Assembly: GCF_028281565.1 (NCBI RefSeq)
Contig: NZ_JANQJQ010000047.1
Span: 124,001 to 188,000 of the forward strand
Origin: Seonamhaeicola sp.
GTDB lineage: Bacteria; Bacteroidota; Bacteroidia; Flavobacteriales; Flavobacteriaceae
Length of the DNA: 64,000 nt
Direction of reading: 5' to 3'
Shown here: positions 1 to 64,000 of the stretch, piece after piece
Numbering within the stretch: the stretch's first letter is position 1
How the letters are laid out: every line of letters starts with the position of its first letter
The notes under the pieces: generated by a model
Databases searched by the model: none
What the model saw: only the letters and a program-made list of their open reading frames with translations
Told to the model about the DNA's origin: nothing
Position numbers and translations under genes: made by a program

Positions 1-1961
1 GTCAGGAAGGCGTTCAGATGATCCGTATCAAGTTACCTTACGGGAAAGTAAAGAGTAACCAGTTACACAGGATCTCTGATGTATCGGATGAATATTCCAG
101 AGGACGGTTACACATTACCACACGTCAGGATATTCAAATTCACTATGTGGATTTGAACAGAACACCGGAACTTTGGGCAGAATTAGAACGTGATGACGTG
201 ACGTTACGTGAAGCCTGTGGTAACACGGTACGTAATGTTACAGCCAGTGAAACGGCAGGTATCGACCCTAATGAACCGTTTGATGTATCACCATATGCCG
301 ATGCATTGTACAAGTTCTTTTTAAGAAATCCTATCTGTCAGGAAATGGGACGTAAGTTTAAAGTGTCGTTCTCATCAACTGATGAAGATACCGGATTATC
401 ATACATGCATGACTTAGGATTTATTGCTAAACTAAAAAATGGTACTCGCGGGTTTAAAGTGATGATTGGTGGTGGACTGGGTTCGCAACCACGTCAGGCG
501 GATGTGCTTTATGATTTTGTGGAAACCGATAAGATCATTCCAATCATGGAAGGTGTATTACGAATTTTCGATCGTCACGGAGAACGTAAAAGTCGTGCCA
601 AAGCCCGTATGAAATTCTTAATAAAGGACATTGGTTTAGAAGCCTTTAAAACGTTAGTTGATGCTGAGCAAAATGCGATTGAATTAAAATCGGTACCGAT
701 TGATGCCGATGCGTATGAAGCATCGACTCCGGTAGAAGTTACTAAGATTCCTGAAGTGGAAATTAAAGATCAGGCGGCTTTCGAAATATGGAAGTCAACC
801 AATCTGATCCCTCAAAAACAGGAAGGGTATGTAGCTATCGGTATTAAAGTATTGTTAGGAGATTTCTATACTGATAAAGCCAGATTATTGGCTGATTTAG
901 TTGAGAATTATGCAGCTGGTGAGATCCGTTTGTCACTGCGTCAAAATATTGTAATTCCTTTCGTGAAAGAGGAATTGGTACCATTTTTCTATACTGAGTT
1001 GGAAAAATTAGGTTTTGTGGAGGCAGGTTATAACAAAGCAGTTGATATTACAGCTTGTCCGGGAACAGATACCTGTAATTTAGGTATTGCAAGTAGTACA
1101 GGTATTGCTGATGAGTTGGAGCGTGTTATTAAAGCCGAATATCCACAATATTTAAGTAATGAAGACCTGGTCATTAAGATCAGTGGTTGTATGAATGCCT
1201 GTGGACAACACAATATGGCTAATATTGGTTTCCAGGGGATGTCTGTTCGTACACCGGATAAATTGGTGGCTCCTGCGTTACAGGTACTGCTTGGCGGTGG
1301 TAACTTAGGCGATGGAAACGGCGTGTTTGCTGACAAGGTTGTTAAAGTACCGAGTAAGCGAGGACCGGAAGCCTTACGCAGAATATTAGATGATTATGAA
1401 GCTAATTCAGGTGGGAAGTTATTTGTAGATTACTACAAAGAGAAAGGAGAAAGATACTTTTATGACTTCCTTCAGGATTTACAGGATGTATCGAATTTAT
1501 CGGAATCGGATTTTATCGATTGGGGTAATGAAGAGAAATATGTTAAGGAAATAGGTGTTGGTGAGTGTGCCGGCGTGGTAATTGATTTAGTGGCAACCTT
1601 ATTCCTTGAAAGCGAAGAAAAGATTGAAAATGCCAAAGAATCTGCCAATAATGGTGTGTATTCCGGTGCTATTTATCATGCATATAGCTCTATGGTGAAT
1701 ACGGCGAAGGCTTTATTAACTGCGGAGAATAAGAAGACCAATACGCATGCAGGGATCATTAAACAATTTGATGAATTGTTTGTTGAAAGCGGAACAATAA
1801 AATTGGACGGTTCTTTTGCTGATTTAGCATATCAAATCAATAAATTTGCACCTTCACAGGATTTTGCTTCAAAATATATTGCTGCTGCTGCTGACTTTTT
1901 ACAAAAAGTAAGAGCTTATAGAGAATCAGAATTAAGTGCAGTTCAAAAGGAAGCTGTTTAA
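1..1961 (+). CDS. Sulfite (or nitrite) reductase hemoprotein with C-terminal HEPN-like domain, 5' end outside window
   Basis: Siroheme/[4Fe-4S] enzyme for six-electron reduction of sulfite to sulfide (nitrite is the alternative). Counting from the first Met in the window (position 18), the cofactor cysteines are visible as C347-x5-C353 and C391-x3-C395. The frame is open to the left edge and the codons before that Met (QEGVQ) read as normal protein, so the true start is upstream. Residues about 505-640 form an additional helical domain with HEPN-type features (HAYSSMVNTAKALL, then NTHAGIIKQF) that classical reductases lack; no R-x4-6-H RNase motif is seen in it. Siroheme, ferredoxin reductase and cysteine genes follow directly, which favours sulfite as substrate. 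Only nine bases separate it from cobA. Confidence 0.9.
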   Translation, partial: QEGVQMIRIKLPYGKVKSNQLHRISDVSDEYSRGRLHITTRQDIQIHYVDLNRTPELWAELERDDVTLREACGNTVRNVTASETAGIDPNEPFDVSPYADALYKFFLRNPICQEMGRKFKVSFSSTDEDTGLSYMHDLGFIAKLKNGTRGFKVMIGGGLGSQPRQADVLYDFVETDKIIPIMEGVLRIFDRHGERKSRAKARMKFLIKDIGLEAFKTLVDAEQNAIELKSVPIDADAYEASTPVEVTKIPEVEIKDQAAFEIWKSTNLIPQKQEGYVAIGIKVLLGDFYTDKARLLADLVENYAAGEIRLSLRQNIVIPFVKEELVPFFYTELEKLGFVEAGYNKAVDITACPGTDTCNLGIASSTGIADELERVIKAEYPQYLSNEDLVIKISGCMNACGQHNMANIGFQGMSVRTPDKLVAPALQVLLGGGNLGDGNGVFADKVVKVPSKRGPEALRRILDDYEANSGGKLFVDYYKEKGERYFYDFLQDLQDVSNLSESDFIDWGNEEKYVKEIGVGECAGVVIDLVATLFLESEEKIENAKESANNGVYSGAIYHAYSSMVNTAKALLTAENKKTNTHAGIIKQFDELFVESGTIKLDGSFADLAYQINKFAPSQDFASKYIAAAADFLQKVRAYRESELSAVQKEAV

Positions 1962-1972
1962 AAGACAAATTG

Positions 1973-2737
1973 ATGCGTTTGATTACCCCAAAATTAACGG
2001 TTGTAGGTGCTGGTCCGGGAGACGAAGATTTAATTACCCTTAAAGCCATTAAGGCCATTGAATCTGCCAACGTGATCCTGTACGATGCATTGATCAACGA
2101 AAGTTTGCTCAACTATGCTTCGGAAGCGGCAGAGCTTATTTTTGTGGGTAAACGTAAGGGATGTTATGCCTTTCAACAGGAGCAAATAAACGAGCTTATT
2201 GTTGCAAAGGCTAAAGAAAAGGGGCATGTGGTGCGACTTAAAGGAGGTGATCCCTTTATTTTTGGAAGAGGCGCTGAGGAAATTGACTTTGTTAAGCCAT
2301 TTGGTTTGGAAACGGCTGTGGTACCCGGAATTTCATCGGTAATTGGCGTGCCGGCCTATCAGGGCATCCCGTTAACAAGACGCGGGGCATCCGAAAGTTT
2401 CTGGGTGATTACGGGAACCACAAAAAATCATCTGTTATCAGACGATGTGGTGTTGGCGGCAAAGTCTACCGCTACAGTGGTCATCCTTATGGGGATGCAT
2501 AAGCTTGGAGAGATTGTTAAAGTGTTTTCAAATGAAAACAAACAAGATACACCTGTTGCCATTATTCAAAATGGAACACGAGATAATGAAAAGATAGGGG
2601 TTGGTACCGTTAAAACTATTGAAACCATTGTTGCTGAAAAGCAATTGACCTCCCCGGCAATTATTGTCATTGGCGAGGTTGTGAATCATCGTGTTACACT
2701 AACATCCATTTACGAGAGCGTTAAGGAGCAATTTTAA
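1973..2737 (+). CDS. cobA: Uroporphyrinogen-III C-methyltransferase
   Basis: SAM-dependent methylation of uroporphyrinogen III at C2 and C7 to precorrin-2, first step of the siroheme branch. The tetrapyrrole methylase fold is clear: VVGAGPGDEDLITL near residues 10-21, RLKGGDPFIFGRG from about residue 88, then GIPLTRRG. It has the length of a stand-alone enzyme (about 254 residues), so the methylase and the dehydrogenase/chelatase are separate genes here rather than a fused CysG. The ATG at 1973 is preferred over a TTG one codon earlier. It lies between the siroheme-using reductase and the next siroheme gene, all in one direction with very short gaps, so co-transcription is likely. Confidence 0.95.
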   Translation: MRLITPKLTVVGAGPGDEDLITLKAIKAIESANVILYDALINESLLNYASEAAELIFVGKRKGCYAFQQEQINELIVAKAKEKGHVVRLKGGDPFIFGRGAEEIDFVKPFGLETAVVPGISSVIGVPAYQGIPLTRRGASESFWVITGTTKNHLLSDDVVLAAKSTATVVILMGMHKLGEIVKVFSNENKQDTPVAIIQNGTRDNEKIGVGTVKTIETIVAEKQLTSPAIIVIGEVVNHRVTLTSIYESVKEQF

Positions 2738-2747
2738 ATTAGGACCC

Positions 2748-3335
2748 ATGGAGCGTAATAATTTATACCCTGTTTTCCTAAAGGTAAAGCAGCTGCACGT
2801 GCTGATTGTTGGAGGCGGGTACGTTGCCGAGGAAAAACTCACTTTTTTATTAAAATCCAGTCCGGATGCAAAGGTAACCATGGTGTCTCCCATGTTTAGG
2901 GAAGGTACTATAGCTTTAGCGGAGCAAGGCGATGTTACCCTGGTAAAGTCAAAATACAAAAAAAGCTTTTTAAAGGGAAAGCATATTGTAGTAGTAACAA
3001 CCGATAAGCCTAAAGTAAACGAAAAGGTTTATAAGCATTGCAGGAAGAAAAGTGTATTGGTGAATGTAGCAGATAATCCGCCGTTATGTGATTTTTACAT
3101 GGGTGGTATTGTAACCAAGGGCCATGTAAAAGTGGCGATCAGTACCAATGGAAAATCACCAACAACAGCCAAGCGCTTGAGGCAATTTTTTGAGGACGTG
3201 ATTCCGGAGCATGTGGATGATTTGGTAAAAAATTTAAACGAATACAGAAAAACACTAAAAGGTGACTTTGAGGAAAAAGTGGAAACGCTCAATGAAGTCA
3301 CAAAAAAATTAATAGAAAAAAGAAAAACGAAATGA
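2748..3335 (+). CDS. Precorrin-2 dehydrogenase / sirohydrochlorin ferrochelatase (CysG N-terminal / Met8p type)
   Basis: Bifunctional enzyme that oxidises precorrin-2 to sirohydrochlorin with NAD and inserts iron to give siroheme. The N-terminal Rossmann motif VGGGYVAEEK is at residues 21-30. The family pattern NVADNPPLCDF, which carries the catalytic Asp, and the segment KVAISTNGKSPTTAKRLR follow. The 195-residue length equals the CysG N-terminal module without the methylase. Its last four bases (ATGA) overlap the start of the ferredoxin reductase gene, indicating translational coupling. Siroheme is the prosthetic group of the reductase upstream, so the four genes form one functional unit. 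Confidence 0.92.
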   Translation: MERNNLYPVFLKVKQLHVLIVGGGYVAEEKLTFLLKSSPDAKVTMVSPMFREGTIALAEQGDVTLVKSKYKKSFLKGKHIVVVTTDKPKVNEKVYKHCRKKSVLVNVADNPPLCDFYMGGIVTKGHVKVAISTNGKSPTTAKRLRQFFEDVIPEHVDDLVKNLNEYRKTLKGDFEEKVETLNEVTKKLIEKRKTK

Positions 3336-4384
3336 TTAAAACTGATATACTGATAATCGGAGCCGGACCTACTGGATTGTTTACCGTGTTTGAAGCAGGT
3401 TTGTTAAAATTAAAGTGTCATTTAATTGATGCCTTACCGCAACCTGGCGGCCAATGTTCGGAAATTTATCCAAAGAAGCCTATTTATGATATTCCCGGGT
3501 TCCCGGAGATATTGGCAGGCGATCTGACAAAAAACCTATTAGAGCAGGGAAAACAGTTCGAACCCGGATTTACTTTAGGTGAAAGAGCTGAAACCATAGA
3601 AAAACTGGAAGATGGGTCATTTATAGTTACCACAAATAAAGGAACAAAACACCATGCGCCCGTGGTAGCCATTGCAGGTGGTTTAGGATCGTTTGAACCG
3701 CGCAAACCTGCTATCGAAGGACTGGCAGATTATGAAGATAAAGGGGTTGAGTACATGATTAAAGACCCGGAGATTTATAGAAATAAGCGTGTAGTGATTT
3801 CAGGAGGCGGCGATTCTGCCTTAGACTGGAGTATCTTCCTGGCCGATGTAGCTTCTGAAGTAACGCTTATTCATAGAAGAAATGAGTTTAGAGGGGCTTT
3901 GGATTCGGTTGAAAAGGTTAGAGAGTTAACATTGCTGAATAAAATTAACCTGATTACCCCTGCGGAAGTTACCGGTTTACATGGTGATGGTAAAATAGAG
4001 TCGCTTACGGTGACCAAAGAAGGTGAGTCGTTTGCTATTGAAACAGACCATTTTATTCCGTTGTTTGGGTTGTCTCCCAAGCTGGGGCCAATTGGAAGTT
4101 GGGGCTTAGAGATTGAGAAGAATGCGATAAAGGTGGATAATACCTTAAACTATCAAACCAATATCCCGGGAATATTTGCCATAGGGGATGTCAATACCTA
4201 TCCGGAGAAATTAAAGTTGATTTTATGTGGTTTCCATGAGGCTACGCTGATGTGTCAGGCGGCCTATAGAATCATCAATCCCGGTAAGCGTCATGTATTA
4301 AAATACACAACTGTAAGTGGTATTGATGGTTTTGACGGTTCAAGAAAGGAAGCGCCAAAAGCAGTAGTTCAGGCTATTAATTAA
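3332..4384 (+). CDS. Ferredoxin--NADP(+) reductase, thioredoxin-reductase-like type
   Basis: FAD enzyme passing NADPH electrons to ferredoxin (YumC-type family). The FAD-binding motif IIGAGPTGLFTVFEAG is at residues 8-23 and the NADPH-binding GGGDSALDWS lies near the middle. FAIGDVNTYPEKLKL towards the end is the second FAD contact. The CxxC disulfide of true thioredoxin reductase is absent, which separates this type from TrxB. The four-base overlap with the siroheme gene and the nearby sulfite reductase suggest that it supplies reduced ferredoxin for sulfite reduction; this role is inferred from context. Length of 350 residues is normal for the family. Confidence 0.9.
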   Translation: MIKTDILIIGAGPTGLFTVFEAGLLKLKCHLIDALPQPGGQCSEIYPKKPIYDIPGFPEILAGDLTKNLLEQGKQFEPGFTLGERAETIEKLEDGSFIVTTNKGTKHHAPVVAIAGGLGSFEPRKPAIEGLADYEDKGVEYMIKDPEIYRNKRVVISGGGDSALDWSIFLADVASEVTLIHRRNEFRGALDSVEKVRELTLLNKINLITPAEVTGLHGDGKIESLTVTKEGESFAIETDHFIPLFGLSPKLGPIGSWGLEIEKNAIKVDNTLNYQTNIPGIFAIGDVNTYPEKLKLILCGFHEATLMCQAAYRIINPGKRHVLKYTTVSGIDGFDGSRKEAPKAVVQAIN

Positions 4385-4410
4385 TAGTCACCTTGCCTAA
4401 ATAATTTATT

Positions 4411-4437
4411 CCTGCAAGGTTTTTTGAACCTTGCAGG
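4411..4437. repeat. Dispersed palindrome, CCTGCAAGGTT family, copy 1
   Basis: Perfect inverted repeat with 11-base arms CCTGCAAGGTT / AACCTTGCAGG and a five-base centre, just downstream of the ferredoxin reductase stop. Three further copies lie at 6198, 6250 and 6538. As RNA it would form a stable hairpin and could act as a weak terminator (ATTTTATGTTTT follows), but its recurrence shows that it is a mobile-type short repeat. Confidence 0.85.
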
Positions 4438-4520
4438 ATTTTATGTTTTAATTAATAAAGAGATTAAAAGATAAGTTTTACTTTTAGGATTTGAAATTTT
4501 TAATGGCGAATTACATTCCT

Positions 4521-4545
4521 GTGCTGAGCTTAGTCGAAGTATGAC
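4521..4545. repeat. Dispersed CTGAGCTTAGTCGAAGT repeat, copy A
   Basis: The core CTGAGCTTAGTCGAAGT (4524-4540) recurs at 7589 and, diverged, inside the SAM riboswitch at 6454. It lies upstream of cysE, and the ATG at 4541 that would extend cysE falls at its right edge. This is one reason to prefer the later cysE start. Confidence 0.7.
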
Positions 4546-4573
4546 AAATAAAAAAAACAATAAAAATAAACAG

Positions 4574-5314
4574 ATGAAAAGTTATAACGTTTGTTTAAAA
4601 GATACAGCGAAGACATTTACTAAAAGATTGTTTTATGCACTGTTCGATGAACAACAAATGATAGAGCATGAGGCTTATTTAGAAAAAACCTTTTTAAAAG
4701 TGCTTGATAAGCTGTCTGTTGATAATGCCGAACAAATTTGGTCTCAATTTAAAGACGGTCTGCCCGAGATTAGAAGAGTGTTAGATCTGGATGCTGTTGC
4801 TTTTGAAAATAATGATCCGGCATCCTACAATTTGCAGGAGATATATTTGGCGTATCCCGGTTTTCATGCCATTTCAGTTTACAGGTTAAGTCATGCACTT
4901 TACAAATTGAAAGTTCCTATTTTGCCAAGGATGATGAGTGAATATATTCATGGTATTACGGGGATTGACATTCACCCCGGAGCGACTATCGATGAGTCGT
5001 TCTACATTGACCATGGAACGGGAATCGTAATTGGGGAAACCTCAATCATTGGTAAGCATGTAAAAATATATCAAGGGGTTACCTTGGGTGGTATTTCAGT
5101 AGCAAAGAGTTTAGCTTCTACCAAACGGCACCCTACTATTGAGGATAATGTGTGCATTTACGCAAATGCCACTATTTTAGGAGGAGATATCACCATAGGC
5201 GCCAACAGTATTATTGGAGCTAATGTATGGATCACCCAATCGGTTCCTGAAAACTCTTTAGTGACCTATCAAACCGAAATAAAAATCAGACCTAAGAAGA
5301 ATGGCATACGATAA
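4574..5314 (+). CDS. cysE: Serine O-acetyltransferase
   Basis: Acetyl-CoA-dependent acetylation of serine to O-acetylserine, the carbon skeleton for cysteine. The C-terminal half is a left-handed beta-helix of hexapeptide repeats: IDIHPGATI, then DHGTGIVIGE with D146 and H147 as the catalytic pair, then IGANSIIGANVWI. The N-terminal half is helical, as in SatA-type enzymes. Start chosen at the ATG before KSYNVCLKD. A frame-compatible ATG 33 bases earlier would add an implausible Lys/Asn-rich run starting at the edge of a dispersed repeat. The 3' end overlaps cysM by 14 bases, so the two subunits of the cysteine synthase pathway are translationally coupled. Confidence 0.93.
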   Translation: MKSYNVCLKDTAKTFTKRLFYALFDEQQMIEHEAYLEKTFLKVLDKLSVDNAEQIWSQFKDGLPEIRRVLDLDAVAFENNDPASYNLQEIYLAYPGFHAISVYRLSHALYKLKVPILPRMMSEYIHGITGIDIHPGATIDESFYIDHGTGIVIGETSIIGKHVKIYQGVTLGGISVAKSLASTKRHPTIEDNVCIYANATILGGDITIGANSIIGANVWITQSVPENSLVTYQTEIKIRPKKNGIR

Positions 5315-6191
5315 AACAGTTTTAGATTTTATTGGTAATACCCCGTTAGTGGATGCCAGTCATTTGGTGTCGAAAGAAGGTGTAAAGCTTTTTTTAAAAT
5401 TAGAAGGCAATAATCCCGGAGGTAGTGTAAAAGACCGGCCTGCTTTTAATATGATCAATGAAGCGTTGAAACGTGGTGATATTAAAAAAGGAGGTACCCT
5501 GGTTGAAGCTACCAGTGGAAATACAGGGATAGCACTGGCATTAATAGCCAGTCTTTTAGAAGTGAATATGGTGTTGATCATGCCTGAAAACTCAACTGAA
5601 GAACGGGTGAAAACCATGAGGGCCTATGGTGCTGAAGTTATTTTGACGTCATCGGATATAGGTATTGAAGGCTCCAGGGATCTGGCTTTTAAATTGAGAG
5701 ATGAAAAAGGGTATACCCTTTTAAATCAGTTTGAAAATGATGACAACTGGATGGCGCATTATAAAACTACGGGCCCTGAGATCTGGGAAGCAACCGAAGG
5801 TAAGATAACGCATTTTGTGTCCGCCATGGGAACCACAGGAACCATTATGGGTGTATCGACGTATTTAAAGGAGCAAAATAAAGAGGTGACTATTGTTGGG
5901 GCTCAGCCCGACGATAATTCCCGGATTCCCGGAATCAGAAAATGGCCTGAGGAATATGTGCCGAAATTTTTTGACAGAAGTAAGGTAGATGAGGTTATTG
6001 AAGTTACGGAAGCAGATGCCAGAGCAACTACCCAAAGGTTAGCTAAAGAAGCCGGGGTATTTGCAGGGATGAGCAGTGGGGGATCGGTATTTTGTGCATT
6101 AAAAGTAGCCGAATCTATTGATGAAGGGGTTATTGTTTCTGTGATTTGTGATAGAGGCGATCGTTATTTGTCATCGGATTTATTTGAATAA
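5301..6191 (+). CDS. cysM: Cysteine synthase B (O-acetylserine sulfhydrylase)
   Basis: PLP enzyme joining O-acetylserine and sulfide to give cysteine. The cofactor lysine is K44 in GGSVKDRPAFN. The phosphate/substrate loop is EATSGNTGIALAL and the glycine-rich GTTGTIMG follows near residue 180. The length (296) and the C-terminal GMSSGGSV fit the CysM branch better than CysK. It starts inside the end of cysE, in the same direction. Sulfide from the reductase and O-acetylserine from CysE meet here, which completes the assimilatory route encoded in this cluster. Confidence 0.93.
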   Translation: MAYDKTVLDFIGNTPLVDASHLVSKEGVKLFLKLEGNNPGGSVKDRPAFNMINEALKRGDIKKGGTLVEATSGNTGIALALIASLLEVNMVLIMPENSTEERVKTMRAYGAEVILTSSDIGIEGSRDLAFKLRDEKGYTLLNQFENDDNWMAHYKTTGPEIWEATEGKITHFVSAMGTTGTIMGVSTYLKEQNKEVTIVGAQPDDNSRIPGIRKWPEEYVPKFFDRSKVDEVIEVTEADARATTQRLAKEAGVFAGMSSGGSVFCALKVAESIDEGVIVSVICDRGDRYLSSDLFE

Positions 6192-6197
6192 ATAGTT

Positions 6198-6223
6198 CCT
6201 GCAAGGTTTTGAAACCTTGTAGG
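6198..6223. repeat. Dispersed palindrome, CCTGCAAGGTT family, copy 2
   Basis: CCTGCAAGGTTT / AAACCTTGTAGG around a two-base centre, six bases after the cysM stop. It differs from copy 1 by one base in the right arm and by a shorter centre. It may double as the cysM 3' hairpin. Confidence 0.8.
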
Positions 6224-6249
6224 TATGCCTGTTTGAAAATGGAATTATA

Positions 6250-6277
6250 CCTGTAAGGTCAAAAAAGACCTTGCAGG
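6250..6277. repeat. Dispersed palindrome, CCTGCAAGGTT family, copy 3
   Basis: CCTGTAAGGTC / GACCTTGCAGG around AAAAAA. A G-C pair replaces the innermost T-A pair on both sides, so the change is compensatory within the palindrome. It sits 26 bases before the predicted riboswitch promoter. Confidence 0.8.
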
Positions 6278-6302
6278 ATAAGGATAACAAAAATATAGTT
6301 GT

Positions 6303-6310
6303 TATTTTTG
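6303..6310 (+). promoter_or_regulatory. Promoter -7 element for the SAM-riboswitch transcript
   Basis: TATTTTTG matches the Bacteroidota -7 consensus TAnnTTTG and lies about 40 bases before the first riboswitch helix. A small hairpin ACACCT/AGGTGT follows at 6312-6327, probably at the 5' end of the RNA. No convincing -33 TTG at normal spacing was seen. Confidence 0.5.
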
Positions 6311-6348
6311 TACACCTTAATAGGTGTGAGTTCATAAACGTAATAGTG

Positions 6349-6525
6349 TTATCAAGAAAGGTAGAGGGACTAGACCCAATGAAACCTTGGCAACCTCCCG
6401 AACCTTTTTCGGGAAAGGTGCTACGTTCTACCGCCTGTCCTGAATTTTTACACTGAGCTGTGTCGACGTGTATTTCAGGAACTTAGCGGACAGATAACGA
6501 ATAGTATTTTTACTTTTCTTGATGA
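6349..6525 (+). ncRNA. SAM-I (S-box) riboswitch
   Basis: S-adenosylmethionine-sensing leader before the methionine synthase genes. P1 is formed by ATCAAGAAA (6351-6359) and TTTCTTGAT (6515-6523). The S-box core is conserved: GAGGGACTAGACCC, ATGAAA, then TTGGCAACC for the P2/kink-turn. The hairpin CCCGAA-N5-TTCGGG is P3, then GGTGCTACGTTCTACC, and the P4 stem TGTCC/GGACA with AGATAACGA. P4 carries a long extra arm whose tip contains the dispersed TGAGCT-GTCGA repeat. No U-rich terminator is visible between the aptamer and the ATG at 6581, so the expression platform is unclear; P1-dependent alternative pairing near the start codon is possible. Confidence 0.93.
6451..6470. repeat. Dispersed TGAGCT-GTCGA repeat, copy C, inside riboswitch P4
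   Basis: CACTGAGCTGTGTCGACGTG matches the intergenic copy at 7586-7605 at 17 of 20 bases. Its ends (ACAC/GTGT) pair and are flanked by CCTGAA/TTCAGG, so the element forms the apical part of an extended P4 arm. Confidence 0.65.
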
Positions 6526-6537
6526 CATTTGTATAAT

Positions 6538-6564
6538 TCTGCAAGGTTTCGCTAACCTTGTAGG
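6538..6564. repeat. Dispersed palindrome, CCTGCAAGGTT family, copy 4
   Basis: CTGCAAGGTT / AACCTTGTAG around TCGCT, between the riboswitch P1 and the metH start codon. It would fold as a hairpin in the leader RNA close to the ribosome entry region. The bases after it are GTGTAAAAAAG rather than a T-run, so it is not an ordinary terminator. Confidence 0.75.
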
Positions 6565-6580
6565 TGTAAAAAAGAAGAAA

Positions 6581-7591
6581 ATGTCAAACATTAAACAAGC
6601 TTTACAGGATCGTATTTTAGTGCTGGATGGTGCTATGGGTACCATGCTACAGGCCTATAAGTTCACAGAAGAAGACTTTAGAGGCGAGCGCTTTAAAGAT
6701 TACCCTATACCATTACAGGGTAATAATGATTTGTTATCTATAACCCAACCCGAAGCTATTAAGGCAGTTCATGCTAAATATTTTGAAGCCGGGGCAGATA
6801 TAGTTGAAACCAATACCTTTTCGGGAACAACCATCGCTATGGCTGATTACCAGATGGAAGATTTGGTGTATGAGCTTAATTATGAATCAGCTAAAATAGC
6901 TAAGGAGGTGGCCGTTGAGTTCACCAAGAAAGAACCTCACAAACCTCGTTTTGTGGCAGGGGCCATGGGACCGACAAACCGGACAGCCAGTATGTCACCG
7001 GATGTTAATGATCCCGGGTATCGTGCTGTGACTTTTGATGAGTTAAGAATAGCGTATAAGCAGCAGGCAGAGGCCTTGGTGGATGGTGGTGTTGATATAC
7101 TATTAGTAGAAACCGTGTTTGATACGCTTAATGCTAAGGCAGCATTGTTTGCTATAGAAGAAGTTAAGGAAGAAAAGGGCATTGATATTCCGGTGATGTT
7201 AAGCGGAACGATCACGGATGCGAGTGGACGTACTTTATCAGGTCAAACGGCTGAAGCATTTTTGATTTCGGTATCGCACATTCCGTTATTATCGGTTGGA
7301 TTTAATTGTGCTTTGGGAGCTAATTTATTACAACCGCATTTAGAGGCGATTGCAGGTAAAACGGATTTTGCTGTATCAGCACATCCTAATGCAGGGTTGC
7401 CTAATGCCTTTGGAGAATATGATGAAACTCCTGAAGAAATGGGTGCTCAGATTGAAGCATATTTAAAGAAAGATCTAATTAATATTATTGGTGGTTGCTG
7501 TGGAACAACACCAGATCATATAAAAGTGATTGCGGACATAGCTTCAAAATACAAACCCAGACCACTTGTCACTCTGAGCGTGTCACACTGA
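6581..7591 (+). CDS. metH: Methionine synthase, homocysteine-binding module (split MetH, N-terminal part)
   Basis: Supplies the zinc/homocysteine half of cobalamin-dependent methionine synthase. The start LVLDGAMGTMLQ is typical of homocysteine S-methyltransferase barrels. The zinc ligands are C243 (GFNCALG) and C306/C307 (GGCCGTTPDHI). The protein ends soon after this domain, at 336 residues. The folate, B12 and activation domains are in a separate gene downstream, a split seen in other Flavobacteriia. Its last residues (SVSH) and the stop codon come from the dispersed CACTGAGCTTAGTCGAAG repeat, so the native C-terminus was probably replaced. The SAM-I riboswitch immediately upstream controls it. 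Confidence 0.92.
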   Translation: MSNIKQALQDRILVLDGAMGTMLQAYKFTEEDFRGERFKDYPIPLQGNNDLLSITQPEAIKAVHAKYFEAGADIVETNTFSGTTIAMADYQMEDLVYELNYESAKIAKEVAVEFTKKEPHKPRFVAGAMGPTNRTASMSPDVNDPGYRAVTFDELRIAYKQQAEALVDGGVDILLVETVFDTLNAKAALFAIEEVKEEKGIDIPVMLSGTITDASGRTLSGQTAEAFLISVSHIPLLSVGFNCALGANLLQPHLEAIAGKTDFAVSAHPNAGLPNAFGEYDETPEEMGAQIEAYLKKDLINIIGGCCGTTPDHIKVIADIASKYKPRPLVTLSVSH

Positions 7592-7607
7592 GCTTAGTCG
7601 AAGTGCA
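7568..7607. repeat. Dispersed CACTGAGCTTAGTCGAAGTG repeat, copy B
   Basis: A 20-base core at 7586-7605, preceded by a partial copy (CACTCTGAGCGTGTCA). It overlaps the 3' end of the first methionine synthase gene and provides its TGA. Related copies lie at 4524 and 6451. Confidence 0.75.
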
Positions 7608-7636
7608 GTTGAAGGGTCTATGTAATAGCGTGAATT

Positions 7637-7918
7637 TTGATTCTGGAAGTGGCCATATTAAACATAAAAGAAGGATTGTCGGAAGCATTTGAGGCTAATT
7701 TTCAAAAAGCTGAGAAGATTATAGCGTCTATGAAAGGGTATGTGTCACATCAATTAAAAAAATGTATAGAACAAGAAGATAAATATATTTTACTGGTGCA
7801 TTGGGAAACTGTAGAAGACCATGAAATTGGATTTAGAAAATCAAAACAGTATAAGGAATGGAAAGCATTGTTACACCATTTTTATGATCCATTTCCAACG
7901 GTAGAGCATTATAAATAA
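7637..7918 (+). CDS. Small antibiotic-biosynthesis-monooxygenase (ABM) fold protein
   Basis: Ninety-three-residue dimeric alpha+beta barrel type protein. Features are the opening strand [11 protein letters not shown], a helix [22 protein letters not shown], the strand [18 protein letters not shown], and a C-terminal [13 protein letters not shown], all in the order of the ABM family. Members include quinol monooxygenases and heme-degrading enzymes, but many have no known reaction and none is assigned here. The only in-frame start is TTG. The gene sits between the two methionine synthase halves and its TAA shares a base with the next ATG, so the second half is probably translated by coupling from it. 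A link to methionine synthesis is inferred from position only. Confidence 0.75.
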
Positions 7919-10590
7919 TGAAAGTTAAGCAAACAAAATACATGCGCTTATCAGGGTTAGAACCACTGATCCTGAACGAGAACAGCAATTTTATAAACAT
8001 TGGCGAACGTACCAATGTGGCCGGTTCCCGTAAATTCTTGCGTTTGATCAAGGAAGAGAAATTTGATGAAGCCTTAGATATAGCCCGTCATCAGGTAGAT
8101 GGTGGTGCACAGATTATCGACATCAATATGGACGACGGCCTTATTGACGGTAAAGAGGCTATGGTTAAATTCTTAAACCTGATTGCTGCCGAACCTGATA
8201 TTTGTCGTGTGCCGATTATGATAGACAGCTCCAAATGGGAGATCATTGAAGCCGGGCTTCAGGTGATTCAGGGGAAATGCGTGGTGAATTCTATCTCACT
8301 TAAAGAAGGTGAAGAGAAATTTATCTGGGAGGCTAAACAAATAAAGCGTTATGGAGCCGCGGTCATTGTGATGGCTTTTGATGAGGTTGGACAAGCGGAT
8401 AATTACGAGCGAAGAATTGAAATTGCCGAACGCTCCTATCGTGTTTTGGTGGATAAAGTAGGCTTTCCTTCCGAAGACATTATTTTCGATTTGAATGTAT
8501 TTCCGGTGGCAACCGGTATGGAGGAGCATCGTAAAAATGCCATTGATTTTATTGAAGCAACGCGCTGGGTGCGACAAAATTTAGAGAATGCCAGCGTAAG
8601 TGGTGGTGTCAGCAATGTGTCGTTTTCATTTAGAGGGAACAATGTAGTGCGTGAAGCTATGCACTCCGTATTCTTATATTATGCTATTCAGGCAGGGATG
8701 AATATGGGAATCGTAAACCCAACCATGTTGGAAGTATATGACGATATCCCCAAGGACCTGTTAGAGCATGTTGAAGATGTGATTCTGGATAGACGAGAGG
8801 ATGCTACGGAGCGTTTATTAGAGTTTGCAGAAACCGTAAAAGGCACAAAGGTTGAAAAGGCAGCTGATTTGTCCTGGCGTGAAAATCCATTACAAGATAG
8901 AATTACACATGCTTTGGTGAAAGGTATAGACGCTTTTATTGTTGAGGATGTTGAGGAAGCAAGACAAGAAGCTGAAAGACCTCTTGAAGTTATTGAAGGC
9001 CACTTAATGATTGGTATGAACGTAGTAGGTGATTTGTTTGGTGATGGGAAAATGTTCTTACCGCAGGTGGTGAAGTCGGCCCGGGTGATGAAAAAGGCAG
9101 TAGCTTATTTGAATCCGTTTATAGAGGCGGAAAAGTCGGAAGAACAACAGGCCTTAGGTAAAATATTAATGGCAACCGTAAAAGGGGATGTGCATGATAT
9201 TGGTAAAAATATTGTTAGTGTTGTGCTTGGTTGCAACAATTATGAGATAGTTGATTTAGGGGTGATGGTGCCACCTGAAAAAATTATTGAAGCTGCTAAA
9301 AAAGAGAATGTAGACGCTATTGGGTTATCTGGATTAATTACACCTTCATTAGATGAAATGGTGTATCTGGCCAAGGAAATGGAGCGCGAAAATATGGATA
9401 TTCCATTACTTATTGGTGGGGCTACAACATCTAAGGCACATACAGCGGTTAAGATTGATATCCAATACAAAAATGCCGTAGTTCATGTAAATGATGCCTC
9501 CAGAGCTGTAACTGTTGTTGGGGACTTGTTAAACAAACAAACGGTCAATGAATATGTCGCTAAGCTGAAGAAAGATTATGATGAATTTAGAACCAAATTT
9601 TTAAAGCGAGGTAAGGAGAAATCGTATATTTCAATTGGTGAAGCCAGAGCGCGTAAGTTTAAAATTGATTGGGATGCAGCAAACATAGTGAAGCCTAAAG
9701 AAATGGGTGTTCAAATGCTAAAACAATTAAGTTTAAAAGAGTTGTTGCCTTATATTGATTGGAGTCCGTTTTTTAGAAGCTGGGATTTACATGGTAAGTT
9801 CCCTGATATTTTAAAGGACGATGTAGTTGGTGAGCAGGCAACACAGTTGTATGACGATGCGCAAACCATGATCCGGGAAATTGTGGCCAAACAGTTGCTA
9901 AAACCTAAAGCAGTTTTTGGCTTGTTTGAAGCCAATACTATAAATGAAGATGATATTTCTGTTAAAAAGAAAGGGCAGGAAATAGCCATATTCAGAACCT
10001 TGCGACAGCAATTGAAGAAACGCGAAGGTGTTCCTAATCATGCCTTAGCTGATTTTGTGGCACCGGAAGATTCCGGTTTAACCGATTATATGGGGGCTTT
10101 TTGTGTGGGGATATTTGGAGCACAGGAATTAGCGGATAGCTATAAAGCCCAGGATGATGATTATAGTGCTATAATGGCTCAGGCCATAGCAGATCGATTT
10201 GCAGAAGCTTTTGCTGAATATTTACACAAGCAGGTAAGAACCAAACATTGGGGTTATGCCGAAGGAGAGGATCTAACTAACGAAGAGTTGATTAAGGAAA
10301 CCTATAAAGGTATTCGTCCGGCACCCGGTTATCCGGCGTGTCCTGATCATTTGGAGAAAGAAACCATTTGGGAATTGTTGGAGGTTGAAAAGATCATAGG
10401 CGTGATCTTAACCGAAAGTTTAGCGATGTGGCCGGCTGCGGCGGTTTCGGGGTACTATTTTGCTAATCCGGAAGCCAAATATTTCGGTTTAGGAAAAATA
10501 ACCGATGACCAGGTAACCGATTATGCCGAAAGAAAGGGCATCACAAAAGAGAAAGCCAGAAAGTGGTTGCATCCTAATTTGGCTGAATAG
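7918..10590 (+). CDS. metH: Methionine synthase, folate/B12/activation modules (split MetH, C-terminal part)
   Basis: Transfers methyl from methyltetrahydrofolate through cobalamin to homocysteine held by the partner protein. Domains in order: pterin-binding barrel ([14 protein letters not shown], about residues 25-280), B12 cap helices (to about 410), B12-binding fold with DVHDIGKN whose H426 is the lower cobalt ligand, and the SAM-dependent reactivation domain from about 560, with [12 protein letters not shown] near residue 800. The 890 residues equal full-length MetH minus its first domain. All domains are intact, so this is a working split enzyme, not a broken gene. It starts by a one-base stop/start overlap with the ABM-fold gene. 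Confidence 0.95.
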
Positions 10591-10638
10591 CTTGCGTTAG
10601 CGATTGTACCGGCATCCTTTTTTGAAGAAAAAGATATA

Positions 10639-10669
10639 GGGAAAAGCGCGACCCCTTAGGGTAACGCCC
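10639..10669. repeat. Intergenic repeat, GGGCrTTACCC-AAGGGGTCG family, copy 1 (minus orientation)
   Basis: Read on the minus strand it begins GGGCGTTACCCTAAGGGG and continues TCGCGCTTTT. A second copy is at 31869. It lies between metH and metF beside another repeat family. Confidence 0.65.
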
Positions 10670-10684
10670 AAAAAAAATATTGAA

Positions 10685-10711
10685 GAGATTCTCGCCTTCG
10701 CGGGAATGACA
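10685..10711. repeat. Intergenic repeat, AGATTCCCGC-GGGAATGAC family, copy 1
   Basis: GAGATTCTCGCCTTCGCGGG followed by AATGAC. The reverse-complement copy is at 33134-33158. It is a short hairpin-forming repeat just upstream of metF. Confidence 0.65.
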
Positions 10712-10721
10712 AAAACGAGTT

Positions 10722-11675
10722 ATGAAAGTAACAGACCATATAAAAGAAGCCAACGGAAAGACCTTGTTTTCGTTTGAGATTGTAACACCTGTAAAAGGAA
10801 AAAATATCCAGGATTTGTATAATAATATTGATCCGTTAATGGAGTTTAATCCGCCGTTTATTGATGTGACCACCTCAAGGGAAGAGTATGTTTATGTTGA
10901 AAAAGACGGACTTTTAGACAGGAAAACCATTAGAAAGCGCCCGGGGACTTTAGGGATTTCGGTATCGTTGAAGCACAAGTACGATATTGATCCGGTACCG
11001 CATTTGATTTGTGGAGGCTTCACAAAGGAAGAGACCGAATATATGTTGGTGGATTGCCATTATTTGGAGATTGATAATGTGGTGGCTTTACGAGGCGATG
11101 CCATGAAACATCAGAAGTATTTTGAACCAACAAAGGGCGGGCACAGATATGCCTGTGAACTGGTATCTCAAATTAATGATTTGAATCATGGAAAGTTCCT
11201 GCATGAGGAAAACACTACCGAGTTTAAAACCGATTTTTGTATTGGTGTGGCGGGCTATCCTGAAAAACACATGGAAGCTCCCTCTTTACAAACCGATTTA
11301 AAACGATTAAAAGAAAAAGTGGATGCGGGAGCCGATTATGTGGTCACCCAAATGTTTTTTGATAACTCCAAATACTTTGAGTTTGTAAAACTGGCCAAAG
11401 AAGCGGGGATTGATATTCCCATTATTCCGGGAATAAAGCCATTGGCTGTGAAACGTCATTTACAAATGTTACCGCATGTGTTTAGTATTGACCTACCGGA
11501 AGCATTAGTTGAGGAGGTTGAAAAGTGTAAAGATAATAAGGCTGTAAGACAAGTGGGTATTGAATGGGCCATTCAGCAATCTAAAGAGCTTAGAGATTTT
11601 GGAGTGCCTGTTTTGCACTACTATTCTATGGGCAAAAGTGATAATGTTAAGGCTATAGCTTCAGCATTGTTTTAA
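10722..11675 (+). CDS. metF: 5,10-methylenetetrahydrofolate reductase
   Basis: FAD-dependent reduction of methylene-THF to methyl-THF, the methyl donor for methionine synthase upstream. The opening FSFEIVTPVKGKN and ENxLV-type segment DNVVALRGDA are typical of the family. So are the central YVVTQMFFDNSKYFEFV and the IPIIPGIKPL strand. Length of 317 residues is that of bacterial MetF without a regulatory domain. It follows the methionine synthase genes in the same direction after about 130 bases filled with repeats, so it may be read from the same riboswitch-controlled transcript or from its own promoter. Confidence 0.93.
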   Translation: MKVTDHIKEANGKTLFSFEIVTPVKGKNIQDLYNNIDPLMEFNPPFIDVTTSREEYVYVEKDGLLDRKTIRKRPGTLGISVSLKHKYDIDPVPHLICGGFTKEETEYMLVDCHYLEIDNVVALRGDAMKHQKYFEPTKGGHRYACELVSQINDLNHGKFLHEENTTEFKTDFCIGVAGYPEKHMEAPSLQTDLKRLKEKVDAGADYVVTQMFFDNSKYFEFVKLAKEAGIDIPIIPGIKPLAVKRHLQMLPHVFSIDLPEALVEEVEKCKDNKAVRQVGIEWAIQQSKELRDFGVPVLHYYSMGKSDNVKAIASALF

Positions 11676-11693
11676 CTTAATATATTACTTTTG
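11667..11693 (+). promoter_or_regulatory. Promoter of the PagL-like gene
   Basis: TTG at 11667-11669 and TACTTTTG at 11686-11693 match the Bacteroidota -33/-7 elements with a 16-base spacer. The start codon is 19 bases after the -7 box. Confidence 0.55.
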
Positions 11694-11712
11694 CGGTATA
11701 AGTATACCCTTA

Positions 11713-12810
11713 ATGAAGCGTTTTTTAACCTGCTTTTTAATTGTTGTTTGTGGTATTTCCTATGCTCAGGAAAAGCAGAATACTTCCTATTTTGACATTA
11801 ATTATTTCAAGGGGAATATAGCACTTCATAACAATGATATCCTGCATTTAATTCAGGGACATCCGGAAGGTGCTATTCTAAGCTGGAATAAGAAAACGTT
11901 TGGTTATAAAGCCTGGGAACAACGTTATAATTATCCTGATTACGGTGTGTCTTTTGCCTACCAAAATCTAAAGAATGATGTGCTGGGCAACAATTATTCG
12001 CTTTACGCTCATTATAATTTCTATTTTTTTAAAAGACATTTAATGATGCGTGTAGGGCAGGGTATAGCGTTAACCACTAATCCGTATGACAGAGAAACCA
12101 ATTTCAGGAATAATGCCTTTGGAACCCGTTTAATGAGCAGTACTTATGTGATGCTCAATTACAAAAAGGAACGTATTTTTGATAGGTTTGGTTTACAAGG
12201 CGGATTGTCTTTTATCCATTATTCCAACGCCAATGTTAAGGCACCTAATACCAGTATTAATTCAGTGACATTAAATTTGGGCGTAACCTATAGTCTTGAA
12301 GATGAAGATCCGGAATATCAATACACTTTAGAAGAAAACGATAATAGGTTTACAGAGCCTGTAAGGTATAATCTGGTATTTAGAAGTGGTGTTAATGAAA
12401 GTGATGTTGTGGGTAGCGGGCAGTTTCCATTTTATGTGGTTTCTGCTTATGCCGATAAGCGTATCAATATAAAAAGCTCACTGCAATTGGGGACCGATGT
12501 GTTCTTTTCAAACTTTTTAAAAGAATTCATTTATTACAGGAGTGTGGCTTTTCCGGGGGATAATTTATCCGGAGATGAGGATTTTAAACGTGTCGGGGTG
12601 TTTGCAGGTCATGAGTTGTTTGTAAACAGAATGAGTTTGGTAACCCAGTTGGGATATTATGTATATTATCCGTTTGATTTTGAAGGGAGAACCTATGTGA
12701 GAGTGGGTTTGAAACGTTATTTTGGAAATAAGTGGTTTGGGGCATTGACTTTAAAGTCGCATGCATTTAAAGCGGAAGCTGTTGAATTTGGAATAGGAAT
12801 AAGATTGTGA
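11713..12810 (+). CDS. PagL-like lipid A deacylase / acyloxyacyl hydrolase family outer-membrane protein
   Basis: Predicted outer-membrane beta-barrel enzyme removing an acyl chain from lipid A. A signal peptide (MKRFLTCFLIVVCGISYAQ) opens the protein. The PagL signature FIHYSNANVKAPNTSIN carries the catalytic His169-x-Ser171, followed by the expected Asn-Ala. Alternating aromatic strands (YSLYAHYNFYFF, RFGLQGGLSFIHY) fit a barrel, and the protein ends on an aromatic-poor beta strand. At 365 residues it is longer than Pseudomonas PagL, as in many Bacteroidota homologues; the second half holds further barrel-like strands. Its TGA overlaps the GTG start of the lipoprotein gene that follows. Confidence 0.75.
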   Translation: MKRFLTCFLIVVCGISYAQEKQNTSYFDINYFKGNIALHNNDILHLIQGHPEGAILSWNKKTFGYKAWEQRYNYPDYGVSFAYQNLKNDVLGNNYSLYAHYNFYFFKRHLMMRVGQGIALTTNPYDRETNFRNNAFGTRLMSSTYVMLNYKKERIFDRFGLQGGLSFIHYSNANVKAPNTSINSVTLNLGVTYSLEDEDPEYQYTLEENDNRFTEPVRYNLVFRSGVNESDVVGSGQFPFYVVSAYADKRINIKSSLQLGTDVFFSNFLKEFIYYRSVAFPGDNLSGDEDFKRVGVFAGHELFVNRMSLVTQLGYYVYYPFDFEGRTYVRVGLKRYFGNKWFGALTLKSHAFKAEAVEFGIGIRL

Positions 12811-13553
12811 AAAAACTACAGTACATAGTAATAGCATTTCTGATGTTTACTTGCGATGGCGAGCATGCCAATGACTGCTTTCAAAAAACAGGAGCCATTA
12901 TGCAACAGGAAGTAGCGGTTGATCCTTTTGATAAAATACTGGTCAATAGAGATATTGAATTGATAATAAAGGAAGATGCCACTCAAAAAGTGATTATTGA
13001 AACGGGTAAGAATCTATTAAATGATGTAACGGCTAAAACAGTTGATAGTCAGTTGATATTAACCGATAACAATACCTGCAATTTTGTGCGTGATTATGGT
13101 GTTACAAAAGTGTTTGTTACGTCCCCCAATATTACGGAAATAAGAAGCTCAACTCAATATGATATAAGTTCTGATGGTGTTTTAACCTATCCTAACTTAA
13201 CCATTTTGTCTGAAGATTTTAATGCTCCCGATACTTTTACCAACGGGAATTTTAGGTTACAAATTAATAACGATACGTTTAGATTAGTTTTTAACAATTT
13301 ATCTAATTGCTCTATATCCGGTAATACCAATAATTTGCAGGTGACTTTTGCGTCGGGTAACGGGCGTTTTGAAGGAGAAAACCTCCTAGCTCAAAATATA
13401 AACTTATGGCATCGCGGCACTAATGATATGATTGTAAATCCGCAACAATCCATTCAGGGAACTATCAGTAGTGTTGGCAATGTGATCTCTAAAAACCAAC
13501 CTCCTACGGTTAATGTTGAGGCGCTTTATAAGGGCCGTTTAATTTTTGAATAA
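12807..13553 (+). CDS. GIN-domain (DUF2807) lipoprotein
   Basis: Exported lipoprotein: the hydrophobic N-terminus ends in the lipobox-like FLMFTC at residues 12-17, so the mature protein would start at Cys17. The rest is a repetitive beta-rich GIN/auto-transporter adhesin-like fold: VDPFDKILVNRDIELII, then LNDVTAKTVDSQLIL and VFVTSPNITEIRSS, with a strand about every 20 residues. GIN-domain proteins are abundant in Bacteroidota and mostly lack a known function. It uses a GTG start overlapping the stop of the PagL-like gene and ends 15 bases inside the convergent ackA, so it has no separate terminator. Confidence 0.75.
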   Translation: MKKLQYIVIAFLMFTCDGEHANDCFQKTGAIMQQEVAVDPFDKILVNRDIELIIKEDATQKVIIETGKNLLNDVTAKTVDSQLILTDNNTCNFVRDYGVTKVFVTSPNITEIRSSTQYDISSDGVLTYPNLTILSEDFNAPDTFTNGNFRLQINNDTFRLVFNNLSNCSISGNTNNLQVTFASGNGRFEGENLLAQNINLWHRGTNDMIVNPQQSIQGTISSVGNVISKNQPPTVNVEALYKGRLIFE

Positions 13554-14726
13554 AGCGACCGACTGTTTCGCAATTTCCAGTTCTTCATTGGTAGGGATCA
13601 CTAAAATTTTTACCAGCGCCAAATCCTTATTAACTTCTCTGATCTCGCTTGAGCGTATAGTATTCTTTTCAGTATCCAATTCAATACCTAAGTAATCCAT
13701 GTCTTTACAAATACGTTCACGCATACTTGCCGAATTTTCTCCAATACCGGCTGTAAATACGATGGCATCCAATCCGTTCATAATGGCTGCATAACTACCG
13801 ATGTATTTTTTAATTCGGTAAGCATTCATGTCTAAAGCCAGCAAACATGCTTTGTTGCCTTTAGCAGCTTCCGCTTCAATTTCACGTAAATCGCTAAAAC
13901 CGGTTAGCCCCAACATACCGCTTTGCTTTTGAAGCATATTATTGATGTCTTTCAATTCAAAACCATGGCGTTCGGCCAAATGGAATATAATAGCAGGATC
14001 TACATCACCAGAACGCGTTCCCATGATCAATCCGCTAACGGGTGAGAACCCCAGGGTATGATCTATACTTTTGCCATTTTTTACAGCTGTCATACTGCAA
14101 CCGTTCCCTAAATGAATGGTGATGATTTTTGAATCTTGTTTCCCCAGGAATTCATTCGCCTTTTCAGACACGTATTTATGGCTGGTGCCATGAAATCCGT
14201 ATAAACGGATATGGTGCTTATCTAAGTATTCATTTGGAATGGCATATTTATAGGCATGTTCAGGAATGGATTGATGAAATGCCGTGTCAAATACGGCCAC
14301 CTGCTCGGCATTTTTAAAAACTTCCTCGGCTACTTCTATACCTTCTAAATTAGGCGGGTTGTGCAATGGAGCCAATGAGGATAAGGCCTTTATCTTGTCT
14401 TTAACTGCATCGGTAATAACCGTTGTATTACTAAAATGCTTACCGCCATGAACCACCCTGTGGCCTACAATGGTGATATCATCAGGAGATTGAATAACCC
14501 CGGTTTTAGCGTCTAAAAGCTGTTCTGCTACTAATTTGAGTCCTTGTTTGTGGTTTTTAACAGGCGCTACTTTCTCGATGGATTCACCATTTGATTTAAA
14601 CTTAAAAATGGCATCTTCAAAACCTATACGTTCAATTTGACCGGAACAAATAATACGTTCTTCAGGCATTGAGAACAGTTGGAATTTTAAAGACGAACTA
14701 CCTGAATTTAATACGAGTACTTGCAT
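13539..14726 (-). CDS. ackA: Acetate kinase
   Basis: Converts acetyl phosphate and ADP to acetate and ATP. The protein opens with the family motif LVLNSGSSSLKFQL (residues 3-16). Also visible are HRVVHGG, the phosphate loop HLGNGCSMTAV, GFSPVSGLIMGTRSGDVDP and the C-terminal FTAGIGENS. Full length at 395 residues. It lies two bases after pta in the same direction, the usual pta-ackA acetate operon. Its 3' end overlaps the convergent GIN lipoprotein gene by 15 bases. Confidence 0.97.
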   Translation of the reverse strand: MQVLVLNSGSSSLKFQLFSMPEERIICSGQIERIGFEDAIFKFKSNGESIEKVAPVKNHKQGLKLVAEQLLDAKTGVIQSPDDITIVGHRVVHGGKHFSNTTVITDAVKDKIKALSSLAPLHNPPNLEGIEVAEEVFKNAEQVAVFDTAFHQSIPEHAYKYAIPNEYLDKHHIRLYGFHGTSHKYVSEKANEFLGKQDSKIITIHLGNGCSMTAVKNGKSIDHTLGFSPVSGLIMGTRSGDVDPAIIFHLAERHGFELKDINNMLQKQSGMLGLTGFSDLREIEAEAAKGNKACLLALDMNAYRIKKYIGSYAAIMNGLDAIVFTAGIGENSASMRERICKDMDYLGIELDTEKNTIRSSEIREVNKDLALVKILVIPTNEELEIAKQSVALFKN

Positions 14727-14728
14727 GA

Positions 14729-16819
14729 TTACAGTTCTTGGGCCTGAATGGCAGTTATTATTACGGTGCTGTATATATCATCGGAAGTACAACCTCTACT
14801 TAGATCGTTAACCGGTTTGTTTAAACCTTGCAGCATTGGGCCTATTGCTAAAGCTCCGGTTTCTCGTTGTACTGCTTTATAGGTATTATTTCCTGTATTT
14901 AAATCCGGAAAGATCAAAACACTGGCTTCGCCAGCCACTTCTGAATCCGGTAATTTACTTTTACCAATGCGTTTGTCTACAGCAGCATCATACTGAATAG
15001 GGCCTTCTATTTTTAGATCAGGTGCTATGCCTTTTGCAATTTCCGTGGCTTTTCTAACTTTATCTACATCTTCACCTTTACCTGAGGCTCCTGACGAATA
15101 GGATAACATAGCGACCTTAGGTTCAACTCCAAAATTTTTGGCTGTTCGAGCTGAAGAAATGGCTATTTCAGCCAATTGTTCTGCATTAGGGTTCGGGTTG
15201 ATGGCACAATCACCAAAAATAGATACCCGATCTTCCAAACACATAAAGAATACGGAAGAAACAATTTTACATCCGGGTTTTGTTTTAATGAACTGAAGCG
15301 CAGGACGCAAGGTGTGTTGCGTAGTATGTGCGGCTCCCGAAACCATACCGTCGGCATGCCCTTTGTGAATCATCATGGTTCCAAAATAAGATACGTCGGA
15401 AATCATATCCTGAGCCATTTGTTTGTTTACACCTTTGTGTTTTCTAAGCTCGTACAGTGTATCTACATAATCGTCAAAATGTTCGGATTCCGTAGGGAAC
15501 ACGGTGTTTACATCATTCAAGTCTAAAGGAATATCATATTGTTCAATACGCGCTTGAATTTTTTCACGTTCACCAATTAAAGTGATGTCAACCACCTGAG
15601 AGTTTACCAATCTTGCCGTAGCTCTTAGTATACGCTCGTCATAACCTTCCGGTAAAACAATATGTTTTTTGTCTTTTAAGGCGCTTTGTAACAGGTTGTA
15701 CTGGAACATTCTTGGAGTAAAAATATCAGACTGGAAGGTAATCAATCGTTCTGCCAGCTTATCAGTATCTACATGCTTTTCGAATGTAGAAATTGAAGTT
15801 CTGATTTTTTCCGAATTCTCAGCGTAGATTCTGGATTTTACTTTTCCAATAGCATTGGCAACTGAAAATGTACCACCACTGGTACTAATAACAGGAACCA
15901 CACTTGAAAGTCCTTCAATTAATTTCAAGATCGACTCTTCAGGAAGCAAACCGCCGGTTAAAACAATACCTGAGATTTTTGGGTAATTTTTAGAGATATT
16001 GGCCTGTAATGCCCCCAATATAATGTCTGCCCTGTCACCGGAAGTGATTACCAATGAGCCGTCCCTTAGTTTAGTCAGGTAATTTCGTAGTTGCATGGTG
16101 CCAACTCCAAAATTCTCCACCTGATTATTGATCATATCTTTTCCAAACAGGACTTTGGCATCAAGTGCTCTGACAATTTCTTTTAAAGTCGGGCTTGCCA
16201 GACTTCTTATTTTAGGAATGACCGTTATATCGGTATCGCCGTTAATACGTTTTTGAAGCTGCAATTTTAAAGTGTCAACATCATCTTCATCCACCTTATT
16301 GGTCATAATGGAAAGCACATCCACCTCTTCCTTAAAGGTGTCATGGGCTAACTGCACACTATCAACAATTTCCTTTTTCTTTTTGCCATCACCGTGTAAA
16401 ACAATAATAACGGGTAATCCCAGATTTTTCGATATCAGCATATTGATATCTAATTCCAGGCTGGAGTTTTCATGAGAGAAATCCGTACCTTCAACTAAGA
16501 CCAGATCAAAACGTTCTTCCAAACGCTTATATTTTTTAATGATCTCATCAATAACATCACCGGACTTTCCCTGATTGTATAAGTCTAATACCTCGCTTCT
16601 GGTATAGGCGAATGTTTTTTTGTAATTGATATCAATATCGAAGTGGGAAATTACCGTGCTAATATGGTTGTCCATTTCTCCGGCTTCAACATCTTCAATA
16701 ATGGGTCTGAAGTAACCCACTTTAGCAGTTTTACCTAAAAGCATACGCATTAGGCCAAGAACCACTACCGATTTGCCACTATTGGGTTCTATGGTAGCGA
16801 CATAAATTCCTTTGCTCAT
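14729..16819 (-). CDS. pta: Phosphate acetyltransferase, long form
   Basis: Interconverts acetyl-CoA and acetyl phosphate. Three parts: an N-terminal P-loop-like BioD/CobB-type domain (EPNSGKSVVVLGLMRML, residues 7-23), a central DRTGG-type domain around residues 220-330, and the catalytic PTA domain from about 375 (ALKDKKHIVLPEGYDERIL to the C-terminus, with GMVSGAAHTT and MLSYSSGASGKGEDV). The 696 residues match the long enteric-type enzyme. It is first in the operon with ackA. The probable promoter is TATCTTTG on the minus strand, and a perfect palindrome lies about 150 bases upstream. Confidence 0.97.
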   Translation of the reverse strand: MSKGIYVATIEPNSGKSVVVLGLMRMLLGKTAKVGYFRPIIEDVEAGEMDNHISTVISHFDIDINYKKTFAYTRSEVLDLYNQGKSGDVIDEIIKKYKRLEERFDLVLVEGTDFSHENSSLELDINMLISKNLGLPVIIVLHGDGKKKKEIVDSVQLAHDTFKEEVDVLSIMTNKVDEDDVDTLKLQLQKRINGDTDITVIPKIRSLASPTLKEIVRALDAKVLFGKDMINNQVENFGVGTMQLRNYLTKLRDGSLVITSGDRADIILGALQANISKNYPKISGIVLTGGLLPEESILKLIEGLSSVVPVISTSGGTFSVANAIGKVKSRIYAENSEKIRTSISTFEKHVDTDKLAERLITFQSDIFTPRMFQYNLLQSALKDKKHIVLPEGYDERILRATARLVNSQVVDITLIGEREKIQARIEQYDIPLDLNDVNTVFPTESEHFDDYVDTLYELRKHKGVNKQMAQDMISDVSYFGTMMIHKGHADGMVSGAAHTTQHTLRPALQFIKTKPGCKIVSSVFFMCLEDRVSIFGDCAINPNPNAEQLAEIAISSARTAKNFGVEPKVAMLSYSSGASGKGEDVDKVRKATEIAKGIAPDLKIEGPIQYDAAVDKRIGKSKLPDSEVAGEASVLIFPDLNTGNNTYKAVQRETGALAIGPMLQGLNKPVNDLSRGCTSDDIYSTVIITAIQAQEL

Positions 16820-16839
16820 TATACCTGTTTGTTGTTGTA

Positions 16840-16847
16840 CAAAGATA
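16840..16847 (-). promoter_or_regulatory. Promoter -7 element of pta-ackA
   Basis: TATCTTTG on the minus strand fits TAnnTTTG and ends 20 bases before the pta ATG. No clear -33 TTG was found. Confidence 0.5.
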
Positions 16848-16969
16848 CTCTATTACACATTTATTAATTAAGTATCTCCCCTATTTAATTTAAATTTAAT
16901 ACGGTACAAAATTAATACGCCATTATTGTTGTAAAGATGATATTTGTCATGGTTTTTTTATAAATCACA

Positions 16970-16987
16970 AAATTGGTTAACCAATTT
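16970..16987. promoter_or_regulatory. Perfect 18-base palindrome upstream of pta-ackA
   Basis: AAATTGGTT/AACCAATTT with no spacer, between the gldA stop and the pta promoter. The TTGGT-N2-ACCAA core resembles operators of FadR-subfamily GntR regulators. It is about 120 bases upstream of the predicted -7 box, so a remote activator or a gldA 3' element are both possible. No GntR gene is in the window. Confidence 0.45.
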
Positions 16988-17045
16988 AAAGCAATAGTTA
17001 CTTCTAAAAAGAGATTTATATAATTTAATGTAAAAATGAGGTTAT

Positions 17046-17942
17046 TTAGTTATTAGTAAGTTCCCTGAACAAACTTTCCAAACTGGCATTTTTTTGATTG
17101 AGTTGAAGAATTTTTAACTGATTATCATGTGCAAAATCGAAAACATAAGAACGCATATCCTTAGAGGTGCTAAACGTGATTTCGTAAACAAAGTCATGGG
17201 TATTAACAACCTTTTTAACTTTTGGAAGTTGTTTTAAAAAGGCATCTTCAACACGATAATCAAACTCCACAATGACGGTTTGTTCTTTTTCTTCACGTAA
17301 TTCGGATAGTTTTTTATCGGCTACTATTTCACCTTTGTTTATAATGATCACGCGGTCGCACATAGCCTCAACTTCCTGCATGATATGAGTAGAAAGAAAC
17401 ACCGTTTTAGTCTTGCCTATGGATTTAATGAGGTCTCTGATATCCACCAATTGGTTTGGGTCTAGTCCGGTAGTAGGCTCGTCTAATATTAAAACGTCCG
17501 GATCGTGTAGGAGGGCTGTTGCTAATCCTACACGTTGGCGATAACCTTTTGAGAGTTGTCCTATTTTTTTATGTACCTCAGGTGTTAGGCCGGTAAGTTC
17601 TATCACCTCACCAATGCGTTCCTTAGAAACTTTATAGATACCGGCATTAAAAGCAAGGTATTCTTTAATATACATATCCAGGTACAACGGATTGTGTTCC
17701 GGTAAGTAGCCAACACTTTGTTGAACGTTTTGTTTATCGGTATTTATATCGTGTCCGTTTACCTGAGCATCTCCTTTGTTAGGTTGTACGTAAGTGGTTA
17801 AAATTTTCATCATGGTTGATTTTCCGGCGCCATTAGGCCCTAAAAAACCAACAATTTCAGGTTTGTCAACTTTAAAGGAAACATGGTTTAACGCTTTTTG
17901 AGCGCCATAAAGTTTAGAAATACTTTCAACCGATATAGACAT
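17046..17942 (-). CDS. gldA: Gliding-motility-type ABC transporter ATP-binding protein (GldA)
   Basis: Cytoplasmic ATPase of an ABC-2 type exporter; GldA with GldF and GldG is needed for gliding in Flavobacterium. Walker A GPNGAGKST is at residues 35-43, the signature LSKGYRQRVGLA follows, and Walker B is VLILDEPTTGLDP. The C-terminal extension KVVNTHDFVYEITF to FRELTNN is of GldA length (298 residues in total). The ATG at 17942 begins MSISVESISKLYGAQ; an in-frame TTG six codons upstream lies within the predicted promoter, so it was not used. The permease partners are not in the window, as GldA is commonly unlinked from gldFG. Confidence 0.85.
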   Translation of the reverse strand: MSISVESISKLYGAQKALNHVSFKVDKPEIVGFLGPNGAGKSTMMKILTTYVQPNKGDAQVNGHDINTDKQNVQQSVGYLPEHNPLYLDMYIKEYLAFNAGIYKVSKERIGEVIELTGLTPEVHKKIGQLSKGYRQRVGLATALLHDPDVLILDEPTTGLDPNQLVDIRDLIKSIGKTKTVFLSTHIMQEVEAMCDRVIIINKGEIVADKKLSELREEKEQTVIVEFDYRVEDAFLKQLPKVKKVVNTHDFVYEITFSTSKDMRSYVFDFAHDNQLKILQLNQKNASLESLFRELTNN

Positions 17943-17957
17943 AATTAAAATTTTGTT

Positions 17958-17965
17958 CAAAAATA
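17958..17965 (-). promoter_or_regulatory. Promoter -7 element of gldA
   Basis: TATTTTTG on the minus strand matches TAnnTTTG and lies 15 bases before the chosen gldA ATG. Confidence 0.5.
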
Positions 17966-18047
17966 AATGATTATCTAATGTAAAGTTAGTTTTGCTATAA
18001 AATCTTTAAAACTTCAAAAAAAACTATAAAAAATTAATTCTACAATT

Positions 18048-18076
18048 TTGATTTCTTAAAATATTAACTACTTTAG
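18048..18076 (+). promoter_or_regulatory. Promoter of the aromatic amino acid operon
   Basis: TTG (18048-18050) and TACTTTAG (18069-18076; one mismatch to TAnnTTTG) with an 18-base spacer. Transcription would start near 18082, a few bases before the leader-peptide ATG at 18088. Confidence 0.55.
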
Positions 18077-18087
18077 CCGCTGTAATT

Positions 18088-18144
18088 ATGAGAACAACAG
18101 CAGTTTATACATATTTTAGCTTTTATTACTTCTTTTTTAGTTAA
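18088..18144 (+). CDS. Aromatic leader peptide (pheL-like) of an attenuator
   Basis: An 18-codon open frame, MRTTAVYTYFSFYYFFFS, ending in TAA. Nine residues are aromatic (5 Phe, 4 Tyr), including six in a row (FYYFFF, codons at 18121-18138) just before the stop. Composition and position before pheA match the principle of the enterobacterial Phe leader: ribosome stalling at Phe/Tyr codons reports amino acid shortage. It does not match that leader by sequence. The stop codon is five bases before the antiterminator strand, so a ribosome ending translation would cover it. The peptide itself is not expected to have a function. Confidence 0.8.
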   Translation: MRTTAVYTYFSFYYFFFS

Positions 18145-18149
18145 AGGAA

Positions 18150-18199
18150 CGAGGCGTTATATGTATAAATTGGAACAATAAATTTAAATATAAGTCTCG
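18150..18199 (+). promoter_or_regulatory. Antiterminator helix of the Phe/Tyr attenuator
   Basis: CGAGGC-(G)-TTATA (18150-18161) can pair with TATAAGTCTCG (18189-18199): 11 pairs with one bulged G and one G-U pair. The 3' strand is also the 5' arm of the terminator hairpin, so the two structures exclude each other. Confidence 0.65.
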
Positions 18200-18221
18200 G
18201 TGAAAATCGGGACTTTTTTTT
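18192..18221 (+). terminator. Rho-independent terminator of the attenuator, abutting the pheA ATG
   Basis: AAGTCTCG pairs with CGGGACTT (8 pairs, one G-U) around GTGAAAAT, followed by eight T residues (18214-18221). The pheA ATG is the next base, so this terminator can only serve to stop transcription before the operon. Confidence 0.8.
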
Positions 18222-19049
18222 ATGATTAAAACAGTAGCAATACAAGGAGTAAAAGGGTCTTATCATCATATTGTATCAGAGCAATTTTTTGATAATTCGG
18301 TAGGGCTTATAGAGTGTTTAACATTCGATAGGGTTGTTGAAGCGTTGATAACCAAAGAATGTGATGCGGCCATTATGGCGCTGGAAAATTCTATAGCCGG
18401 TTCTATTATTCCCAATTATGCACTTATAGATAATCATCATTTACATATTGTAGGAGAGCATTATTTGGATATTCAACACAATCTAATGGCACTTCCCGGA
18501 CAATGCATTGAAGATATTGAAGAAGTGTACTCGCATCCGATGGCCTTGTTACAATGTAAGGAGTTCTTTAAAGGGTATCCTCATATTAAATTGGTAGAGG
18601 ACAAAGATACCGCCGAGGTTGCCGACAGGATCAATAAAAAACAGCTTAAGAATATTGGAGCTATTGCCAGTGTTTTGGCTGCAGACATATTTGAATTGGA
18701 TATACTGGCACACAGTATTCAAACCATTAAACACAACGAAACGCGTTTTGCCGTAGTGAAACGAACCAATTCTGAGGTGCCGGAAGATGAGATCAACAAA
18801 GTTTCAATGAAGTTTGAAGCAGATCATAAACGGGGGAGTTTGGCAACCATCCTTAATGTGATGAGCGATTGTAAATTGAACCTGACAAAGATCCAGTCGT
18901 TGCCAATTATTGAAACGCCCTGGAAGTATGCTTTTTTTGTAGACGTTACCTTTGAAGATTACAATGATTTTAAAAAGGCGAAATCGTTGATAGAAATCAT
19001 GGGTGAAGGGTTTAAAGTTTTAGGCGAATATAAAAATGCAAAGTTATGA
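18222..19049 (+). CDS. pheA: Prephenate dehydratase
   Basis: Converts prephenate to phenylpyruvate for phenylalanine synthesis. The catalytic domain spans about residues 1-185, with GSYHHIVSEQFF, ALENSIAGSIIPNY and the NETRFAVV motif (TRF). A C-terminal ACT regulatory domain from about residue 195 (KRGSLATILNVMSDCKLNLTKIQS) indicates feedback control by Phe. There is no chorismate mutase domain; that activity is fused to the DAHP synthase later in the operon. The ATG directly follows the T-run of the attenuator terminator, and the gene end overlaps the aminotransferase start by four bases. Confidence 0.94.
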   Translation: MIKTVAIQGVKGSYHHIVSEQFFDNSVGLIECLTFDRVVEALITKECDAAIMALENSIAGSIIPNYALIDNHHLHIVGEHYLDIQHNLMALPGQCIEDIEEVYSHPMALLQCKEFFKGYPHIKLVEDKDTAEVADRINKKQLKNIGAIASVLAADIFELDILAHSIQTIKHNETRFAVVKRTNSEVPEDEINKVSMKFEADHKRGSLATILNVMSDCKLNLTKIQSLPIIETPWKYAFFVDVTFEDYNDFKKAKSLIEIMGEGFKVLGEYKNAKL

Positions 19050-20191
19050 TTGAAGTAGCTAACAGATTGCATACCGTAGAGGAGTACTATTTCTCAAGGA
19101 AACTGAGAGAGGTGAACTCGATGATTGCCAATGGGAAACCGGTGATTAATTTAGGTATTGGAAGCCCTGACTTGCAACCCCCTAAAAAAGTGATTGAAGC
19201 TATATCGGAAAGTTTGCAGGATGCCAGTGCCCATAAATATCAAAGTTACCAGGGATTACCAGAGTTACGTGAAGCTATGGCATCGTTCTATAAAGAACAT
19301 TTCTCGGTGAGCTTAAGCCCCACTACCGAAATATTACCCTTAATAGGAAGTAAGGAAGGCATTATGCACATTTCCATGGCTTATTTAAATAAAGGGGATG
19401 AAGTATTGATTCCAAATCCGGGATATCCAACGTATCAGTCTGTGACCCGATTGGTAGAGGCCAAACCGGTATTTTACAAGTTGGATGCTTCCAATAATTG
19501 GATGCCGGATATTGATGCGTTAGAACAGCTGGATTTAAGCAAGGTAAAGTTGATGTGGGTTAATTACCCGCATATGCCAACAGGAGCCCGACCTTCTGAA
19601 ATAGTTTTCAGAAGTTTGATTGCTTTTGCTAAACGACATAATATTTTAATAGTTAATGATAATCCGTATAGCTTTGTGCTAAACGATAATCCAACAAGTA
19701 TATTAAATATTGAAGGAGCCGGGGAGGTCTGTTTAGAGCTTAACTCATTGAGTAAAACTTTTAATATGGCAGGTTGGCGTGTAGGTATGGTATTGGGAGA
19801 CAGCGAACATATAAGCAACATCCTGAAAGTTAAAAGTAATATGGATTCCGGCATGTTTTACGGTATTCAAAAAGGTGCTATAGAAGCTTTAAAGTGTTCC
19901 AAAATGTGGTATGTTACGTTGAATAGTGTGTACAAAAGACGAAGGGATTTAGTCTGGAAGTTGGCCGAAGCCCTTAACTGTACTTATGATGAAAATGCCA
20001 CAGGTATGTTTGTATGGGCAAAGTTGCCACCGTCTGTGAAGGCCGAGGAATTTATAGATACAATACTTAAGAACAATCATGTTTTTATTACACCGGGAAC
20101 CATTTTTGGTAGCCAGGGAGAAGGCTATATCAGGTTTTCATTATGTGCATCGACTGAAGATTTAGAAGAAGCTATAGCAAGAATAAAATAA
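19046..20191 (+). CDS. PLP-dependent aminotransferase, class I/II (aromatic or aspartate type)
   Basis: Fold-type I aminotransferase of 381 residues. The PLP lysine is K237 in LNSLSKTFNMAGWRVG. NYPHMPTGARP is the Asn-Pro loop, and the C-terminal YIRFSLCAS carries the substrate-carboxylate arginine. It is coupled to pheA by an ATGA overlap and followed by tyrA, so the likely task is transamination of phenylpyruvate and 4-hydroxyphenylpyruvate (or of prephenate). The exact substrate cannot be read from sequence; related enzymes are often annotated as LL-diaminopimelate or aspartate aminotransferases. Confidence 0.85.
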   Translation: MIEVANRLHTVEEYYFSRKLREVNSMIANGKPVINLGIGSPDLQPPKKVIEAISESLQDASAHKYQSYQGLPELREAMASFYKEHFSVSLSPTTEILPLIGSKEGIMHISMAYLNKGDEVLIPNPGYPTYQSVTRLVEAKPVFYKLDASNNWMPDIDALEQLDLSKVKLMWVNYPHMPTGARPSEIVFRSLIAFAKRHNILIVNDNPYSFVLNDNPTSILNIEGAGEVCLELNSLSKTFNMAGWRVGMVLGDSEHISNILKVKSNMDSGMFYGIQKGAIEALKCSKMWYVTLNSVYKRRRDLVWKLAEALNCTYDENATGMFVWAKLPPSVKAEEFIDTILKNNHVFITPGTIFGSQGEGYIRFSLCASTEDLEEAIARIK

Positions 20192-20261
20192 GTAAACAGT
20201 CTCAGTTACAGTTTACAATATGAATATAGTTAAAGAAAATAAGAATTAGATAATTTTAAAG

Positions 20262-20290
20262 CCCTCTCTTTTGGAGAGGGATGGGAGAGG
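20262..20290. repeat. CCCTCTC-GGAGAGGG hairpin repeat before tyrA
   Basis: CCCTCTCTTTTGGAGAGGG followed by ATGGGAGAGG, an element of the kind also present in the 45.4 kb gap. It supplies an in-frame ATG (20281) that would lengthen TyrA by four residues. Confidence 0.6.
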
Positions 20291-20292
20291 CC

Positions 20293-21144
20293 ATGAAGAA
20301 TATATACGTCATAGGAGTTGGTTTAATTGGAGGTAGTCTTGCAAAAGATATCAAGACGCAAAACCCTGATGTGGTCATTCATGGAATAAGTAGAAAAGAC
20401 ACTACGCTTGAGCAAGCTTTATCTTTAGGTTTAATTGATAAAAAAGCCACTTTAGATGATATTGAGCATGCCGATTTGGTGATTGTCTCCATTCCGGTGG
20501 ATGCCACTGTAAAATTATTACCATCAATTTTAGACAAAATACCGGATACGGGATTGGTGATAGACGCCGGTTCCACCAAAGAAGCTATTTGCAAAGCGGT
20601 GGAAAATCACCCAAAGCGAAGAAACTTTTTGGCGGCGCACCCTATTGCAGGTACGGAATATTCTGGTCCAAGTGCAGCTATGAGTGGTTTGTTTGAAGGG
20701 AAAACCAATATTATTTGCGAAGTTGAAAAAACGGCTTTTAAACTCCAGGAAAAAGCACTCGATATTTTTAAAAATTTGGGAATGCGTATTCGTTACATGA
20801 ACCCTGAAGCCCATGATAAACATATTGCTTACGTATCACATTTATCACATATCAGTTCATTCATGCTGGGGAAAACTGTGATAGAAAAGGAGAAAAATGA
20901 ACGTGATATTTTTGATATGGCCGGTAGTGGATTTGAGTCGACAGTTCGGTTAGCAAAAAGTTCACCCGAAATGTGGACACCCATTTTCAAACAGAATAAA
21001 CACAATGTTATTGAAACATTAGAAGAGTATATAAATAACCTCTCTCATTTTAAAGAGTTAATGAAGCAAGATGATTTTGAAGCCATTTTTAACGAAATGA
21101 AAAATACAAATCATATAAAAGACATATTAAACGGAATAAATTAA
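20293..21144 (+). CDS. tyrA: Prephenate dehydrogenase
   Basis: Oxidative decarboxylation of prephenate to 4-hydroxyphenylpyruvate (tyrosine branch). The NAD-binding motif VIGVGLIGGSLA starts at residue 5. The catalytic-site strand is AAHPIAGTEYSGP with its conserved His, followed by the helical dimerisation domain (YVSHLSHISSFMLG, MAGSGFESTVRLA). Start set at the ATG before KNIYVIG; the ATG 12 bases upstream belongs to a hairpin repeat and adds MGEA, which the family lacks. No ACT domain is present. It is third in the aromatic operon after the aminotransferase, with a gap of about 100 bases. Confidence 0.93.
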   Translation: MKNIYVIGVGLIGGSLAKDIKTQNPDVVIHGISRKDTTLEQALSLGLIDKKATLDDIEHADLVIVSIPVDATVKLLPSILDKIPDTGLVIDAGSTKEAICKAVENHPKRRNFLAAHPIAGTEYSGPSAAMSGLFEGKTNIICEVEKTAFKLQEKALDIFKNLGMRIRYMNPEAHDKHIAYVSHLSHISSFMLGKTVIEKEKNERDIFDMAGSGFESTVRLAKSSPEMWTPIFKQNKHNVIETLEEYINNLSHFKELMKQDDFEAIFNEMKNTNHIKDILNGIN

Positions 21145-21167
21145 CACAAGAAACAATAATAAAATCC

Positions 21168-21212
21168 CAAATTCCAATGAGAGCGAGATAAATACTTGGA
21201 TTTTGGAATTTG
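21168..21212. repeat. CAAATTCCAA / TTGGAATTTG inverted repeat
   Basis: Perfect 10-base arms (21168-21177 and 21203-21212) with a 25-base centre, between tyrA and the DAHP synthase gene. Related AAATTCC units occur before purE (63381) and a degenerate one near 49900. Confidence 0.7.
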
Positions 21213-21236
21213 AAGCTTGAAATTTTATTAAAAATT

Positions 21237-22319
21237 ATGGAAAACAAAAAAGAGTTAAGAAATTGGTTAGATGATTTAAACTTAGGTCATCCTTTGGTAA
21301 TAGCCGGACCTTGTAGTGCAGAAACGGAGGAGCAGGTTTTAAAAATTGCGCATGAGTTAAAAGATACCGATGTGAACTACTACAGAGCAGGTATCTGGAA
21401 ACCCAGAACCAGACCGGGAAATTTTGAAGGTGTAGGAGCCCTGGGTTTAAAATGGTTACAAAAGGTTAAGGAAGAGACCGGAATGAAAACGGCTACCGAG
21501 GTGGCCAATGCAGCCCACGTTAAGCTGGCTTTAGAGCATGATATTGATTTGCTATGGATTGGAGCGCGTTCTACGGTAAGCCCGTTTATTGTTCAGGAAA
21601 TAGCCGATGCTTTAGAAGGAACCGATAAAATTGTACTGGTTAAAAATCCTGTAAACCCTGATTTATCACTTTGGTTGGGAGCTATAGAACGCTTACATAC
21701 GGCTAACATTAAAAAATTAGGAGTCATTCACAGAGGGTTTTCAACGTACGAGAAAACTAAATTCAGAAATAACCCTAACTGGCAATTAGCTATTGAACTA
21801 CAAACTAAATTTCCTGATTTACCAATTATAAACGATCCGTCTCATATCACAGGTAAGAGAGATATGGTATTTGATATTTCTCAAATTGCATTGGATTTGA
21901 ATTTTGATGGCTTAATGATTGAAACGCATCATGATCCTGATAAAGCCTGGAGTGATGCTGCACAACAGGTAACACCTAATACTTTGGTGCAAATGATGAG
22001 AGATTTAAAGGTTAAAAAAGAAGCTGATGCAGAGGCAGAATACAATAAAAAACTTAATAATTTAAGAGCGAAAATAGACGTTGTTGATCATGAAATTATT
22101 GAGTTGCTTGGAAAACGTATGCTAGTATCTGATGGGATTGGTAAGCTTAAAAAAGAGAAGAACGTTGCCGTATTACAGAGCAAACGCTGGAACGAGATTT
22201 TAGGAAGAATGGTATTAGAAGGTCAGGACCATGGCTTAAGTGAAGAGTTTGTTTTGAAAATGTTCAAAGCTATTCACCAGGAGTCTATTAATCACCAGGA
22301 GAAGATAATTAACGGATAA
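21237..22319 (+). CDS. Bifunctional DAHP synthase / chorismate mutase
   Basis: Two activities of the aromatic pathway in one chain. Residues about 10-250 form a KDSA/AroF-type 3-deoxy-D-arabino-heptulosonate-7-phosphate synthase (VIAGPCSAETEEQ, AGIWKPRTRPGNFEG, DPSHITGKRDMV). Residues about 265-355 form an AroQ-type chorismate mutase (LRAKIDVVDHEIIELLGKRM, then SKRWNEIL). The fusion makes the first and the branch-point enzymes respond together. Start taken at the ATG before ENKKELRNW; the frame upstream runs into a dispersed repeat. It closes the operon, and a strong terminator follows three bases after the stop. Confidence 0.93.
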   Translation: MENKKELRNWLDDLNLGHPLVIAGPCSAETEEQVLKIAHELKDTDVNYYRAGIWKPRTRPGNFEGVGALGLKWLQKVKEETGMKTATEVANAAHVKLALEHDIDLLWIGARSTVSPFIVQEIADALEGTDKIVLVKNPVNPDLSLWLGAIERLHTANIKKLGVIHRGFSTYEKTKFRNNPNWQLAIELQTKFPDLPIINDPSHITGKRDMVFDISQIALDLNFDGLMIETHHDPDKAWSDAAQQVTPNTLVQMMRDLKVKKEADAEAEYNKKLNNLRAKIDVVDHEIIELLGKRMLVSDGIGKLKKEKNVAVLQSKRWNEILGRMVLEGQDHGLSEEFVLKMFKAIHQESINHQEKIING

Positions 22320-22322
22320 AAT

Positions 22323-22350
22323 AAAGCCTCACATTTGTGAGGCTTTATTT
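22323..22350. terminator. Bidirectional rho-independent terminator
   Basis: AAAGCCTCACA-TT-TGTGAGGCTTT, a perfect 11-base-pair stem followed by ATTTTTATTATT; on the other strand an A/T-rich tail is also present. It separates the aromatic operon from the convergent small secreted-protein gene. Confidence 0.9.
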
Positions 22351-22353
22351 TTA

Positions 22354-22803
22354 TTATTGTCTGTTTCTTTTAAAAATATACCTGGTAATAAAAATACCAT
22401 TAGGATCTTTGTCCCCTGCACTTTCAACCGCGCTGGTAACAAAAGCTAATTCCCAGCCTTCTGATACCATAGTTGTAATTTTAGAGGAAATTAATGCGTC
22501 GTTTGAAGCTATATTTTGAAAACGGATGCCTCCAATATTATAAAAGTTCAAGAGTTTTGTTTCTTCAAAATCTTTTACACGGATTTCTTTTCTTTTCGAT
22601 TTATTTCGTGTTTGGTCTGCTTCGGTTTGTTCTGAAGTAAATTCTTCAAAATCTCTATCGGCTGTAGCCGAAATAAGCCTGGAACGACCCAATCCACTTG
22701 GGACAATAGATTCAACACTTGTAATGACTTTAAACTCTACCTGAGCATGCGTTTCAATAAAGCTAAATAATGATATAGCTAATACGATCAATAATTTTTT
22801 CAT
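22354..22803 (-). CDS. Small secreted protein of unknown function, DUF4177-like C-terminus
   Basis: A cleavable signal peptide (MKKLLIVLAISLFSFIETHAQ, cleavage after HAQ) precedes about 128 mature residues. The middle is charged (DRDFEEFTSEQTEADQTRNK). The C-terminal 50 residues read ISSKITTMVSEGWELAFVTS, then a variable loop and FITRYIFKR, a pattern like DUF4177 proteins (WEL plus a closing Y-x-F-x-R strand). I do not recognise the protein beyond that. Convergent with the aromatic operon and divergent from rsgA. Confidence 0.65.
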   Translation of the reverse strand: MKKLLIVLAISLFSFIETHAQVEFKVITSVESIVPSGLGRSRLISATADRDFEEFTSEQTEADQTRNKSKRKEIRVKDFEETKLLNFYNIGGIRFQNIASNDALISSKITTMVSEGWELAFVTSAVESAGDKDPNGIFITRYIFKRNRQ

Positions 22804-22875
22804 GTTGTTGGATTGTTTAAGATTTAAAGCCTCGAATATAAAGATATTCGTACGGGTAAAATAATTATTTTAGGT

Positions 22876-22883
22876 TATTTTTG
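22876..22883 (+). promoter_or_regulatory. Promoter -7 element of rsgA
   Basis: TATTTTTG, eight bases before the rsgA ATG, so the transcript should be nearly leaderless. Confidence 0.55.
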
Positions 22884-22891
22884 AATTAAAT

Positions 22892-23842
22892 ATGACAGGA
22901 CTCGTTTATAAATCTACCGGAAGCTGGTATACCGTAAAAACGCAATTGGGTGAAACTTACCAGTGCAGGATAAAAGGCAAATTCCGTATTAAGGGTATTA
23001 AAAGCACTAATCCTATAGCTGTGGGCGATATGGTAGATTTTGAATTAGAAAAAGCCAACGATGTAGAATCAGGGATCATATATAACATTCATGATAGAAC
23101 AAATTACATAGTACGTAAATCGGTTAACCTCTCTAAGCAAACGCATATAATAGCTACTAACCTGGACCAGGTTTTTTTAATGGTAACCATTAACAACCCA
23201 CCCACTTTTACAAGTTTTATTGACAGATTTTTAGTTACTGCGGAAGCGTATTCCATCAAAACAATTTTGCTTTTTAATAAAATTGACACTTACGATGAAG
23301 ACACCCTTTTAGAGGTGAAATATTTGGCACACGTTTACAGAAAAATTGGTTATGAGTGCATCGGTGTTTCGGCCGTAACCGGCAAAAATGTAGATAAAGT
23401 AAAGGCTATAATGAAAGACAAGGTAAGCATGTTTTCCGGTCATTCCGGAGTAGGTAAATCTACTTTGGTCAACGCTATACAACCTGATTTGAATTTGAAA
23501 ACCAAGGAAATATCAACTTTACATATGCAAGGGCAACATACCACGACGTTTGCAGAGATGTTTGATACCGATTTTGGCGGTAAAATAATTGATACGCCGG
23601 GAATAAAAGGTTTTGGCGTAGTAGACATGGATAAAGAAGAAGTAGGGGATTATTTTCCGGAAATATTCGCATTAAAGCAACACTGTAAGTTTAATAATTG
23701 TTTGCATTTACAAGAACCAAAATGTGCCGTAAAAGCGGCATTGGATAAAGATGAGATCGCTTATTCCAGGTACAGAAGCTATTTACAGATTTTAGAAGGC
23801 GAAGACGAAAATTACAGAACTGATAATTGGGAAAATAAATAG
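22892..23842 (+). CDS. rsgA: Ribosome small-subunit biogenesis GTPase
   Basis: Circularly permuted GTPase acting in late 30S maturation. The G4 motif LFNKIDTY comes before the P-loop SGHSGVGKSTLVN, and the G3 motif DTPGIKGF follows; this order is diagnostic. An N-terminal OB-fold (TGLVYKSTGSWY, residues 2-75) and a C-terminal zinc site (HCKFNNCLHLQEPKC) complete the domain set. Length of 316 residues is standard. It is the first of a tight set (rsgA, dtd, DUF457) with zero- or one-base junctions. Confidence 0.95.
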   Translation: MTGLVYKSTGSWYTVKTQLGETYQCRIKGKFRIKGIKSTNPIAVGDMVDFELEKANDVESGIIYNIHDRTNYIVRKSVNLSKQTHIIATNLDQVFLMVTINNPPTFTSFIDRFLVTAEAYSIKTILLFNKIDTYDEDTLLEVKYLAHVYRKIGYECIGVSAVTGKNVDKVKAIMKDKVSMFSGHSGVGKSTLVNAIQPDLNLKTKEISTLHMQGQHTTTFAEMFDTDFGGKIIDTPGIKGFGVVDMDKEEVGDYFPEIFALKQHCKFNNCLHLQEPKCAVKAALDKDEIAYSRYRSYLQILEGEDENYRTDNWENK

Positions 23843-24295
23843 ATGAAGGTAGTTATACAAAGGGTCTCGGAAGCCAGCGTAACCATCGAAGGAGAACAGG
23901 TAGCTAAAATTGATAACGGACTTTTAATTCTTTTGGGTATTGTGAATGAAGATACGTTGGAAGATATCAGGTGGCTGACCAATAAAGTTGTCAATTTAAG
24001 AGTTTTTGGTGATGAAAATGGTGTCATGAATAAATCTATTAAAGAGATTGGGGGAGATGCCATTGTAGTGAGCCAATTTACGCTTCATGCACTTACCAAA
24101 AAGGGAAATAGACCAAGTTATATAAAAGCAGCAAGACCAGATATTGCCATTCCTTTATATGAGTTGTTTGTACAACAATTAGAAACAGATTTAGGTAAAA
24201 AAGTACAAACGGGACAATTTGGGGCTATGATGCAAGTAGGATTGGTAAATGATGGTCCGGTAACCATAATCATAGATTCAAAAAATAAGGAATAA
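23843..24295 (+). CDS. dtd: D-aminoacyl-tRNA deacylase
   Basis: Hydrolyses D-amino acids mis-attached to tRNA. The characteristic cross-subunit motifs are both present: SQFTLHA near residue 77 and NDGPVTIII near the C-terminus. Full length at 150 residues. Its ATG is the base after the rsgA stop and its own TAA shares a base with the next ATG, so the three genes must be co-translated. Confidence 0.95.
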   Translation: MKVVIQRVSEASVTIEGEQVAKIDNGLLILLGIVNEDTLEDIRWLTNKVVNLRVFGDENGVMNKSIKEIGGDAIVVSQFTLHALTKKGNRPSYIKAARPDIAIPLYELFVQQLETDLGKKVQTGQFGAMMQVGLVNDGPVTIIIDSKNKE

Positions 24296-24822
24296 TGGCA
24301 TCACTGTTTGCTCATGGTATTGTTGGTTACACATTTTCTAAGGTTATTGATACTAAAAATTTAAAGTGGCTGGTTATTGCAGCAATATTTTCAGCCATCT
24401 TTCCCGATTTTGATGTAGTAGGTTTTAAATTTGGAATTCCTTATGGGCATCCGTTAGGGCATCGTGGGTTTACCCATTCTATTTTTTTTGCAATACTTTG
24501 GGCGCTTCTTTTAATGTTTGTTTTTGGAAGAAAAAACAAGCTTATTTGGTTTTTGGTCATATTTTTATCTACTGTGTCCCATGGTGTTTTAGATGCCATG
24601 ACCTCTGGCGGTAGAGGCGTTGGGTTTTTAATTCCCATAAATAATCAACGGTTCTTCTTTCCATTTAGAGAAATTATAGTGTCTCCTTTGGGCATTGAAG
24701 CGTTTTTTTCAGAATGGGGGCTTAAAGTAATTTTAAGCGAAATTAAATATGTTTTTATACCGTGCTTATTTGTTTTACTTATAAGGTTTTTGATTTATAA
24801 TTCCAAAAAAAAGTCATTATAA
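24295..24822 (+). CDS. YdjM/DUF457-family membrane-bound metal-dependent hydrolase
   Basis: Membrane protein with four or five hydrophobic segments and the conserved polar residues of the family: HGIVGY at the N-terminus, FPDFDVVGF, GHRGFTHS, and SHGVLDAMTSGG. These His/Asp clusters are thought to bind metal, but the physiological substrate of the family is not established. The ATG overlaps the dtd stop by one base. The protein has 175 residues and ends in a short basic tail (NSKKKSL), so the C-terminus is probably cytoplasmic. Confidence 0.8.
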   Translation: MASLFAHGIVGYTFSKVIDTKNLKWLVIAAIFSAIFPDFDVVGFKFGIPYGHPLGHRGFTHSIFFAILWALLLMFVFGRKNKLIWFLVIFLSTVSHGVLDAMTSGGRGVGFLIPINNQRFFFPFREIIVSPLGIEAFFSEWGLKVILSEIKYVFIPCLFVLLIRFLIYNSKKKSL

Positions 24823-24897
24823 AAACTAAGGGGTTTCCATCAAAGCGATAATGATAATTATGCTATTTTTAATTTAATAAAATAATGCTTCTGATTT

Positions 24898-26808
24898 ATG
24901 AAGGTAAAATATTTTATAGTTAGTGCCCTCTTGCTACTAGTTTTTAGTGCTTTCCCCCAAGACAATTTATACACCAGTTATTCTATTCCTGATGATCTAT
25001 TGGAAAACGCCAATGCGGTAGTCAGAAAAAGTAGTATTGATATTACCCTGAAGTCTGCAAGCGAAATGCATGTTATTGAAAAGCGTGTTGTAACGGTATT
25101 TAATAAACAAGGCGATGATAATGTGGACGCTATTGTGTATTACGATAACAATGAGCGAATTATTGAGTTGCAGGCTTTGGTATTTGATGCTTTTGGGAAG
25201 CAGATCAAAAAAATAAAGAAGAAAGATTTTAAAGATGTAAGTGCCGTTGATGGCGGTACATTGTATTCAGATTCCAGAGTAAAATACTTGGAATATACAC
25301 CAATAAGTTACCCGTACACCGTAGAGTTTATTAGTGAAACAACCAATAGGAATACAGCCTTCATACAACCCTTTTATCCGGTGAATGATTATCATTTAAG
25401 TGTAGAGAGTAGTTCGTATAATATAAGCTACCCACAGGGAATTGCGGTCAGGACAAAGGAAAAGAACTTTGAAAATCTGGATTTAGAGAAAGAGGAACTC
25501 AATAGTAGCATTAGTTTTAAAGTAAAAAATGTTGAGGCCATAAAACCGGAAGATTATAGCCCGTCGTTTTCTGTTATGGCACCTAGAATTTTAGTGGCTT
25601 CTAATCAATTCTCCTTAGAAGGGGTAAAAACCAAAGTAGAGAGTTGGAATGATTTTGGAAAATGGATGTATCATGATTTAATAAAAAACACCCATGATCT
25701 ACCGGCAGGTACACGTTCTGCCATTCAAAGTTTAGTTGAAGGCGAAACTGATGATATAGAAAAAGCAAAAAAGGTATATCAGTTTGTACAGGATAAAGTA
25801 CGTTACATTAGTGTACAGGTGGGCATTGGTGGATGGAAACCATTTAATGTTTCAAAAGTCGATAGATTAGGGTATGGTGATTGTAAAGCGTTGACCAATT
25901 ACACCATGGCACTTTTAAAAGCGGCAGGCGTAGAATCCTATTATACAGTTGTTTATGCCAGAGGATCTCAGAGAAGTATAGAAAAAGATTTTGCTGCCAT
26001 GCAGGGAAACCATGTGATACTGAACATTCCGCAGGAAAATGGTGAAGATATTTGGTTAGAATGTACCAGTCAGAAATTGCCATTTGGATTCATTGGTGAT
26101 TTTACAGATGATAGGGATGCGCTGGTAATTACTCCTCAAGGTGGTAGAATCGAGCATACAAAAAAATATGAAGTTGAAGAGAGTTTGCAAACCATAAAAG
26201 GGACTTGTAATATTTCTAATGAAGGCGCTATTGAAGCTAAAGTAACGGTGGTTTCCAAAGGCATTCAATATGATGATAAATATTGGTTGGAAAGCGAAAC
26301 GGACAGGGATTTAGATACGCATTATAAAAAAAGGTGGCGATATATTAATGGGCTAAGTATTGATGCCATGGTAATCAATAACGATAGAGATAACATTGAG
26401 TTTATTGAAGATGTCAGCTTTAAAGCGTCGAACTATTCCAAAATTATTGGTGATAGAATGTTATTGCCACTCAATGTTCTAAATAGAAACAGACATGTTC
26501 CGGATAGATACAGAAGTAGAAAATTACCACTTCAAATAAAACGGGGCTTTAAAGATGTAGATACCGTTGAAATTAAGTTACCAACAGATTACAAAATAGA
26601 ATCGCAACCTAAGAATGTTTCTATAGAAAATAAATATGGCAGCTATAAAATGGAGCTTGAGATCAAAGATGAAAGCACAATAATCTATAACAGGGAGTTT
26701 ATTGTAAGGGACGGTGATTTTCCTAAAGAAGATTATGATGGTTTCAGAGATTTTTACAAAGAAGTTTCAAAACAAGACAACGCTAAAATAGCCTTAATTA
26801 AAAAATAA
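24898..26808 (+). CDS. Secreted DUF3857 / transglutaminase-like protein, catalytic residues present
   Basis: Signal peptide, then a DUF3857 beta domain (about residues 55-230, HVIEKRVVTVFNKQG), a transglutaminase-like core and a C-terminal beta domain. The core has the Cys-His pair expected of a papain/transglutaminase fold: C329 in GYGDCKALTNYTMALLKAAG and H372 in GNHVILNIP. The third position reads WLECTSQ, with Glu where Asp is common. Likely periplasmic or outer-membrane linked; the substrate is unknown. It is followed after five bases by a paralog that lacks the Cys and His, so the pair probably acts together. Confidence 0.8.
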   Translation: MKVKYFIVSALLLLVFSAFPQDNLYTSYSIPDDLLENANAVVRKSSIDITLKSASEMHVIEKRVVTVFNKQGDDNVDAIVYYDNNERIIELQALVFDAFGKQIKKIKKKDFKDVSAVDGGTLYSDSRVKYLEYTPISYPYTVEFISETTNRNTAFIQPFYPVNDYHLSVESSSYNISYPQGIAVRTKEKNFENLDLEKEELNSSISFKVKNVEAIKPEDYSPSFSVMAPRILVASNQFSLEGVKTKVESWNDFGKWMYHDLIKNTHDLPAGTRSAIQSLVEGETDDIEKAKKVYQFVQDKVRYISVQVGIGGWKPFNVSKVDRLGYGDCKALTNYTMALLKAAGVESYYTVVYARGSQRSIEKDFAAMQGNHVILNIPQENGEDIWLECTSQKLPFGFIGDFTDDRDALVITPQGGRIEHTKKYEVEESLQTIKGTCNISNEGAIEAKVTVVSKGIQYDDKYWLESETDRDLDTHYKKRWRYINGLSIDAMVINNDRDNIEFIEDVSFKASNYSKIIGDRMLLPLNVLNRNRHVPDRYRSRKLPLQIKRGFKDVDTVEIKLPTDYKIESQPKNVSIENKYGSYKMELEIKDESTIIYNREFIVRDGDFPKEDYDGFRDFYKEVSKQDNAKIALIKK

Positions 26809-26813
26809 ATTAA

Positions 26814-28835
26814 ATGAGAATACTAACAATGGTCCTTAGTTTGTGCTTTGTTGCATCAGCTTTTTCACAGAATTATAAGTTTGGTAAAGTTTCAAAAGAA
26901 GAATTAGAAGAAACCGTATGCTCCATAGATTCAACAGCCAATGCTGCTTATTTGTATAAATACCGAAAAAGCTATTTTGAGTATATACAGGGGGAAGGAT
27001 TTGTTTTAAAAACTGAAATCCAGGAGAGAATAAAACTTTATAACCAGGAAGGGTTTGATTACGCAACCGAGCAAATTAGACTCTATAAAGGCCATGGTGG
27101 AAGCGAAGAAAAAGTTTCTCAAATTAAAGCTTATACTTACAATTTAGAGAATGGAAAAATAATTGAGAGTAAATTAAATAAGAGTGACATTTTTAAATCT
27201 AAGGCTAGCAAGTATACCAATGAAGTTAAATTCACTATGCCCAATTTAAAACCAAGTTCTGTTATTGAGTATAAGTATGAAATTTCATCCCCATTTTTGT
27301 CTAATGTCGATGAGTTTATATTTCAGCATAATATTCCTGTAAAAAAGTTGGAAGCCAGGTTTGATGTCCCGGAATACTTCAATTTTAAAGTTAACATCAA
27401 GGGCTTTTTATCGGTTGTGCCAAAGGTTGAAAATGAACGAGGTTCTATTACATTTAATAATAAAACCAGAACTAGTAGTGGCCAGGGTCTTAGTGCTGTT
27501 ACACGTACTAATTATAGTACTTCAAAAGTGGATTTTAATAAACAAGTTAATACTTATAGTTTAGAAAATGTGCCGGCTCTTAGAGATGAACCCTATGTTA
27601 ACAGTATTAATAATTATAGGTCATCAGTCAAATATGAACTCTCATATACCAAATTTCCAAACGCAACCATAGAGACGTATTCAACAACCTGGGAAGACGT
27701 TGTAAAAAGAGTTTACAAGAGTTCCAGTTTTGGCGAAGAACTAAAAAAAACAGCCTATTTTCAGAAAGATATTGATGCATTAATTAGTTCGGTTTCAGAC
27801 CCGGCAGAAAGAGTAGTATTGATTTTTGATTTTGTAAAATCACAGGTGAAGTGGAATGGCTATTACGGGTTCTATGCAGATGATGTTAGAAAAGCCTATA
27901 AAGACCATGTGGGTAATAGTGGTGATATTAATTTGATGCTTACTGCCATGTTGCGGCATGCCGGTTTAAATGCAAATCCCGTTTTAGTAAGTACCAGAAC
28001 CCATGGCATCCCTTTGTTTCCTACCAGAGAAGGATTTAATTATGTGGTCACCTGGGTAAAATTACCTGATGGCTCGGTGACATTATTAGATGCTACAAAT
28101 AAATATTCAGTGCCAAATGTACTGCCTTTTAGAGTATTGAACTGGCAAGGTAGAATTGTGGCTAAAAATGGTGGTTCCGGCTTAATAGATCTTTACCCTA
28201 AAACCAAGTCTAAAAACGCCATGAACATGATGGTGAAAATTGATGAAGAGGGAACACTTGAAGGAAGCTTTAGAAGCGTAAGAACAAACCACAGGGCCCT
28301 TTCATTTAGGAATAGTTACAACGGTGCAGATAAAGATGCTTATTTAGAGAAATTGGAAAACAGGTACAATGGTATTGAAATTTCCGATTATGAAGTTAAA
28401 AATGACAAGGAGTTGTTAAAACCAATTATAGAATCATATAAATTTGTTAAAGAAAGTCAGGCCGATATTATTGGGGATAAGATGTACTTTTCGCCTCTTT
28501 TTTATTTAAAAACAAGTGAAAACCCATTTAAGTTGGAAAAAAGAGAGTTTCCGATAGATTTTGGGTATCCGTCAATCACGTCTCATAGAGTAACAATAAA
28601 TATTCCCGATGGTTATAAAATAGAAAGTATCCCGGAGGCAGCAGCTATTAGGCTGCCGGATAATTTGGGATCATTTCAGTTTAAAATTTTAAGCAGGGGT
28701 AATACTATTCAGGTTTCTGTAACTTCCCAAATTAATGAATCTATTATATCACCAATACATTATGAGGCTTTAAAAGAATATTTTAATACATTTATCCGGA
28801 AAGAAGCAGAACAAATAGTTTTAACAAAGGCATAA
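26814..28835 (+). CDS. Secreted DUF3857 / transglutaminase-like paralog lacking catalytic Cys and His
   Basis: Same architecture as the gene before it: signal peptide (MRILTMVLSLCFVASAFSQ), DUF3857 domain, transglutaminase-like core, C-terminal beta domain; 673 residues. Aligned by eye, the catalytic Cys is replaced by I372 (GNSGDINLMLTAMLRHAG) and the His by Y410 (FNYVVTWVK), while the Asp position is kept (LLDATNKY). The protein is thus probably a non-catalytic partner or binding protein. The reading frame is intact and long, which argues against decay. Its stop overlaps the MazG-like start by one base. Confidence 0.78.
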   Translation: MRILTMVLSLCFVASAFSQNYKFGKVSKEELEETVCSIDSTANAAYLYKYRKSYFEYIQGEGFVLKTEIQERIKLYNQEGFDYATEQIRLYKGHGGSEEKVSQIKAYTYNLENGKIIESKLNKSDIFKSKASKYTNEVKFTMPNLKPSSVIEYKYEISSPFLSNVDEFIFQHNIPVKKLEARFDVPEYFNFKVNIKGFLSVVPKVENERGSITFNNKTRTSSGQGLSAVTRTNYSTSKVDFNKQVNTYSLENVPALRDEPYVNSINNYRSSVKYELSYTKFPNATIETYSTTWEDVVKRVYKSSSFGEELKKTAYFQKDIDALISSVSDPAERVVLIFDFVKSQVKWNGYYGFYADDVRKAYKDHVGNSGDINLMLTAMLRHAGLNANPVLVSTRTHGIPLFPTREGFNYVVTWVKLPDGSVTLLDATNKYSVPNVLPFRVLNWQGRIVAKNGGSGLIDLYPKTKSKNAMNMMVKIDEEGTLEGSFRSVRTNHRALSFRNSYNGADKDAYLEKLENRYNGIEISDYEVKNDKELLKPIIESYKFVKESQADIIGDKMYFSPLFYLKTSENPFKLEKREFPIDFGYPSITSHRVTINIPDGYKIESIPEAAAIRLPDNLGSFQFKILSRGNTIQVSVTSQINESIISPIHYEALKEYFNTFIRKEAEQIVLTKA

Positions 28836-29161
28836 TGGATATAAAAAACGCTCAAAAAGTTGTAGACAATTGGATTCAGGAACATGGTGTGCGCTATTTT
28901 AACGAGCTTACCAATATGGCACAACTGACTGAAGAAGTTGGTGAGGTGGCACGTATTATAGCCCGTCGTTATGGGGAACAAAGTGAAAAAGAAAGTGATA
29001 AGGATAAAGATTTAGGAGAAGAATTAGCCGATGTACTGTTTGTATTATTATGTCTTGCAAACCAAACGGGAACAGATTTGCAAAAAGCTTTTGACAGGAG
29101 AATGGATAAGAAAGCAAAACGAGACCACGATAGACATCATAATAACGAAAAATTGAAATGA
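28835..29161 (+). CDS. MazG-like nucleotide pyrophosphohydrolase
   Basis: All-alpha NTP pyrophosphatase of 108 residues. The metal-binding pattern is EEVGEVARII (E-E-x-x-E) and, after a charged loop, GEELADVLFVLLCLAN (E-x-x-D). It is close to the short MazG-like proteins that clear non-canonical nucleotides and has only one MazG domain. Coupled by a one-base overlap to the transglutaminase-like gene, though no functional link is obvious. It precedes aroA by about 120 bases with a promoter between. Confidence 0.82.
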   Translation: MDIKNAQKVVDNWIQEHGVRYFNELTNMAQLTEEVGEVARIIARRYGEQSEKESDKDKDLGEELADVLFVLLCLANQTGTDLQKAFDRRMDKKAKRDHDRHHNNEKLK

Positions 29162-29244
29162 CCCTCTCAGAATAAATTGTTCACGGATTTAAGTAAAAGC
29201 ATAAAAAAATAGCAAGTTTCATAGCATTAATCTCCATTATCGAG

Positions 29245-29252
29245 TAAATTTG
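29245..29252 (+). promoter_or_regulatory. Promoter -7 element of aroA
   Basis: TAAATTTG matches TAnnTTTG, 30 bases before the aroA ATG. No clear -33 TTG was seen. Confidence 0.5.
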
Positions 29253-29281
29253 CAGCTTGTTTATAATCCGTATTCATAAGT

Positions 29282-30505
29282 ATGCAAATTACGCTTCAAA
29301 AATCTGAGATAGTCAGGCAATCTTCAGTGCAAATAACAGGGTCTAAAAGTGAATCTAACAGGTTATTACTTTTAAAAGCACTATATCCGGTTTTCAATCT
29401 GGAAAATGTATCTAATTCAGATGATTCTAACTTAATGACCAGGGCATTAAGTTCACAATCAGATGTTGTGGATATTCACCACGCAGGGACCGCCATGCGA
29501 TTTTTAACTGCTTTTTTTGCTATACAGGAAGGAAGAGAAGTCACACTTACGGGTTCTAAGCGTATGAAGGAACGTCCGATTAAAATTTTAGTTGAAGCAC
29601 TAAGGGAATTAGGTGCAGATATTGAATATGAGTTAAATGAAGGATTTCCTCCATTAAAGATTAAGGGAAAGAAGCTTACTCAAAACAAGGTATCATTAGC
29701 GGCTAATGTGAGTAGTCAATATATTTCGGCGTTGTTATTAATTGCTTCGAAATTAGAGAACGGTTTGGAACTAACACTTGAAGGGGAGATCACTTCGGTG
29801 CCCTATATAAAAATGACTTTGGGCCTGTTGGATGAGATCGGTGTGGAAACATCGTTTATGGGCCATGTTATTACAGTAAAACCAAATACAAACAAGTTAC
29901 AGCCTAAAACATTGGTAGTAGAATCAGATTGGTCTTCAGCCTCCTATTATTATAGTATAGCTGCTATGAGTGCTGTTGGAACAGAAATTAGCCTGTCTTC
30001 ATATAAAGAGAATTCATTACAAGGTGATTCCACTTTGGTTGAGATCTATAAACACTTTGGTGTAGAAACCACCTTTAACCAGAATACCGTTACTTTAAAA
30101 AAGACAACATCTGATTTAGCGCCCTTAACTTTAGATTTAAGGAACGCGCCTGATATAGCGCAAACTATAGCGGTTACATGTTTTGCTTTAGGAATGGCCT
30201 GTGATTTAAGAGGACTCCATACTCTGAAAATTAAAGAGACCGACCGACTTGTTGCTTTAAAAACCGAAATTGAAAAGCTTGGTGGAACTTTAGAGATTAC
30301 AGATAAATCACTCCATTTAAGCGCGTCGAAAAACATTAAAGAAATGGTTTCCATAGAAACCTATAACGATCATAGAATGGCTATGGCATTTGCTCCTTTA
30401 GCCTTAAAAACCTCCATTGTAATTGAAGACGCCATGGTAGTTTCCAAATCATATCCAACGTTTTGGGATGATCTGAAATCTATCGGATTTAAAATATCTG
30501 AATAA
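29282..30505 (+). CDS. aroA: 3-phosphoshikimate 1-carboxyvinyltransferase (EPSP synthase)
   Basis: Adds enolpyruvate from PEP to shikimate-3-phosphate. The motifs GSKSESNRLLLLKAL (residues about 20-34), HAGTAMRFLTAFFA and GSKRMKERPIKIL are present. So are the C-terminal KIKETDRLVALKTEIEKLGG and DHRMAMAF. At 407 residues it is slightly shorter than the enterobacterial enzyme, as in other Bacteroidota. It provides the chorismate precursor used by the aromatic operon 7 kb upstream but is transcribed separately. Confidence 0.94.
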   Translation: MQITLQKSEIVRQSSVQITGSKSESNRLLLLKALYPVFNLENVSNSDDSNLMTRALSSQSDVVDIHHAGTAMRFLTAFFAIQEGREVTLTGSKRMKERPIKILVEALRELGADIEYELNEGFPPLKIKGKKLTQNKVSLAANVSSQYISALLLIASKLENGLELTLEGEITSVPYIKMTLGLLDEIGVETSFMGHVITVKPNTNKLQPKTLVVESDWSSASYYYSIAAMSAVGTEISLSSYKENSLQGDSTLVEIYKHFGVETTFNQNTVTLKKTTSDLAPLTLDLRNAPDIAQTIAVTCFALGMACDLRGLHTLKIKETDRLVALKTEIEKLGGTLEITDKSLHLSASKNIKEMVSIETYNDHRMAMAFAPLALKTSIVIEDAMVVSKSYPTFWDDLKSIGFKISE

Positions 30506-30520
30506 TAATTCCTGAATTAC

Positions 30521-30552
30521 TTGACAACCCCCATTATCAGATTGTATATTTG
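30521..30552 (+). promoter_or_regulatory. Promoter upstream of queA with a long leader
   Basis: TTGACA (starting 30521) and TATATTTG (30545-30552), 21-base spacer between TTG and the -7 box: the best two-part Bacteroidota promoter in the window. A start near 30559 leaves about 208 bases of leader before queA. Confidence 0.65.
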
Positions 30553-30680
30553 CAGCTTTCTAAAAATACCAGTACATGAAATATTTGTATTCTAAAATTT
30601 GATTTTGTACCGAACATAATGCAAATATTACATTTGACCAATAAATAAAAATAATAAAGAGCAAATGAAACCAACATGAT

Positions 30681-30721
30681 TAAAATAATCATTTAGATTA
30701 AGGATAGAAGTGATTATTTTA
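30681..30721. repeat. Inverted repeat in the queA leader
   Basis: TAAAATAATCA (30681-30691) and TGATTATTTTA (30711-30721), perfect 11-base arms around 19 bases. It may fold in the leader RNA; no riboswitch class was recognised. Confidence 0.5.
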
Positions 30722-30767
30722 ACATCAAAGGTTACATGCGCCCGTTAATAATAGTAAAAATAAACGC

Positions 30768-31817
30768 ATGAAATTATCACACTTTGGCTTTAACTTACCT
30801 CAAGACCTTTTAGCGGAATATCCATCAGAAAACAGAGATGAATCGCGCTTAATGGTTCTTAACAGAAAAGAACAAACCATTGAACATAAGTTGTTTAAAG
30901 ACGTTATTGATTATTTTGATGAAGATGATGTTTTAATTTTAAATAACACTAAAGTATTTCCTGCCAGATTATATGGTAATAAAGAAAAAACGGGAGCCAG
31001 AATAGAAGTATTTTTATTAAGAGAATTGAATGAAGAGCAACGTCTTTGGGATGTGTTGGTAGATCCGGCCCGTAAAATAAGAATCGGTAACAAATTATAT
31101 TTTGGAGATGATGATACGTTGGTGGCAGAGGTTATAGACAATACAACATCACGTGGTCGTACGCTTCGTTTCTTATATGACGGTTCTTACTCAGAATTCC
31201 GTAGAAAATTGCAGGAATTAGGAGAAACACCACTGCCTAAATATATCAAAAGAGATGTTGAGCCTGAAGATGAAGACCGTTACCAAACTATTTATGCTAA
31301 AAACGAAGGAGCTGTAGCAGCACCTACTGCAGGTCTTCACTTTTCAAAACACTTATTAAAGCGTTTGGAAATTAAAGGGATCAATTTTGCTGAGGTAACA
31401 TTACATGTTGGTTTAGGGACGTTCAACCCCGTTGAGGTTGAAGACCTTTCAAAACATAAAATGGATAGTGAAGAGATCACCATCGATAGATTTGCAGTAG
31501 AGACCGTTAATCAGGGCATTCAAAACAAGAAACGTGTATGTGCCGTGGGTACTACAGCAATGAGAGCTATAGAGAGTTCCGTATCTTCAAACGGTTTGCT
31601 AAATGAAATGGAGGGCTGGACCAATAAATTTATTTTTCCGCCATATGATTTTAGTATTGCAAACTGTATGATTACTAACTTCCATACGCCAAAGTCCACA
31701 TTATTAATGATGGTTTCGGCTTTTGCAGGTCATGATTTTATTATGAGAGCTTACGACGAGGCGGTAAAAGAAGGCTACAGGTTTTATAGCTATGGAGATG
31801 CCATGCTAATTATTTAA
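30768..31817 (+). CDS. queA: S-adenosylmethionine:tRNA ribosyltransferase-isomerase
   Basis: Transfers the ribosyl group of SAM to preQ1 in tRNA during queuosine synthesis. The family signatures are [19 protein letters not shown] at the start, [13 protein letters not shown], and [13 protein letters not shown] with its catalytic region. THVGLGTF-type [13 protein letters not shown] and the C-terminal [17 protein letters not shown] follow. Full length at 349 residues. It has its own strong promoter with a long leader and ends at a hairpin terminator. Confidence 0.95.
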
Positions 31818-31838
31818 TCGTATGTAAATCGACTATAT

Positions 31839-31867
31839 AAAGCCTCGTTTATCGGGGCTTTTTTATT
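31839..31867 (+). terminator. Rho-independent terminator after queA
   Basis: AAGCCTCG-TTTAT-CGGGGCTT with one G-U pair, followed by TTTTATT. It lies 22 bases after the queA stop. Confidence 0.85.
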
Positions 31868-31868
31868 A

Positions 31869-31897
31869 GGGCATTACCCGCAAGGGGTCGGGCTTTC
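31869..31897. repeat. Intergenic repeat, GGGCrTTACCC-AAGGGGTCG family, copy 2
   Basis: GGGCATTACCCGCAAGGGG then TCGGGCTTTC. The reverse-oriented copy is at 10639-10669. It is followed by the hairpin TCCCGATTTTTTATCGGGA (31908-31926). Confidence 0.65.
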
Positions 31898-31999
31898 GGT
31901 AGTCGCTTCCCGATTTTTTATCGGGAGAGCTCCAACAAAACCTCAATCCCTAATGCAAACTAAAATCGTCATTCCTAAATCAAAAATCGTATATATCAA

Positions 32000-32020
32000 T
32001 ATCGTATATCGTATATCGTA
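32000..32020. repeat. Tandem heptamer (ATATCGT)x3
   Basis: Three exact ATATCGT units in a row, preceded by diverged ones (ATCGTATATAT). It lies 19 bases upstream of the rlmN -7 box. Confidence 0.8.
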
Positions 32021-32038
32021 AATTGAAATTCCTTTCAT

Positions 32039-32046
32039 TATTTTTG
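32039..32046 (+). promoter_or_regulatory. Promoter -7 element of rlmN
   Basis: TATTTTTG, seven bases before the rlmN ATG, which implies a near-leaderless transcript. Confidence 0.5.
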
Positions 32047-32053
32047 CATACCA

Positions 32054-33094
32054 ATGGCAGAAAACAAAAAAGATATCAGAGCATTAACCAAAGATCAACT
32101 TCGGGAGTTTTTTGTAAAACAGGGTGACAAAGCCTTTCGTGGAAATCAGGTTTATGAATGGTTATGGCAAAAATCGGCCCATACATTTAGTGATATGACT
32201 AACATATCAAAAACTACGCGCCAAATGCTGGAAGATAACTTTGTAATAAACCATATAGAGGTAGATACTATGCAACGCAGTACAGATGGAACCGTGAAGA
32301 ATGCGGTGCGCTTGCATGATGGTTTAATAGTGGAATCGGTTTTAATTCCAACAGACACAAGAACAACAGCCTGTGTGTCCAGCCAAGTGGGCTGTAGTTT
32401 AGATTGTAAATTTTGTGCTACAGCGCGTTTAAAACGCATGCGTAACCTGAATCCCGATGAAATTTATGACCAGGTTGTGGCTATTGATAAGGAAAGTAGA
32501 CTATATTATAACAGGCCATTAAGTAACATTGTGTTTATGGGGATGGGCGAGCCCCTAATGAACTACAATAATGTGTTGAAAGCTATTGATAAAATAACCT
32601 CTCCCGAGGGATTGGGAATGTCTCCAAGACGTATTGTGGTATCAACATCCGGTGTGCCAAAAATGATAAAAAAGATGGCTGATGACGGCGTTAAATTTAA
32701 ACTGGCGGTATCGTTACATTCTGCCATAGATGAGGTCCGGACCTCTATCATGCCATTTAATGAATCCTTTCCATTAAAAGATTTAAGGGAAGCTTTAGAG
32801 TATTGGTATGCCAAAACTAAAAACAGAATTACCTATGAATATGTGGTTTGGAAAGGCATCAATGACAAACAAAAAGATGTAGATGCACTAGTCAGGTTTT
32901 GCAAATTTGCACCAAGTAAAGTCAATTTAATTGAATATAATCCCATTGATGATGGCGAATTTCAACAGGCAAACCCGGAAGCTATAGACATGTATCAGAA
33001 TACGCTTGAAGCCAATAATATAACCGTTACGGTTCGTAGGAGCAGAGGGAAAGATATTGATGCTGCTTGCGGACAATTAGCCAATAAAAGTTAA
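32054..33094 (+). CDS. rlmN: Dual-specificity 23S rRNA A2503 / tRNA A37 C2-methyltransferase
   Basis: Radical-SAM enzyme methylating C2 of adenine. The iron-sulfur cluster cysteines are C114-x3-C118-x2-C121 in GCSLDCKFCATA. The N-terminal RlmN domain (VYEWLWQKSAHTF) is present, as are VFMGMGEPLMNY and VSTSGVPKMI in the barrel. A late cysteine in DAACGQL is the methyl-carrying residue. Length 346. It stands alone between repeats. Confidence 0.95.
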   Translation: MAENKKDIRALTKDQLREFFVKQGDKAFRGNQVYEWLWQKSAHTFSDMTNISKTTRQMLEDNFVINHIEVDTMQRSTDGTVKNAVRLHDGLIVESVLIPTDTRTTACVSSQVGCSLDCKFCATARLKRMRNLNPDEIYDQVVAIDKESRLYYNRPLSNIVFMGMGEPLMNYNNVLKAIDKITSPEGLGMSPRRIVVSTSGVPKMIKKMADDGVKFKLAVSLHSAIDEVRTSIMPFNESFPLKDLREALEYWYAKTKNRITYEYVVWKGINDKQKDVDALVRFCKFAPSKVNLIEYNPIDDGEFQQANPEAIDMYQNTLEANNITVTVRRSRGKDIDAACGQLANKS

Positions 33095-33102
33095 AATAAA
33101 TT

Positions 33103-33119
33103 CCACGATTTTATCGTGG
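33103..33119. terminator. Weak hairpin after rlmN
   Basis: CCACGAT-TTT-ATCGTGG, a perfect 7-base-pair stem, eight bases after the rlmN stop, but without a T-run (TATCCTTTG follows). Confidence 0.4.
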
Positions 33120-33133
33120 TATCCTTTGAAACT

Positions 33134-33158
33134 GTCATTCCCGTGAAAGCGGGAATCT
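33134..33158. repeat. Intergenic repeat, AGATTCCCGC-GGGAATGAC family, copy 2 (minus orientation)
   Basis: GTCATTCCCGTGAAAGCGGG then AATCT, the reverse complement type of the element at 10685. It lies between rlmN and the polyprenyl synthase gene. Confidence 0.65.
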
Positions 33159-33203
33159 ATTTACTCAATTAGTCTTATATTTGGTTCTTCATAAAATTAG
33201 GAT

Positions 33204-34181
33204 TTGAAAATAGTAGAACAGATAAAACAACCCATAGCTTTTGAAATGGATCTTTTTGAACAAAAGTTCCAACTATCCATGTCAAGTAAGGTTGCTTTAT
33301 TAAACAGGATCACGCATTATATAGTTAACCGTAAGGGGAAACAAATGCGCCCAATGTTCGTGTTTTTAGTTGCTAAAATGGTGTCAAATGGAGAGGTAAG
33401 CGAACGTACCTACAGAGGGGCTTCGGTTATTGAGTTGATACATACGGCTACTTTGGTACATGACGATGTGGTTGATGATAGTAACAGGCGCCGTGGATTT
33501 TTTTCAGTTAATGCTCTTTGGAAAAATAAGATAGCGGTTTTAATAGGCGATTTTTTATTATCAAAAGGGTTACTCCTTTCAATTGATAATAATGATTTTG
33601 ACTTACTTAAGATCATATCTATAGCGGTACGGGAGATGAGTGAAGGTGAGTTGCTTCAAATTGAAAAAGCCAGAAAACTTGATATTACTGAGGATGTGTA
33701 TTATGAAATCATCCGCCAAAAAACGGCAACCTTAATTGCGGCTTGTTGTAGTTTAGGAGCAGCATCGGTGAAACCCGGTTCTCAGCATGTAGAAAGCATG
33801 CGAAAATTCGGTGAGCTTATAGGTATGGCGTTTCAAATAAAAGATGACCTGTTTGATTATGGAGATACTCAAATAGGAAAACCAACAGGTATTGATATTA
33901 AAGAGCAAAAAATGACTTTACCTTTGATCTATGCGCTTAATAATGCCGACAAAAAGGATAAAAACTGGCTCATTAATTCTGTTAAAAATCACAATAAAGA
34001 TAAAAAGCGAGTAAAAGAGGTCATTGCATTTGTGAAAAATAACGGTGGTTTAGAATATGCTATTGCCAAAATGAAAGCCTTTCAGGAAGAAGCACTTGAG
34101 ATACTAAAGACTTACCCGGATTCGGAGTACAAAGAGTCGCTGGAACTTATGGTTAATTATGTAATTGATAGGAAGAAATAG
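33204..34181 (+). CDS. Polyprenyl diphosphate synthase
   Basis: Head-to-tail prenyl chain elongation, probably making the side chain of menaquinone. First aspartate-rich motif: LVHDDVVDDSNRRRG; second: KDDLFDYG. Also present are the GKQMRPMFVF segment and GELLQIEKA. The start is a TTG, because a stop codon lies two codons upstream and the first in-frame ATG (33246) would remove conserved residues KIVEQIKQPIAFEM. Length 325. The final chain length cannot be read reliably from the residues before the first motif. Confidence 0.88.
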   Translation: MKIVEQIKQPIAFEMDLFEQKFQLSMSSKVALLNRITHYIVNRKGKQMRPMFVFLVAKMVSNGEVSERTYRGASVIELIHTATLVHDDVVDDSNRRRGFFSVNALWKNKIAVLIGDFLLSKGLLLSIDNNDFDLLKIISIAVREMSEGELLQIEKARKLDITEDVYYEIIRQKTATLIAACCSLGAASVKPGSQHVESMRKFGELIGMAFQIKDDLFDYGDTQIGKPTGIDIKEQKMTLPLIYALNNADKKDKNWLINSVKNHNKDKKRVKEVIAFVKNNGGLEYAIAKMKAFQEEALEILKTYPDSEYKESLELMVNYVIDRKK

Positions 34182-34256
34182 ATCTTTTAAGTTTAGTTTC
34201 ACCTCAGTAACCCTTTTGTTAGTTCATAACAATTTCTTCATTGGTTTTTGTGGATT

Positions 34257-34284
34257 TTGAAGTAAAAAAATTCGTGTACTTTTG
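34257..34284 (+). promoter_or_regulatory. Promoter of the SprT-like gene
   Basis: TTG (34257-34259) and TACTTTTG (34277-34284), 17-base spacer; the ATG follows after five bases. Confidence 0.6.
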
Positions 34285-34289
34285 CATCA

Positions 34290-34886
34290 ATGCAAACCCA
34301 AATTCAAGAATATATCCCGCAACCTGCTTTAGCCCAAATTCTAAAGTTGTTAGAGCATGATAACCTTGTTGTTAAAATAAAAAAAGAGCGTAAAACACGC
34401 CATGGGGATTATAGACCATTACCAAATGGAAAACACCAGATCACGGTAAATTCTAATTTAAATAAATACCGGTTTTTAATCACGTTAATTCATGAGATTG
34501 CCCATTTTGAAGCTTACCAAACATACGGGAGGTTTATAAAACCTCACGGCATAGAATGGAAACGTACCTTTCAGCATTTAATGTTACCATTTATAAACCC
34601 GGATGTTTTTCCGGATGATCTATTGCCGCTTTTGGCTAAACATTTTAAAAATCCAAAAGCCAGTAGTGATACCGATGTTAATTTAGCGTTAGCATTGAAA
34701 CAATTTGATGAACCTAACGATAAAACTTATATTTTTGAAGTTCCGTTAGGAAGTTATTTTAAACTTTATAATGGAAAAGTATTTAAGCAAGGAAAAAGGA
34801 GAGTAAAACGGTTTGAGTGTGTTGAGGTAAAAACAGGGAGACGTTATCTTTTTAATCCTAATGTGGAAGTAGAATTATTAAAATAA
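34290..34886 (+). CDS. SprT-like zinc metalloprotease-domain protein
   Basis: The HEIAH motif with H68, E69 and H72 defines a zincin active site in the SprT context (LITLIHEIAHFEAYQTYG), followed by HGIEWKRTFQHLM, which provides the third ligand region. The C-terminal 60 residues are a small beta domain (YFKLYNGKVFKQGKRRVKRF) resembling the SprT zinc ribbon but without its cysteines. Length 198. SprT-like proteins are often linked to DNA-protein crosslink repair in eukaryotes; the bacterial role is unknown. The next gene follows directly, so the two may be co-transcribed. Confidence 0.8.
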   Translation: MQTQIQEYIPQPALAQILKLLEHDNLVVKIKKERKTRHGDYRPLPNGKHQITVNSNLNKYRFLITLIHEIAHFEAYQTYGRFIKPHGIEWKRTFQHLMLPFINPDVFPDDLLPLLAKHFKNPKASSDTDVNLALALKQFDEPNDKTYIFEVPLGSYFKLYNGKVFKQGKRRVKRFECVEVKTGRRYLFNPNVEVELLK

Positions 34887-34934
34887 ATGTCTCAAGAACG
34901 TAATCGAAAGGTTCAGAATGATAAAAGAATATAC

Positions 34935-36008
34935 ATGAATAAAAACTATTATGCCATTCTAATGGCCGGAGGCATTGGTACCAGGTTTTGGCCGGTAAGT
35001 ACCCCGGATTTCCCCAAGCAGTTCCACGATATGTTAGGTACGGGAGATACCCTAATTCAAAAGACATTTCAAAGGCTATCCCGATTAATTCCAAAAGAGA
35101 ACATTTTCATTCTAACCAATGAACGTTATAACGATTTGGTTTTAGAGCAATTACCAGAGGTAGAACAACGCCAGGTGGTTTTAGAGCCGGCCATGAGAAA
35201 TACAGCCCCTTGTATATTATATGCAGCGTTAAAAATTCAAAAAGAGAATAACGATGCGGTTATGATTGTGGCGCCCAGTGACCACTGGATCGAGGATGAA
35301 GTAGCTTTTACTAAAAATGTGCAAACAGCTTTTGATTATTGCTCCGAGAATGATGCATTAATGACATTGGGCATTCAGCCTACCTTCCCAAACACAGGTT
35401 ATGGTTATATAGAGTACAATAAAGCTTCCACAGATGAAATAAAATCGGTTCATCAGTTTAAAGAAAAGCCAATTTACGAAGTAGCTAAACAATACATTAG
35501 GCAAGGTAACTTTTTATGGAATGCCGGTATCTTTATGTGGAGTGTAGCTTCGGTAATTAAAGCATTCCAAAAGAATCAACCGGAATTATATCAACTTTTT
35601 GAGTCTGGGCTGGATACCTACAATACAGATTTGGAAGACAATTTTATCAGAGATAATTACCCTAAGGCAGAGAATATTTCGGTGGATTATGCTATTATGG
35701 AAAAATCTGATAACGTTTTTGTTATTGGCGCCGAATTTGATTGGAACGATTTAGGTACCTGGGGCAGTTTATATGATAAACTTGATAAAGACAGCCATAA
35801 CAATGCTATTTCAAATGCCAGAAGTTTAGCCGAAAATGCCGAGGGGAATATTATCAGGGCTCCAAAAGACAAACTGGTGGTAATTGATGGTTTAAAAGAT
35901 TACATAATAGTAGATCATGATAAAACCTTGTTGATTTACCCTAAAGACAAGGAGCAGGATATCAAGCAAATTCAGCAGCGGATAAAAAAGAAGTACGGAA
36001 CTAACTAA
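34935..36008 (+). CDS. Mannose-1-phosphate guanylyltransferase
   Basis: Forms GDP-mannose from mannose-1-phosphate and GTP for surface polysaccharides and glycans. The nucleotidyltransferase signature ILMAGGIGTRFWPVS lies at residues 7-21. FLWNAGIFMWS, the PSDHWI motif and FDWNDLGTWGS are typical of the ManC/GMP family. Start set at the ATG before NKNYYAILMAGG; an in-frame ATG 48 bases earlier, adjoining the SprT stop, would add a charged 16-residue tail not expected in the family. No phosphomannose isomerase domain is attached (357 residues). Confidence 0.9.
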   Translation: MNKNYYAILMAGGIGTRFWPVSTPDFPKQFHDMLGTGDTLIQKTFQRLSRLIPKENIFILTNERYNDLVLEQLPEVEQRQVVLEPAMRNTAPCILYAALKIQKENNDAVMIVAPSDHWIEDEVAFTKNVQTAFDYCSENDALMTLGIQPTFPNTGYGYIEYNKASTDEIKSVHQFKEKPIYEVAKQYIRQGNFLWNAGIFMWSVASVIKAFQKNQPELYQLFESGLDTYNTDLEDNFIRDNYPKAENISVDYAIMEKSDNVFVIGAEFDWNDLGTWGSLYDKLDKDSHNNAISNARSLAENAEGNIIRAPKDKLVVIDGLKDYIIVDHDKTLLIYPKDKEQDIKQIQQRIKKKYGTN

Positions 36009-36069
36009 ATGTAACTTTTTCCAAAAAATATTGTCTATATTGGTATATTCTTGTTAATTCAGTCCCTCA

Positions 36070-37539
36070 ATGGAAGAAAGTAAGTTTAATTTTTCAGAAG
36101 AAGAATCTAATAAAAATGATACTGTAGAACAGTCTAAAGAAGCTGTTAGAAAAGATGCTAAAGGATTGTTTCAAAGTATTGAAACTTATCTTCACGAATT
36201 ACTCGACTTTAGAGATGACACGGATAGAGATGCCACGGTTGAAGCCATAAAAGGAGATATCCCTTTTAAAGGCGCTACGGCTTGGATTTTAATCTGTTCC
36301 ATTTTTGTGGCTTCGGTTGGTTTAAATGCCAATTCCACAGCTGTGGTCATAGGGGCTATGTTAATTTCTCCTTTAATGGGACCAATTCTGGGTGTAGGTT
36401 TATCTATTGCCATTAATGACATTGATACGCTTAAGAAGTCAATAATAAACTTGGTAACTATGATTGTTCTAAGTTTAATAACGGCATTTTTGTTCTTTTG
36501 GTTTTTCCCGTTAAGTGAAGATAATTCGGAGTTATTAGGAAGGGTAAAGCCAGATATAAGGGACGTACTAATTGCTTTTTTTGGTGGTCTGGCACTTATC
36601 ATTGCGAGAACTAAAAAAGGAACGATAGCTTCAGTGATTTTCGGGGTAGCCATTGCAACGGCATTAATGCCGCCTTTATGTACTGCAGGTTATGGGCTTG
36701 CCAAGGGGAATTGGGAGTACTTTTTAGGCGCCATGTATTTATTTGCAATCAATACTATTTTCATTGCACTGGCCACCTTTTTAATGCTTAAACTACTTCG
36801 TTTTCCGATGCTTAAATACGTGAACTCTAAAAAAAGAAAGCGTATTGGGCAATTGGCCTCGTTATTGGCGATTTTGGTCATGATTCCGGCAGGATTTACA
36901 TTTTTCAATGTATATAATGAAAGTAATTTCAATAGAGATGCTAATTTGTTTATAAAGAATGAATTGGAAGGGCTTCCTCATGCAGAGTATATTAGAAATA
37001 ATAGTACTTATAAGTATGATGGTGACCAAAACAGTAAGATAGAATTTAACTCTTTCGGATTAGATGAGATTCCTGAATCTACTATTTCGCTATTGAAGAA
37101 CAGGATTGCGGATTATCCGGCACTACTGAAGAATTCAACTCAATTGATATTTAATCAAAGTAGGAGTGAAGGCTTAGACAATTTCAAATATATGCAGGAA
37201 TTGCGTTTTAGGGATTCTTTAGATCTATTGTCTCAAACTCAGAAAATTATGTTTCTTGAAGATAAGGTAAGGCAGCTTTCTAAACTTGAGAAAAACTACA
37301 TTGCTTTTGAAGAGTTGTCTAAGGAAGTAAAAATCAATTACGAAAAGATTGAAAACATTTCATATTCCAATGTGATAAAATCTAATTTTTCCAGGATGGA
37401 TACTATAGCTGTTTTTGAAGTAAAATGGTTAGATTCCCTCAGCAATGAGGCCATCAGAAAAACTGAAAGGGATAAATTGGAAAAGTGGTTTAAAGAAAAG
37501 CTGGACTTAGATACTTTGGTTGTGAAAAGAGTTAACTAG
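36070..37539 (+). CDS. DUF389 family membrane protein
   Basis: Soluble acidic N-terminus (about 75 residues), then a cluster of hydrophobic segments typical of DUF389: IPFKGATAWILICSIFVASV, NSTAVVIGAMLISPLMGPI and LGVGLSIAINDI, further helices to about residue 290, and a long C-terminal region with coiled-coil character (QTQKIMFLEDKVRQLSKLEK). The family has no established function; proposals include transport. Length 489. The small RDD gene begins two bases after the stop, so the two are likely co-expressed. Confidence 0.82.
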   Translation: MEESKFNFSEEESNKNDTVEQSKEAVRKDAKGLFQSIETYLHELLDFRDDTDRDATVEAIKGDIPFKGATAWILICSIFVASVGLNANSTAVVIGAMLISPLMGPILGVGLSIAINDIDTLKKSIINLVTMIVLSLITAFLFFWFFPLSEDNSELLGRVKPDIRDVLIAFFGGLALIIARTKKGTIASVIFGVAIATALMPPLCTAGYGLAKGNWEYFLGAMYLFAINTIFIALATFLMLKLLRFPMLKYVNSKKRKRIGQLASLLAILVMIPAGFTFFNVYNESNFNRDANLFIKNELEGLPHAEYIRNNSTYKYDGDQNSKIEFNSFGLDEIPESTISLLKNRIADYPALLKNSTQLIFNQSRSEGLDNFKYMQELRFRDSLDLLSQTQKIMFLEDKVRQLSKLEKNYIAFEELSKEVKINYEKIENISYSNVIKSNFSRMDTIAVFEVKWLDSLSNEAIRKTERDKLEKWFKEKLDLDTLVVKRVN

Positions 37540-37540
37540 C

Positions 37541-37951
37541 ATGAAAAAGAAATATGCAAACTTATTTCCAAGAGTAAAAGCGGCTATTATTGATGGTATT
37601 GTTTTAATAGTTTTAATGTATTTGGCTACCTGGATTCTGGATGCTATTGGAGAAGTGCCAAATTATGCCAGAATTGTTGTTTTTATTTTCGTCTTCCTGC
37701 TTTATGAACCTATTCTAGTAGCTTACTTTGGTGCCAGTGTAGGGCACTTTTTTAATGACATTATGGTGAAACGCGAAAGCAATGAAGCTAAAAATATCAT
37801 CTTACCAAAAGCCATATTCAGATTTGTTTTCAAGTTTTTTCTTGGGTGGGTTTCCTTGTTAACCATTCGAAGTGATAAAAAAGGTAAAGCTATTCACGAC
37901 TTTGTAGGTGGTTCCGTGGTTTTAAAGTATCGAATCCATAAATCAAATTAG
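37541..37951 (+). CDS. RDD family membrane protein
   Basis: Short membrane protein (136 residues) with the family Arg and two Asp: FPRVKAAIIDGIVLIVL near the N-terminus and SDKKGKAIHDFVGGSVV at the end. Two or three transmembrane segments are visible (GIVLIVLMYLATWIL, IVVFIFVFLLYEPI, FVFKFFLGWVSLL). RDD proteins have mostly unknown roles; some are linked to ion transport. Co-directional with and two bases after the DUF389 gene. Confidence 0.82.
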   Translation: MKKKYANLFPRVKAAIIDGIVLIVLMYLATWILDAIGEVPNYARIVVFIFVFLLYEPILVAYFGASVGHFFNDIMVKRESNEAKNIILPKAIFRFVFKFFLGWVSLLTIRSDKKGKAIHDFVGGSVVLKYRIHKSN

Positions 37952-37982
37952 AAATCTGAGTTCCGGATATAGAATTAATTCC

Positions 37983-37990
37983 TATATTTG
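37983..37990 (+). promoter_or_regulatory. Promoter -7 element of the GH105-propeller gene
   Basis: TATATTTG fits TAnnTTTG exactly; its last four bases form the left end of the 36-base palindrome. A start near 37997 is expected. No clear -33 TTG. Confidence 0.55.
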
Positions 37991-38022
37991 TCGAAAATAC
38001 AATCGATTGTATTTTCGACAAA
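37987..38022. promoter_or_regulatory. Perfect 36-base palindrome, putative LacI-type operator
   Basis: Two 18-base arms with no spacer and no mismatch, centred on ATCGAT (38002-38007). The inner 14 bases TACAATCGATTGTA fit the LacI-family operator pattern TGnAAnCGnTTnCA at all but two positions. It overlaps the -7 box and the expected transcription start and ends 28 bases before the ATG. As RNA it would form a long 5' hairpin. Confidence 0.65.
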
Positions 38023-38050
38023 ACAGATACAACTATAACTAAACTATTTT

Positions 38051-40468
38051 ATGAGACAAGCTATCCTTTGTTTGTTGGCTTTTGCATTATTATTGAATTG
38101 TGAAAAGCAAGCCGAAGAACCCACAATTCCAAATCCAAAAGACGTTCTAAAGATCACTGAAAAAGTAGCCAATTGGCAGATAGAAACTTTCGAGGAGATG
38201 GGGAAGTACAGGGCATTGCCATCACCGGACAAAAGAAAAAAATGGCACCATAGAAACAAGCATCATGAGTTAGATTGGACTAACGCCGCACTGTATTCAG
38301 GGATGTTTGAGTTGACCAAGGTATCACATTATCCGGATTATATTAACTGGTTAGTAACTATAGGAGATAGAAACAAGTGGCAATTACATGAACGTATGTA
38401 CCATGCTGATGACCATGCTGTTGGACAAATGTACTTAAGCCTTAACCAGCATATCAGATTAAAACGATATGCATCTATAAAGCCTACAAAAACTCGCTTT
38501 GATTCCATAATTCAGAGTGAAAAAGGAAAAGCATACCAGTGGGACTGGTGTGATGCCCTGTTTATGGCACCACCGGTTTGGGCAAGACTGGCTAAAGTAA
38601 CCAAAGACAGTACCTATTTAGAGTACATGGACAGGCAGTATCATATGACCTATGATGAACTCTGGGATGCAGAAGAGCAATTGTTTTTCAGGGATAAATC
38701 CTATTTTGATAAAAGGGAAAAGAATGGTAAAAAAATCTTTTGGTCCAGAGGAAATGGCTGGGTGTTTGGTGGTTTGGCCTTAATGATCCCTGATTTACCA
38801 AAGGATTGGGAAGGCAAGGGGTTTTATGAGGATCTCTTCAAAAAGATAGCAGAGACTTTAGTGAAAACACAGCGTGAAGATGGCACCTGGTCGGGGGGTA
38901 TTTTAGGAGACGTTAAAGATTATCCTACTGTAGAAACCAGTGGCTCGGCATTTTTTACTTTTGGAATTGCCTGGGGAATTAGAAATGGCTTGTTAGACCA
39001 GGAAACTTATGAGCCCGTCCTGTTTAAAGCCTGGGATGCTCTAACCAAATGTGTCAATGAAGATGGAATGTTAGGATATGTACAGCCCATAGGAGCAGCA
39101 CCGGGTGAAAGCTTTAAAGATGGTACGGAAGTGTATGGTATAGGCGCTTTTTTGGCGGCCGGTTCGGAAATGTATAAATACCTTAATATGTTTCATCCGT
39201 TGGCAAGAGACGCCAAATATCAAACTTTTATGGAAGATGGTGGTTGGTGTTGGTATCAAGATCCGAGAGCTATTATTAATAATGGTAAATTAATAATTGG
39301 TGGTTTGAGCGGACAAAGTGGAGACGTGCGACTGGGGGTTTATGACCTCAAAAGTGAAACAAACGATAGTACGCTGGTCTTACATGAAAAACTTCAAAGA
39401 GATGATCATAATGTGCCGGCATTATATCAAAGACCAGATAATAGTGTGCTGGCCGTTTGGGCAAAACACGGTAATGAAAAGATACATTATTTTAATATAT
39501 CATCAACTGATGATTATTTAAAATGGGGAGAAACTAAAACAATTGAACACACTTACGATCATAAAAACGGGGTGACCTATATGAATCTGTATTACATGAA
39601 GAACGAAGGTAAGTTGTATAACTTTTTTAGAAGCGGGGAAACATTCAATCCCTCTTTTATTACCTCGGAAGACCATGGCGAAACCTGGAGTGATTACACG
39701 CATTTTATTGCCAATGATATCAAAGGTTATCAACGTCCTTATGCGCGTTATTATCAAATAGATGAAAACACTGTCGGAATTTCATATACAGATGGACATC
39801 CGCGTCAGTATGGGAATAATTTGTTTTACGCAGAATATACCAATAACGCATTTTACAAAGTTGATGGCACGAAAATTAAGGATTTGTCGGAAGGGCCATT
39901 AAGAGCTTCCGAAGGCGAAAAATTGTATTCCGGTAGTGATATCTATGATAAATCGATTGTTGAAGAAAGCGTGCCTAACAGTGCCTGGACTTGCGCTATG
40001 GCCAAGGATAAGAATAATAATCCGCACATTGGATATACGTTATATTTAAGTGATGATGACCATAGGTATAGAATAGCTTCCTGGGATGGAGAAAAATGGT
40101 ATGACAGAGAAATTGCCTATGCCGGAAAGTATTTATATAAAGTTGAAAGTAGCTATACGGGCTTATTGGCTTTTGATCCTGAAGACCCGGCTAAAGTTTA
40201 TATCTCAACAGATGTTAATCCCTCAACAGGTGAGGATTTGGGTGGCGTTCATGAAATTTATGAGGGCACTATTGGGGTTAATGATGACGTTAGTTCTATT
40301 AAATGGAAAGCAATAACGTCAGATTCTAATTATAGAAATATTCGGCCTATAGTAGTTGCCAATGAAGGTTATAAAGTATTGTTATGGCTTAATGGTCCAT
40401 GGTATGATTATCTGAATTATGATTCGAATGTACAGGGCATTATTTTAGAGAAACCGGAAGCCTTATAG
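38051..40468 (+). CDS. Lipoprotein fusing a GH105 unsaturated uronyl hydrolase to a BNR_4 beta-propeller
   Basis: Polysaccharide-oligomer processing enzyme on the cell envelope. A lipobox ends the signal peptide (FALLLNC, Cys17). Residues about 30-380 are a GH105/GH88-type alpha/alpha barrel: HADDHAVGQ (D120/D121), WDWCDALFMAPP with D168, SRGNGWVFGG, and TVETSGSAFF. These enzymes release the unsaturated uronic acid left by lyases. Residues about 385-800 match the BNR_4 propeller type (GGWCWYQDPRAI, RPYARYYQ, HIGYTLYLSDDDHRYRI), which includes ulvan-lyase-like proteins. A lyase and the uronyl hydrolase acting on its product may thus be in one chain; lyase activity is unproven. No SusC/SusD is nearby. 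The 3' end overlaps the convergent regulator by six bases. Confidence 0.82.
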   Translation: MRQAILCLLAFALLLNCEKQAEEPTIPNPKDVLKITEKVANWQIETFEEMGKYRALPSPDKRKKWHHRNKHHELDWTNAALYSGMFELTKVSHYPDYINWLVTIGDRNKWQLHERMYHADDHAVGQMYLSLNQHIRLKRYASIKPTKTRFDSIIQSEKGKAYQWDWCDALFMAPPVWARLAKVTKDSTYLEYMDRQYHMTYDELWDAEEQLFFRDKSYFDKREKNGKKIFWSRGNGWVFGGLALMIPDLPKDWEGKGFYEDLFKKIAETLVKTQREDGTWSGGILGDVKDYPTVETSGSAFFTFGIAWGIRNGLLDQETYEPVLFKAWDALTKCVNEDGMLGYVQPIGAAPGESFKDGTEVYGIGAFLAAGSEMYKYLNMFHPLARDAKYQTFMEDGGWCWYQDPRAIINNGKLIIGGLSGQSGDVRLGVYDLKSETNDSTLVLHEKLQRDDHNVPALYQRPDNSVLAVWAKHGNEKIHYFNISSTDDYLKWGETKTIEHTYDHKNGVTYMNLYYMKNEGKLYNFFRSGETFNPSFITSEDHGETWSDYTHFIANDIKGYQRPYARYYQIDENTVGISYTDGHPRQYGNNLFYAEYTNNAFYKVDGTKIKDLSEGPLRASEGEKLYSGSDIYDKSIVEESVPNSAWTCAMAKDKNNNPHIGYTLYLSDDDHRYRIASWDGEKWYDREIAYAGKYLYKVESSYTGLLAFDPEDPAKVYISTDVNPSTGEDLGGVHEIYEGTIGVNDDVSSIKWKAITSDSNYRNIRPIVVANEGYKVLLWLNGPWYDYLNYDSNVQGIILEKPEAL

Positions 40469-42055
40469 CCGGGCAATGGCTTCAAACAAATTATCCTCTT
40501 TTTTTAATCCCATTTTTTTTCGTAACCTGTAACGGGAGGTATTAACGCTTTCGGACGATATGCCTAAAAGAGAGGATATCTCTTTACTTGAAAAGTTTAG
40601 TTTTATAAGGGCACATAATCGGTGGTCTCGTCTTGTTAATTCAGGAAACTTTTCAGATAAGGCTTTATAAAAGGCTTTGTTAACCGAGGTAAAACGGGCA
40701 TTGAATTCCTTCCAATCCTGGTTCTTATTAATTTTTATCTTGGTGAGAATTTGTTTGATTTCCCGTTCATTGCCTTTATTAAGTGCTGTCAAGGTGTCTT
40801 TTATTTCAAGTATAAGGCCGTCTTTCTGGATTAGCTGAAGCGCAGAACTTGTTAATTCTCTATTCTTTGAGGCCAGTATTTCCGTATTCTTTTCCTTATT
40901 TAATTTTTGCCTGTTTAAAAAGTCCTGTTTTTCGGATTTTCGGCGTTTGTGAAGATACCATACTATAATTCCGGAGATAAGGATTAACGATACAATAGAA
41001 ACAGTAAGTGCAATATTTCTAAAGAAGAGCGTCTTCTGTTGCTGTTCAAGTCTATTCAGCTTTGCATTTTCAATAAGCTTATTTTGTTTTTCATTTTCAA
41101 TTCTAAAGGCATCCTTTATTTCTAATATATCAGTATTGTTAATACTTCTTAGCCCAAATAACTGTTCTGATAAGTTTTTAGAAAGCTGTAGGTTTTTATA
41201 AGCCAAATCTTTTTGGTCGGTTATAAAATAGAGGTCGCCCAATTTCTGATATAAATTAGGAACATAATTAGAGTGGCTTTGGTGTTTTTTTGAAGACTCC
41301 AATGCCTTTAAATAGTAGGTTTCGCCATTGCTATAATCGCCTTTACCAAAATAAACATCCCCTAAAAAGGAATAAAGCATAACAAGGTATTCCGGGTAGC
41401 TGGATTTAAAATAAGCTTCATGCGGAAGCAATAAATCCAAAGCCTCATCATATTTGGCCAGGTGACTGTAAATATAACCCTGTTCGGCATCAAGGAAGGC
41501 GTAATTGGTTTTGGATAATTTGTTGTACATGATTCTACAACTATCTAAATATTTTTCAGATAGACCATAATTACCTTGCTCTCTGTGATGGCTGGCCATT
41601 ATGTAGTAAGTGTCGTTAATGCTTTTGTATCTTTTCTTAGATTCCTTTATAAAACTTCGGGCCACTTTCAGGGATAATTCATAATAATGTACAGCTTTTT
41701 CTTCTCTTCTAAAAATACTATAAAGTGTGCCCAGCTTTCTATAGATTTTAGCCATATAGGTACTGTCAGATATACTCTTTGAATAAATTAAAGCTTCCCA
41801 ATAGCCGTCATAAGATTGAGGGTAATTACCCGTAGTAGAATGAATAGTAGATATTTCAATCAAGGAATTTATGGCGCTGAGTGTGTCCCCCTCAGACAAA
41901 TACTTGAGTTTATCTTCCTTGTGTTCCGATAACAAACTATCCGGATTGATAATTTTCAAATTCTGTATTTCCAAAGGTTGCCTGTTAATCTGGCTAATTG
42001 AATTATAGGGATTGACAAGAAGGAGAAAAAGAAATATTAGGATAGCTGATTTCAT
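40463..42055 (-). CDS. TPR membrane protein with C-terminal LuxR-type HTH
   Basis: Envelope-spanning regulator. A signal peptide, then about 300 residues of tetratricopeptide repeats on the outer side of the membrane (for example HYYELSLKVARSF, GDVYFGKGDYSNGETYY), one transmembrane helix around residues 345-367 (FRNIALTVSIVSLILISGII), and a cytoplasmic coiled linker. It ends in a LuxR/GerE-type helix-turn-helix (LTRRDHRLCALIKLNFSSKE, then ISSESVNTSRYRLRKKMGL). Such one-component proteins are common in Bacteroidota. It lies between the uronyl hydrolase gene and a divergent SDR/transporter/ThuA set, so it may control either; the target is not known. Confidence 0.85.
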   Translation of the reverse strand: MKSAILIFLFLLLVNPYNSISQINRQPLEIQNLKIINPDSLLSEHKEDKLKYLSEGDTLSAINSLIEISTIHSTTGNYPQSYDGYWEALIYSKSISDSTYMAKIYRKLGTLYSIFRREEKAVHYYELSLKVARSFIKESKKRYKSINDTYYIMASHHREQGNYGLSEKYLDSCRIMYNKLSKTNYAFLDAEQGYIYSHLAKYDEALDLLLPHEAYFKSSYPEYLVMLYSFLGDVYFGKGDYSNGETYYLKALESSKKHQSHSNYVPNLYQKLGDLYFITDQKDLAYKNLQLSKNLSEQLFGLRSINNTDILEIKDAFRIENEKQNKLIENAKLNRLEQQQKTLFFRNIALTVSIVSLILISGIIVWYLHKRRKSEKQDFLNRQKLNKEKNTEILASKNRELTSSALQLIQKDGLILEIKDTLTALNKGNEREIKQILTKIKINKNQDWKEFNARFTSVNKAFYKALSEKFPELTRRDHRLCALIKLNFSSKEISSLLGISSESVNTSRYRLRKKMGLKKEDNLFEAIARL

Positions 42056-42077
42056 TTTGTGTTTAAGCTTGTTGTAT

Positions 42078-42085
42078 CAAAAATA
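42078..42085 (-). promoter_or_regulatory. Promoter -7 element of the TPR/LuxR regulator
   Basis: TATTTTTG on the minus strand, 22 bases before the regulator ATG. Confidence 0.5.
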
Positions 42086-42133
42086 CATATCTTGAGAGTG
42101 AAATCAAAAAAAATGTTATTGTAATCAAAATTT

Positions 42134-42156
42134 AAATAATTGAAAATCAATTATTT
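42134..42156. promoter_or_regulatory. Inverted repeat in the divergent regulator/SDR gap
   Basis: AAATAATTGA-AAA-TCAATTATTT, perfect 10-base arms. It lies about 50 bases upstream of the regulator -7 box and 195 bases before the SDR gene. A smaller hairpin (GCTTTA/TAAAGC) follows near 42300. The rest of this 295-base gap is AT-rich without genes. Confidence 0.4.
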
Positions 42157-42350
42157 ATGATTTTAATTTTTTATTTTGTCTATATTATTTCTATATCGCT
42201 TTAAAAAATGTCTATTGTAAAGCTATATGGAATTTTAGGTTATACGAATTTAAATAAACAAATTTGTTCCGGTTTTACAAGTGTTCATAAAACCTGAATG
42301 CTTTAAAAGTAAAGCGTATTAAAAATATCAACTACCTAAATAAAACAATT

Positions 42351-43163
42351 ATGGTCAAATTTATTTACAAAAACCTGAAACCAGTGTTCTTCAGTATGGC
42401 TTTATTATTTAGTCTGTATTCTTTTGGTGCTACGGATAAAACAGATGTAGAGTCAATAACCTCCAATGACAAAGCCGCTATCGTGACAGGGTCCAATAGA
42501 GGTATGGGGCTTGGTTGGGTTAAGCATTTTTTAAGTGAAGGTTATACTGTAATCGCAACAGCTCGTAAGCCGGAAAAAGCAACGGAACTTCAAGAGCTTA
42601 AAAAGAAGTACAAGGAGCAATTATTTATTCAGAAACTTGATGTGACCAGTGAAGAAGATCATGCGGCCCTTGGTGAAATGCTTAAAGAGCATAATATTAA
42701 AATTCATATAGCCATTAGTAATGCCGGTGTTACGGTTGAGGAAAAATTTGGAGAATGGACATCAAAATCTTTGCTTGCAAATTATAAAGTAAACACTATG
42801 GGGGCTGCTTTTTTTGCTCAGACAATCTCTCCTTATCTGGTGGAAGGCTCTAAACTGGTACAGTTATCTTCAGGACATGGCTCTATTGGCGGACATGCCA
42901 AAAGGATGACAGGTAAGATTGATGCCTATGGGCTAAGCAAAGCGGGGGTTAACATGCTGACAAAAAAATTGTCATTGATATGGCAAGACCGCAATATTAT
43001 TGTAATATCAATCACGCCTGGTGGTGTTAAAACAGATATGAACCCTTGGGGAAAACTTTCCGTTGCCGAGGCTATTCCAATTATGTACAATACTATATCC
43101 GGTCTTACAATGGAGAATAGCGGAACATTCATTACCAATAAAGGTAAAGCAATGTCCTGGTAA
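42351..43163 (+). CDS. Short-chain dehydrogenase/reductase with N-terminal export signal
   Basis: Classical SDR of unknown substrate. Cofactor site: TGSNRGMGLG (G-x3-G-x-G) near residue 48; NAG motif in AISNAGVTV; catalytic Ser in LSSGHGS and Y-x3-K in YGLSK; SITPGGVKTDM follows. The unusual part is residues 1-26, a Sec-type signal peptide (basic KNLKP, hydrophobic VFFSMALLFSLYSF, then GA) ahead of the Rossmann domain, so the enzyme appears to be periplasmic. NAD(P) is not normally supplied there. It is first of three co-directional genes with a nucleotide-exchange-like transporter and a ThuA-like protein. Confidence 0.8.
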   Translation: MVKFIYKNLKPVFFSMALLFSLYSFGATDKTDVESITSNDKAAIVTGSNRGMGLGWVKHFLSEGYTVIATARKPEKATELQELKKKYKEQLFIQKLDVTSEEDHAALGEMLKEHNIKIHIAISNAGVTVEEKFGEWTSKSLLANYKVNTMGAAFFAQTISPYLVEGSKLVQLSSGHGSIGGHAKRMTGKIDAYGLSKAGVNMLTKKLSLIWQDRNIIVISITPGGVKTDMNPWGKLSVAEAIPIMYNTISGLTMENSGTFITNKGKAMSW

Positions 43164-43265
43164 TTTTGTCATAATCTGTATTTCATTTAAATTCAACGGT
43201 TAAGAAACGTTTTGAATAAAACGATAGGTGTTTGCACCCTTTTCTTAAAGTCAAAATTTATAAAA

Positions 43266-44534
43266 ATGATTAAAAAACTATTAAAAAAGGCTTCTGAGAT
43301 AGAGGCTAACGAAATAAAGGCAACAGCGTTATCCTTCCTATTTGTTTTCATATTAATGTTGGCCTATTACATTCTAAGACCTGTTAGAGATGCCATGGCA
43401 AGTGATTGGTCTGATGCCGAGGTAAGCCAATTATGGACGCTGAATTTCTTTATAAGTACCAGTGTTGTAGCGCTTTATGGAATTGCGGTTTCAAAAATGA
43501 AGTTTAAGCTACTTGTGCCAAGTGTCTATGCTTTTTTTGCGGTAACGTTCATACTGTTTTATACTTCAATGTCATCTATTGAAGATAGCACCCTGGTAGA
43601 TAAATGTTTTTATGTGTGGTTAAGTGTTTTTGCCATGTTTCATCTTTCGGTGTTTTGGAGCTTTATGTCCGATATATTTAATAAGGATCAAGCCAGGCGT
43701 CTTTTTGCTACCATAGCTGCGGGAGCTAGTGCAGGAGCCCTATTAGGGCCTATGATCCCAACCTTGTTTGCCGGGATTGGAACCGATAATCTAATATTGG
43801 TAGCGGCGGTATTACTATTGATCCCTATTCCTGTAATATTGACATTAACAAGGCTTAAAAGAAGTGAGCTAAAGAATGTGGATGAGACTACCGATACCAG
43901 TAAGTACAAGATTGGCGGTAATCCGTTTGCCGGTTTTAAATATTTCGTGACGAATCCATATCTATTGGCCATTGGTATATTCATTCTGCTTTATACCATG
44001 ATAAGTACGTTTGTATACTTTGAACAAAAGAACCTGCTTGCTGAATTTGACCGTGCAAAGCGTACGCAAATATTGGGGAGTATAGACTGGATTATAAACG
44101 TTCTAACTTTTGGAGTTGCATTTTTTGCCACATCAAGAATCGTTAAGAAAATCGGCATGGGGCTCACCCTTGCTTTAATGCCCATAATAGTCTGTGCCGG
44201 TATATTGATTTTGGCCTTTGCTCCAATTATAGTGGTGTTATTAGCACTTCAAGTGGCACGTAGAGCTGGTAATTATGCTGTTACCAAACCGGCCCGTGAA
44301 ATGCTATTCACCGAAGTAGATAAGGAAACAAGGTTTAAAGCAAAACCAGTTATTGACGTGGTGATTTACCGTGGAGGCGATATGACTACCGCCTGGATCT
44401 TTACAGGGTTAACCGAAGGTCTTGGTTTAGGATTTACTGCCGTTGGCGTTATTGGAGCTGGAATAGCCGCTGTTTGGGCCGGTGTAGGGCTTTGGATGGG
44501 TAAATTGTATAACCGTCAAAAAACAACAGAATAA
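43266..44534 (+). CDS. MFS-fold transporter of the ATP/ADP translocase-like (NTP/NDP exchange) type
   Basis: Integral inner-membrane protein with about 12 hydrophobic segments, 422 residues. The opening KATALSFLFVFILMLAYYIL followed by RPVRDAMASDW, and later QVARRAGNYAVTKPAREMLFTEV with FKAKPVIDVVIYRGGD, are shared with bacterial relatives of plastid and parasite ATP/ADP translocases, many of which have other substrates. The chosen ATG follows a stretch with no ATG start; an upstream TTG frame adds a non-conserved 18 residues. It sits between the exported SDR and ThuA-like genes, so it may move their substrate or product; nucleotide transport is unproven. Confidence 0.7.
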   Translation: MIKKLLKKASEIEANEIKATALSFLFVFILMLAYYILRPVRDAMASDWSDAEVSQLWTLNFFISTSVVALYGIAVSKMKFKLLVPSVYAFFAVTFILFYTSMSSIEDSTLVDKCFYVWLSVFAMFHLSVFWSFMSDIFNKDQARRLFATIAAGASAGALLGPMIPTLFAGIGTDNLILVAAVLLLIPIPVILTLTRLKRSELKNVDETTDTSKYKIGGNPFAGFKYFVTNPYLLAIGIFILLYTMISTFVYFEQKNLLAEFDRAKRTQILGSIDWIINVLTFGVAFFATSRIVKKIGMGLTLALMPIIVCAGILILAFAPIIVVLLALQVARRAGNYAVTKPAREMLFTEVDKETRFKAKPVIDVVIYRGGDMTTAWIFTGLTEGLGLGFTAVGVIGAGIAAVWAGVGLWMGKLYNRQKTTE

Positions 44535-44587
44535 TCAATAGATTGTCAAGAGCAATCGCAAATAATTTCAATTAATTTTTAAATACT

Positions 44588-45346
44588 ATGTATAATAATA
44601 TGTCATTTCATAATTTAAGCTTATTCAAAATAAACAAAGCACTTGCTTTCGTTCCGGTATTTTTAATGCTGTTTATATTTCAATCGTCTTATTCTCAAAC
44701 GTCCGTTTTGGTAGTACGTGGGGGACACCCATATGATACACCGGATTTTGAAAATATGTGTGAAAGTCTTGATGGTGTTAACGTAGATTTAGTACTGGAT
44801 GCTCATTTTAAATCCATGAAATTGGAAAAAATCAAAGATAAGTATGAGGCTATTTTATTTTTGAATCAAAACAAATATTATGAGGAAACCAGTAAAACAA
44901 AACAGAAGTATGTGGACCTGACCAATGAAGGGGTTGGTATGGTATTTCTTCATTTTACCCTGTCTTCACAACCAAACTGGGATGAATATCACGAGATAGT
45001 AGGTGGGAAATGGTTTTTAGGAAAATTTACACCGGATAAAGCAAAAAGATCTACTTATTTCATAGATCGAGAAGTGCAGGTAAAAGTAGCCGATAAGAAA
45101 CATCCGGTTACAAAAGGTTTAAAGGATTTTACAATGACCGACGTTTTTTATGGAAATATCTATTTGAGACCAGGTGTACATGTTTTATTGGATTCAGATG
45201 ATGATGATTTGGCACCAATTGCCTGGACTCAAAAATATAATAACTCTAAAGTGGTTTATGTTATACCGGGGTATTCCAAAAAAGCTTTTGGAAACCCGTC
45301 ATATAAAAAGCTAATTTCAAATGCTTTGAAATACGTAGGAAAATAA
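44588..45346 (+). CDS. ThuA-like (trehalose-utilisation type) secreted protein
   Basis: Class-I glutamine-amidotransferase-like fold of the ThuA family. The N-terminal strand TSVLVVRGGHPYDTPDFENM follows a long signal sequence (hydrophobic ALAFVPVFLMLFIFQSSYS, then Q). VGMVFLHFTL and HEIVGGKWFLGKF are characteristic, as are HPVTKGLKDFTMTDVFYGNI and PIAWTQKYNNSKVVYVIPGY. In rhizobia, ThuA takes part in the metabolism of 3-keto trehalose; here the protein appears to be exported. Start uncertain: an ATG 12 bases later (MSFHN) is equally possible. It closes the SDR/transporter set. Confidence 0.8.
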   Translation: MYNNMSFHNLSLFKINKALAFVPVFLMLFIFQSSYSQTSVLVVRGGHPYDTPDFENMCESLDGVNVDLVLDAHFKSMKLEKIKDKYEAILFLNQNKYYEETSKTKQKYVDLTNEGVGMVFLHFTLSSQPNWDEYHEIVGGKWFLGKFTPDKAKRSTYFIDREVQVKVADKKHPVTKGLKDFTMTDVFYGNIYLRPGVHVLLDSDDDDLAPIAWTQKYNNSKVVYVIPGYSKKAFGNPSYKKLISNALKYVGK

Positions 45347-45728
45347 AAATGTAAGGAGATTGTGCAAAAAAATGGAGTTGCATCCCATATCCGTCATTCC
45401 AACTAACCGAAGGTCTTAGCGACTCCTCCCTTTAAAAAAAGGGAGGTGAATTCCGATGATAATCGGGATTCGGAGGGTTTAAAACTCCTCTTTCTTCCAG
45501 TTTCTTTGGGAAACTGAAATTCATTCTCCTCTTAAATTTAAGAGGAGAGCAAAAACAGTGGGTTATTAAGGTGTCGAAGCATGTTTCAGAACCTCACCAT
45601 TGTAGCTATCAGGTGCTAATAGGTTCTGAAACAACTCTTAGGTAAGCTCAACGTGACGGTTCAGGTTGACAAATCCAATTTTCACATAGCCTTGTTTTTT
45701 AAATCGCCCTGATTAAAAGATATAAACA
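45347..45728. repeat. Gene-free patchwork of short hairpin repeats
   Basis: A 382-base gap without a credible gene. It contains CTCCCTTT-AAAA-AAGGGAG (about 45427-45445), GATAATCGGGATT-type fragments, CAGTTTC-N4-GAAACTG (45500-45518 region), CTCCTCTTAAATTTAAGAGGAG (about 45526-45547), and the outer pair GTTTCAGAACCT (45583-45594) / AGGTTCTGAAAC (45621-45632). The tail (CAACGTGACGGTTCAGG) resembles intergenic repeats of other flavobacteria. It is interpreted as nested remnants of several small repeat families; some could act as terminators for the flanking convergent genes. Confidence 0.6.
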
Positions 45729-46496
45729 CTACTCGTTTTCTTCCAGGTACATTTGGCGTACTTTTTTAAATAAGTTTGAAGAGTAAACAAAATCGGTAAC
45801 CGATTCATTATCCGTTTTAAAAATCGTTTTATTGGAGCCTTCCCAGGCTTTTAAACCATTTTTTAAGAAGACGATCTTTTCACCAATTTCCATAACGGAG
45901 TTCATGTCATGTGAATTAATCACGGTGGTTATTTGATATTCATCTGTAATTTCCTGAATCAAATTATCAATGACAATAGCCGTTTTTGGGTCTAATCCGG
46001 AATTAGGTTCGTCACAGAAAAGATACTTCGGGTTATTCACAATGGCACGTGCAATAGCAACCCGTTTTTGCATACCTCCCGATGCCTCACTTGGCATTTT
46101 AAGATGCGCATCCGGTAAATTAACACGTTTTAGAACAAAGTCGGCTCTATCCTCCATTTCGCTTTTGCTCATTTTGGTAAACATCCTTAAAGGGAACATC
46201 ACGTTCTCAGCAATGGTCATAGAATCAAATAAGGCGCTTCCCTGAAAAACCATCCCTATCTCGGCACGCAAATCTCGTTTTTGGTCTTCGCTTAATTTCG
46301 AAAATATTTTTCCATCATAGGAAATACTGCCTTCTTCGTAGGTGAACAAACCGAGCAAACATTTTAAAAAAACAGTTTTTCCGGAACCACTCTGACCAAT
46401 AATAAGGTTGGTTTTCCCTTTTTCAAAAGACGTACTGATACCTTTCAAAATTTCAGCATCGCCGAATGATTTATGTAAGTTTTCAACAATTATCAT
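45729..46496 (-). CDS. ABC transporter ATP-binding protein, MlaF type
   Basis: ATPase of a phospholipid/MCE-type ABC system. Walker A GQSGSGKTVFLK lies at about residues 35-46, the signature is SGGMQKRVAIARAI, Walker B is YLFCDEPNSGLDP, and the H-loop is VINSHDMNSV. Length 255 from the ATG whose first base is shared with the permease stop, a TAATG junction showing tight coupling. The longer frame upstream runs through the permease and is not used. No MCE (MlaD) protein is adjacent in the window; it may be encoded elsewhere. Confidence 0.88.
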   Translation of the reverse strand: MIIVENLHKSFGDAEILKGISTSFEKGKTNLIIGQSGSGKTVFLKCLLGLFTYEEGSISYDGKIFSKLSEDQKRDLRAEIGMVFQGSALFDSMTIAENVMFPLRMFTKMSKSEMEDRADFVLKRVNLPDAHLKMPSEASGGMQKRVAIARAIVNNPKYLFCDEPNSGLDPKTAIVIDNLIQEITDEYQITTVINSHDMNSVMEIGEKIVFLKNGLKAWEGSNKTIFKTDNESVTDFVYSSNLFKKVRQMYLEENE

Positions 46497-47233
46497 TATC
46501 CTAGCATTATTCCGGTTAAAATATAGTTTAGTAGTATGATCACCACAGACGTCCATACAAATGCCGTGGTACTTGCTTTACCAACCTCTAAAGCACCACC
46601 TTTCATATAGTATCCGTGAAATGATGGAATGGTGGCCAAAACAAAAGCAAAGACATAAGTTTTAATGAATGAATAGGTCACATGAAACGCATCAAAATCT
46701 GTTTGCAATCCCAGAATATAGTCTTCCAAACTGGTATATCCGCCAAAAACGCAAGCTGCCATACCACCCAGAATCCCCAGGAACATCCCAATAGCAATAG
46801 CAAACGGATACAACATTAACGCAATGGTCTTTGGAAAAACAAGGTAATTTAAAGAGTTAATGCCCATAACTTCAAGCGCATCAATTTGTTCGGTAACACG
46901 CATGGTGCCAATACTGGACGTTATAAATGACCCTACTTTTCCCGCCATAATTATTGAGGTAAACGTAGGTGCAAATTCTAAAATAACAGATTGTCTGGTT
47001 GCAAAACCTACCAGGTATCTCGGTATTAACGGGTTTTCAATGTTAAGAGCGGTTTGAATGGTTACTACCCCACCAACAAAAAATGAGATAAATGCAATAA
47101 TGCCTAGTGAGCCAATAATCAAATCGTCTATATCTTTTAAAATCAATGTTCTCATTACCTGCCATTTAGTTGGCTTTCGGAACATTTCTGCAATCATTAA
47201 AAAGTACAGACCAATATTATGAAGATATCGCAT
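46496..47233 (-). CDS. ABC transporter permease, MlaE family
   Basis: Inner-membrane permease of 245 residues with five to six hydrophobic segments and the MlaE hallmarks: LEFAPTFTSIIMAGKVGSFI and TEQIDALEVMGINSLNYLVF, which contain the conserved AGR-like and E-Q-I-D-A-L-x-x-M-G motifs. The opening helix (YLHNIGLYFLMIAEMF) is amphipathic. It pairs with the ATPase gene whose ATG overlaps its stop by one base. Role: retrograde or anterograde phospholipid movement between membranes, known for the family; direction here unknown. Confidence 0.9.
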   Translation of the reverse strand: MRYLHNIGLYFLMIAEMFRKPTKWQVMRTLILKDIDDLIIGSLGIIAFISFFVGGVVTIQTALNIENPLIPRYLVGFATRQSVILEFAPTFTSIIMAGKVGSFITSSIGTMRVTEQIDALEVMGINSLNYLVFPKTIALMLYPFAIAIGMFLGILGGMAACVFGGYTSLEDYILGLQTDFDAFHVTYSFIKTYVFAFVLATIPSFHGYYMKGGALEVGKASTTAFVWTSVVIILLNYILTGIMLG

Positions 47234-47313
47234 ATAAAATTTTGTTACCGCTAAAGTAAAAAAAAGTTAGAGGTATTTAACTTTAATTTCAAATAATGAT
47301 GCTTTAAAAACTG

Positions 47314-47321
47314 TATTTTTG
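47314..47321 (+). promoter_or_regulatory. Promoter -7 element of the PafA-like gene
   Basis: TATTTTTG, 22 bases before the chosen ATG. No -33 TTG was seen. Confidence 0.5.
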
Positions 47322-47343
47322 GGCTTGTTAAAAGTTGATTAGA

Positions 47344-49014
47344 ATGAAGTACATAATTTTACCATTATTGATTGTAGCCTTAAGTTTTTCGGGCAAAGCT
47401 CAAACAAGTATCAGTAAATCCGAGATAAACGATGTAGAGATTTCCGGATCTAAACCAAAATTGATTGTAGCAATCGTAGTAGATCAAATGCGTTATGACT
47501 ATCTAACCCGCTTCGAAAACAAGTATGGAGCAGGCGGTTTTAAACGTATGATAAAAGAGGGGTTCAACTGTAAAAACAATCATTTTAATTACATACCAAC
47601 TTATACCGGTCCGGGACACGCTTCAGTTTTTACAGGTACAACACCTAAAAATCATGGCATTATCGCTAATGACTGGTTTGATAAAAGTTTGAATAAAATG
47701 GTGAATTGTGTTGAAGATAATACTGTAGAACCCATAGGCACTACCAGTCATGACGGAAAAAAGTCGCCAATAAGAATGGTATCAACAACGTTTGCTGATG
47801 AAAATAGAATGTTTACGCAAATGAAAGGTAAAACCATAGGTGTTTCAATTAAACACCGGGGAGCTATTTTACCTGCCGGCCATACAGCAAACGCCGCATA
47901 TTGGTTTGATTATGAGCATAATGGAAGTGGTAATTGGATTTCCAGTTCATTTTATATGAATGATTTGCCTGATTGGGTTAAAGCCTTCAATTCATCTGAT
48001 ATAACGGAATCCTATTTTAAAGTGTGGAATACATTTTATGATATCAGCACCTATCATGAAAGTGGAAGTGATAATAATAATTTTGAGAGAATATTCAAAG
48101 GAAAAGACACACCTACATTTCCATATGATCTAAAAAAACTTAAGGATTTCAATGGGAATTTTAAAATTATTACAGATTCCCCTTATGGCAATAGTCTAAC
48201 CACTGATTTTGCGTTAGCTGCTATTGATGGTGAAGCATTAGGACAAGATAATGTAACAGATGTTTTAACAATAAGTTATTCCAGTACAGACAAGGTTGGT
48301 CATGACTTTGGTGTAAATTCTAAAGAAATTGAAGATGTGTATATCAGGTTAGATAAAGATTTAGAACGTTTATTTGTTACTCTTGATTCTAAAATAGGAA
48401 AGGGAGCATATACCGTGTTTTTAACTGCGGATCATGGTGTGGTAGAGGTGCCCTTGTATTTACAGAGTATAAAAATACCCTCAGGCTATATAAGAACCAG
48501 GGAGTTTAGAGAAAAGTTAAATGCTTTTATTTTAAAGACTTTTAAGGACTCAACTTTAATAAAGAACATCAGCAATAACCAGATATTTTTAAATAGGGAA
48601 AGGATAAAAGCCTTGGGATTGGATTTATCATCGGTTCAACAGGCTATTGTCAATGAAATTATTTCCAGTAAGAATATATATAAAGCCTATACTGCCACGG
48701 CTATGAGTACTGGTTCGTTTGCAGAAGGGATAGAACATCTTCTGCAAAACGGATATAACCAAAAACGCTCCGGAGATATTTTGACAGTTCCTTATCCGGG
48801 ATACATTTTTTATCGTAAAACCGGTACAACACATGGTTCCGGGTTTAATTATGATACCCATGTGCCTTTGTTATTCTTTGGAAACGGGATAAAACAGGGT
48901 GAGACTTTGCAAAAAACAGTGATTCCCGATATTGCACCAACCATCTCAGCACTTTTAGGAATAAGCTTCCCTAATAGTACGACCGGTAAACCTCTGGAAT
49001 TTGTTTTGGAGTAG
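47344..49014 (+). CDS. PafA-type alkaline phosphatase family protein
   Basis: Exported phosphomonoesterase of the alkaline phosphatase superfamily, the type common in Bacteroidota and not repressed like PhoA. A signal peptide (MKYIILPLLIVALSFSGKAQ) is followed by IVVDQMRYDYL, whose Asp binds metal. The nucleophile motif TYTGPGHAS starts at residue 86, GIIANDWF carries an active-site Asn, and the metal sites are in STDKVGHDFG and TADHGVVEVP. Length 556. An in-frame TTG three codons upstream is less likely than the ATG. It stands alone with its own -7 box. Confidence 0.88.
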   Translation: MKYIILPLLIVALSFSGKAQTSISKSEINDVEISGSKPKLIVAIVVDQMRYDYLTRFENKYGAGGFKRMIKEGFNCKNNHFNYIPTYTGPGHASVFTGTTPKNHGIIANDWFDKSLNKMVNCVEDNTVEPIGTTSHDGKKSPIRMVSTTFADENRMFTQMKGKTIGVSIKHRGAILPAGHTANAAYWFDYEHNGSGNWISSSFYMNDLPDWVKAFNSSDITESYFKVWNTFYDISTYHESGSDNNNFERIFKGKDTPTFPYDLKKLKDFNGNFKIITDSPYGNSLTTDFALAAIDGEALGQDNVTDVLTISYSSTDKVGHDFGVNSKEIEDVYIRLDKDLERLFVTLDSKIGKGAYTVFLTADHGVVEVPLYLQSIKIPSGYIRTREFREKLNAFILKTFKDSTLIKNISNNQIFLNRERIKALGLDLSSVQQAIVNEIISSKNIYKAYTATAMSTGSFAEGIEHLLQNGYNQKRSGDILTVPYPGYIFYRKTGTTHGSGFNYDTHVPLLFFGNGIKQGETLQKTVIPDIAPTISALLGISFPNSTTGKPLEFVLE

Positions 49015-49033
49015 TATGGACAGGAAAATTATT

Positions 49034-49882
49034 TCAACTAAATTTATTTAACATTCCTCTCCAACGTAATTGCCTGATAAATTTACCTTGTGCCTCGGTA
49101 ACCAATGGTTCCGGTTTTTCTTTTTTCGCTTTAAAGTAGCCCCCTAAATAATCTTTGAATAATCTGAAGCTACCTTTTTTGAAGGCCAGTTTCATAGCAG
49201 ATATTAAAGTAATGATGAAACCATAGCGCATTTTATACATAGCTTCGCCTTGTAAATATTTTGAAGCTTTATTGTAACTGATGCCAGTAGGTTTTAAGTG
49301 TTTTACGTGTAAGCTTTCATCGGTCAAAATCTCCCAATGGTAATATTTGGCTAATAGTTCATCAACAGTATCCCAGCCCATGGATGGTTTAAGTTTGCCT
49401 ATGTCTAAAAAGCATTGTTTTCTATAGGCTTTTAACGCCCCTCTGATATGATCTTTTCTGGTAAGATTTTCCAGGGTCCATTTACCATTTCTCTCAATAT
49501 AGCAAAAGCCCGAAACCATCCCTAAACGGTCATTGGCTTTAAAATGATTAGCAAGTTGTTCTAAGTAATTAGTTGGAAAAATTAAATCCGCATCAAACTT
49601 GCAGATCACGTCATAATTGCCATCAAGAATATCATACCCTTTATAAAATGCGTTTATAATTTTTGCCCCTGGTAAATGTTCATTTGATGATTTTGAATGG
49701 ACCAGTTTTACATTATCGTATTTAAATGAATACCCTTCAACAACATCTAAAGTTTTATCTGTGGAGTTGTCATTCACTACCACAATTTGTTTTGGTTTTA
49801 ACGATTGATTAACCAAAGAATCCAGGGTAAGTCCTATGGAACTTTCTTCATTATGGGCAGGAATAATGATATAAAATTTCAT
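49034..49882 (-). CDS. Family 2 glycosyltransferase
   Basis: GT-A fold transferase of 282 residues. The start FYIIIPAHNEESSIGLTLDS and VVNDNSTDKT are typical of GT2, and the metal-binding D-x-D is in CKFDADLIF at about residue 95. GWDTVDELLAKYYHWE carries the acceptor-side ED-like motif. The C-terminal 80 residues are helical and basic (FKKGSFRLFKDYLGGYFKAKK). Donor and acceptor are unknown. Same direction as the methyltransferase and KAS III genes upstream, though with a 78-base gap holding a degenerate CCAA-TTGGAATTT repeat. Confidence 0.82.
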   Translation of the reverse strand: MKFYIIIPAHNEESSIGLTLDSLVNQSLKPKQIVVVNDNSTDKTLDVVEGYSFKYDNVKLVHSKSSNEHLPGAKIINAFYKGYDILDGNYDVICKFDADLIFPTNYLEQLANHFKANDRLGMVSGFCYIERNGKWTLENLTRKDHIRGALKAYRKQCFLDIGKLKPSMGWDTVDELLAKYYHWEILTDESLHVKHLKPTGISYNKASKYLQGEAMYKMRYGFIITLISAMKLAFKKGSFRLFKDYLGGYFKAKKEKPEPLVTEAQGKFIRQLRWRGMLNKFS

Positions 49883-49960
49883 GTTATAAATTTCAAAATA
49901 AAAAAACCAAACTCCAAGCTTTTGGAATTTAGATTTTAAGTATTTCCTATTTGAGAATTG

Positions 49961-50488
49961 TTAGTTGTGAGCTCTTTCAGCGTAAACAATGTAGTATCTG
50001 GGAGTAAACCATCGTAAAATAGGGCGGATACCAATTTTTTTTGTCGGGTTGGTCCATTTTTGACGGTCCACTATTTTCCATCCGGTTTTTTCCAATAACC
50101 AGTCAAATTGCCAATCTTCAAACTCGTGATAATGTCTGTCCCGCATATCTGTTTTACTTCGGTAAGCAGAAGAAAACCATAATTTCAGAGGGACACTGGC
50201 AACCAATTTGTCCGCTTTAATTTCTTTTAAAACGGTATACGGGGATAATAAATGTTCGAATATTTCAAAAGCGGTTACAACGTCTGCTTTTGAATTGGCA
50301 ATGCTACTTAAATCTTCGTCTAAATCCTCCCCTTTAGTATTTTCAACAGCATACCCGTGTTCCATCATAATTTTAGAAAAAGGGTTTTCTACACCCAAAT
50401 CTAAAATAGATTCAGTATTAGAAATGTGTTTTTGTAAGAATGTAATAGTGTGCTTAAAGCGCTTATTGGGAAAGCTTTTCTCGTACAT
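49961..50488 (-). CDS. Class I SAM-dependent methyltransferase
   Basis: Small methyltransferase-like protein of 175 residues. SILDLGVENPFSKIM corresponds to motif I (D-x-G), with a diverged glycine region. ADVVTAFEIFEHLLSPYTVL matches the post-I/motif II pattern of methyltransferase type 11, and KADKLVASVPLKLW the following strand. The C-terminus HEFEDWQFDWLLEKTGWKIV is common in glycan-related methyltransferases. It begins three bases after the KAS III stop, so the pair is co-transcribed. Substrate unknown. Confidence 0.75.
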   Translation of the reverse strand: MYEKSFPNKRFKHTITFLQKHISNTESILDLGVENPFSKIMMEHGYAVENTKGEDLDEDLSSIANSKADVVTAFEIFEHLLSPYTVLKEIKADKLVASVPLKLWFSSAYRSKTDMRDRHYHEFEDWQFDWLLEKTGWKIVDRQKWTNPTKKIGIRPILRWFTPRYYIVYAERAHN

Positions 50489-50491
50489 TAA

Positions 50492-51550
50492 CTAATATTT
50501 ATATACAATAGCATTTATATGCATACCGGCACCAACGCTGGCAAAAATAACCACATCACCTTTTGATAAACTGTGGTTTTCCATTTTGTTATTTTTAACC
50601 AAATCGAAAAGTGTAGGAACGGTGGCCACTGAACTATTCCCTAAAGTTTGAATACTCATAGGCATGATGTTGTCGGGAATATCGGTTCGGTAAAGTCGGT
50701 AAAAACGTTTAAGAATAGCCTCGTCCATTTTTTCATTGGCCTGATGGATGAATATCTTTTTTACATCTTTAATATCTGCACCGCTATTATCCAAACAGGC
50801 TTTCATGGCATTTGGAACATTCATAAGGGCAAATTCATAGATTTTACGGCCATCCATTTTTATATAACGCGTATCTCTACATAATTCTTGATTATTGGAA
50901 TTCCCAAAGTACAGATAATAGGCTTCATCATAGGTGAAACTAGCCGTTTCATGAGCCAAAATACCACCTTCGTCATCAGTTGCTTCAATGATGGTAGCAC
51001 CGGCACCATCAGAAAAGATCATGGCATCCCTGTCATGTTTGTCAACCACTCTTGAGAGGGTTTCGGTACCAATAACCAAACAGCGTTTAGCCATTCCGGA
51101 TTTAATAAAAGCTTTTGCCTGAATAACACCTTCAATCCATCCCGGGCAACCGAATAAAATATCATAAGCCACACATTTTGGGTTTTTAATGCGTAAACTG
51201 TGTTTGATACGCGACGCTAAAGACGGAAGTAAATCTCCTTGAATGGTATTGTGTTTTACATCACCAAAATTATGAGCAACTATTATATAGTCTATGGTTT
51301 CCGGATCAATGTTGGCATCATCAATAGCCTTTTCTGCCGCAAAAAAGCCTAAGTCCGAAGCATCGTGATGAGGTTTCGCGTAACGGCGTTCAGCAATCCC
51401 TGTAATAGCCTTAAATTTTTCTACTATAACTTCGTTTGGAGCATTTATAGAGGAACCATCGGTATTTAAAAATTCATGATTATGAAAATTCTCGTTCTTC
51501 TCAATAGTGTCAGGTATATAACTCCCAACTCCCGTTATTTTAATATTCAT
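50492..51550 (-). CDS. 3-oxoacyl-ACP synthase III-like (KAS III) thiolase-fold enzyme
   Basis: Condensing enzyme of the FabH family, 352 residues. The catalytic triad is recognisable: Cys in DILFGCPGWIEGVIQA, His in IFIHQANEKMDEAI and Asn in TLGNSSVATVPTLF. The N-terminal KITGVGSYIPDTIEKNENF is as in FabH. The GCPGW context instead of ACAGF marks a group common in Bacteroidota whose role in lipid or pigment synthesis is not settled. It heads a group with a methyltransferase and a glycosyltransferase, which suggests a modified lipid rather than bulk fatty acid synthesis; this is inference. Confidence 0.82.
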   Translation of the reverse strand: MNIKITGVGSYIPDTIEKNENFHNHEFLNTDGSSINAPNEVIVEKFKAITGIAERRYAKPHHDASDLGFFAAEKAIDDANIDPETIDYIIVAHNFGDVKHNTIQGDLLPSLASRIKHSLRIKNPKCVAYDILFGCPGWIEGVIQAKAFIKSGMAKRCLVIGTETLSRVVDKHDRDAMIFSDGAGATIIEATDDEGGILAHETASFTYDEAYYLYFGNSNNQELCRDTRYIKMDGRKIYEFALMNVPNAMKACLDNSGADIKDVKKIFIHQANEKMDEAILKRFYRLYRTDIPDNIMPMSIQTLGNSSVATVPTLFDLVKNNKMENHSLSKGDVVIFASVGAGMHINAIVYKY

Positions 51551-51655
51551 AAAACCTGTTTTGCTACTAAAACTTTATTCAGAAGGCTAATATACTTGCT
51601 TTAGATGAATAACAAATCAAATAGTAATTTTCATTACGATGTTCAACAGGGCTAA

Positions 51656-54505
51656 TTAGGCCTCTATATAGTCTTCAATAGGGGCACACGAGCATACCAA
51701 ATTCCTGTCTCCATAGGCATCATCAACGCGTCTCACACTTGGCCAGAATTTATTATCCCTAATATACTCCAATGGAAAAGCGGCTTCCTCTCTCGAATAA
51801 GGGAAGTACCATTCGTTGGTCGTTATCATATCTAAAGTGTGAGGTGCATTCTTTAATATATTATTTGAGTCCTCCTTTGTTACACTGTCTATTTCTTTCT
51901 TAATGGAAATCATGGCATCACAGAATCTGTCTATTTCCTCTTTACTTTCGCTTTCGGTGGGTTCAATCATTAAAGTGCCGGCAACCGGGAAAGATACTGT
52001 AGGGGCATGAAAACCGTAGTCCATTAAACGTTTGGCGATATCTGTTACCTCAATGCCATTTGCCTTGAAAGGTCTGCAATCTACAATCATCTCATGGGCG
52101 GCTCTACCACGTTCACCAGAGTATAGGGTATTGTAATGGCCATCTAATCGATGTTTAATATAATTAGCATTTAAAATAGCTACTTTAGTAGATTGTGTTA
52201 AACCTTCGGCTCCCAACATTTTAATGTAGCCATACGAAATTAAGCAGGCTAGAGCAGACCCATAGGGTGCCGCAGAAATAGCTGTGATAGCTTTGGCACC
52301 ACCTGTTTTAAATATCGGGTTTCCGGGAAGGAAAGGTGCCAGCTGCTTAGCAACGCATATGGGACCAACGCCCGGACCACCTCCACCATGAGGGATAGCA
52401 AATGTTTTATGAAGATTTAAATGACAAACATCAGCACCAATATTTCCAGGGTTTGTCAAACCAACCTGGGCATTCATATTGGCTCCGTCCATATAAACCT
52501 GTCCGCCATGGTCATGAATGATTTGGGTGATCTCTTTAATAGCCGATTCATAAACACCATGTGTAGATGGATAGGTTACCATTAAAGCAGCTAAATTATC
52601 TTTATGCAGAATCGCTTTTTCACGTAAGTCGTTAACATCAATATTGCCTTCGTCCGTAGACTTTGTTACCACAACTTTCATTCCGGCCATCACGGCACTT
52701 GCCGGATTTGTTCCGTGTGCCGATGACGGGATCAAACAAATATTTCTATGACCTTCACCACGGGATTCATGGTAGGCCTTAATAACCATTAATCCGGCAA
52801 ACTCACCTTGAGCACCGGAGTTTGGTTGTAATGAGGTTGCCGCAAAACCGGTGATTTCATTAAGCTGGTTTTCCAGTGCTTTTAAAACTCTTCTGTAACC
52901 TCTGGCTTGCTTTTTAGGAGCAAAGGGATGAATATTTCCCCATTTAAACCAACTCAACGGTAACATTTCGGAGGCGGCATTCAGTTTCATGGTGCAGGAG
53001 CCTAAAGAGATCATAGAATGGTTAAGCGATAAATCTTTTCTTTCCAAAGATTTAATATAGCGCATCAGCTGCGTTTCTGAGTGATGCTGATTGAACACAT
53101 CCAGTTCTAAGAATGACGATGTTCTTTTAACAGAGTCTTCTATATTATTTGCAGGAGTCACTTCGGAAATTAAAACAGTTTCTTTGTTAGCAGCTTCTGC
53201 AAAAACCGAAATCAAATAATTGATATCCCTTATAGAGGTCGTTTCATTAATGGAAATGGTCACCGTGTCCTTATCCGGGTAACAAAGATTGACTTTCTTC
53301 CGGGTTGCTATTTTCTTTATTTTTCCAGCCTCTGTTTTTATTTGAAGTGTATCAAAGAATGACGTGTTAACCTGTTTGTAACCAAAACTTTCTAAAACTT
53401 CAGCTAGTTTTGATGCTTTGTTATGTATTTTATTGGCAATGAATTCTAATCCTTTTGGCCCATGGTAAACAGCGTACATGCCTGCCATGACTGCCAATAA
53501 TACTTGAGCGGTACAGATGTTTGAAGTCGCTCTATCCCTTTTGATATGCTGCTCTCTGGTTTGCAACGCCATACGCAAAGCCCTGTTGCCATTGGCGTCT
53601 TTTGTTACGCCAATAATTCGCCCGGGAATGTCTCTTTTAAAAGCTTCTCTGGTAGCAAAATAAGCGGCATGCGGGCCACCATACCCCATAGGAATTCCAA
53701 AACGTTGTGTGGTGCCAACCACTACATCGGCACCAAAATTACCGGGAGCTTCCAGCTTCACCAAACTCAAAATATCAGCAGCTACGGCAACCTTGATTTG
53801 AGCGTTTTTAGCATGCTCAATAAAGGATTTGATATCGGTTATCTGACCATCTCTTCCCGGATATTGTAACATGGCCCCAAAGAATTCAGAAGAAAACTCA
53901 AAATCTTCTTCTTTTCCAACAACCAGTTCAATGCCTATTGGGTTTGCTCTTGTTTGCAACAGTGATAGTGTTTGTGGTAAAACATTATCTGAAACAAAGA
54001 ACTTATTAATACCGGCTTTCTTTTGAGCACGTTCTCTCACGGCAAATAACAAGCTCATAGCTTCTGCAGCAGCTGTACTTTCATCAAGAAGTGAGGCATT
54101 GGCAATTTCCATTCCGGTAAGTTCCAAAACCATAGTTTGGAAGTTTAAAAGGGCTTCTAATCTGCCTTGTGCAATTTCGGCCTGATACGGGGTATAAGCT
54201 GTATACCAACCCGGATTTTCTAAAATGTTACGTTGAATAACAGCGGGCATTACGGTAGGGTGATACCCTAAGCCTATATAGGTCTTGTAAGCTTTGTTCT
54301 TTTTAGACAGATCGTGAATATGAAGTAAATACTCATGCTCTGTCATAGGGGCATCCAAATTCAAACCATTGTCTAAGCGGATATCATCCGGAATGGTTTC
54401 ATAGATTAATTGTTCCAAAGATTCTAAACCAAGCGTTTCCAACATTTGTTTCTGGTCTTCTTCATTCGGACCAATATGACGCAGAGCAAAAGCGTTTGTA
54501 TTCAT
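51656..54505 (-). CDS. gcvP: Glycine dehydrogenase (decarboxylating), P protein
   Basis: PLP-dependent decarboxylase of the glycine cleavage system. The single 949-residue chain contains both halves that some bacteria split. The N-terminal [12 protein letters not shown] and [20 protein letters not shown], and the C-terminal PLP lysine region [18 protein letters not shown], are all present. [12 protein letters not shown] is at the expected place. No H or T protein gene is adjacent, and no glycine riboswitch is visible upstream. The minus-strand -7 box lies 27 bases before the ATG. Confidence 0.97.
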
Positions 54506-54531
54506 TCAATTACAATTTATTATACAAACCG

Positions 54532-54539
54532 CAAAAATA
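54532..54539 (-). promoter_or_regulatory. Promoter -7 element of gcvP
   Basis: TATTTTTG on the minus strand fits TAnnTTTG, 27 bases before the gcvP ATG. Confidence 0.5.
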
Positions 54540-54587
54540 CGTATTATTTAATGTTGTTTGTTGCTTATACGGGAAAGTTTTTAACCA

Positions 54588-54621
54588 TTTGATAACGTTA
54601 TTAACAGTTTAATTATTTTTG
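54588..54621 (+). promoter_or_regulatory. Promoter of the UbiA-like membrane gene
   Basis: TTTG (54588-54591) and TATTTTTG (54614-54621) with 22 bases between; the ATG follows after four bases. Confidence 0.55.
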
Positions 54622-54625
54622 TTTG

Positions 54626-55459
54626 ATGACGGCTTTAAAACAACTTTTAAACTTTTACATAAATAGTAGTATTCATGTGGCCTTGGCGGTGAGTTCGTTA
54701 ACATGGATAACGCTCATGGAATTTCAAATTCCTTTTGATAAAAGCCTGTTGTTTTTTGTTTTTTTTGCATCTGTTACCGGCTACAATTTTGTGAAGTATT
54801 TTGGTCTTGCGAAATTTCATCACAGACGTTTAGCCAATTGGTTAAAAATGATTCAGATCTTTTCGTTTTTCTGCTTTGTATTGATGTGTTTTTATGCATT
54901 AAAACTGGAAACGAAAACGCTATTATACATTCTTGGTTTTGGCGCTATTACATTTTTTTATGCTATCCCGTTTTTACCCAAACATTTTTTTGTAGACAAG
55001 CAGCAAAACTTGCGAAGTATTGGCGGACTGAAAATATACTTAATTGCTTTGGTATGGAGTGGCGTAACCGTTTTTCTGCCTTTTATCAATAATGATATTG
55101 CTATAAATACCGATGTTTTTATAACCGCTGTTCAACGTTATATCTATATCATTGTATTGATGTTTCCATTTGAAATCAGGGATTTACGGTTTGATAATTT
55201 AAAGCTATCCACCATTCCGCAGAAAATAGGCGTAAAGAGAACCAAAGCCATTGGAGCTATGACTCTTATAGTCCTATTAATGATAGAGTTTTTTAAAGAG
55301 GAGCTATCCGTAAAAAGACTTGTAGTTTTGGTAGTAGTTGTGATATGTACGCTGTTGGCGTTATTATTTGCTAAAATAGAACAGGGAAAGTATTACAGTG
55401 CTTTTTGGGTTGAAGGCCTACCCATTTTGTGGTTGGGGTTATTACTGATGTTTAACTAG
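54626..55459 (+). CDS. Polytopic membrane protein, weakly UbiA-like, unknown function
   Basis: About 277 residues with eight or nine hydrophobic segments (SIHVALAVSSLTWITL, LLFFVFFASVTGYNFVKYF, FFCFVLMCFYAL, LYILGFGAITFFYAIPFLP and others). The pattern of helices and the loop FPFEIRDLRFDNLKLSTIPQ, with an acidic E-x-R-D-x-x-x-D, recall the second Asp-rich loop of UbiA prenyltransferases, but the first N-D-x-x-D motif is replaced by GYNFVKYFG. Prenyltransferase activity therefore cannot be claimed. The ATG is used rather than the TTG one codon earlier. It is divergent from gcvP and convergent with the small partner of the ECF sigma factor. Confidence 0.65.
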   Translation: MTALKQLLNFYINSSIHVALAVSSLTWITLMEFQIPFDKSLLFFVFFASVTGYNFVKYFGLAKFHHRRLANWLKMIQIFSFFCFVLMCFYALKLETKTLLYILGFGAITFFYAIPFLPKHFFVDKQQNLRSIGGLKIYLIALVWSGVTVFLPFINNDIAINTDVFITAVQRYIYIIVLMFPFEIRDLRFDNLKLSTIPQKIGVKRTKAIGAMTLIVLLMIEFFKEELSVKRLVVLVVVVICTLLALLFAKIEQGKYYSAFWVEGLPILWLGLLLMFN

Positions 55460-55719
55460 TTTGCTTGTTCTTTTATAGCCTTGTCCAGCTCTTTTTTCAT
55501 GTTTTTTTTGCAATTAGGATCTAAACACTCCACATTAGATTCCTTTATTTTTTTTGTCAGCATGGTATTATTCTTATAATAGGCTCTTGTAATTTTGCAC
55601 CATGATAGTCTGATATTCAGTTTAAATTTTTCCCATAAACTGGCTTCATCATATTGTGCTTTGTCGCATATGTATTGCGCTTCTTCGCAGCTTATAAATA
55701 AAAACCCCTTTTTCTTCAT
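55456..55719 (-). CDS. Small protein partner of the ECF sigma factor, degenerate zinc-anti-sigma-like
   Basis: Eighty-seven residues, no signal peptide and no clear transmembrane helix. The sequence FISCEEAQYICDKAQYDEAS, then KFKLNIRLSWCKITRAYYKNN, resembles the short proteins encoded after ECF sigma factors in flavobacteria, which carry an H-x3-C-x2-C zinc motif. Here the His is Arg and the last Cys is Thr (R-x3-C-x2-T), so zinc binding of that kind is unlikely. The ATG lies two bases after the sigma stop. An earlier in-frame start (MLKRKLVL) would lie inside the sigma gene and is less likely. Role as anti-sigma is inferred from position. Confidence 0.6.
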   Translation of the reverse strand: MKKKGFLFISCEEAQYICDKAQYDEASLWEKFKLNIRLSWCKITRAYYKNNTMLTKKIKESNVECLDPNCKKNMKKELDKAIKEQAN

Positions 55720-55721
55720 TA

Positions 55722-56273
55722 TTAAAACCAATTTTCTTTTAAGCAACTAGCCATGGCTGTACGTGCTCTATGGATTATTACCCAAAGGTTAGACGCAGTA
55801 ATATTTAGTTCATTACAAATAACCTCGGTTTCAAAACCTTGTATTGTCTTCATTTTAAAAACTTCGGCTTGTTTTTCGGGAAGTTTGCTTAAGCAGTCAT
55901 GAATAGCATCTCCCAATTCACTATTTTGCATAGTGTCTTCAGCAGTTTTGTCAAACGGGTCTGCAACACGTTCTTCCAGCCAATCGCCTTCAGTCTCGTC
56001 ATCTTTATAATTAATTCTAACTTCGGCTTTTCCTTTATTGGAATTGATTTTCCGATAGTGGTCAATAATTTTTCTTTTTAGAATAGAGATAAGCCACGTA
56101 CGTTCACTGGCCTCACCCTTAAAGTTTTTCATTGACTTTAAGCCCGCCAAAAAAGTATCCTGAACCAAATCTTGGGCCACCTCTCTATCACTGATACGTG
56201 TAATGGTATAATTGTACAAATAATCAGAATATAAATCGATCCACTTATTTGGATTAACCTGATGGTTAGGCAT
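55722..56273 (-). CDS. ECF-type RNA polymerase sigma factor
   Basis: Sigma-70 family, extracytoplasmic-function type, 183 residues. Region 2: WIDLYSDYLYNYTITRISDR, then EVAQDLVQDTFLAGLKSM and TWLISILKRKIIDHYRK. Region 4: DCLSKLPEKQAEVFKMKTIQ, then GFETEVICNELNITASNLWV. A linker of about 50 acidic residues separates them. The helix-turn-helix reads NITASNLWVIIHRARTAM, with LWV as usual in the Bacteroidota group. It is followed by the small partner gene. No target promoter could be identified. Confidence 0.9.
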   Translation of the reverse strand: MPNHQVNPNKWIDLYSDYLYNYTITRISDREVAQDLVQDTFLAGLKSMKNFKGEASERTWLISILKRKIIDHYRKINSNKGKAEVRINYKDDETEGDWLEERVADPFDKTAEDTMQNSELGDAIHDCLSKLPEKQAEVFKMKTIQGFETEVICNELNITASNLWVIIHRARTAMASCLKENWF

Positions 56274-56350
56274 TGTCTAGCAATTATTTTTAGTATCCCA
56301 AAAATAAGATAAAAAAATGAATATTTTAAAAACAATGATTAACACTGAAG

Positions 56351-57043
56351 TTATTGGAGCATTCCCTTTTGAACCTGGACCTCTGAACCGTTTACCAAAT
56401 AGGTAGACAAGTGTTTTAAGTTTTTAAAGTTGGCCGGCAAAAGATCAAGTAGTTTAGAATCTAAGTTTGAACTGTCCATTTGATGGATTTCCCAAGGTTT
56501 GTGGTATATATTATATCGAACTGTTTTTCTTTTTTTACTTTTTATGAATGCAATGTATCTGTCAACAACAAAATGTTTCAATGAGTTTTTTTGAAGTTTA
56601 TCGGTTTTTGTACCAGCCTTAGCTTTAATAGTTGCTACTTTATAATTGTATTGTAGCTCTATACGATCTCCTTTCTTTAACTTTTTTAAACCAATCGCTT
56701 TAAAAAAATACGGTTCGTTATAAATCTTATTGCCAACTAGTGCGATTAAATGTTTAGGAGCAAACTCTCTTATGAAAACAACACCCCTGGAACCATCTGT
56801 TTTGGATTTAGCGTAAAACCGAAAGTTTATTTGTCCGAAATGTTGATGAAAGGGGACTTTAATACCAAAGAATTTTACTTTTGAAAACGTAAAAGCTACC
56901 AAACTGATCAAAGCTTTTCCATTGAACAGATCTAATTCCGTATTAATAGGCAAATAAGGCTCAAGTATTGATTTGTCTACCTCAAAGGTTGATATAATCA
57001 GGTCTTTCCATTCGCAGGTCATAAAGATGTTAGTTGGTTTCAT
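56351..57043 (-). CDS. DUF2071 (YqjF-like) protein
   Basis: Cytoplasmic protein of 230 residues. The N-terminal MTCEWKDLIISTFEVDKSIL and the pattern LEPYLPINTELDLFNGKALI, with SLVAFTF, are those of DUF2071. So are NFRFYAK and VVFIREFAPKHLIALVGN. The family has an acetoacetate-decarboxylase-like fold and no established reaction. It lies downstream of, and in the same direction as, a GbsR-type regulator, with a copy of the regulator's putative operator 14 bases before its ATG, so it is probably repressed by that protein. Confidence 0.8.
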   Translation of the reverse strand: MKPTNIFMTCEWKDLIISTFEVDKSILEPYLPINTELDLFNGKALISLVAFTFSKVKFFGIKVPFHQHFGQINFRFYAKSKTDGSRGVVFIREFAPKHLIALVGNKIYNEPYFFKAIGLKKLKKGDRIELQYNYKVATIKAKAGTKTDKLQKNSLKHFVVDRYIAFIKSKKRKTVRYNIYHKPWEIHQMDSSNLDSKLLDLLPANFKNLKHLSTYLVNGSEVQVQKGMLQ

Positions 57044-57056
57044 TTTATTTATTTTT

Positions 57057-57082
57057 AAACTTTCAGAAAAAATTGAAAGTTA
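57057..57082. promoter_or_regulatory. Putative GbsR operator, copy before the DUF2071 gene
   Basis: AAACTTTCA-N8-TGAAAGTTA. Half-sites and spacing equal those of the copy upstream of the regulator (57624), with one mismatch at the last base. It lies 14 bases upstream of the DUF2071 ATG and is not followed by a T-run on the minus strand, so it is not a regular terminator. Confidence 0.65.
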
Positions 57083-57095
57083 TATTTAAATTTTT

Positions 57096-57599
57096 TTACT
57101 TAATGAGTTTTATTAACGATTTAGTCACCCAGTTTTGTTCCTGGGTAGCAATTTTATTTAATAAAGAATCTGCTGTACCGGCCAGGTCATGTAATGCTTT
57201 AGTCTGTTTAATAAGCTCTTTAGTTTTAGCGGTTCCATCATCTTTAATAGAACTTACTTCTTTTAAAGTTTTAATAACTGGTTTTATTTCTCGTCTACTT
57301 CGTTCTTTAGCAATGTGTCTTGCCAGTTCTTCAACATCTTTTTCGGTAGTAAAGAATTCTCTACGTTCGCCTGGAACTAATTCTTTAGTAACAATGCCCC
57401 AGTCCATTAGCTGACGTAAGTTCATACTGGTATTGCCCCTGGAGATTTTAAGTTCCTCCATGATGTCCTCCATCGAAAGCGGTTTCGTAGAAATAAATAA
57501 CAAGGCTTGTATCTGTGCCATGGCCTTATTTATACCCCACATAGATCCTAGGCTTCCCCAGGTACTAATGAACTTTTCTTTGGCTTCTTCGTAATTCAT
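57096..57599 (-). CDS. GbsR/MarR-type transcriptional regulator
   Basis: Winged-helix DNA-binding protein of 167 residues. FISTWGSLGSMWGINKAMAQ, then IQALLFISTKPLSMEDIMEE and LKISRGNTSMNLRQLMDWGI form the helix-turn-helix, followed by the wing VPGERREFFTTEK. The order fits the GbsR branch of MarR proteins, repressors often tied to osmolyte or envelope genes. A long C-terminal helical region probably dimerises. Two near-identical palindromes flank the gene, one over its own -33 box, so autoregulation together with control of the DUF2071 gene is likely. Confidence 0.85.
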   Translation of the reverse strand: MNYEEAKEKFISTWGSLGSMWGINKAMAQIQALLFISTKPLSMEDIMEELKISRGNTSMNLRQLMDWGIVTKELVPGERREFFTTEKDVEELARHIAKERSRREIKPVIKTLKEVSSIKDDGTAKTKELIKQTKALHDLAGTADSLLNKIATQEQNWVTKSLIKLIK

Positions 57600-57603
57600 A
57601 TAA

Positions 57604-57633
57604 CAAAGATATAATTATTTTCTAAACTTTCAA
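57604..57633 (-). promoter_or_regulatory. Promoter of the GbsR-type regulator
   Basis: On the minus strand: TTG (57633-57631), 19-base spacer, TATCTTTG (57611-57604); the ATG is four bases further. The -33 TTG lies inside the operator palindrome. Confidence 0.6.
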
Positions 57634-57649
57634 TAATTTTTGAAAGTTT
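57624..57649. promoter_or_regulatory. Putative GbsR operator, copy before the regulator gene
   Basis: AAACTTTCA-N8-TGAAAGTTT, perfect 9-base arms. It overlaps the -33 element of the regulator promoter, and it is 55 bases before the divergent carboxypeptidase-regulatory-like gene, which it might also control. Confidence 0.7.
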
Positions 57650-57703
57650 GTTGTAAAAAGCTTTTTTTCGTATCCTTATTTCAAAATAATTAAACAATTT
57701 AAA

Positions 57704-58912
57704 ATGTTATTGAAAAAGTGCATTATAACGAGATCATGTTTAGTTTTAACAATATTGTGTTGTTATATCGGATTTTCACAGAGTAATACGGTAGAAGTTG
57801 ATGGCGTAGTGCAAGACGGATCTAACAATCCGGTGCCTTATGCCAACATTACATTTACAAATAAGTATAAAGGGACCATGACCAATGAAGATGGGGCTTT
57901 TTTATTGGAAATTTTTAAAAGTGAAGTCAACGATTCTTTAGAGATCAGTTGCATGGGGTATGAGCCCGCAAAAGTTAAAATTAGCGACTATTTAAGTCAA
58001 CCGGAAAAAGTAATTCGACTTAAAGAAAGCATTGTAGAGTTAGACGAGATAAAAATTTTGTCGCCGGTTGAATACGTTCAAAATGCTTTGAAAAACTTAA
58101 AGAACACCACGATTAGTAAGCCGCATCAACTTACCTTGTTGTATAGAAGAGCGTCCAGTGAAGAGAAAAAGGCCCGGTTTTTTGTAGAGCACTATATGAA
58201 GATCTTAGATAAAGGGCCATCGGCTATGGAAATCATAGCTATTGAAGTTATGGAGGGGCGAAAATCTGCCGATTACAGGTTTTTTAAGAAAAAAGAATTC
58301 AGGCATTCCGTGGTTCCTATGACCATTCGTAATCCCGTCAGGCAACACTTACCCATGAAGAAAATTACCTGGAAAAAAGTTGGAGACACCTCCTATGATG
58401 GTGAAGATGTGGTGATTATTGAAGGCAGACCTCCTAAGGGAGCATACAAATATATGGCCAATGGTCAGCCTTTTAAACTTTATATAGGTGTTGATACTTA
58501 TGCTATTTATAGAATTGAAAACGAGGCAAATAATTCTTTATATGTGTATAAGAAGCATAAAGATGGCAGGCTTTTTTTAGGATATCATAGCAGACAATGG
58601 ACCTCTCAGGAAAAGATTTCGACCGAGCTTCAAAGGCGATTGGGAAAAGGTATAAACCAAATTCAGGCGACTTATAAGCATGAAGTTTTTGTTTTAGATA
58701 TTGAAACCGATAGAAAAAGAATGCGTGTTAGACATCAGGAAGCAGCTCCAAAAACCGATATGGCTGATTTAAAAGTACCTTATAATGCTAATTTTTGGGC
58801 CAATTTTGTAGCACCGCCGGACACCAAATATTTTAAAGCTATTAAGGCAGAATTAGAATCTAATTTTGGCGTGCCTTTAGAAAAGCAATTTTTATATGCC
58901 AATAAGGAGTAA
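57704..58912 (+). CDS. Secreted carboxypeptidase-regulatory-like domain protein
   Basis: Signal peptide (LVLTILCCYIGFSQS region), then a CarboxypepD_reg-like beta-sandwich at about residues 30-110 (VDGVVQDGSNNPVPYANITF and MTNEDGAFLLEIF). The remaining 290 residues are alpha/beta with no catalytic motif that I recognise; the layout resembles the first part of DUF5686-type proteins without the terminal barrel. Such domains usually sit at the periplasmic side of outer-membrane proteins. It is divergent from the GbsR-type regulator across the operator. Confidence 0.72.
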   Translation: MLLKKCIITRSCLVLTILCCYIGFSQSNTVEVDGVVQDGSNNPVPYANITFTNKYKGTMTNEDGAFLLEIFKSEVNDSLEISCMGYEPAKVKISDYLSQPEKVIRLKESIVELDEIKILSPVEYVQNALKNLKNTTISKPHQLTLLYRRASSEEKKARFFVEHYMKILDKGPSAMEIIAIEVMEGRKSADYRFFKKKEFRHSVVPMTIRNPVRQHLPMKKITWKKVGDTSYDGEDVVIIEGRPPKGAYKYMANGQPFKLYIGVDTYAIYRIENEANNSLYVYKKHKDGRLFLGYHSRQWTSQEKISTELQRRLGKGINQIQATYKHEVFVLDIETDRKRMRVRHQEAAPKTDMADLKVPYNANFWANFVAPPDTKYFKAIKAELESNFGVPLEKQFLYANKE

Positions 58913-59692
58913 TTATTTTATTTGAAGATGTATATGGTCGTCATGCCTTACGGCCTGGCAACCGTGAAACCTGATTTTGTTTTCCGAAGATAAACCCAGA
59001 CGTTCCTTAAGATAAGGTTCAATAAAGATCTTTTCGGTTTTAGGCGAAGCTAACAATTGAAGTATTAAAGCTTTTGTTTTATTTCGATCTAATTCTAAAT
59101 CATTGATAGTCCCGAAAGTTAAATATTTGGGGAAATCATATTGCCAGTAGCCATTGTTTAAGCAGTTTTCTGAAGTTTCCATATGGTCTACAACATAGGC
59201 ACCGTAACCTGAAACCGATGGTTTCTTATTTGTTGAATTTCCGTTTTCGTCTAAATACATAAATGAAATATCTACTTTTTTGCCGTCGTTATGGCTTAGG
59301 TGAGGGAGTAAAGGAAAGCCGTCAAAGAAGGGAAAATTAGCATCAAGATAGGTAATTCTTATATCTGATTTATACAATACATGTAAGGCATGTTCTAGTT
59401 CAACTTTTAATCTAGGTTTAACATAATTTCTAAATAATAAGGGATAGACTATATTTTTTGATCTTAATTCAGAATTGAAAACTGGTAATGCCTCTCTGCC
59501 AAAACTTTTTGCAATTGGCGGAATTATCAAAATATTGAAGATCAAATATAAAATTGGAAATAGGTAGCGTTTTTTCTTTTTGAATCTGGCTGAAATAAAT
59601 AAGGCTAGCAACCACAACAAACCACCTACCTGGGTTAACATGGTCAGCAATAAGATAAATAGTAGGTGCACCAGTATTTTTACCAACTTCAT
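58913..59692 (-). CDS. Membrane-anchored M15/MepA-like peptidase-fold protein
   Basis: Two N-terminal hydrophobic segments (LVHLLFILLLTMLTQVGGLL and YLFPILYLIFNILII) anchor a periplasmic domain of about 190 residues. That domain has the zinc-ligand pattern of LAS peptidases: H and D in PHLSHNDGKKVDISF and the terminal H in RHDDHIHLQI (H-x-H). These peptidases cut peptide crosslinks of murein. FHGCQAVRHDDHIH closely resembles the end of penicillin-insensitive endopeptidases. Substrate is inferred only. It is adjacent to the preceding gene (its stop is one base past that gene's end) and divergent from the aldo/keto reductase. Confidence 0.7.
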   Translation of the reverse strand: MKLVKILVHLLFILLLTMLTQVGGLLWLLALFISARFKKKKRYLFPILYLIFNILIIPPIAKSFGREALPVFNSELRSKNIVYPLLFRNYVKPRLKVELEHALHVLYKSDIRITYLDANFPFFDGFPLLPHLSHNDGKKVDISFMYLDENGNSTNKKPSVSGYGAYVVDHMETSENCLNNGYWQYDFPKYLTFGTINDLELDRNKTKALILQLLASPKTEKIFIEPYLKERLGLSSENKIRFHGCQAVRHDDHIHLQIK

Positions 59693-59750
59693 AAGTGTTA
59701 AACGTATAAATAGTAAACATATTTAAAGTATTTTTCATTAATTTTAGAAT

Positions 59751-60683
59751 GTGATCTATAAGGAATACAATAGAAGGGACGTTTTAAAGTTATCCGGGCT
59801 TGCCGGACTGGGAATAGCCTTGTCTCCGTTATTGTCGTCATTCAATTTTAAGGACCCTATGTTACAGAGAAAAATTCCTTCGTCCAATGCGTTGCTGCCG
59901 GTAATAGGTTTGGGTACATGGCAAACTTTTGATGTTGGTAATTCCGGTTCAGATAGAGAGCGATTGAGTCAGGTTTTAGTTGAGATGAATAAATTAGGAG
60001 GGCGGGTTATAGATTCTTCACCCATGTATGGCAGTTCTGAACATGTAGTAGGAGACTTAACTCAAAAAGCTGATTTTAAAAATAATTTTTTTTACGCAAC
60101 TAAAGTTTGGATAAGTGGAAGGGAAGCGGGCATTAATCAAATGCAGAATTCGTTTAAGCTAATGCAACGCCAACAGATGGATTTAATGCAAATCCATAAC
60201 CTGGTGGACTGGAAAGTCCATGTAAAAACACTTAGAGATTGGAAAGCAGAAGGAAAAATTAAATATTGGGGCATTACACATTATACCGATAGTTCACATC
60301 AGCAATTAGAAGAGGTCATTAAAGCTGAAAAACCGGATTTTGTACAGTTCAATTATTCTATTTTATCACGTCATGCGGAAAAATCGTTGTTTGAAACCAT
60401 TAGAAAACACAATACAGCGACTTTAATTAACAGGCCTTTTGAAACCGGCAGATTATTTAGAGCCACCAAAGGAAAAACCATTCCAACCTGGGCTAAAGAC
60501 TATGACATCAATAGTTGGGGACAATTCTTCCTGAAGTTTATCCTATCGAACGAATTAGTGACCTGCGTAATCCCCGGAACTTCCAAACCCCATCATATGA
60601 TTGATAACATGATGGCAGGTTATGGCAAATTACCAGACCTAAAGGTTAGGGAAAAAATGTATAGCTATATTAAATCGCTATAG
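59751..60683 (+). CDS. Aldo/keto reductase with Tat-type signal
   Basis: The N-terminus reads YNRRDVLKLSGLAGLGIALS, a twin-arginine signal (R-R-x-x-L-K) followed by a hydrophobic stretch, so the folded enzyme with cofactor may be exported. The barrel has the AKR tetrad: Asp and Tyr in VIDSSPMYGSSEHV, Lys in FYATKVWIS and His in LMQIHNLVDW. Start is GTG, the only codon that keeps the twin-arginine motif. Length 310. Substrate unknown. It is convergent with the M3 peptidase. Confidence 0.8.
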   Translation: MIYKEYNRRDVLKLSGLAGLGIALSPLLSSFNFKDPMLQRKIPSSNALLPVIGLGTWQTFDVGNSGSDRERLSQVLVEMNKLGGRVIDSSPMYGSSEHVVGDLTQKADFKNNFFYATKVWISGREAGINQMQNSFKLMQRQQMDLMQIHNLVDWKVHVKTLRDWKAEGKIKYWGITHYTDSSHQQLEEVIKAEKPDFVQFNYSILSRHAEKSLFETIRKHNTATLINRPFETGRLFRATKGKTIPTWAKDYDINSWGQFFLKFILSNELVTCVIPGTSKPHHMIDNMMAGYGKLPDLKVREKMYSYIKSL

Positions 60684-60689
60684 AAGCAA

Positions 60690-62732
60690 TTACTTTTTAA
60701 TTAACCCGGCACGTTTTAGTAAAGCCTCTGGCTTTGGTTCCTGACCTCTGAAACGCTTATAAAGTGTCATTGGGTTTTCCGTGCCTCCTTTAGAAAGGAC
60801 ATGATCCTTAAATTTATAAGCAACCTCTTTATTGAAAATACCGGCCTCTTTAAAATATTCAAAAGCGTCAGCATCTAATACTTCTGCCCATTTGTAACTG
60901 TAATAACCTGATGAATAACCACCCTGAAAAATATGAGCGAAAGCAGTACTCATACAGTTATCTGCAACATCAGGGTATAATTGGGTATTGCTAAAAGCTA
61001 TGGTTTCATGTGCTTTAACAGAAGAAATAGTTTCAGGATTATCAACTGAATGCCAGCTCATATCCAACAACCCGAAGCTTAACTGGCGTAAGGTTTGCAT
61101 CCCTTCATGAAAGGTAGCGGATTCTTTGATTTTTTCAACCAATTCCATAGGGATAAGTGCTCCGGTTTCATAATGTGTGGCAAATAATTCTAGAGCTTCC
61201 TTTTCGTAGCACCAGTTTTCCATGACCTGGCTAGGTAATTCCACAAAATCCCAATATACACTGGTGCCTGATAAACCCGGATAAGTTGTATTGGCTAACA
61301 TACCATGTAATGCATGACCAAACTCATGGAACAAGGTGGTTACTTCATTAAAAGTTAAAAGCGAAGGTTTACTTTTAGTGGGTTTGGTAAAGTTGCAAAC
61401 AATGGAAATATGGGGCCTGGAGTTTTCACCGTTTTTAATGTATTGCGGTTTGTATACGGTCATCCATGCACCATTTCTTTTTCCCGGTCTTGGGAAAAAA
61501 TCGGCATAAAATATCGCTATAAAATCGCCATCAGCATTGGTTACTCTGTAGGTTAAAACATCTTCATGATATTTATCAATAGTGTCAATTTCTTCAAAGT
61601 TTAAATCGAAAAGCTTGTTTGCAACTGTAAAAGCACCATCAATTACGTTTTCCAGTTTAAAATAAGGTTTTAGTAACTCATCATCTAAACTAAACAGCTT
61701 TTGTTTTAGCTTTTCGGAATAGTAAGCACCATCCCATTTTTGAAGTTGATCCAAACCATCTGATTCTTTAGCAAAGTCACTTAAGTTTTTAAACTCACGT
61801 TGGGCAGCAGGCTTTGCTTTTTCTAACAGTTCGTTTAAAAACCTGGTGACATTTTCAGGTATTTCTGCCATACGCTCTTCCAAAACAAAATGTGCATGGG
61901 TTTTATATCCTAAAAGATTAGCCCGTTGGTGCCTTAGGGTTACAATGTCCAATACGATTTTTTGATTGTCTAAATCGTCATTTTTAAATCCTTTACTGCC
62001 TGCGGCCAAAGCCATTTTTTTTCGTAGGTCACGATTATCGGCATAGGTTACAAAGGGAATATAACTTGGATAATCTAAAGTGAATAACCAACCTTCTTTC
62101 TTTTTTGCTTCCGCTAATTGTTTAGCGGCTTCTTTAGTACCTTCAGGTAAACCGGATAAATCGGATTCATCTGTTATGAGCATTTCAAACTTGTTGGTTT
62201 CTGCTAAAACATTTTCGCCGAATTTAAGCTTCAACTGACTTAATTTTTTATCAATCTCTCTGAGTACTTCTTTTTTATCTTCCGGAAGGTTGGCGCCGTT
62301 TCTTGAAAAGCTTTTATATTTTTTATCAAGCAACGTTTGTTGTTCTACCGTTAAATCTAATGCGTCTTTAGCATTGTAAACCGATTTAACGCGCTTAAAT
62401 AAATCTTCATTTAGAGTAATGTCATTACTGAATTCTGAAAGTAAAGGCGACACTTCCTGAGCTATTTTTTGGATAGTATCATTCGTTTCGGCGGAATTCA
62501 AATTGAAAAAAATACTGGAAATCCTGTCCAATTGTTCTCCTGAAAAATCTAAAGCTGCAATGGTGTTTTCAAAAGTAGGCGCTTCAGAATTATTTATAAT
62601 GGCGTCAATTTCTGTTTTGGCATCATCTATAGCTTCTTTAAAAGCCGGTAAAAAATGGCTGTCTTTTATCTTTGAAAAAGGCGCTGTATTGTAAGCTGTT
62701 TCAAAAGAATCTAATAATATTTTATAGGACAT
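60690..62732 (-). CDS. M3-family oligopeptidase (Dcp/OpdA type)
   Basis: Zinc metallopeptidase of 680 residues degrading oligopeptides. The active-site motif is FHEFGHALHG (H-E-x-x-H) with the downstream Glu in the region DFVELPSQVMENW. The N-terminal part is helical, with TFENTIAALDFSGEQLDR as in oligopeptidase A. The C-terminal FAHIFQGGYSSGYYSYKWAE is characteristic of the M3A subfamily. No signal peptide is seen, so it is cytoplasmic. No operon partner. Confidence 0.92.
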   Translation of the reverse strand: MSYKILLDSFETAYNTAPFSKIKDSHFLPAFKEAIDDAKTEIDAIINNSEAPTFENTIAALDFSGEQLDRISSIFFNLNSAETNDTIQKIAQEVSPLLSEFSNDITLNEDLFKRVKSVYNAKDALDLTVEQQTLLDKKYKSFSRNGANLPEDKKEVLREIDKKLSQLKLKFGENVLAETNKFEMLITDESDLSGLPEGTKEAAKQLAEAKKKEGWLFTLDYPSYIPFVTYADNRDLRKKMALAAGSKGFKNDDLDNQKIVLDIVTLRHQRANLLGYKTHAHFVLEERMAEIPENVTRFLNELLEKAKPAAQREFKNLSDFAKESDGLDQLQKWDGAYYSEKLKQKLFSLDDELLKPYFKLENVIDGAFTVANKLFDLNFEEIDTIDKYHEDVLTYRVTNADGDFIAIFYADFFPRPGKRNGAWMTVYKPQYIKNGENSRPHISIVCNFTKPTKSKPSLLTFNEVTTLFHEFGHALHGMLANTTYPGLSGTSVYWDFVELPSQVMENWCYEKEALELFATHYETGALIPMELVEKIKESATFHEGMQTLRQLSFGLLDMSWHSVDNPETISSVKAHETIAFSNTQLYPDVADNCMSTAFAHIFQGGYSSGYYSYKWAEVLDADAFEYFKEAGIFNKEVAYKFKDHVLSKGGTENPMTLYKRFRGQEPKPEALLKRAGLIKK

Positions 62733-62848
62733 GTTATGCGAAATATGTTAAAGTTTTAATTTACTATGCATACATAATAAATTTTTTATATTTTAGCGGC
62801 TGAAAAATTTTAAGAGTGACTAACTCATAAAGGATTATATGTTAATAG

Positions 62849-62882
62849 CTAAAAACCTCGAATCAAAAATTCGAGGTTTTTT
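62849..62882 (-). terminator. Terminator after purE (bidirectional hairpin)
   Basis: AAAACCTCGAAT-CAAAA-ATTCGAGGTTTT, a perfect 12-base-pair stem. On the minus strand it directly follows the purE stop and is followed by TTTTTAGC; the + strand also ends in a T-run. Confidence 0.85.
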
Positions 62883-63365
62883 TCATTGTAAATCCTTAGC
62901 AGATTCGTTTACCTTAATTTTTAAACCTTCTTTGTAGGCAACTATCTTATCCAGTACACAGGAATCATTAGAGCCAATAATTTGAGCCGCTAAAATACCG
63001 GCATTTTTTGCGCCGTTTAATGCCACTGTTGCAACAGGTACGCCTCCGGGCATTTGTAAAATAGATAATACCGAATCCCAACCATCAATGGAGTTGCTAC
63101 TTTTTACCGGAACGCCAATTACCGGAAGCGGGGAAAGCGATGCAATCATGCCCGGTAAATGGGCTGCACCACCGGCACCGGCAATAATAACGGCAAAGCC
63201 CCTGGTGTGAGCATGTTTTCCGTAATCGAATAGTTTTTCCGGAGTTCGGTGTGCCGAAACAATGTCTACTTCTACTTCAATATCAAAACCTTTTAAGATG
63301 TCAATCGCATCTTGCATAACAGGAAGATCACTTTTGCTTCCCATAATCACGCCTACTTTACTCAT
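62883..63365 (-). CDS. purE: N5-carboxyaminoimidazole ribonucleotide mutase
   Basis: Second of the two steps carboxylating AIR in purine synthesis. The class I PurE start VGVIMGSKSDLPVMQ is followed by VSAHRTPEKLFDY, with the catalytic His. IIAGAGGAAHLPGMIASLSP and VPVATVALNGAKNAGILAAQ complete the signature. Length 160. It follows purK in the same direction after about 85 bases containing a repeat, and ends at a strong hairpin. Confidence 0.96.
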   Translation of the reverse strand: MSKVGVIMGSKSDLPVMQDAIDILKGFDIEVEVDIVSAHRTPEKLFDYGKHAHTRGFAVIIAGAGGAAHLPGMIASLSPLPVIGVPVKSSNSIDGWDSVLSILQMPGGVPVATVALNGAKNAGILAAQIIGSNDSCVLDKIVAYKEGLKIKVNESAKDLQ

Positions 63366-63380
63366 AAAAATTCAAATTTT

Positions 63381-63439
63381 AAATTCCAAATTCCAAATTC
63401 CAAGTCATCCATATTAAGCTTTTTGGTATTTGGTATTTG
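63381..63439. repeat. Tandem-heptamer inverted repeat between purK and purE
   Basis: Three exact AAATTCC units (63381-63401), then 20 bases, then TTTGGTA twice (63422-63435) ending in TTTG. The second block is the imperfect complement of the first. Related to the CAAATTCCAA repeat at 21168. Confidence 0.75.
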
Positions 63440-63450
63440 TTTCTTGTGAT

Positions 63451-64000
63451 TTACTCACTTATAACTTCAATAGATTTTTTTACCTTTTCAGCAACACGCC
63501 TGGCTTCATTTAAATCTTCATTAACTATAGTTACATGTCCCATTTTTCTAAAAGGCCTGGTTTGTTGCTTTCCATAAATATGCGGTGTCACGCCTTCCAT
63601 GCCCATAATGGCTTCAATATTTTTATAAACTACATTTCCGGTATAACCTTCGGCTCCAACCAAGTTTACCATAACACCGCCAACTTTACTGTCTGTTCTG
63701 CCCAAGGGTAAATCTAAAATGGCTCTGAGGTGTTGTTCAAACTGTGATGTATAGCTTGCCTCTATGGTTTGATGCCCTGAATTATGAGGTCTTGGGGCTA
63801 CCTCATTCACCAAAATAGCATCATCTTCGGTTTGAAACATTTCTACAGCCAATAATCCAACATGATCAAACGCTTTTGATACTTTTAAAGCTACAGCTTC
63901 CGCTTTTTTCGCAACATCATCATCAATTCTGGCAGGACAAATGACATATTCTACCTGATTGGCCTCCGGGTGAAATTCCATCTCAACAACCGGATAGCTT
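63451..64000 (-). CDS. purK: N5-carboxyaminoimidazole ribonucleotide synthase, C-terminal part (cut by right window edge)
   Basis: ATP-grasp enzyme making N5-CAIR from AIR, bicarbonate and ATP. Visible are the end of the ATP-grasp domain (VVEMEFHPEANQVEYVICPA, with acidic metal-binding residues in LVNEVAPRPHNSGHQTIEA) and the small C-terminal domain (HIYGKQQTRPFRKMGHVTIV). The frame is open to the right edge, so the N-terminal half of the gene lies outside. The visible 183 residues are intact. It precedes purE in the same direction. Confidence 0.93.
   Translation of the reverse strand, partial: SYPVVEMEFHPEANQVEYVICPARIDDDVAKKAEAVALKVSKAFDHVGLLAVEMFQTEDDAILVNEVAPRPHNSGHQTIEASYTSQFEQHLRAILDLPLGRTDSKVGGVMVNLVGAEGYTGNVVYKNIEAIMGMEGVTPHIYGKQQTRPFRKMGHVTIVNEDLNEARRVAEKVKKSIEVISE

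Follow-up and report, generated by a model that had tools for sequence, protein, structure and literature searches.

A predicted phenylalanine- and tyrosine-responsive transcription attenuator upstream of the pheA operon in Seonamhaeicola sp. and its relatives

The operon for phenylalanine and tyrosine synthesis in Seonamhaeicola sp. begins directly behind a short reading frame rich in aromatic codons and a terminator-like hairpin. This arrangement raises the question of whether translation of the short frame decides if transcription enters the operon, and which amino acids are read. The window analysed here is a 64,000-nucleotide stretch of the genome (contig NZ_JANQJQ010000047.1, positions 124,001 to 188,000). 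Positions are those of the window, and features are on its forward strand unless stated otherwise.

The pheA operon, its predicted promoter and its leader reading frame

The candidate attenuator lies directly 5' of four genes. The first is pheA (18222–19049), encoding prephenate dehydratase with an ACT domain (PF00800, 1.5e-54; PF01842, 20.7 bits, below the Pfam cut-off of 27). It is followed by a class I/II aminotransferase gene (19046–20191; PF00155), tyrA for prephenate dehydrogenase (20281–21144; NF006307, 389 bits against a cut-off of 295), and a gene for a DAHP synthase/chorismate mutase fusion (21210–22319; PF00793 and PF01817), which is listed from a TTG, its start codon being uncertain. 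Together these enzymes account for the entry reaction of the aromatic pathway and for the conversion of chorismate to Phe and Tyr. The next ORF listed downstream is on the opposite strand, as is the ORF upstream of the attenuator, which by its motifs we take to resemble an ABC-transporter ATPase. For comparison we assembled 110 pheA loci, 30 from this genome and relatives and 80 named ones that were the best 80 of 575 relatives; the nearest named pheA relatives, including Algibacter, Flavivirga, Aestuariivivens, Confluentibacter and Tamlana, were 81–86% identical. The pheA–aminotransferase–tyrA order was retained in 109 of the 110 loci, in keeping with the earlier proposal that a mixed Phe and Tyr code fits an operon making both amino acids.

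A promoter is predicted at 18047–18076, where a −33 TTTG (18047–18050) is separated by a spacer of 18 from the −7 element TACTTTAG (18069–18076), which is TAnnTTTG with one mismatch. The pair, already noticed in a sequence-only reading of this region, thus has a single mismatch to the Bacteroidota −33/−7 consensus of TTTG plus TAnnTTTG. Transcription would start near 18079–18084. The leader ORF, MRTTAVYTYFSFYYFFFS (18088–18144), extends from the ATG at 18088 to the TAA at 18142–18144 and has 18 codons, of which 5 are Phe and 4 are Tyr, as reported previously. The run of six aromatic codons described as preceding the stop is also real, except that one Ser codon intervenes between the run and the stop. 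By sequence this aromatic-rich short frame is what is sought in a predicted attenuator leader peptide, and among 51 gene-upstream regions of the window at least 7 aromatic residues in 12 codons occurred only before pheA (9, with 5 as the next best).

Alternative pairing of the leader RNA

Strand 1 (18101–18114) lies inside the leader ORF, spans the first two Tyr codons and pairs with 18159–18172. Strand 2 (18150–18172) has two partners, with 18150–18162 pairing to strand 3 and 18159–18172 to strand 1; its residues 18166–18171 are also part of the inner antiterminator helix of 6 pairs (18166–18171 with 18181–18186). Strand 3 (18188–18199) is the 3' arm of the antiterminator, and 18192–18199 within it doubles as the 5' arm of a predicted intrinsic terminator (18192–18221). 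The antiterminator, previously counted as 11 pairs, was present with 12 pairs around a bulged G18156 (18150–18155 with 18194–18199 and 18157–18162 with 18188–18193). Similarly, the 8 terminator pairs reported before are the outer pairs of a 10-pair stem that includes a G-U pair (18192–18201 with 18206–18215). The eight T residues (18214–18221) abut the pheA ATG at 18222, as had been stated. Antiterminator and terminator have the bases 18192–18199 in common and are mutually exclusive in the window, which also agrees with the original description.

The minimum free energy (MFE) fold of the RNA from 18082 to 18222 (−34.2 kcal/mol, z-score −5.1; none of 200 shuffled sequences was equally stable) consisted of the 1:2 hairpin and the terminator. 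The long 1:2 hairpin comprises the helix 18101–18114/18159–18172 plus pairs between the aromatic codons and a downstream purine-rich stretch. When the leader ORF was removed from the fold, the antiterminator (18150–18162 with 18188–18199) and its inner helix appeared. This switch from 1:2 to the antiterminator indicates that the pheA leader element has, in the folding model, a full set of 1:2, 2:3 and 3:4 helices. The sequence-only reading had found no separate 1:2 pause hairpin; on this point it was mistaken, as the helix exists and covaries.

Covariation in the close group was assessed in an alignment (A2) of 57 of the 64 loci picked by leader-peptide motif, in which the window stands for locus L001; the duplicate locus L060 and six loci of another sequence type were left out. 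Two-sided changes occurred in 12 of the 26 pairs of the 1:2 structure, 8 of them within its 14-pair main helix. The shuffle mean for such pairs was 8.1, and 2 of 500 shuffles reached 12, while the 48 two-sided cells compared with a shuffle mean of 19.3 and were reached by none of 500. Sliding the structure by one column left 48% or 37% of the cells paired, down from 78.6%; a shift of −3 matched the count of 12 two-sided pairs, although its two-sided cells numbered 28 and 41.6% of its cells were paired. The middle helix (18119–18123 with 18151–18155) is not conserved, with just 46% paired. In the same 57 sequences the 2:3 and 3:4 helices were nearly invariant, and their covariation did not exceed that of shuffles.

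Between clades all three helices varied in step. Strands 2 and 3 read CGAGRC/GTCTCG, CGGGAC/GTCCCG, AGGATTG/CAATCCT and others according to clade, and strand 4 followed. The covarying helices proposed as a check were therefore found for 1:2 within the close group and for all three between clades, but for neither 2:3 nor 3:4 within the close group. In 48 representatives, selected at a similarity below 0.88, the native duplexes averaged −12.7 kcal/mol for 1:2, −12.7 for 2:3 and −13.5 for 3:4; after exchange of strands between clades the averages were −7.1, −7.7 and −8.8, a mean weakening of 5.6, 5.1 and 4.7 kcal/mol, respectively. The native pair was better than the mean between-clade swap in 47, 47 and 48 of the 48 representatives, but it ranked among the top 5% in no more than 26, 29 and 23. 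With all swaps counted, including those within clades, it was in the best 5% in 24, 11 and 17. The control pairs 1:3 and 1:4 gave no difference between native and swapped strands in the 48 representatives. At single loci the short 2:3 core was not always better than its shuffles (L043, 29/60; L057, 27; L069, 21; L045, 20), and the z-score of 1:2 was above −2 in 9 of the 48 representatives, the worst being −0.26.

Conservation of the leader and its geometry

We searched the 110 loci for an ATG frame with at least 5 aromatic residues in 12 codons no more than 350 nt upstream of pheA. Such a leader was found in 107 loci (106 of 109 when L060, a duplicate of L018 with the same leader, is set aside), the outcome that the proposed comparison with relatives had called for; the 106 distinct loci were used for counts of geometry. 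At least 8 aromatic residues in 12 codons were present in 101 of the 110 real upstream regions versus 0.14% of 2200 shuffled regions from relatives. At two of the three misses (L015 and L049) the leader is further upstream, and L026 alone shows none. The leader is at about 854 and pheA at 1501 in L015, and the corresponding positions in L049 are about 2461 and 3001, i.e. roughly 540–650 nt before pheA compared with about 115–235 nt in the other loci, so that something appears to intervene between the terminator and pheA. A further locus (L109), from a record titled 'MAG: Rhizobium sp. Q54', contains a Flavobacterium-type pheA with a leader, which may reflect mislabelling of the record or contamination of the bin.

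The predicted promoter is shared as well. The pattern TTTG-N18..20-TANNTTTG, with at most one mismatch, was found within 100 nt upstream of 78 of the 106 leader ORFs compared to 5.2 expected from shuffles; the spacer range was chosen after the spacing counts had been made. In two loci (L036 and L038) the sequence 5' of the leader ATG differs from that of near relatives, and L036 has a promoter-like ACTTTAGC further upstream, as if an insertion separated promoter and leader.

Phe codons (2–9) and Tyr codons (2–6) were present in all 106 leaders. As the pheA–aminotransferase–tyrA order is kept as well, a response to both amino acids is the natural reading of these sequences. Trp codons were found in 50 of the 106 leaders and in 31 of the 48 representatives, with none in the window leader, and a share for Trp in the response is suggested. 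Strand 2 begins 7–13 nt (mostly 11) past the last aromatic codon in all 106 loci, although the position of the stop codon relative to the first base of strand 2 ranges from −9 to +25 nt.

These counts bear on the possibility that the short ORF encodes a functional aromatic micropeptide, e.g. a membrane-bound one, next to hairpins that form a separate regulatory or constitutive terminator. The leader peptide is indeed conserved, hydrophobic and aromatic, and a tail, KRNETLYV, looks conserved in many relatives. However, Phe, Tyr and Trp interchange at the same sites, leaders with an earlier stop, that of the window among them, lack the tail, and the tail codons coincide with strand 2, where the bases are held by pairing. 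The nearly fixed quantity is the distance from the aromatic block to strand 2 rather than the length of the peptide, which varies from 16 to 29 residues. Two leaders compared with NCBIfam and three compared with Pfam gave no match. We consider a micropeptide very improbable.

The other parts of the predicted switch were present in the relatives as well. Pairing of the ORF with strand 2, with at least 10 pairs, was part of the MFE fold in all 48 representatives. A terminator-like stem with a T-run followed the leader ORF in 107 of 107 loci; the T-run was a requirement of the search, and it is also visible in the aligned sequences. Antiterminator strand 3 overlapped the terminator arm by at least 5 nt in all 106 distinct loci.

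Known regulatory RNAs were sought with Rfam. The only matches at gathering score across the window were a SAM riboswitch (RF00162; 6346–6453, 53.9 bits) and a Flavo-1 RNA (RF01705; 10585–10657, 49.6 bits), the latter of unclear function according to a passage in PMC9723704. No family covered the pheA leader at the gathering level, and the 11 lax matches were far below their cut-offs; one of these was the Phe_leader family (RF01859), with 20.4 bits and an E-value of 0.24 against a gathering cut-off of 55. Bacteroid-trp (RF01692) had no match in the window at the gathering level and was not among the lax matches. A terminator and an antiterminator alone would also suit a switch such as a riboswitch, a T-box or a terminator under the control of an RNA-binding protein, in which case the ORF would be incidental. 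The Rfam result and the conservation of the ORF, its codon code and its spacing to strand 2 argue against such a switch, to which we give even less credence than to a micropeptide. Translational control, in which the last hairpin hides the pheA start and does not stop transcription, is suggested by the T-tract that abuts the ATG in the window and is just as implausible, because the distance from the end of the stem to pheA is 5 to 103 nt in relatives, which indicates that the terminator does not act by hiding the start.

Beyond the initial set we inspected 43 further loci. A leader was found in 30 of these at a laxer threshold of six aromatic residues, a value of at least 6 being reached by 5% of shuffled family regions, and in 24 at a threshold of at least 8. 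The leader was present in five of five other family members (L111–L113, L117 and L121), in all three extra family members from the class search, in six of nine loci from other families of the order and in 16 of 26 loci from other orders of the class (10 of 26 with at least 8 aromatic residues). One of the three extra family members, L127, has the same leader as L108 and is apparently a repeat of it, so one of the 43 loci is not independent. All 13 loci in which no leader was found are outside the family. Of the 30 leaders, 27 have a strand-2 match (score at least 13) that begins no more than 16 nt from the last aromatic codon. The class search provided loci for 29 of the 41 matched genomes besides our own; as pheA was matched in only 42 of 149 genomes, the element cannot outnumber that gene. 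At seven loci from other orders (L133, L138, L143, L145, L146, L149 and L153) a DAHP synthase/mutase gene follows pheA within the fetched DNA, in which aminotransferase and tyrA were unmatched; their leaders still contain Phe and Tyr codons.

A covariance model (R1) was built from the close-group alignment. It identified one strong copy in our genome (E 1.4e-18, the next at 0.116), and hence gave nothing to suggest that an element of this sequence occurs there a second time. At an E-value of 0.01 it matched 26 of 198 genomes of the phylum. Fifteen matched loci were inspected, three of them the weak ones in our own genome: an aromatic ORF was present at the match in six (L159–L163 and L170) and absent in nine (L156–L158, L165, L168, L178–L180 and L184), so that many of the weak matches probably represent a terminator alone. 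The model missed two genomes with plain pheA leaders (G119 and G152), and is therefore too narrow for mapping the distribution.

Proposed mechanism and relation to known systems

We modelled the effect of ribosome position by folding the RNA ahead of a ribosome with a 12-nt footprint; RNA behind the ribosome and kinetics were left out. This footprint corresponds to the 12 nt beyond the A-site codon given in a passage of PMC4833913. In the window, the probability of the antiterminator was 0.99–1.00 as long as the ribosome occupied any of codons 3 to 16; it fell to 0.83 once Phe 17 was reached, then to 0.03 (Ser 18) and 0.00 (stop codon). For the 48 representatives the mean was 0.93 when the ribosome stood on the first aromatic codon, 0.72 when it stood on the last and 0.00 when it had reached the stop. 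With a 9-nt footprint these values were 0.93, 0.94 and 0.00, whereas with a 15-nt footprint strand 2 was no longer free at the last aromatic codon (mean 0.07). With the 9- and 12-nt footprints, then, the control codons are placed such that a stall frees strand 2 and termination covers it, and the logic of stalled versus terminating ribosomes set out in the sequence-only reading was reproduced. From the spacing of strand 2 to the aromatic block and the position of the stop, a terminating ribosome that shields about 12 nt in front of it would reach into strand 2.

Without a ribosome and before strand 4 is made, the antiterminator probability in the window was 0.0, because 1:2 wins. In the 48 representatives the corresponding probability of 2:3 averaged 0.55, which points to weaker protection by 1:2 in many relatives. 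Masking by the terminating ribosome had been put forward as the switch. The value of 0.00 at the stop is in line with this; however, the 1:2 hairpin is available too, and masking need not be the sole thing that keeps strand 2 from strand 3.

Taken together, sequence, conservation and modelling make it very probable that the region is a classical three-hairpin attenuator, in which a ribosome controls transcription in response to the charging of Phe and Tyr tRNAs. In the proposed mechanism, RNA polymerase would make the leader and a ribosome would start at the ATG at 18088 on an almost leaderless 5' end. When Phe-tRNA or Tyr-tRNA is short, the ribosome would stall on one of the nine aromatic codons. 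A ribosome held at the earliest of these codons would cover strand 1, and one held at almost any of them would leave strand 2 free, such that 2:3 could form before strand 4 is made and polymerase would continue into pheA. When both tRNAs are charged, the ribosome at the stop would cover the 5' part of strand 2, and 3:4 would terminate transcription just before pheA. Without translation 1:2 would form, again leading to termination. Shortage of Phe or Tyr alone should relieve termination, i.e. the leader should act as an OR gate.

The E. coli pheA leader has a Phe code and works by 1:2, 2:3 and 3:4 attenuation. The window element resembles it in its head gene, its aromatic-rich leader peptide and the logic of its helices. 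It differs in its mixed Phe/Tyr code, often with Trp in relatives, in an operon that also contains tyrA and the DAHP synthase gene, and in its Bacteroidota promoter with a probably very short 5' end. The Bacteroid-trp RNA, for its part, works by Trp codons. It is listed as a cis-regulatory RNA of Bacteroidetes in PMC2864571 (2010), where its name suggests trp genes, and is to that extent similar. A passage in PMC1183508 names pheA among attenuated operons.

Attenuators of this kind had been called little described in Bacteroidota, which is true in part. In open-access articles in PMC we found no paper joining leader-peptide attenuation, Bacteroidetes, phenylalanine and amino acid biosynthesis, and none on leader-peptide attenuation by joint phenylalanine and tyrosine codons. 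Some attenuators in Bacteroidetes/Chlorobi were reportedly predicted by Vitreschak et al. in 2004 (FEMS). The main texts of PMC2965389, PMC8632094 and PMC11109978 contain no word starting with Bacteroid or Flavobacter. On the other hand, PMC9723704 (2021) reports that pheA of Flavobacterium psychrophilum is preceded by a structured 5' element, which is also conserved in other genera and has no Rfam hits, and gives leader-peptide clues for amino acid operons of that species. The published element precedes the same gene in the same family, the Flavobacteriaceae, and by its description is likely the same element. Our leader was present in all 29 loci titled Flavobacterium.

The type of control is thus textbook, while this branch of it, hardly described in Bacteroidota, would now be much better documented. 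On balance we favour the broader view that an aromatic attenuator absent from Rfam is widespread in the class Bacteroidia, in which one leader, on an almost leaderless mRNA, would control a joint aromatic operon as an OR gate with Phe, Tyr and often Trp codons as its inputs. Such an attenuator would add to the proteobacterial models a clean and widely conserved example of ribosome-mediated attenuation from elsewhere, whose mixed Phe/Tyr code matches an operon making both amino acids, and the alignment and covariance model obtained here could seed an Rfam family. Transcription-translation coupling is weak in Bacillus. As the proposed switch works only with a ribosome close behind polymerase, it could serve as a reporter for coupling in Bacteroidota, and, if the view is correct, the persistence of the attenuator in Bacteroidia would imply tight coupling of transcription to translation in this phylum.
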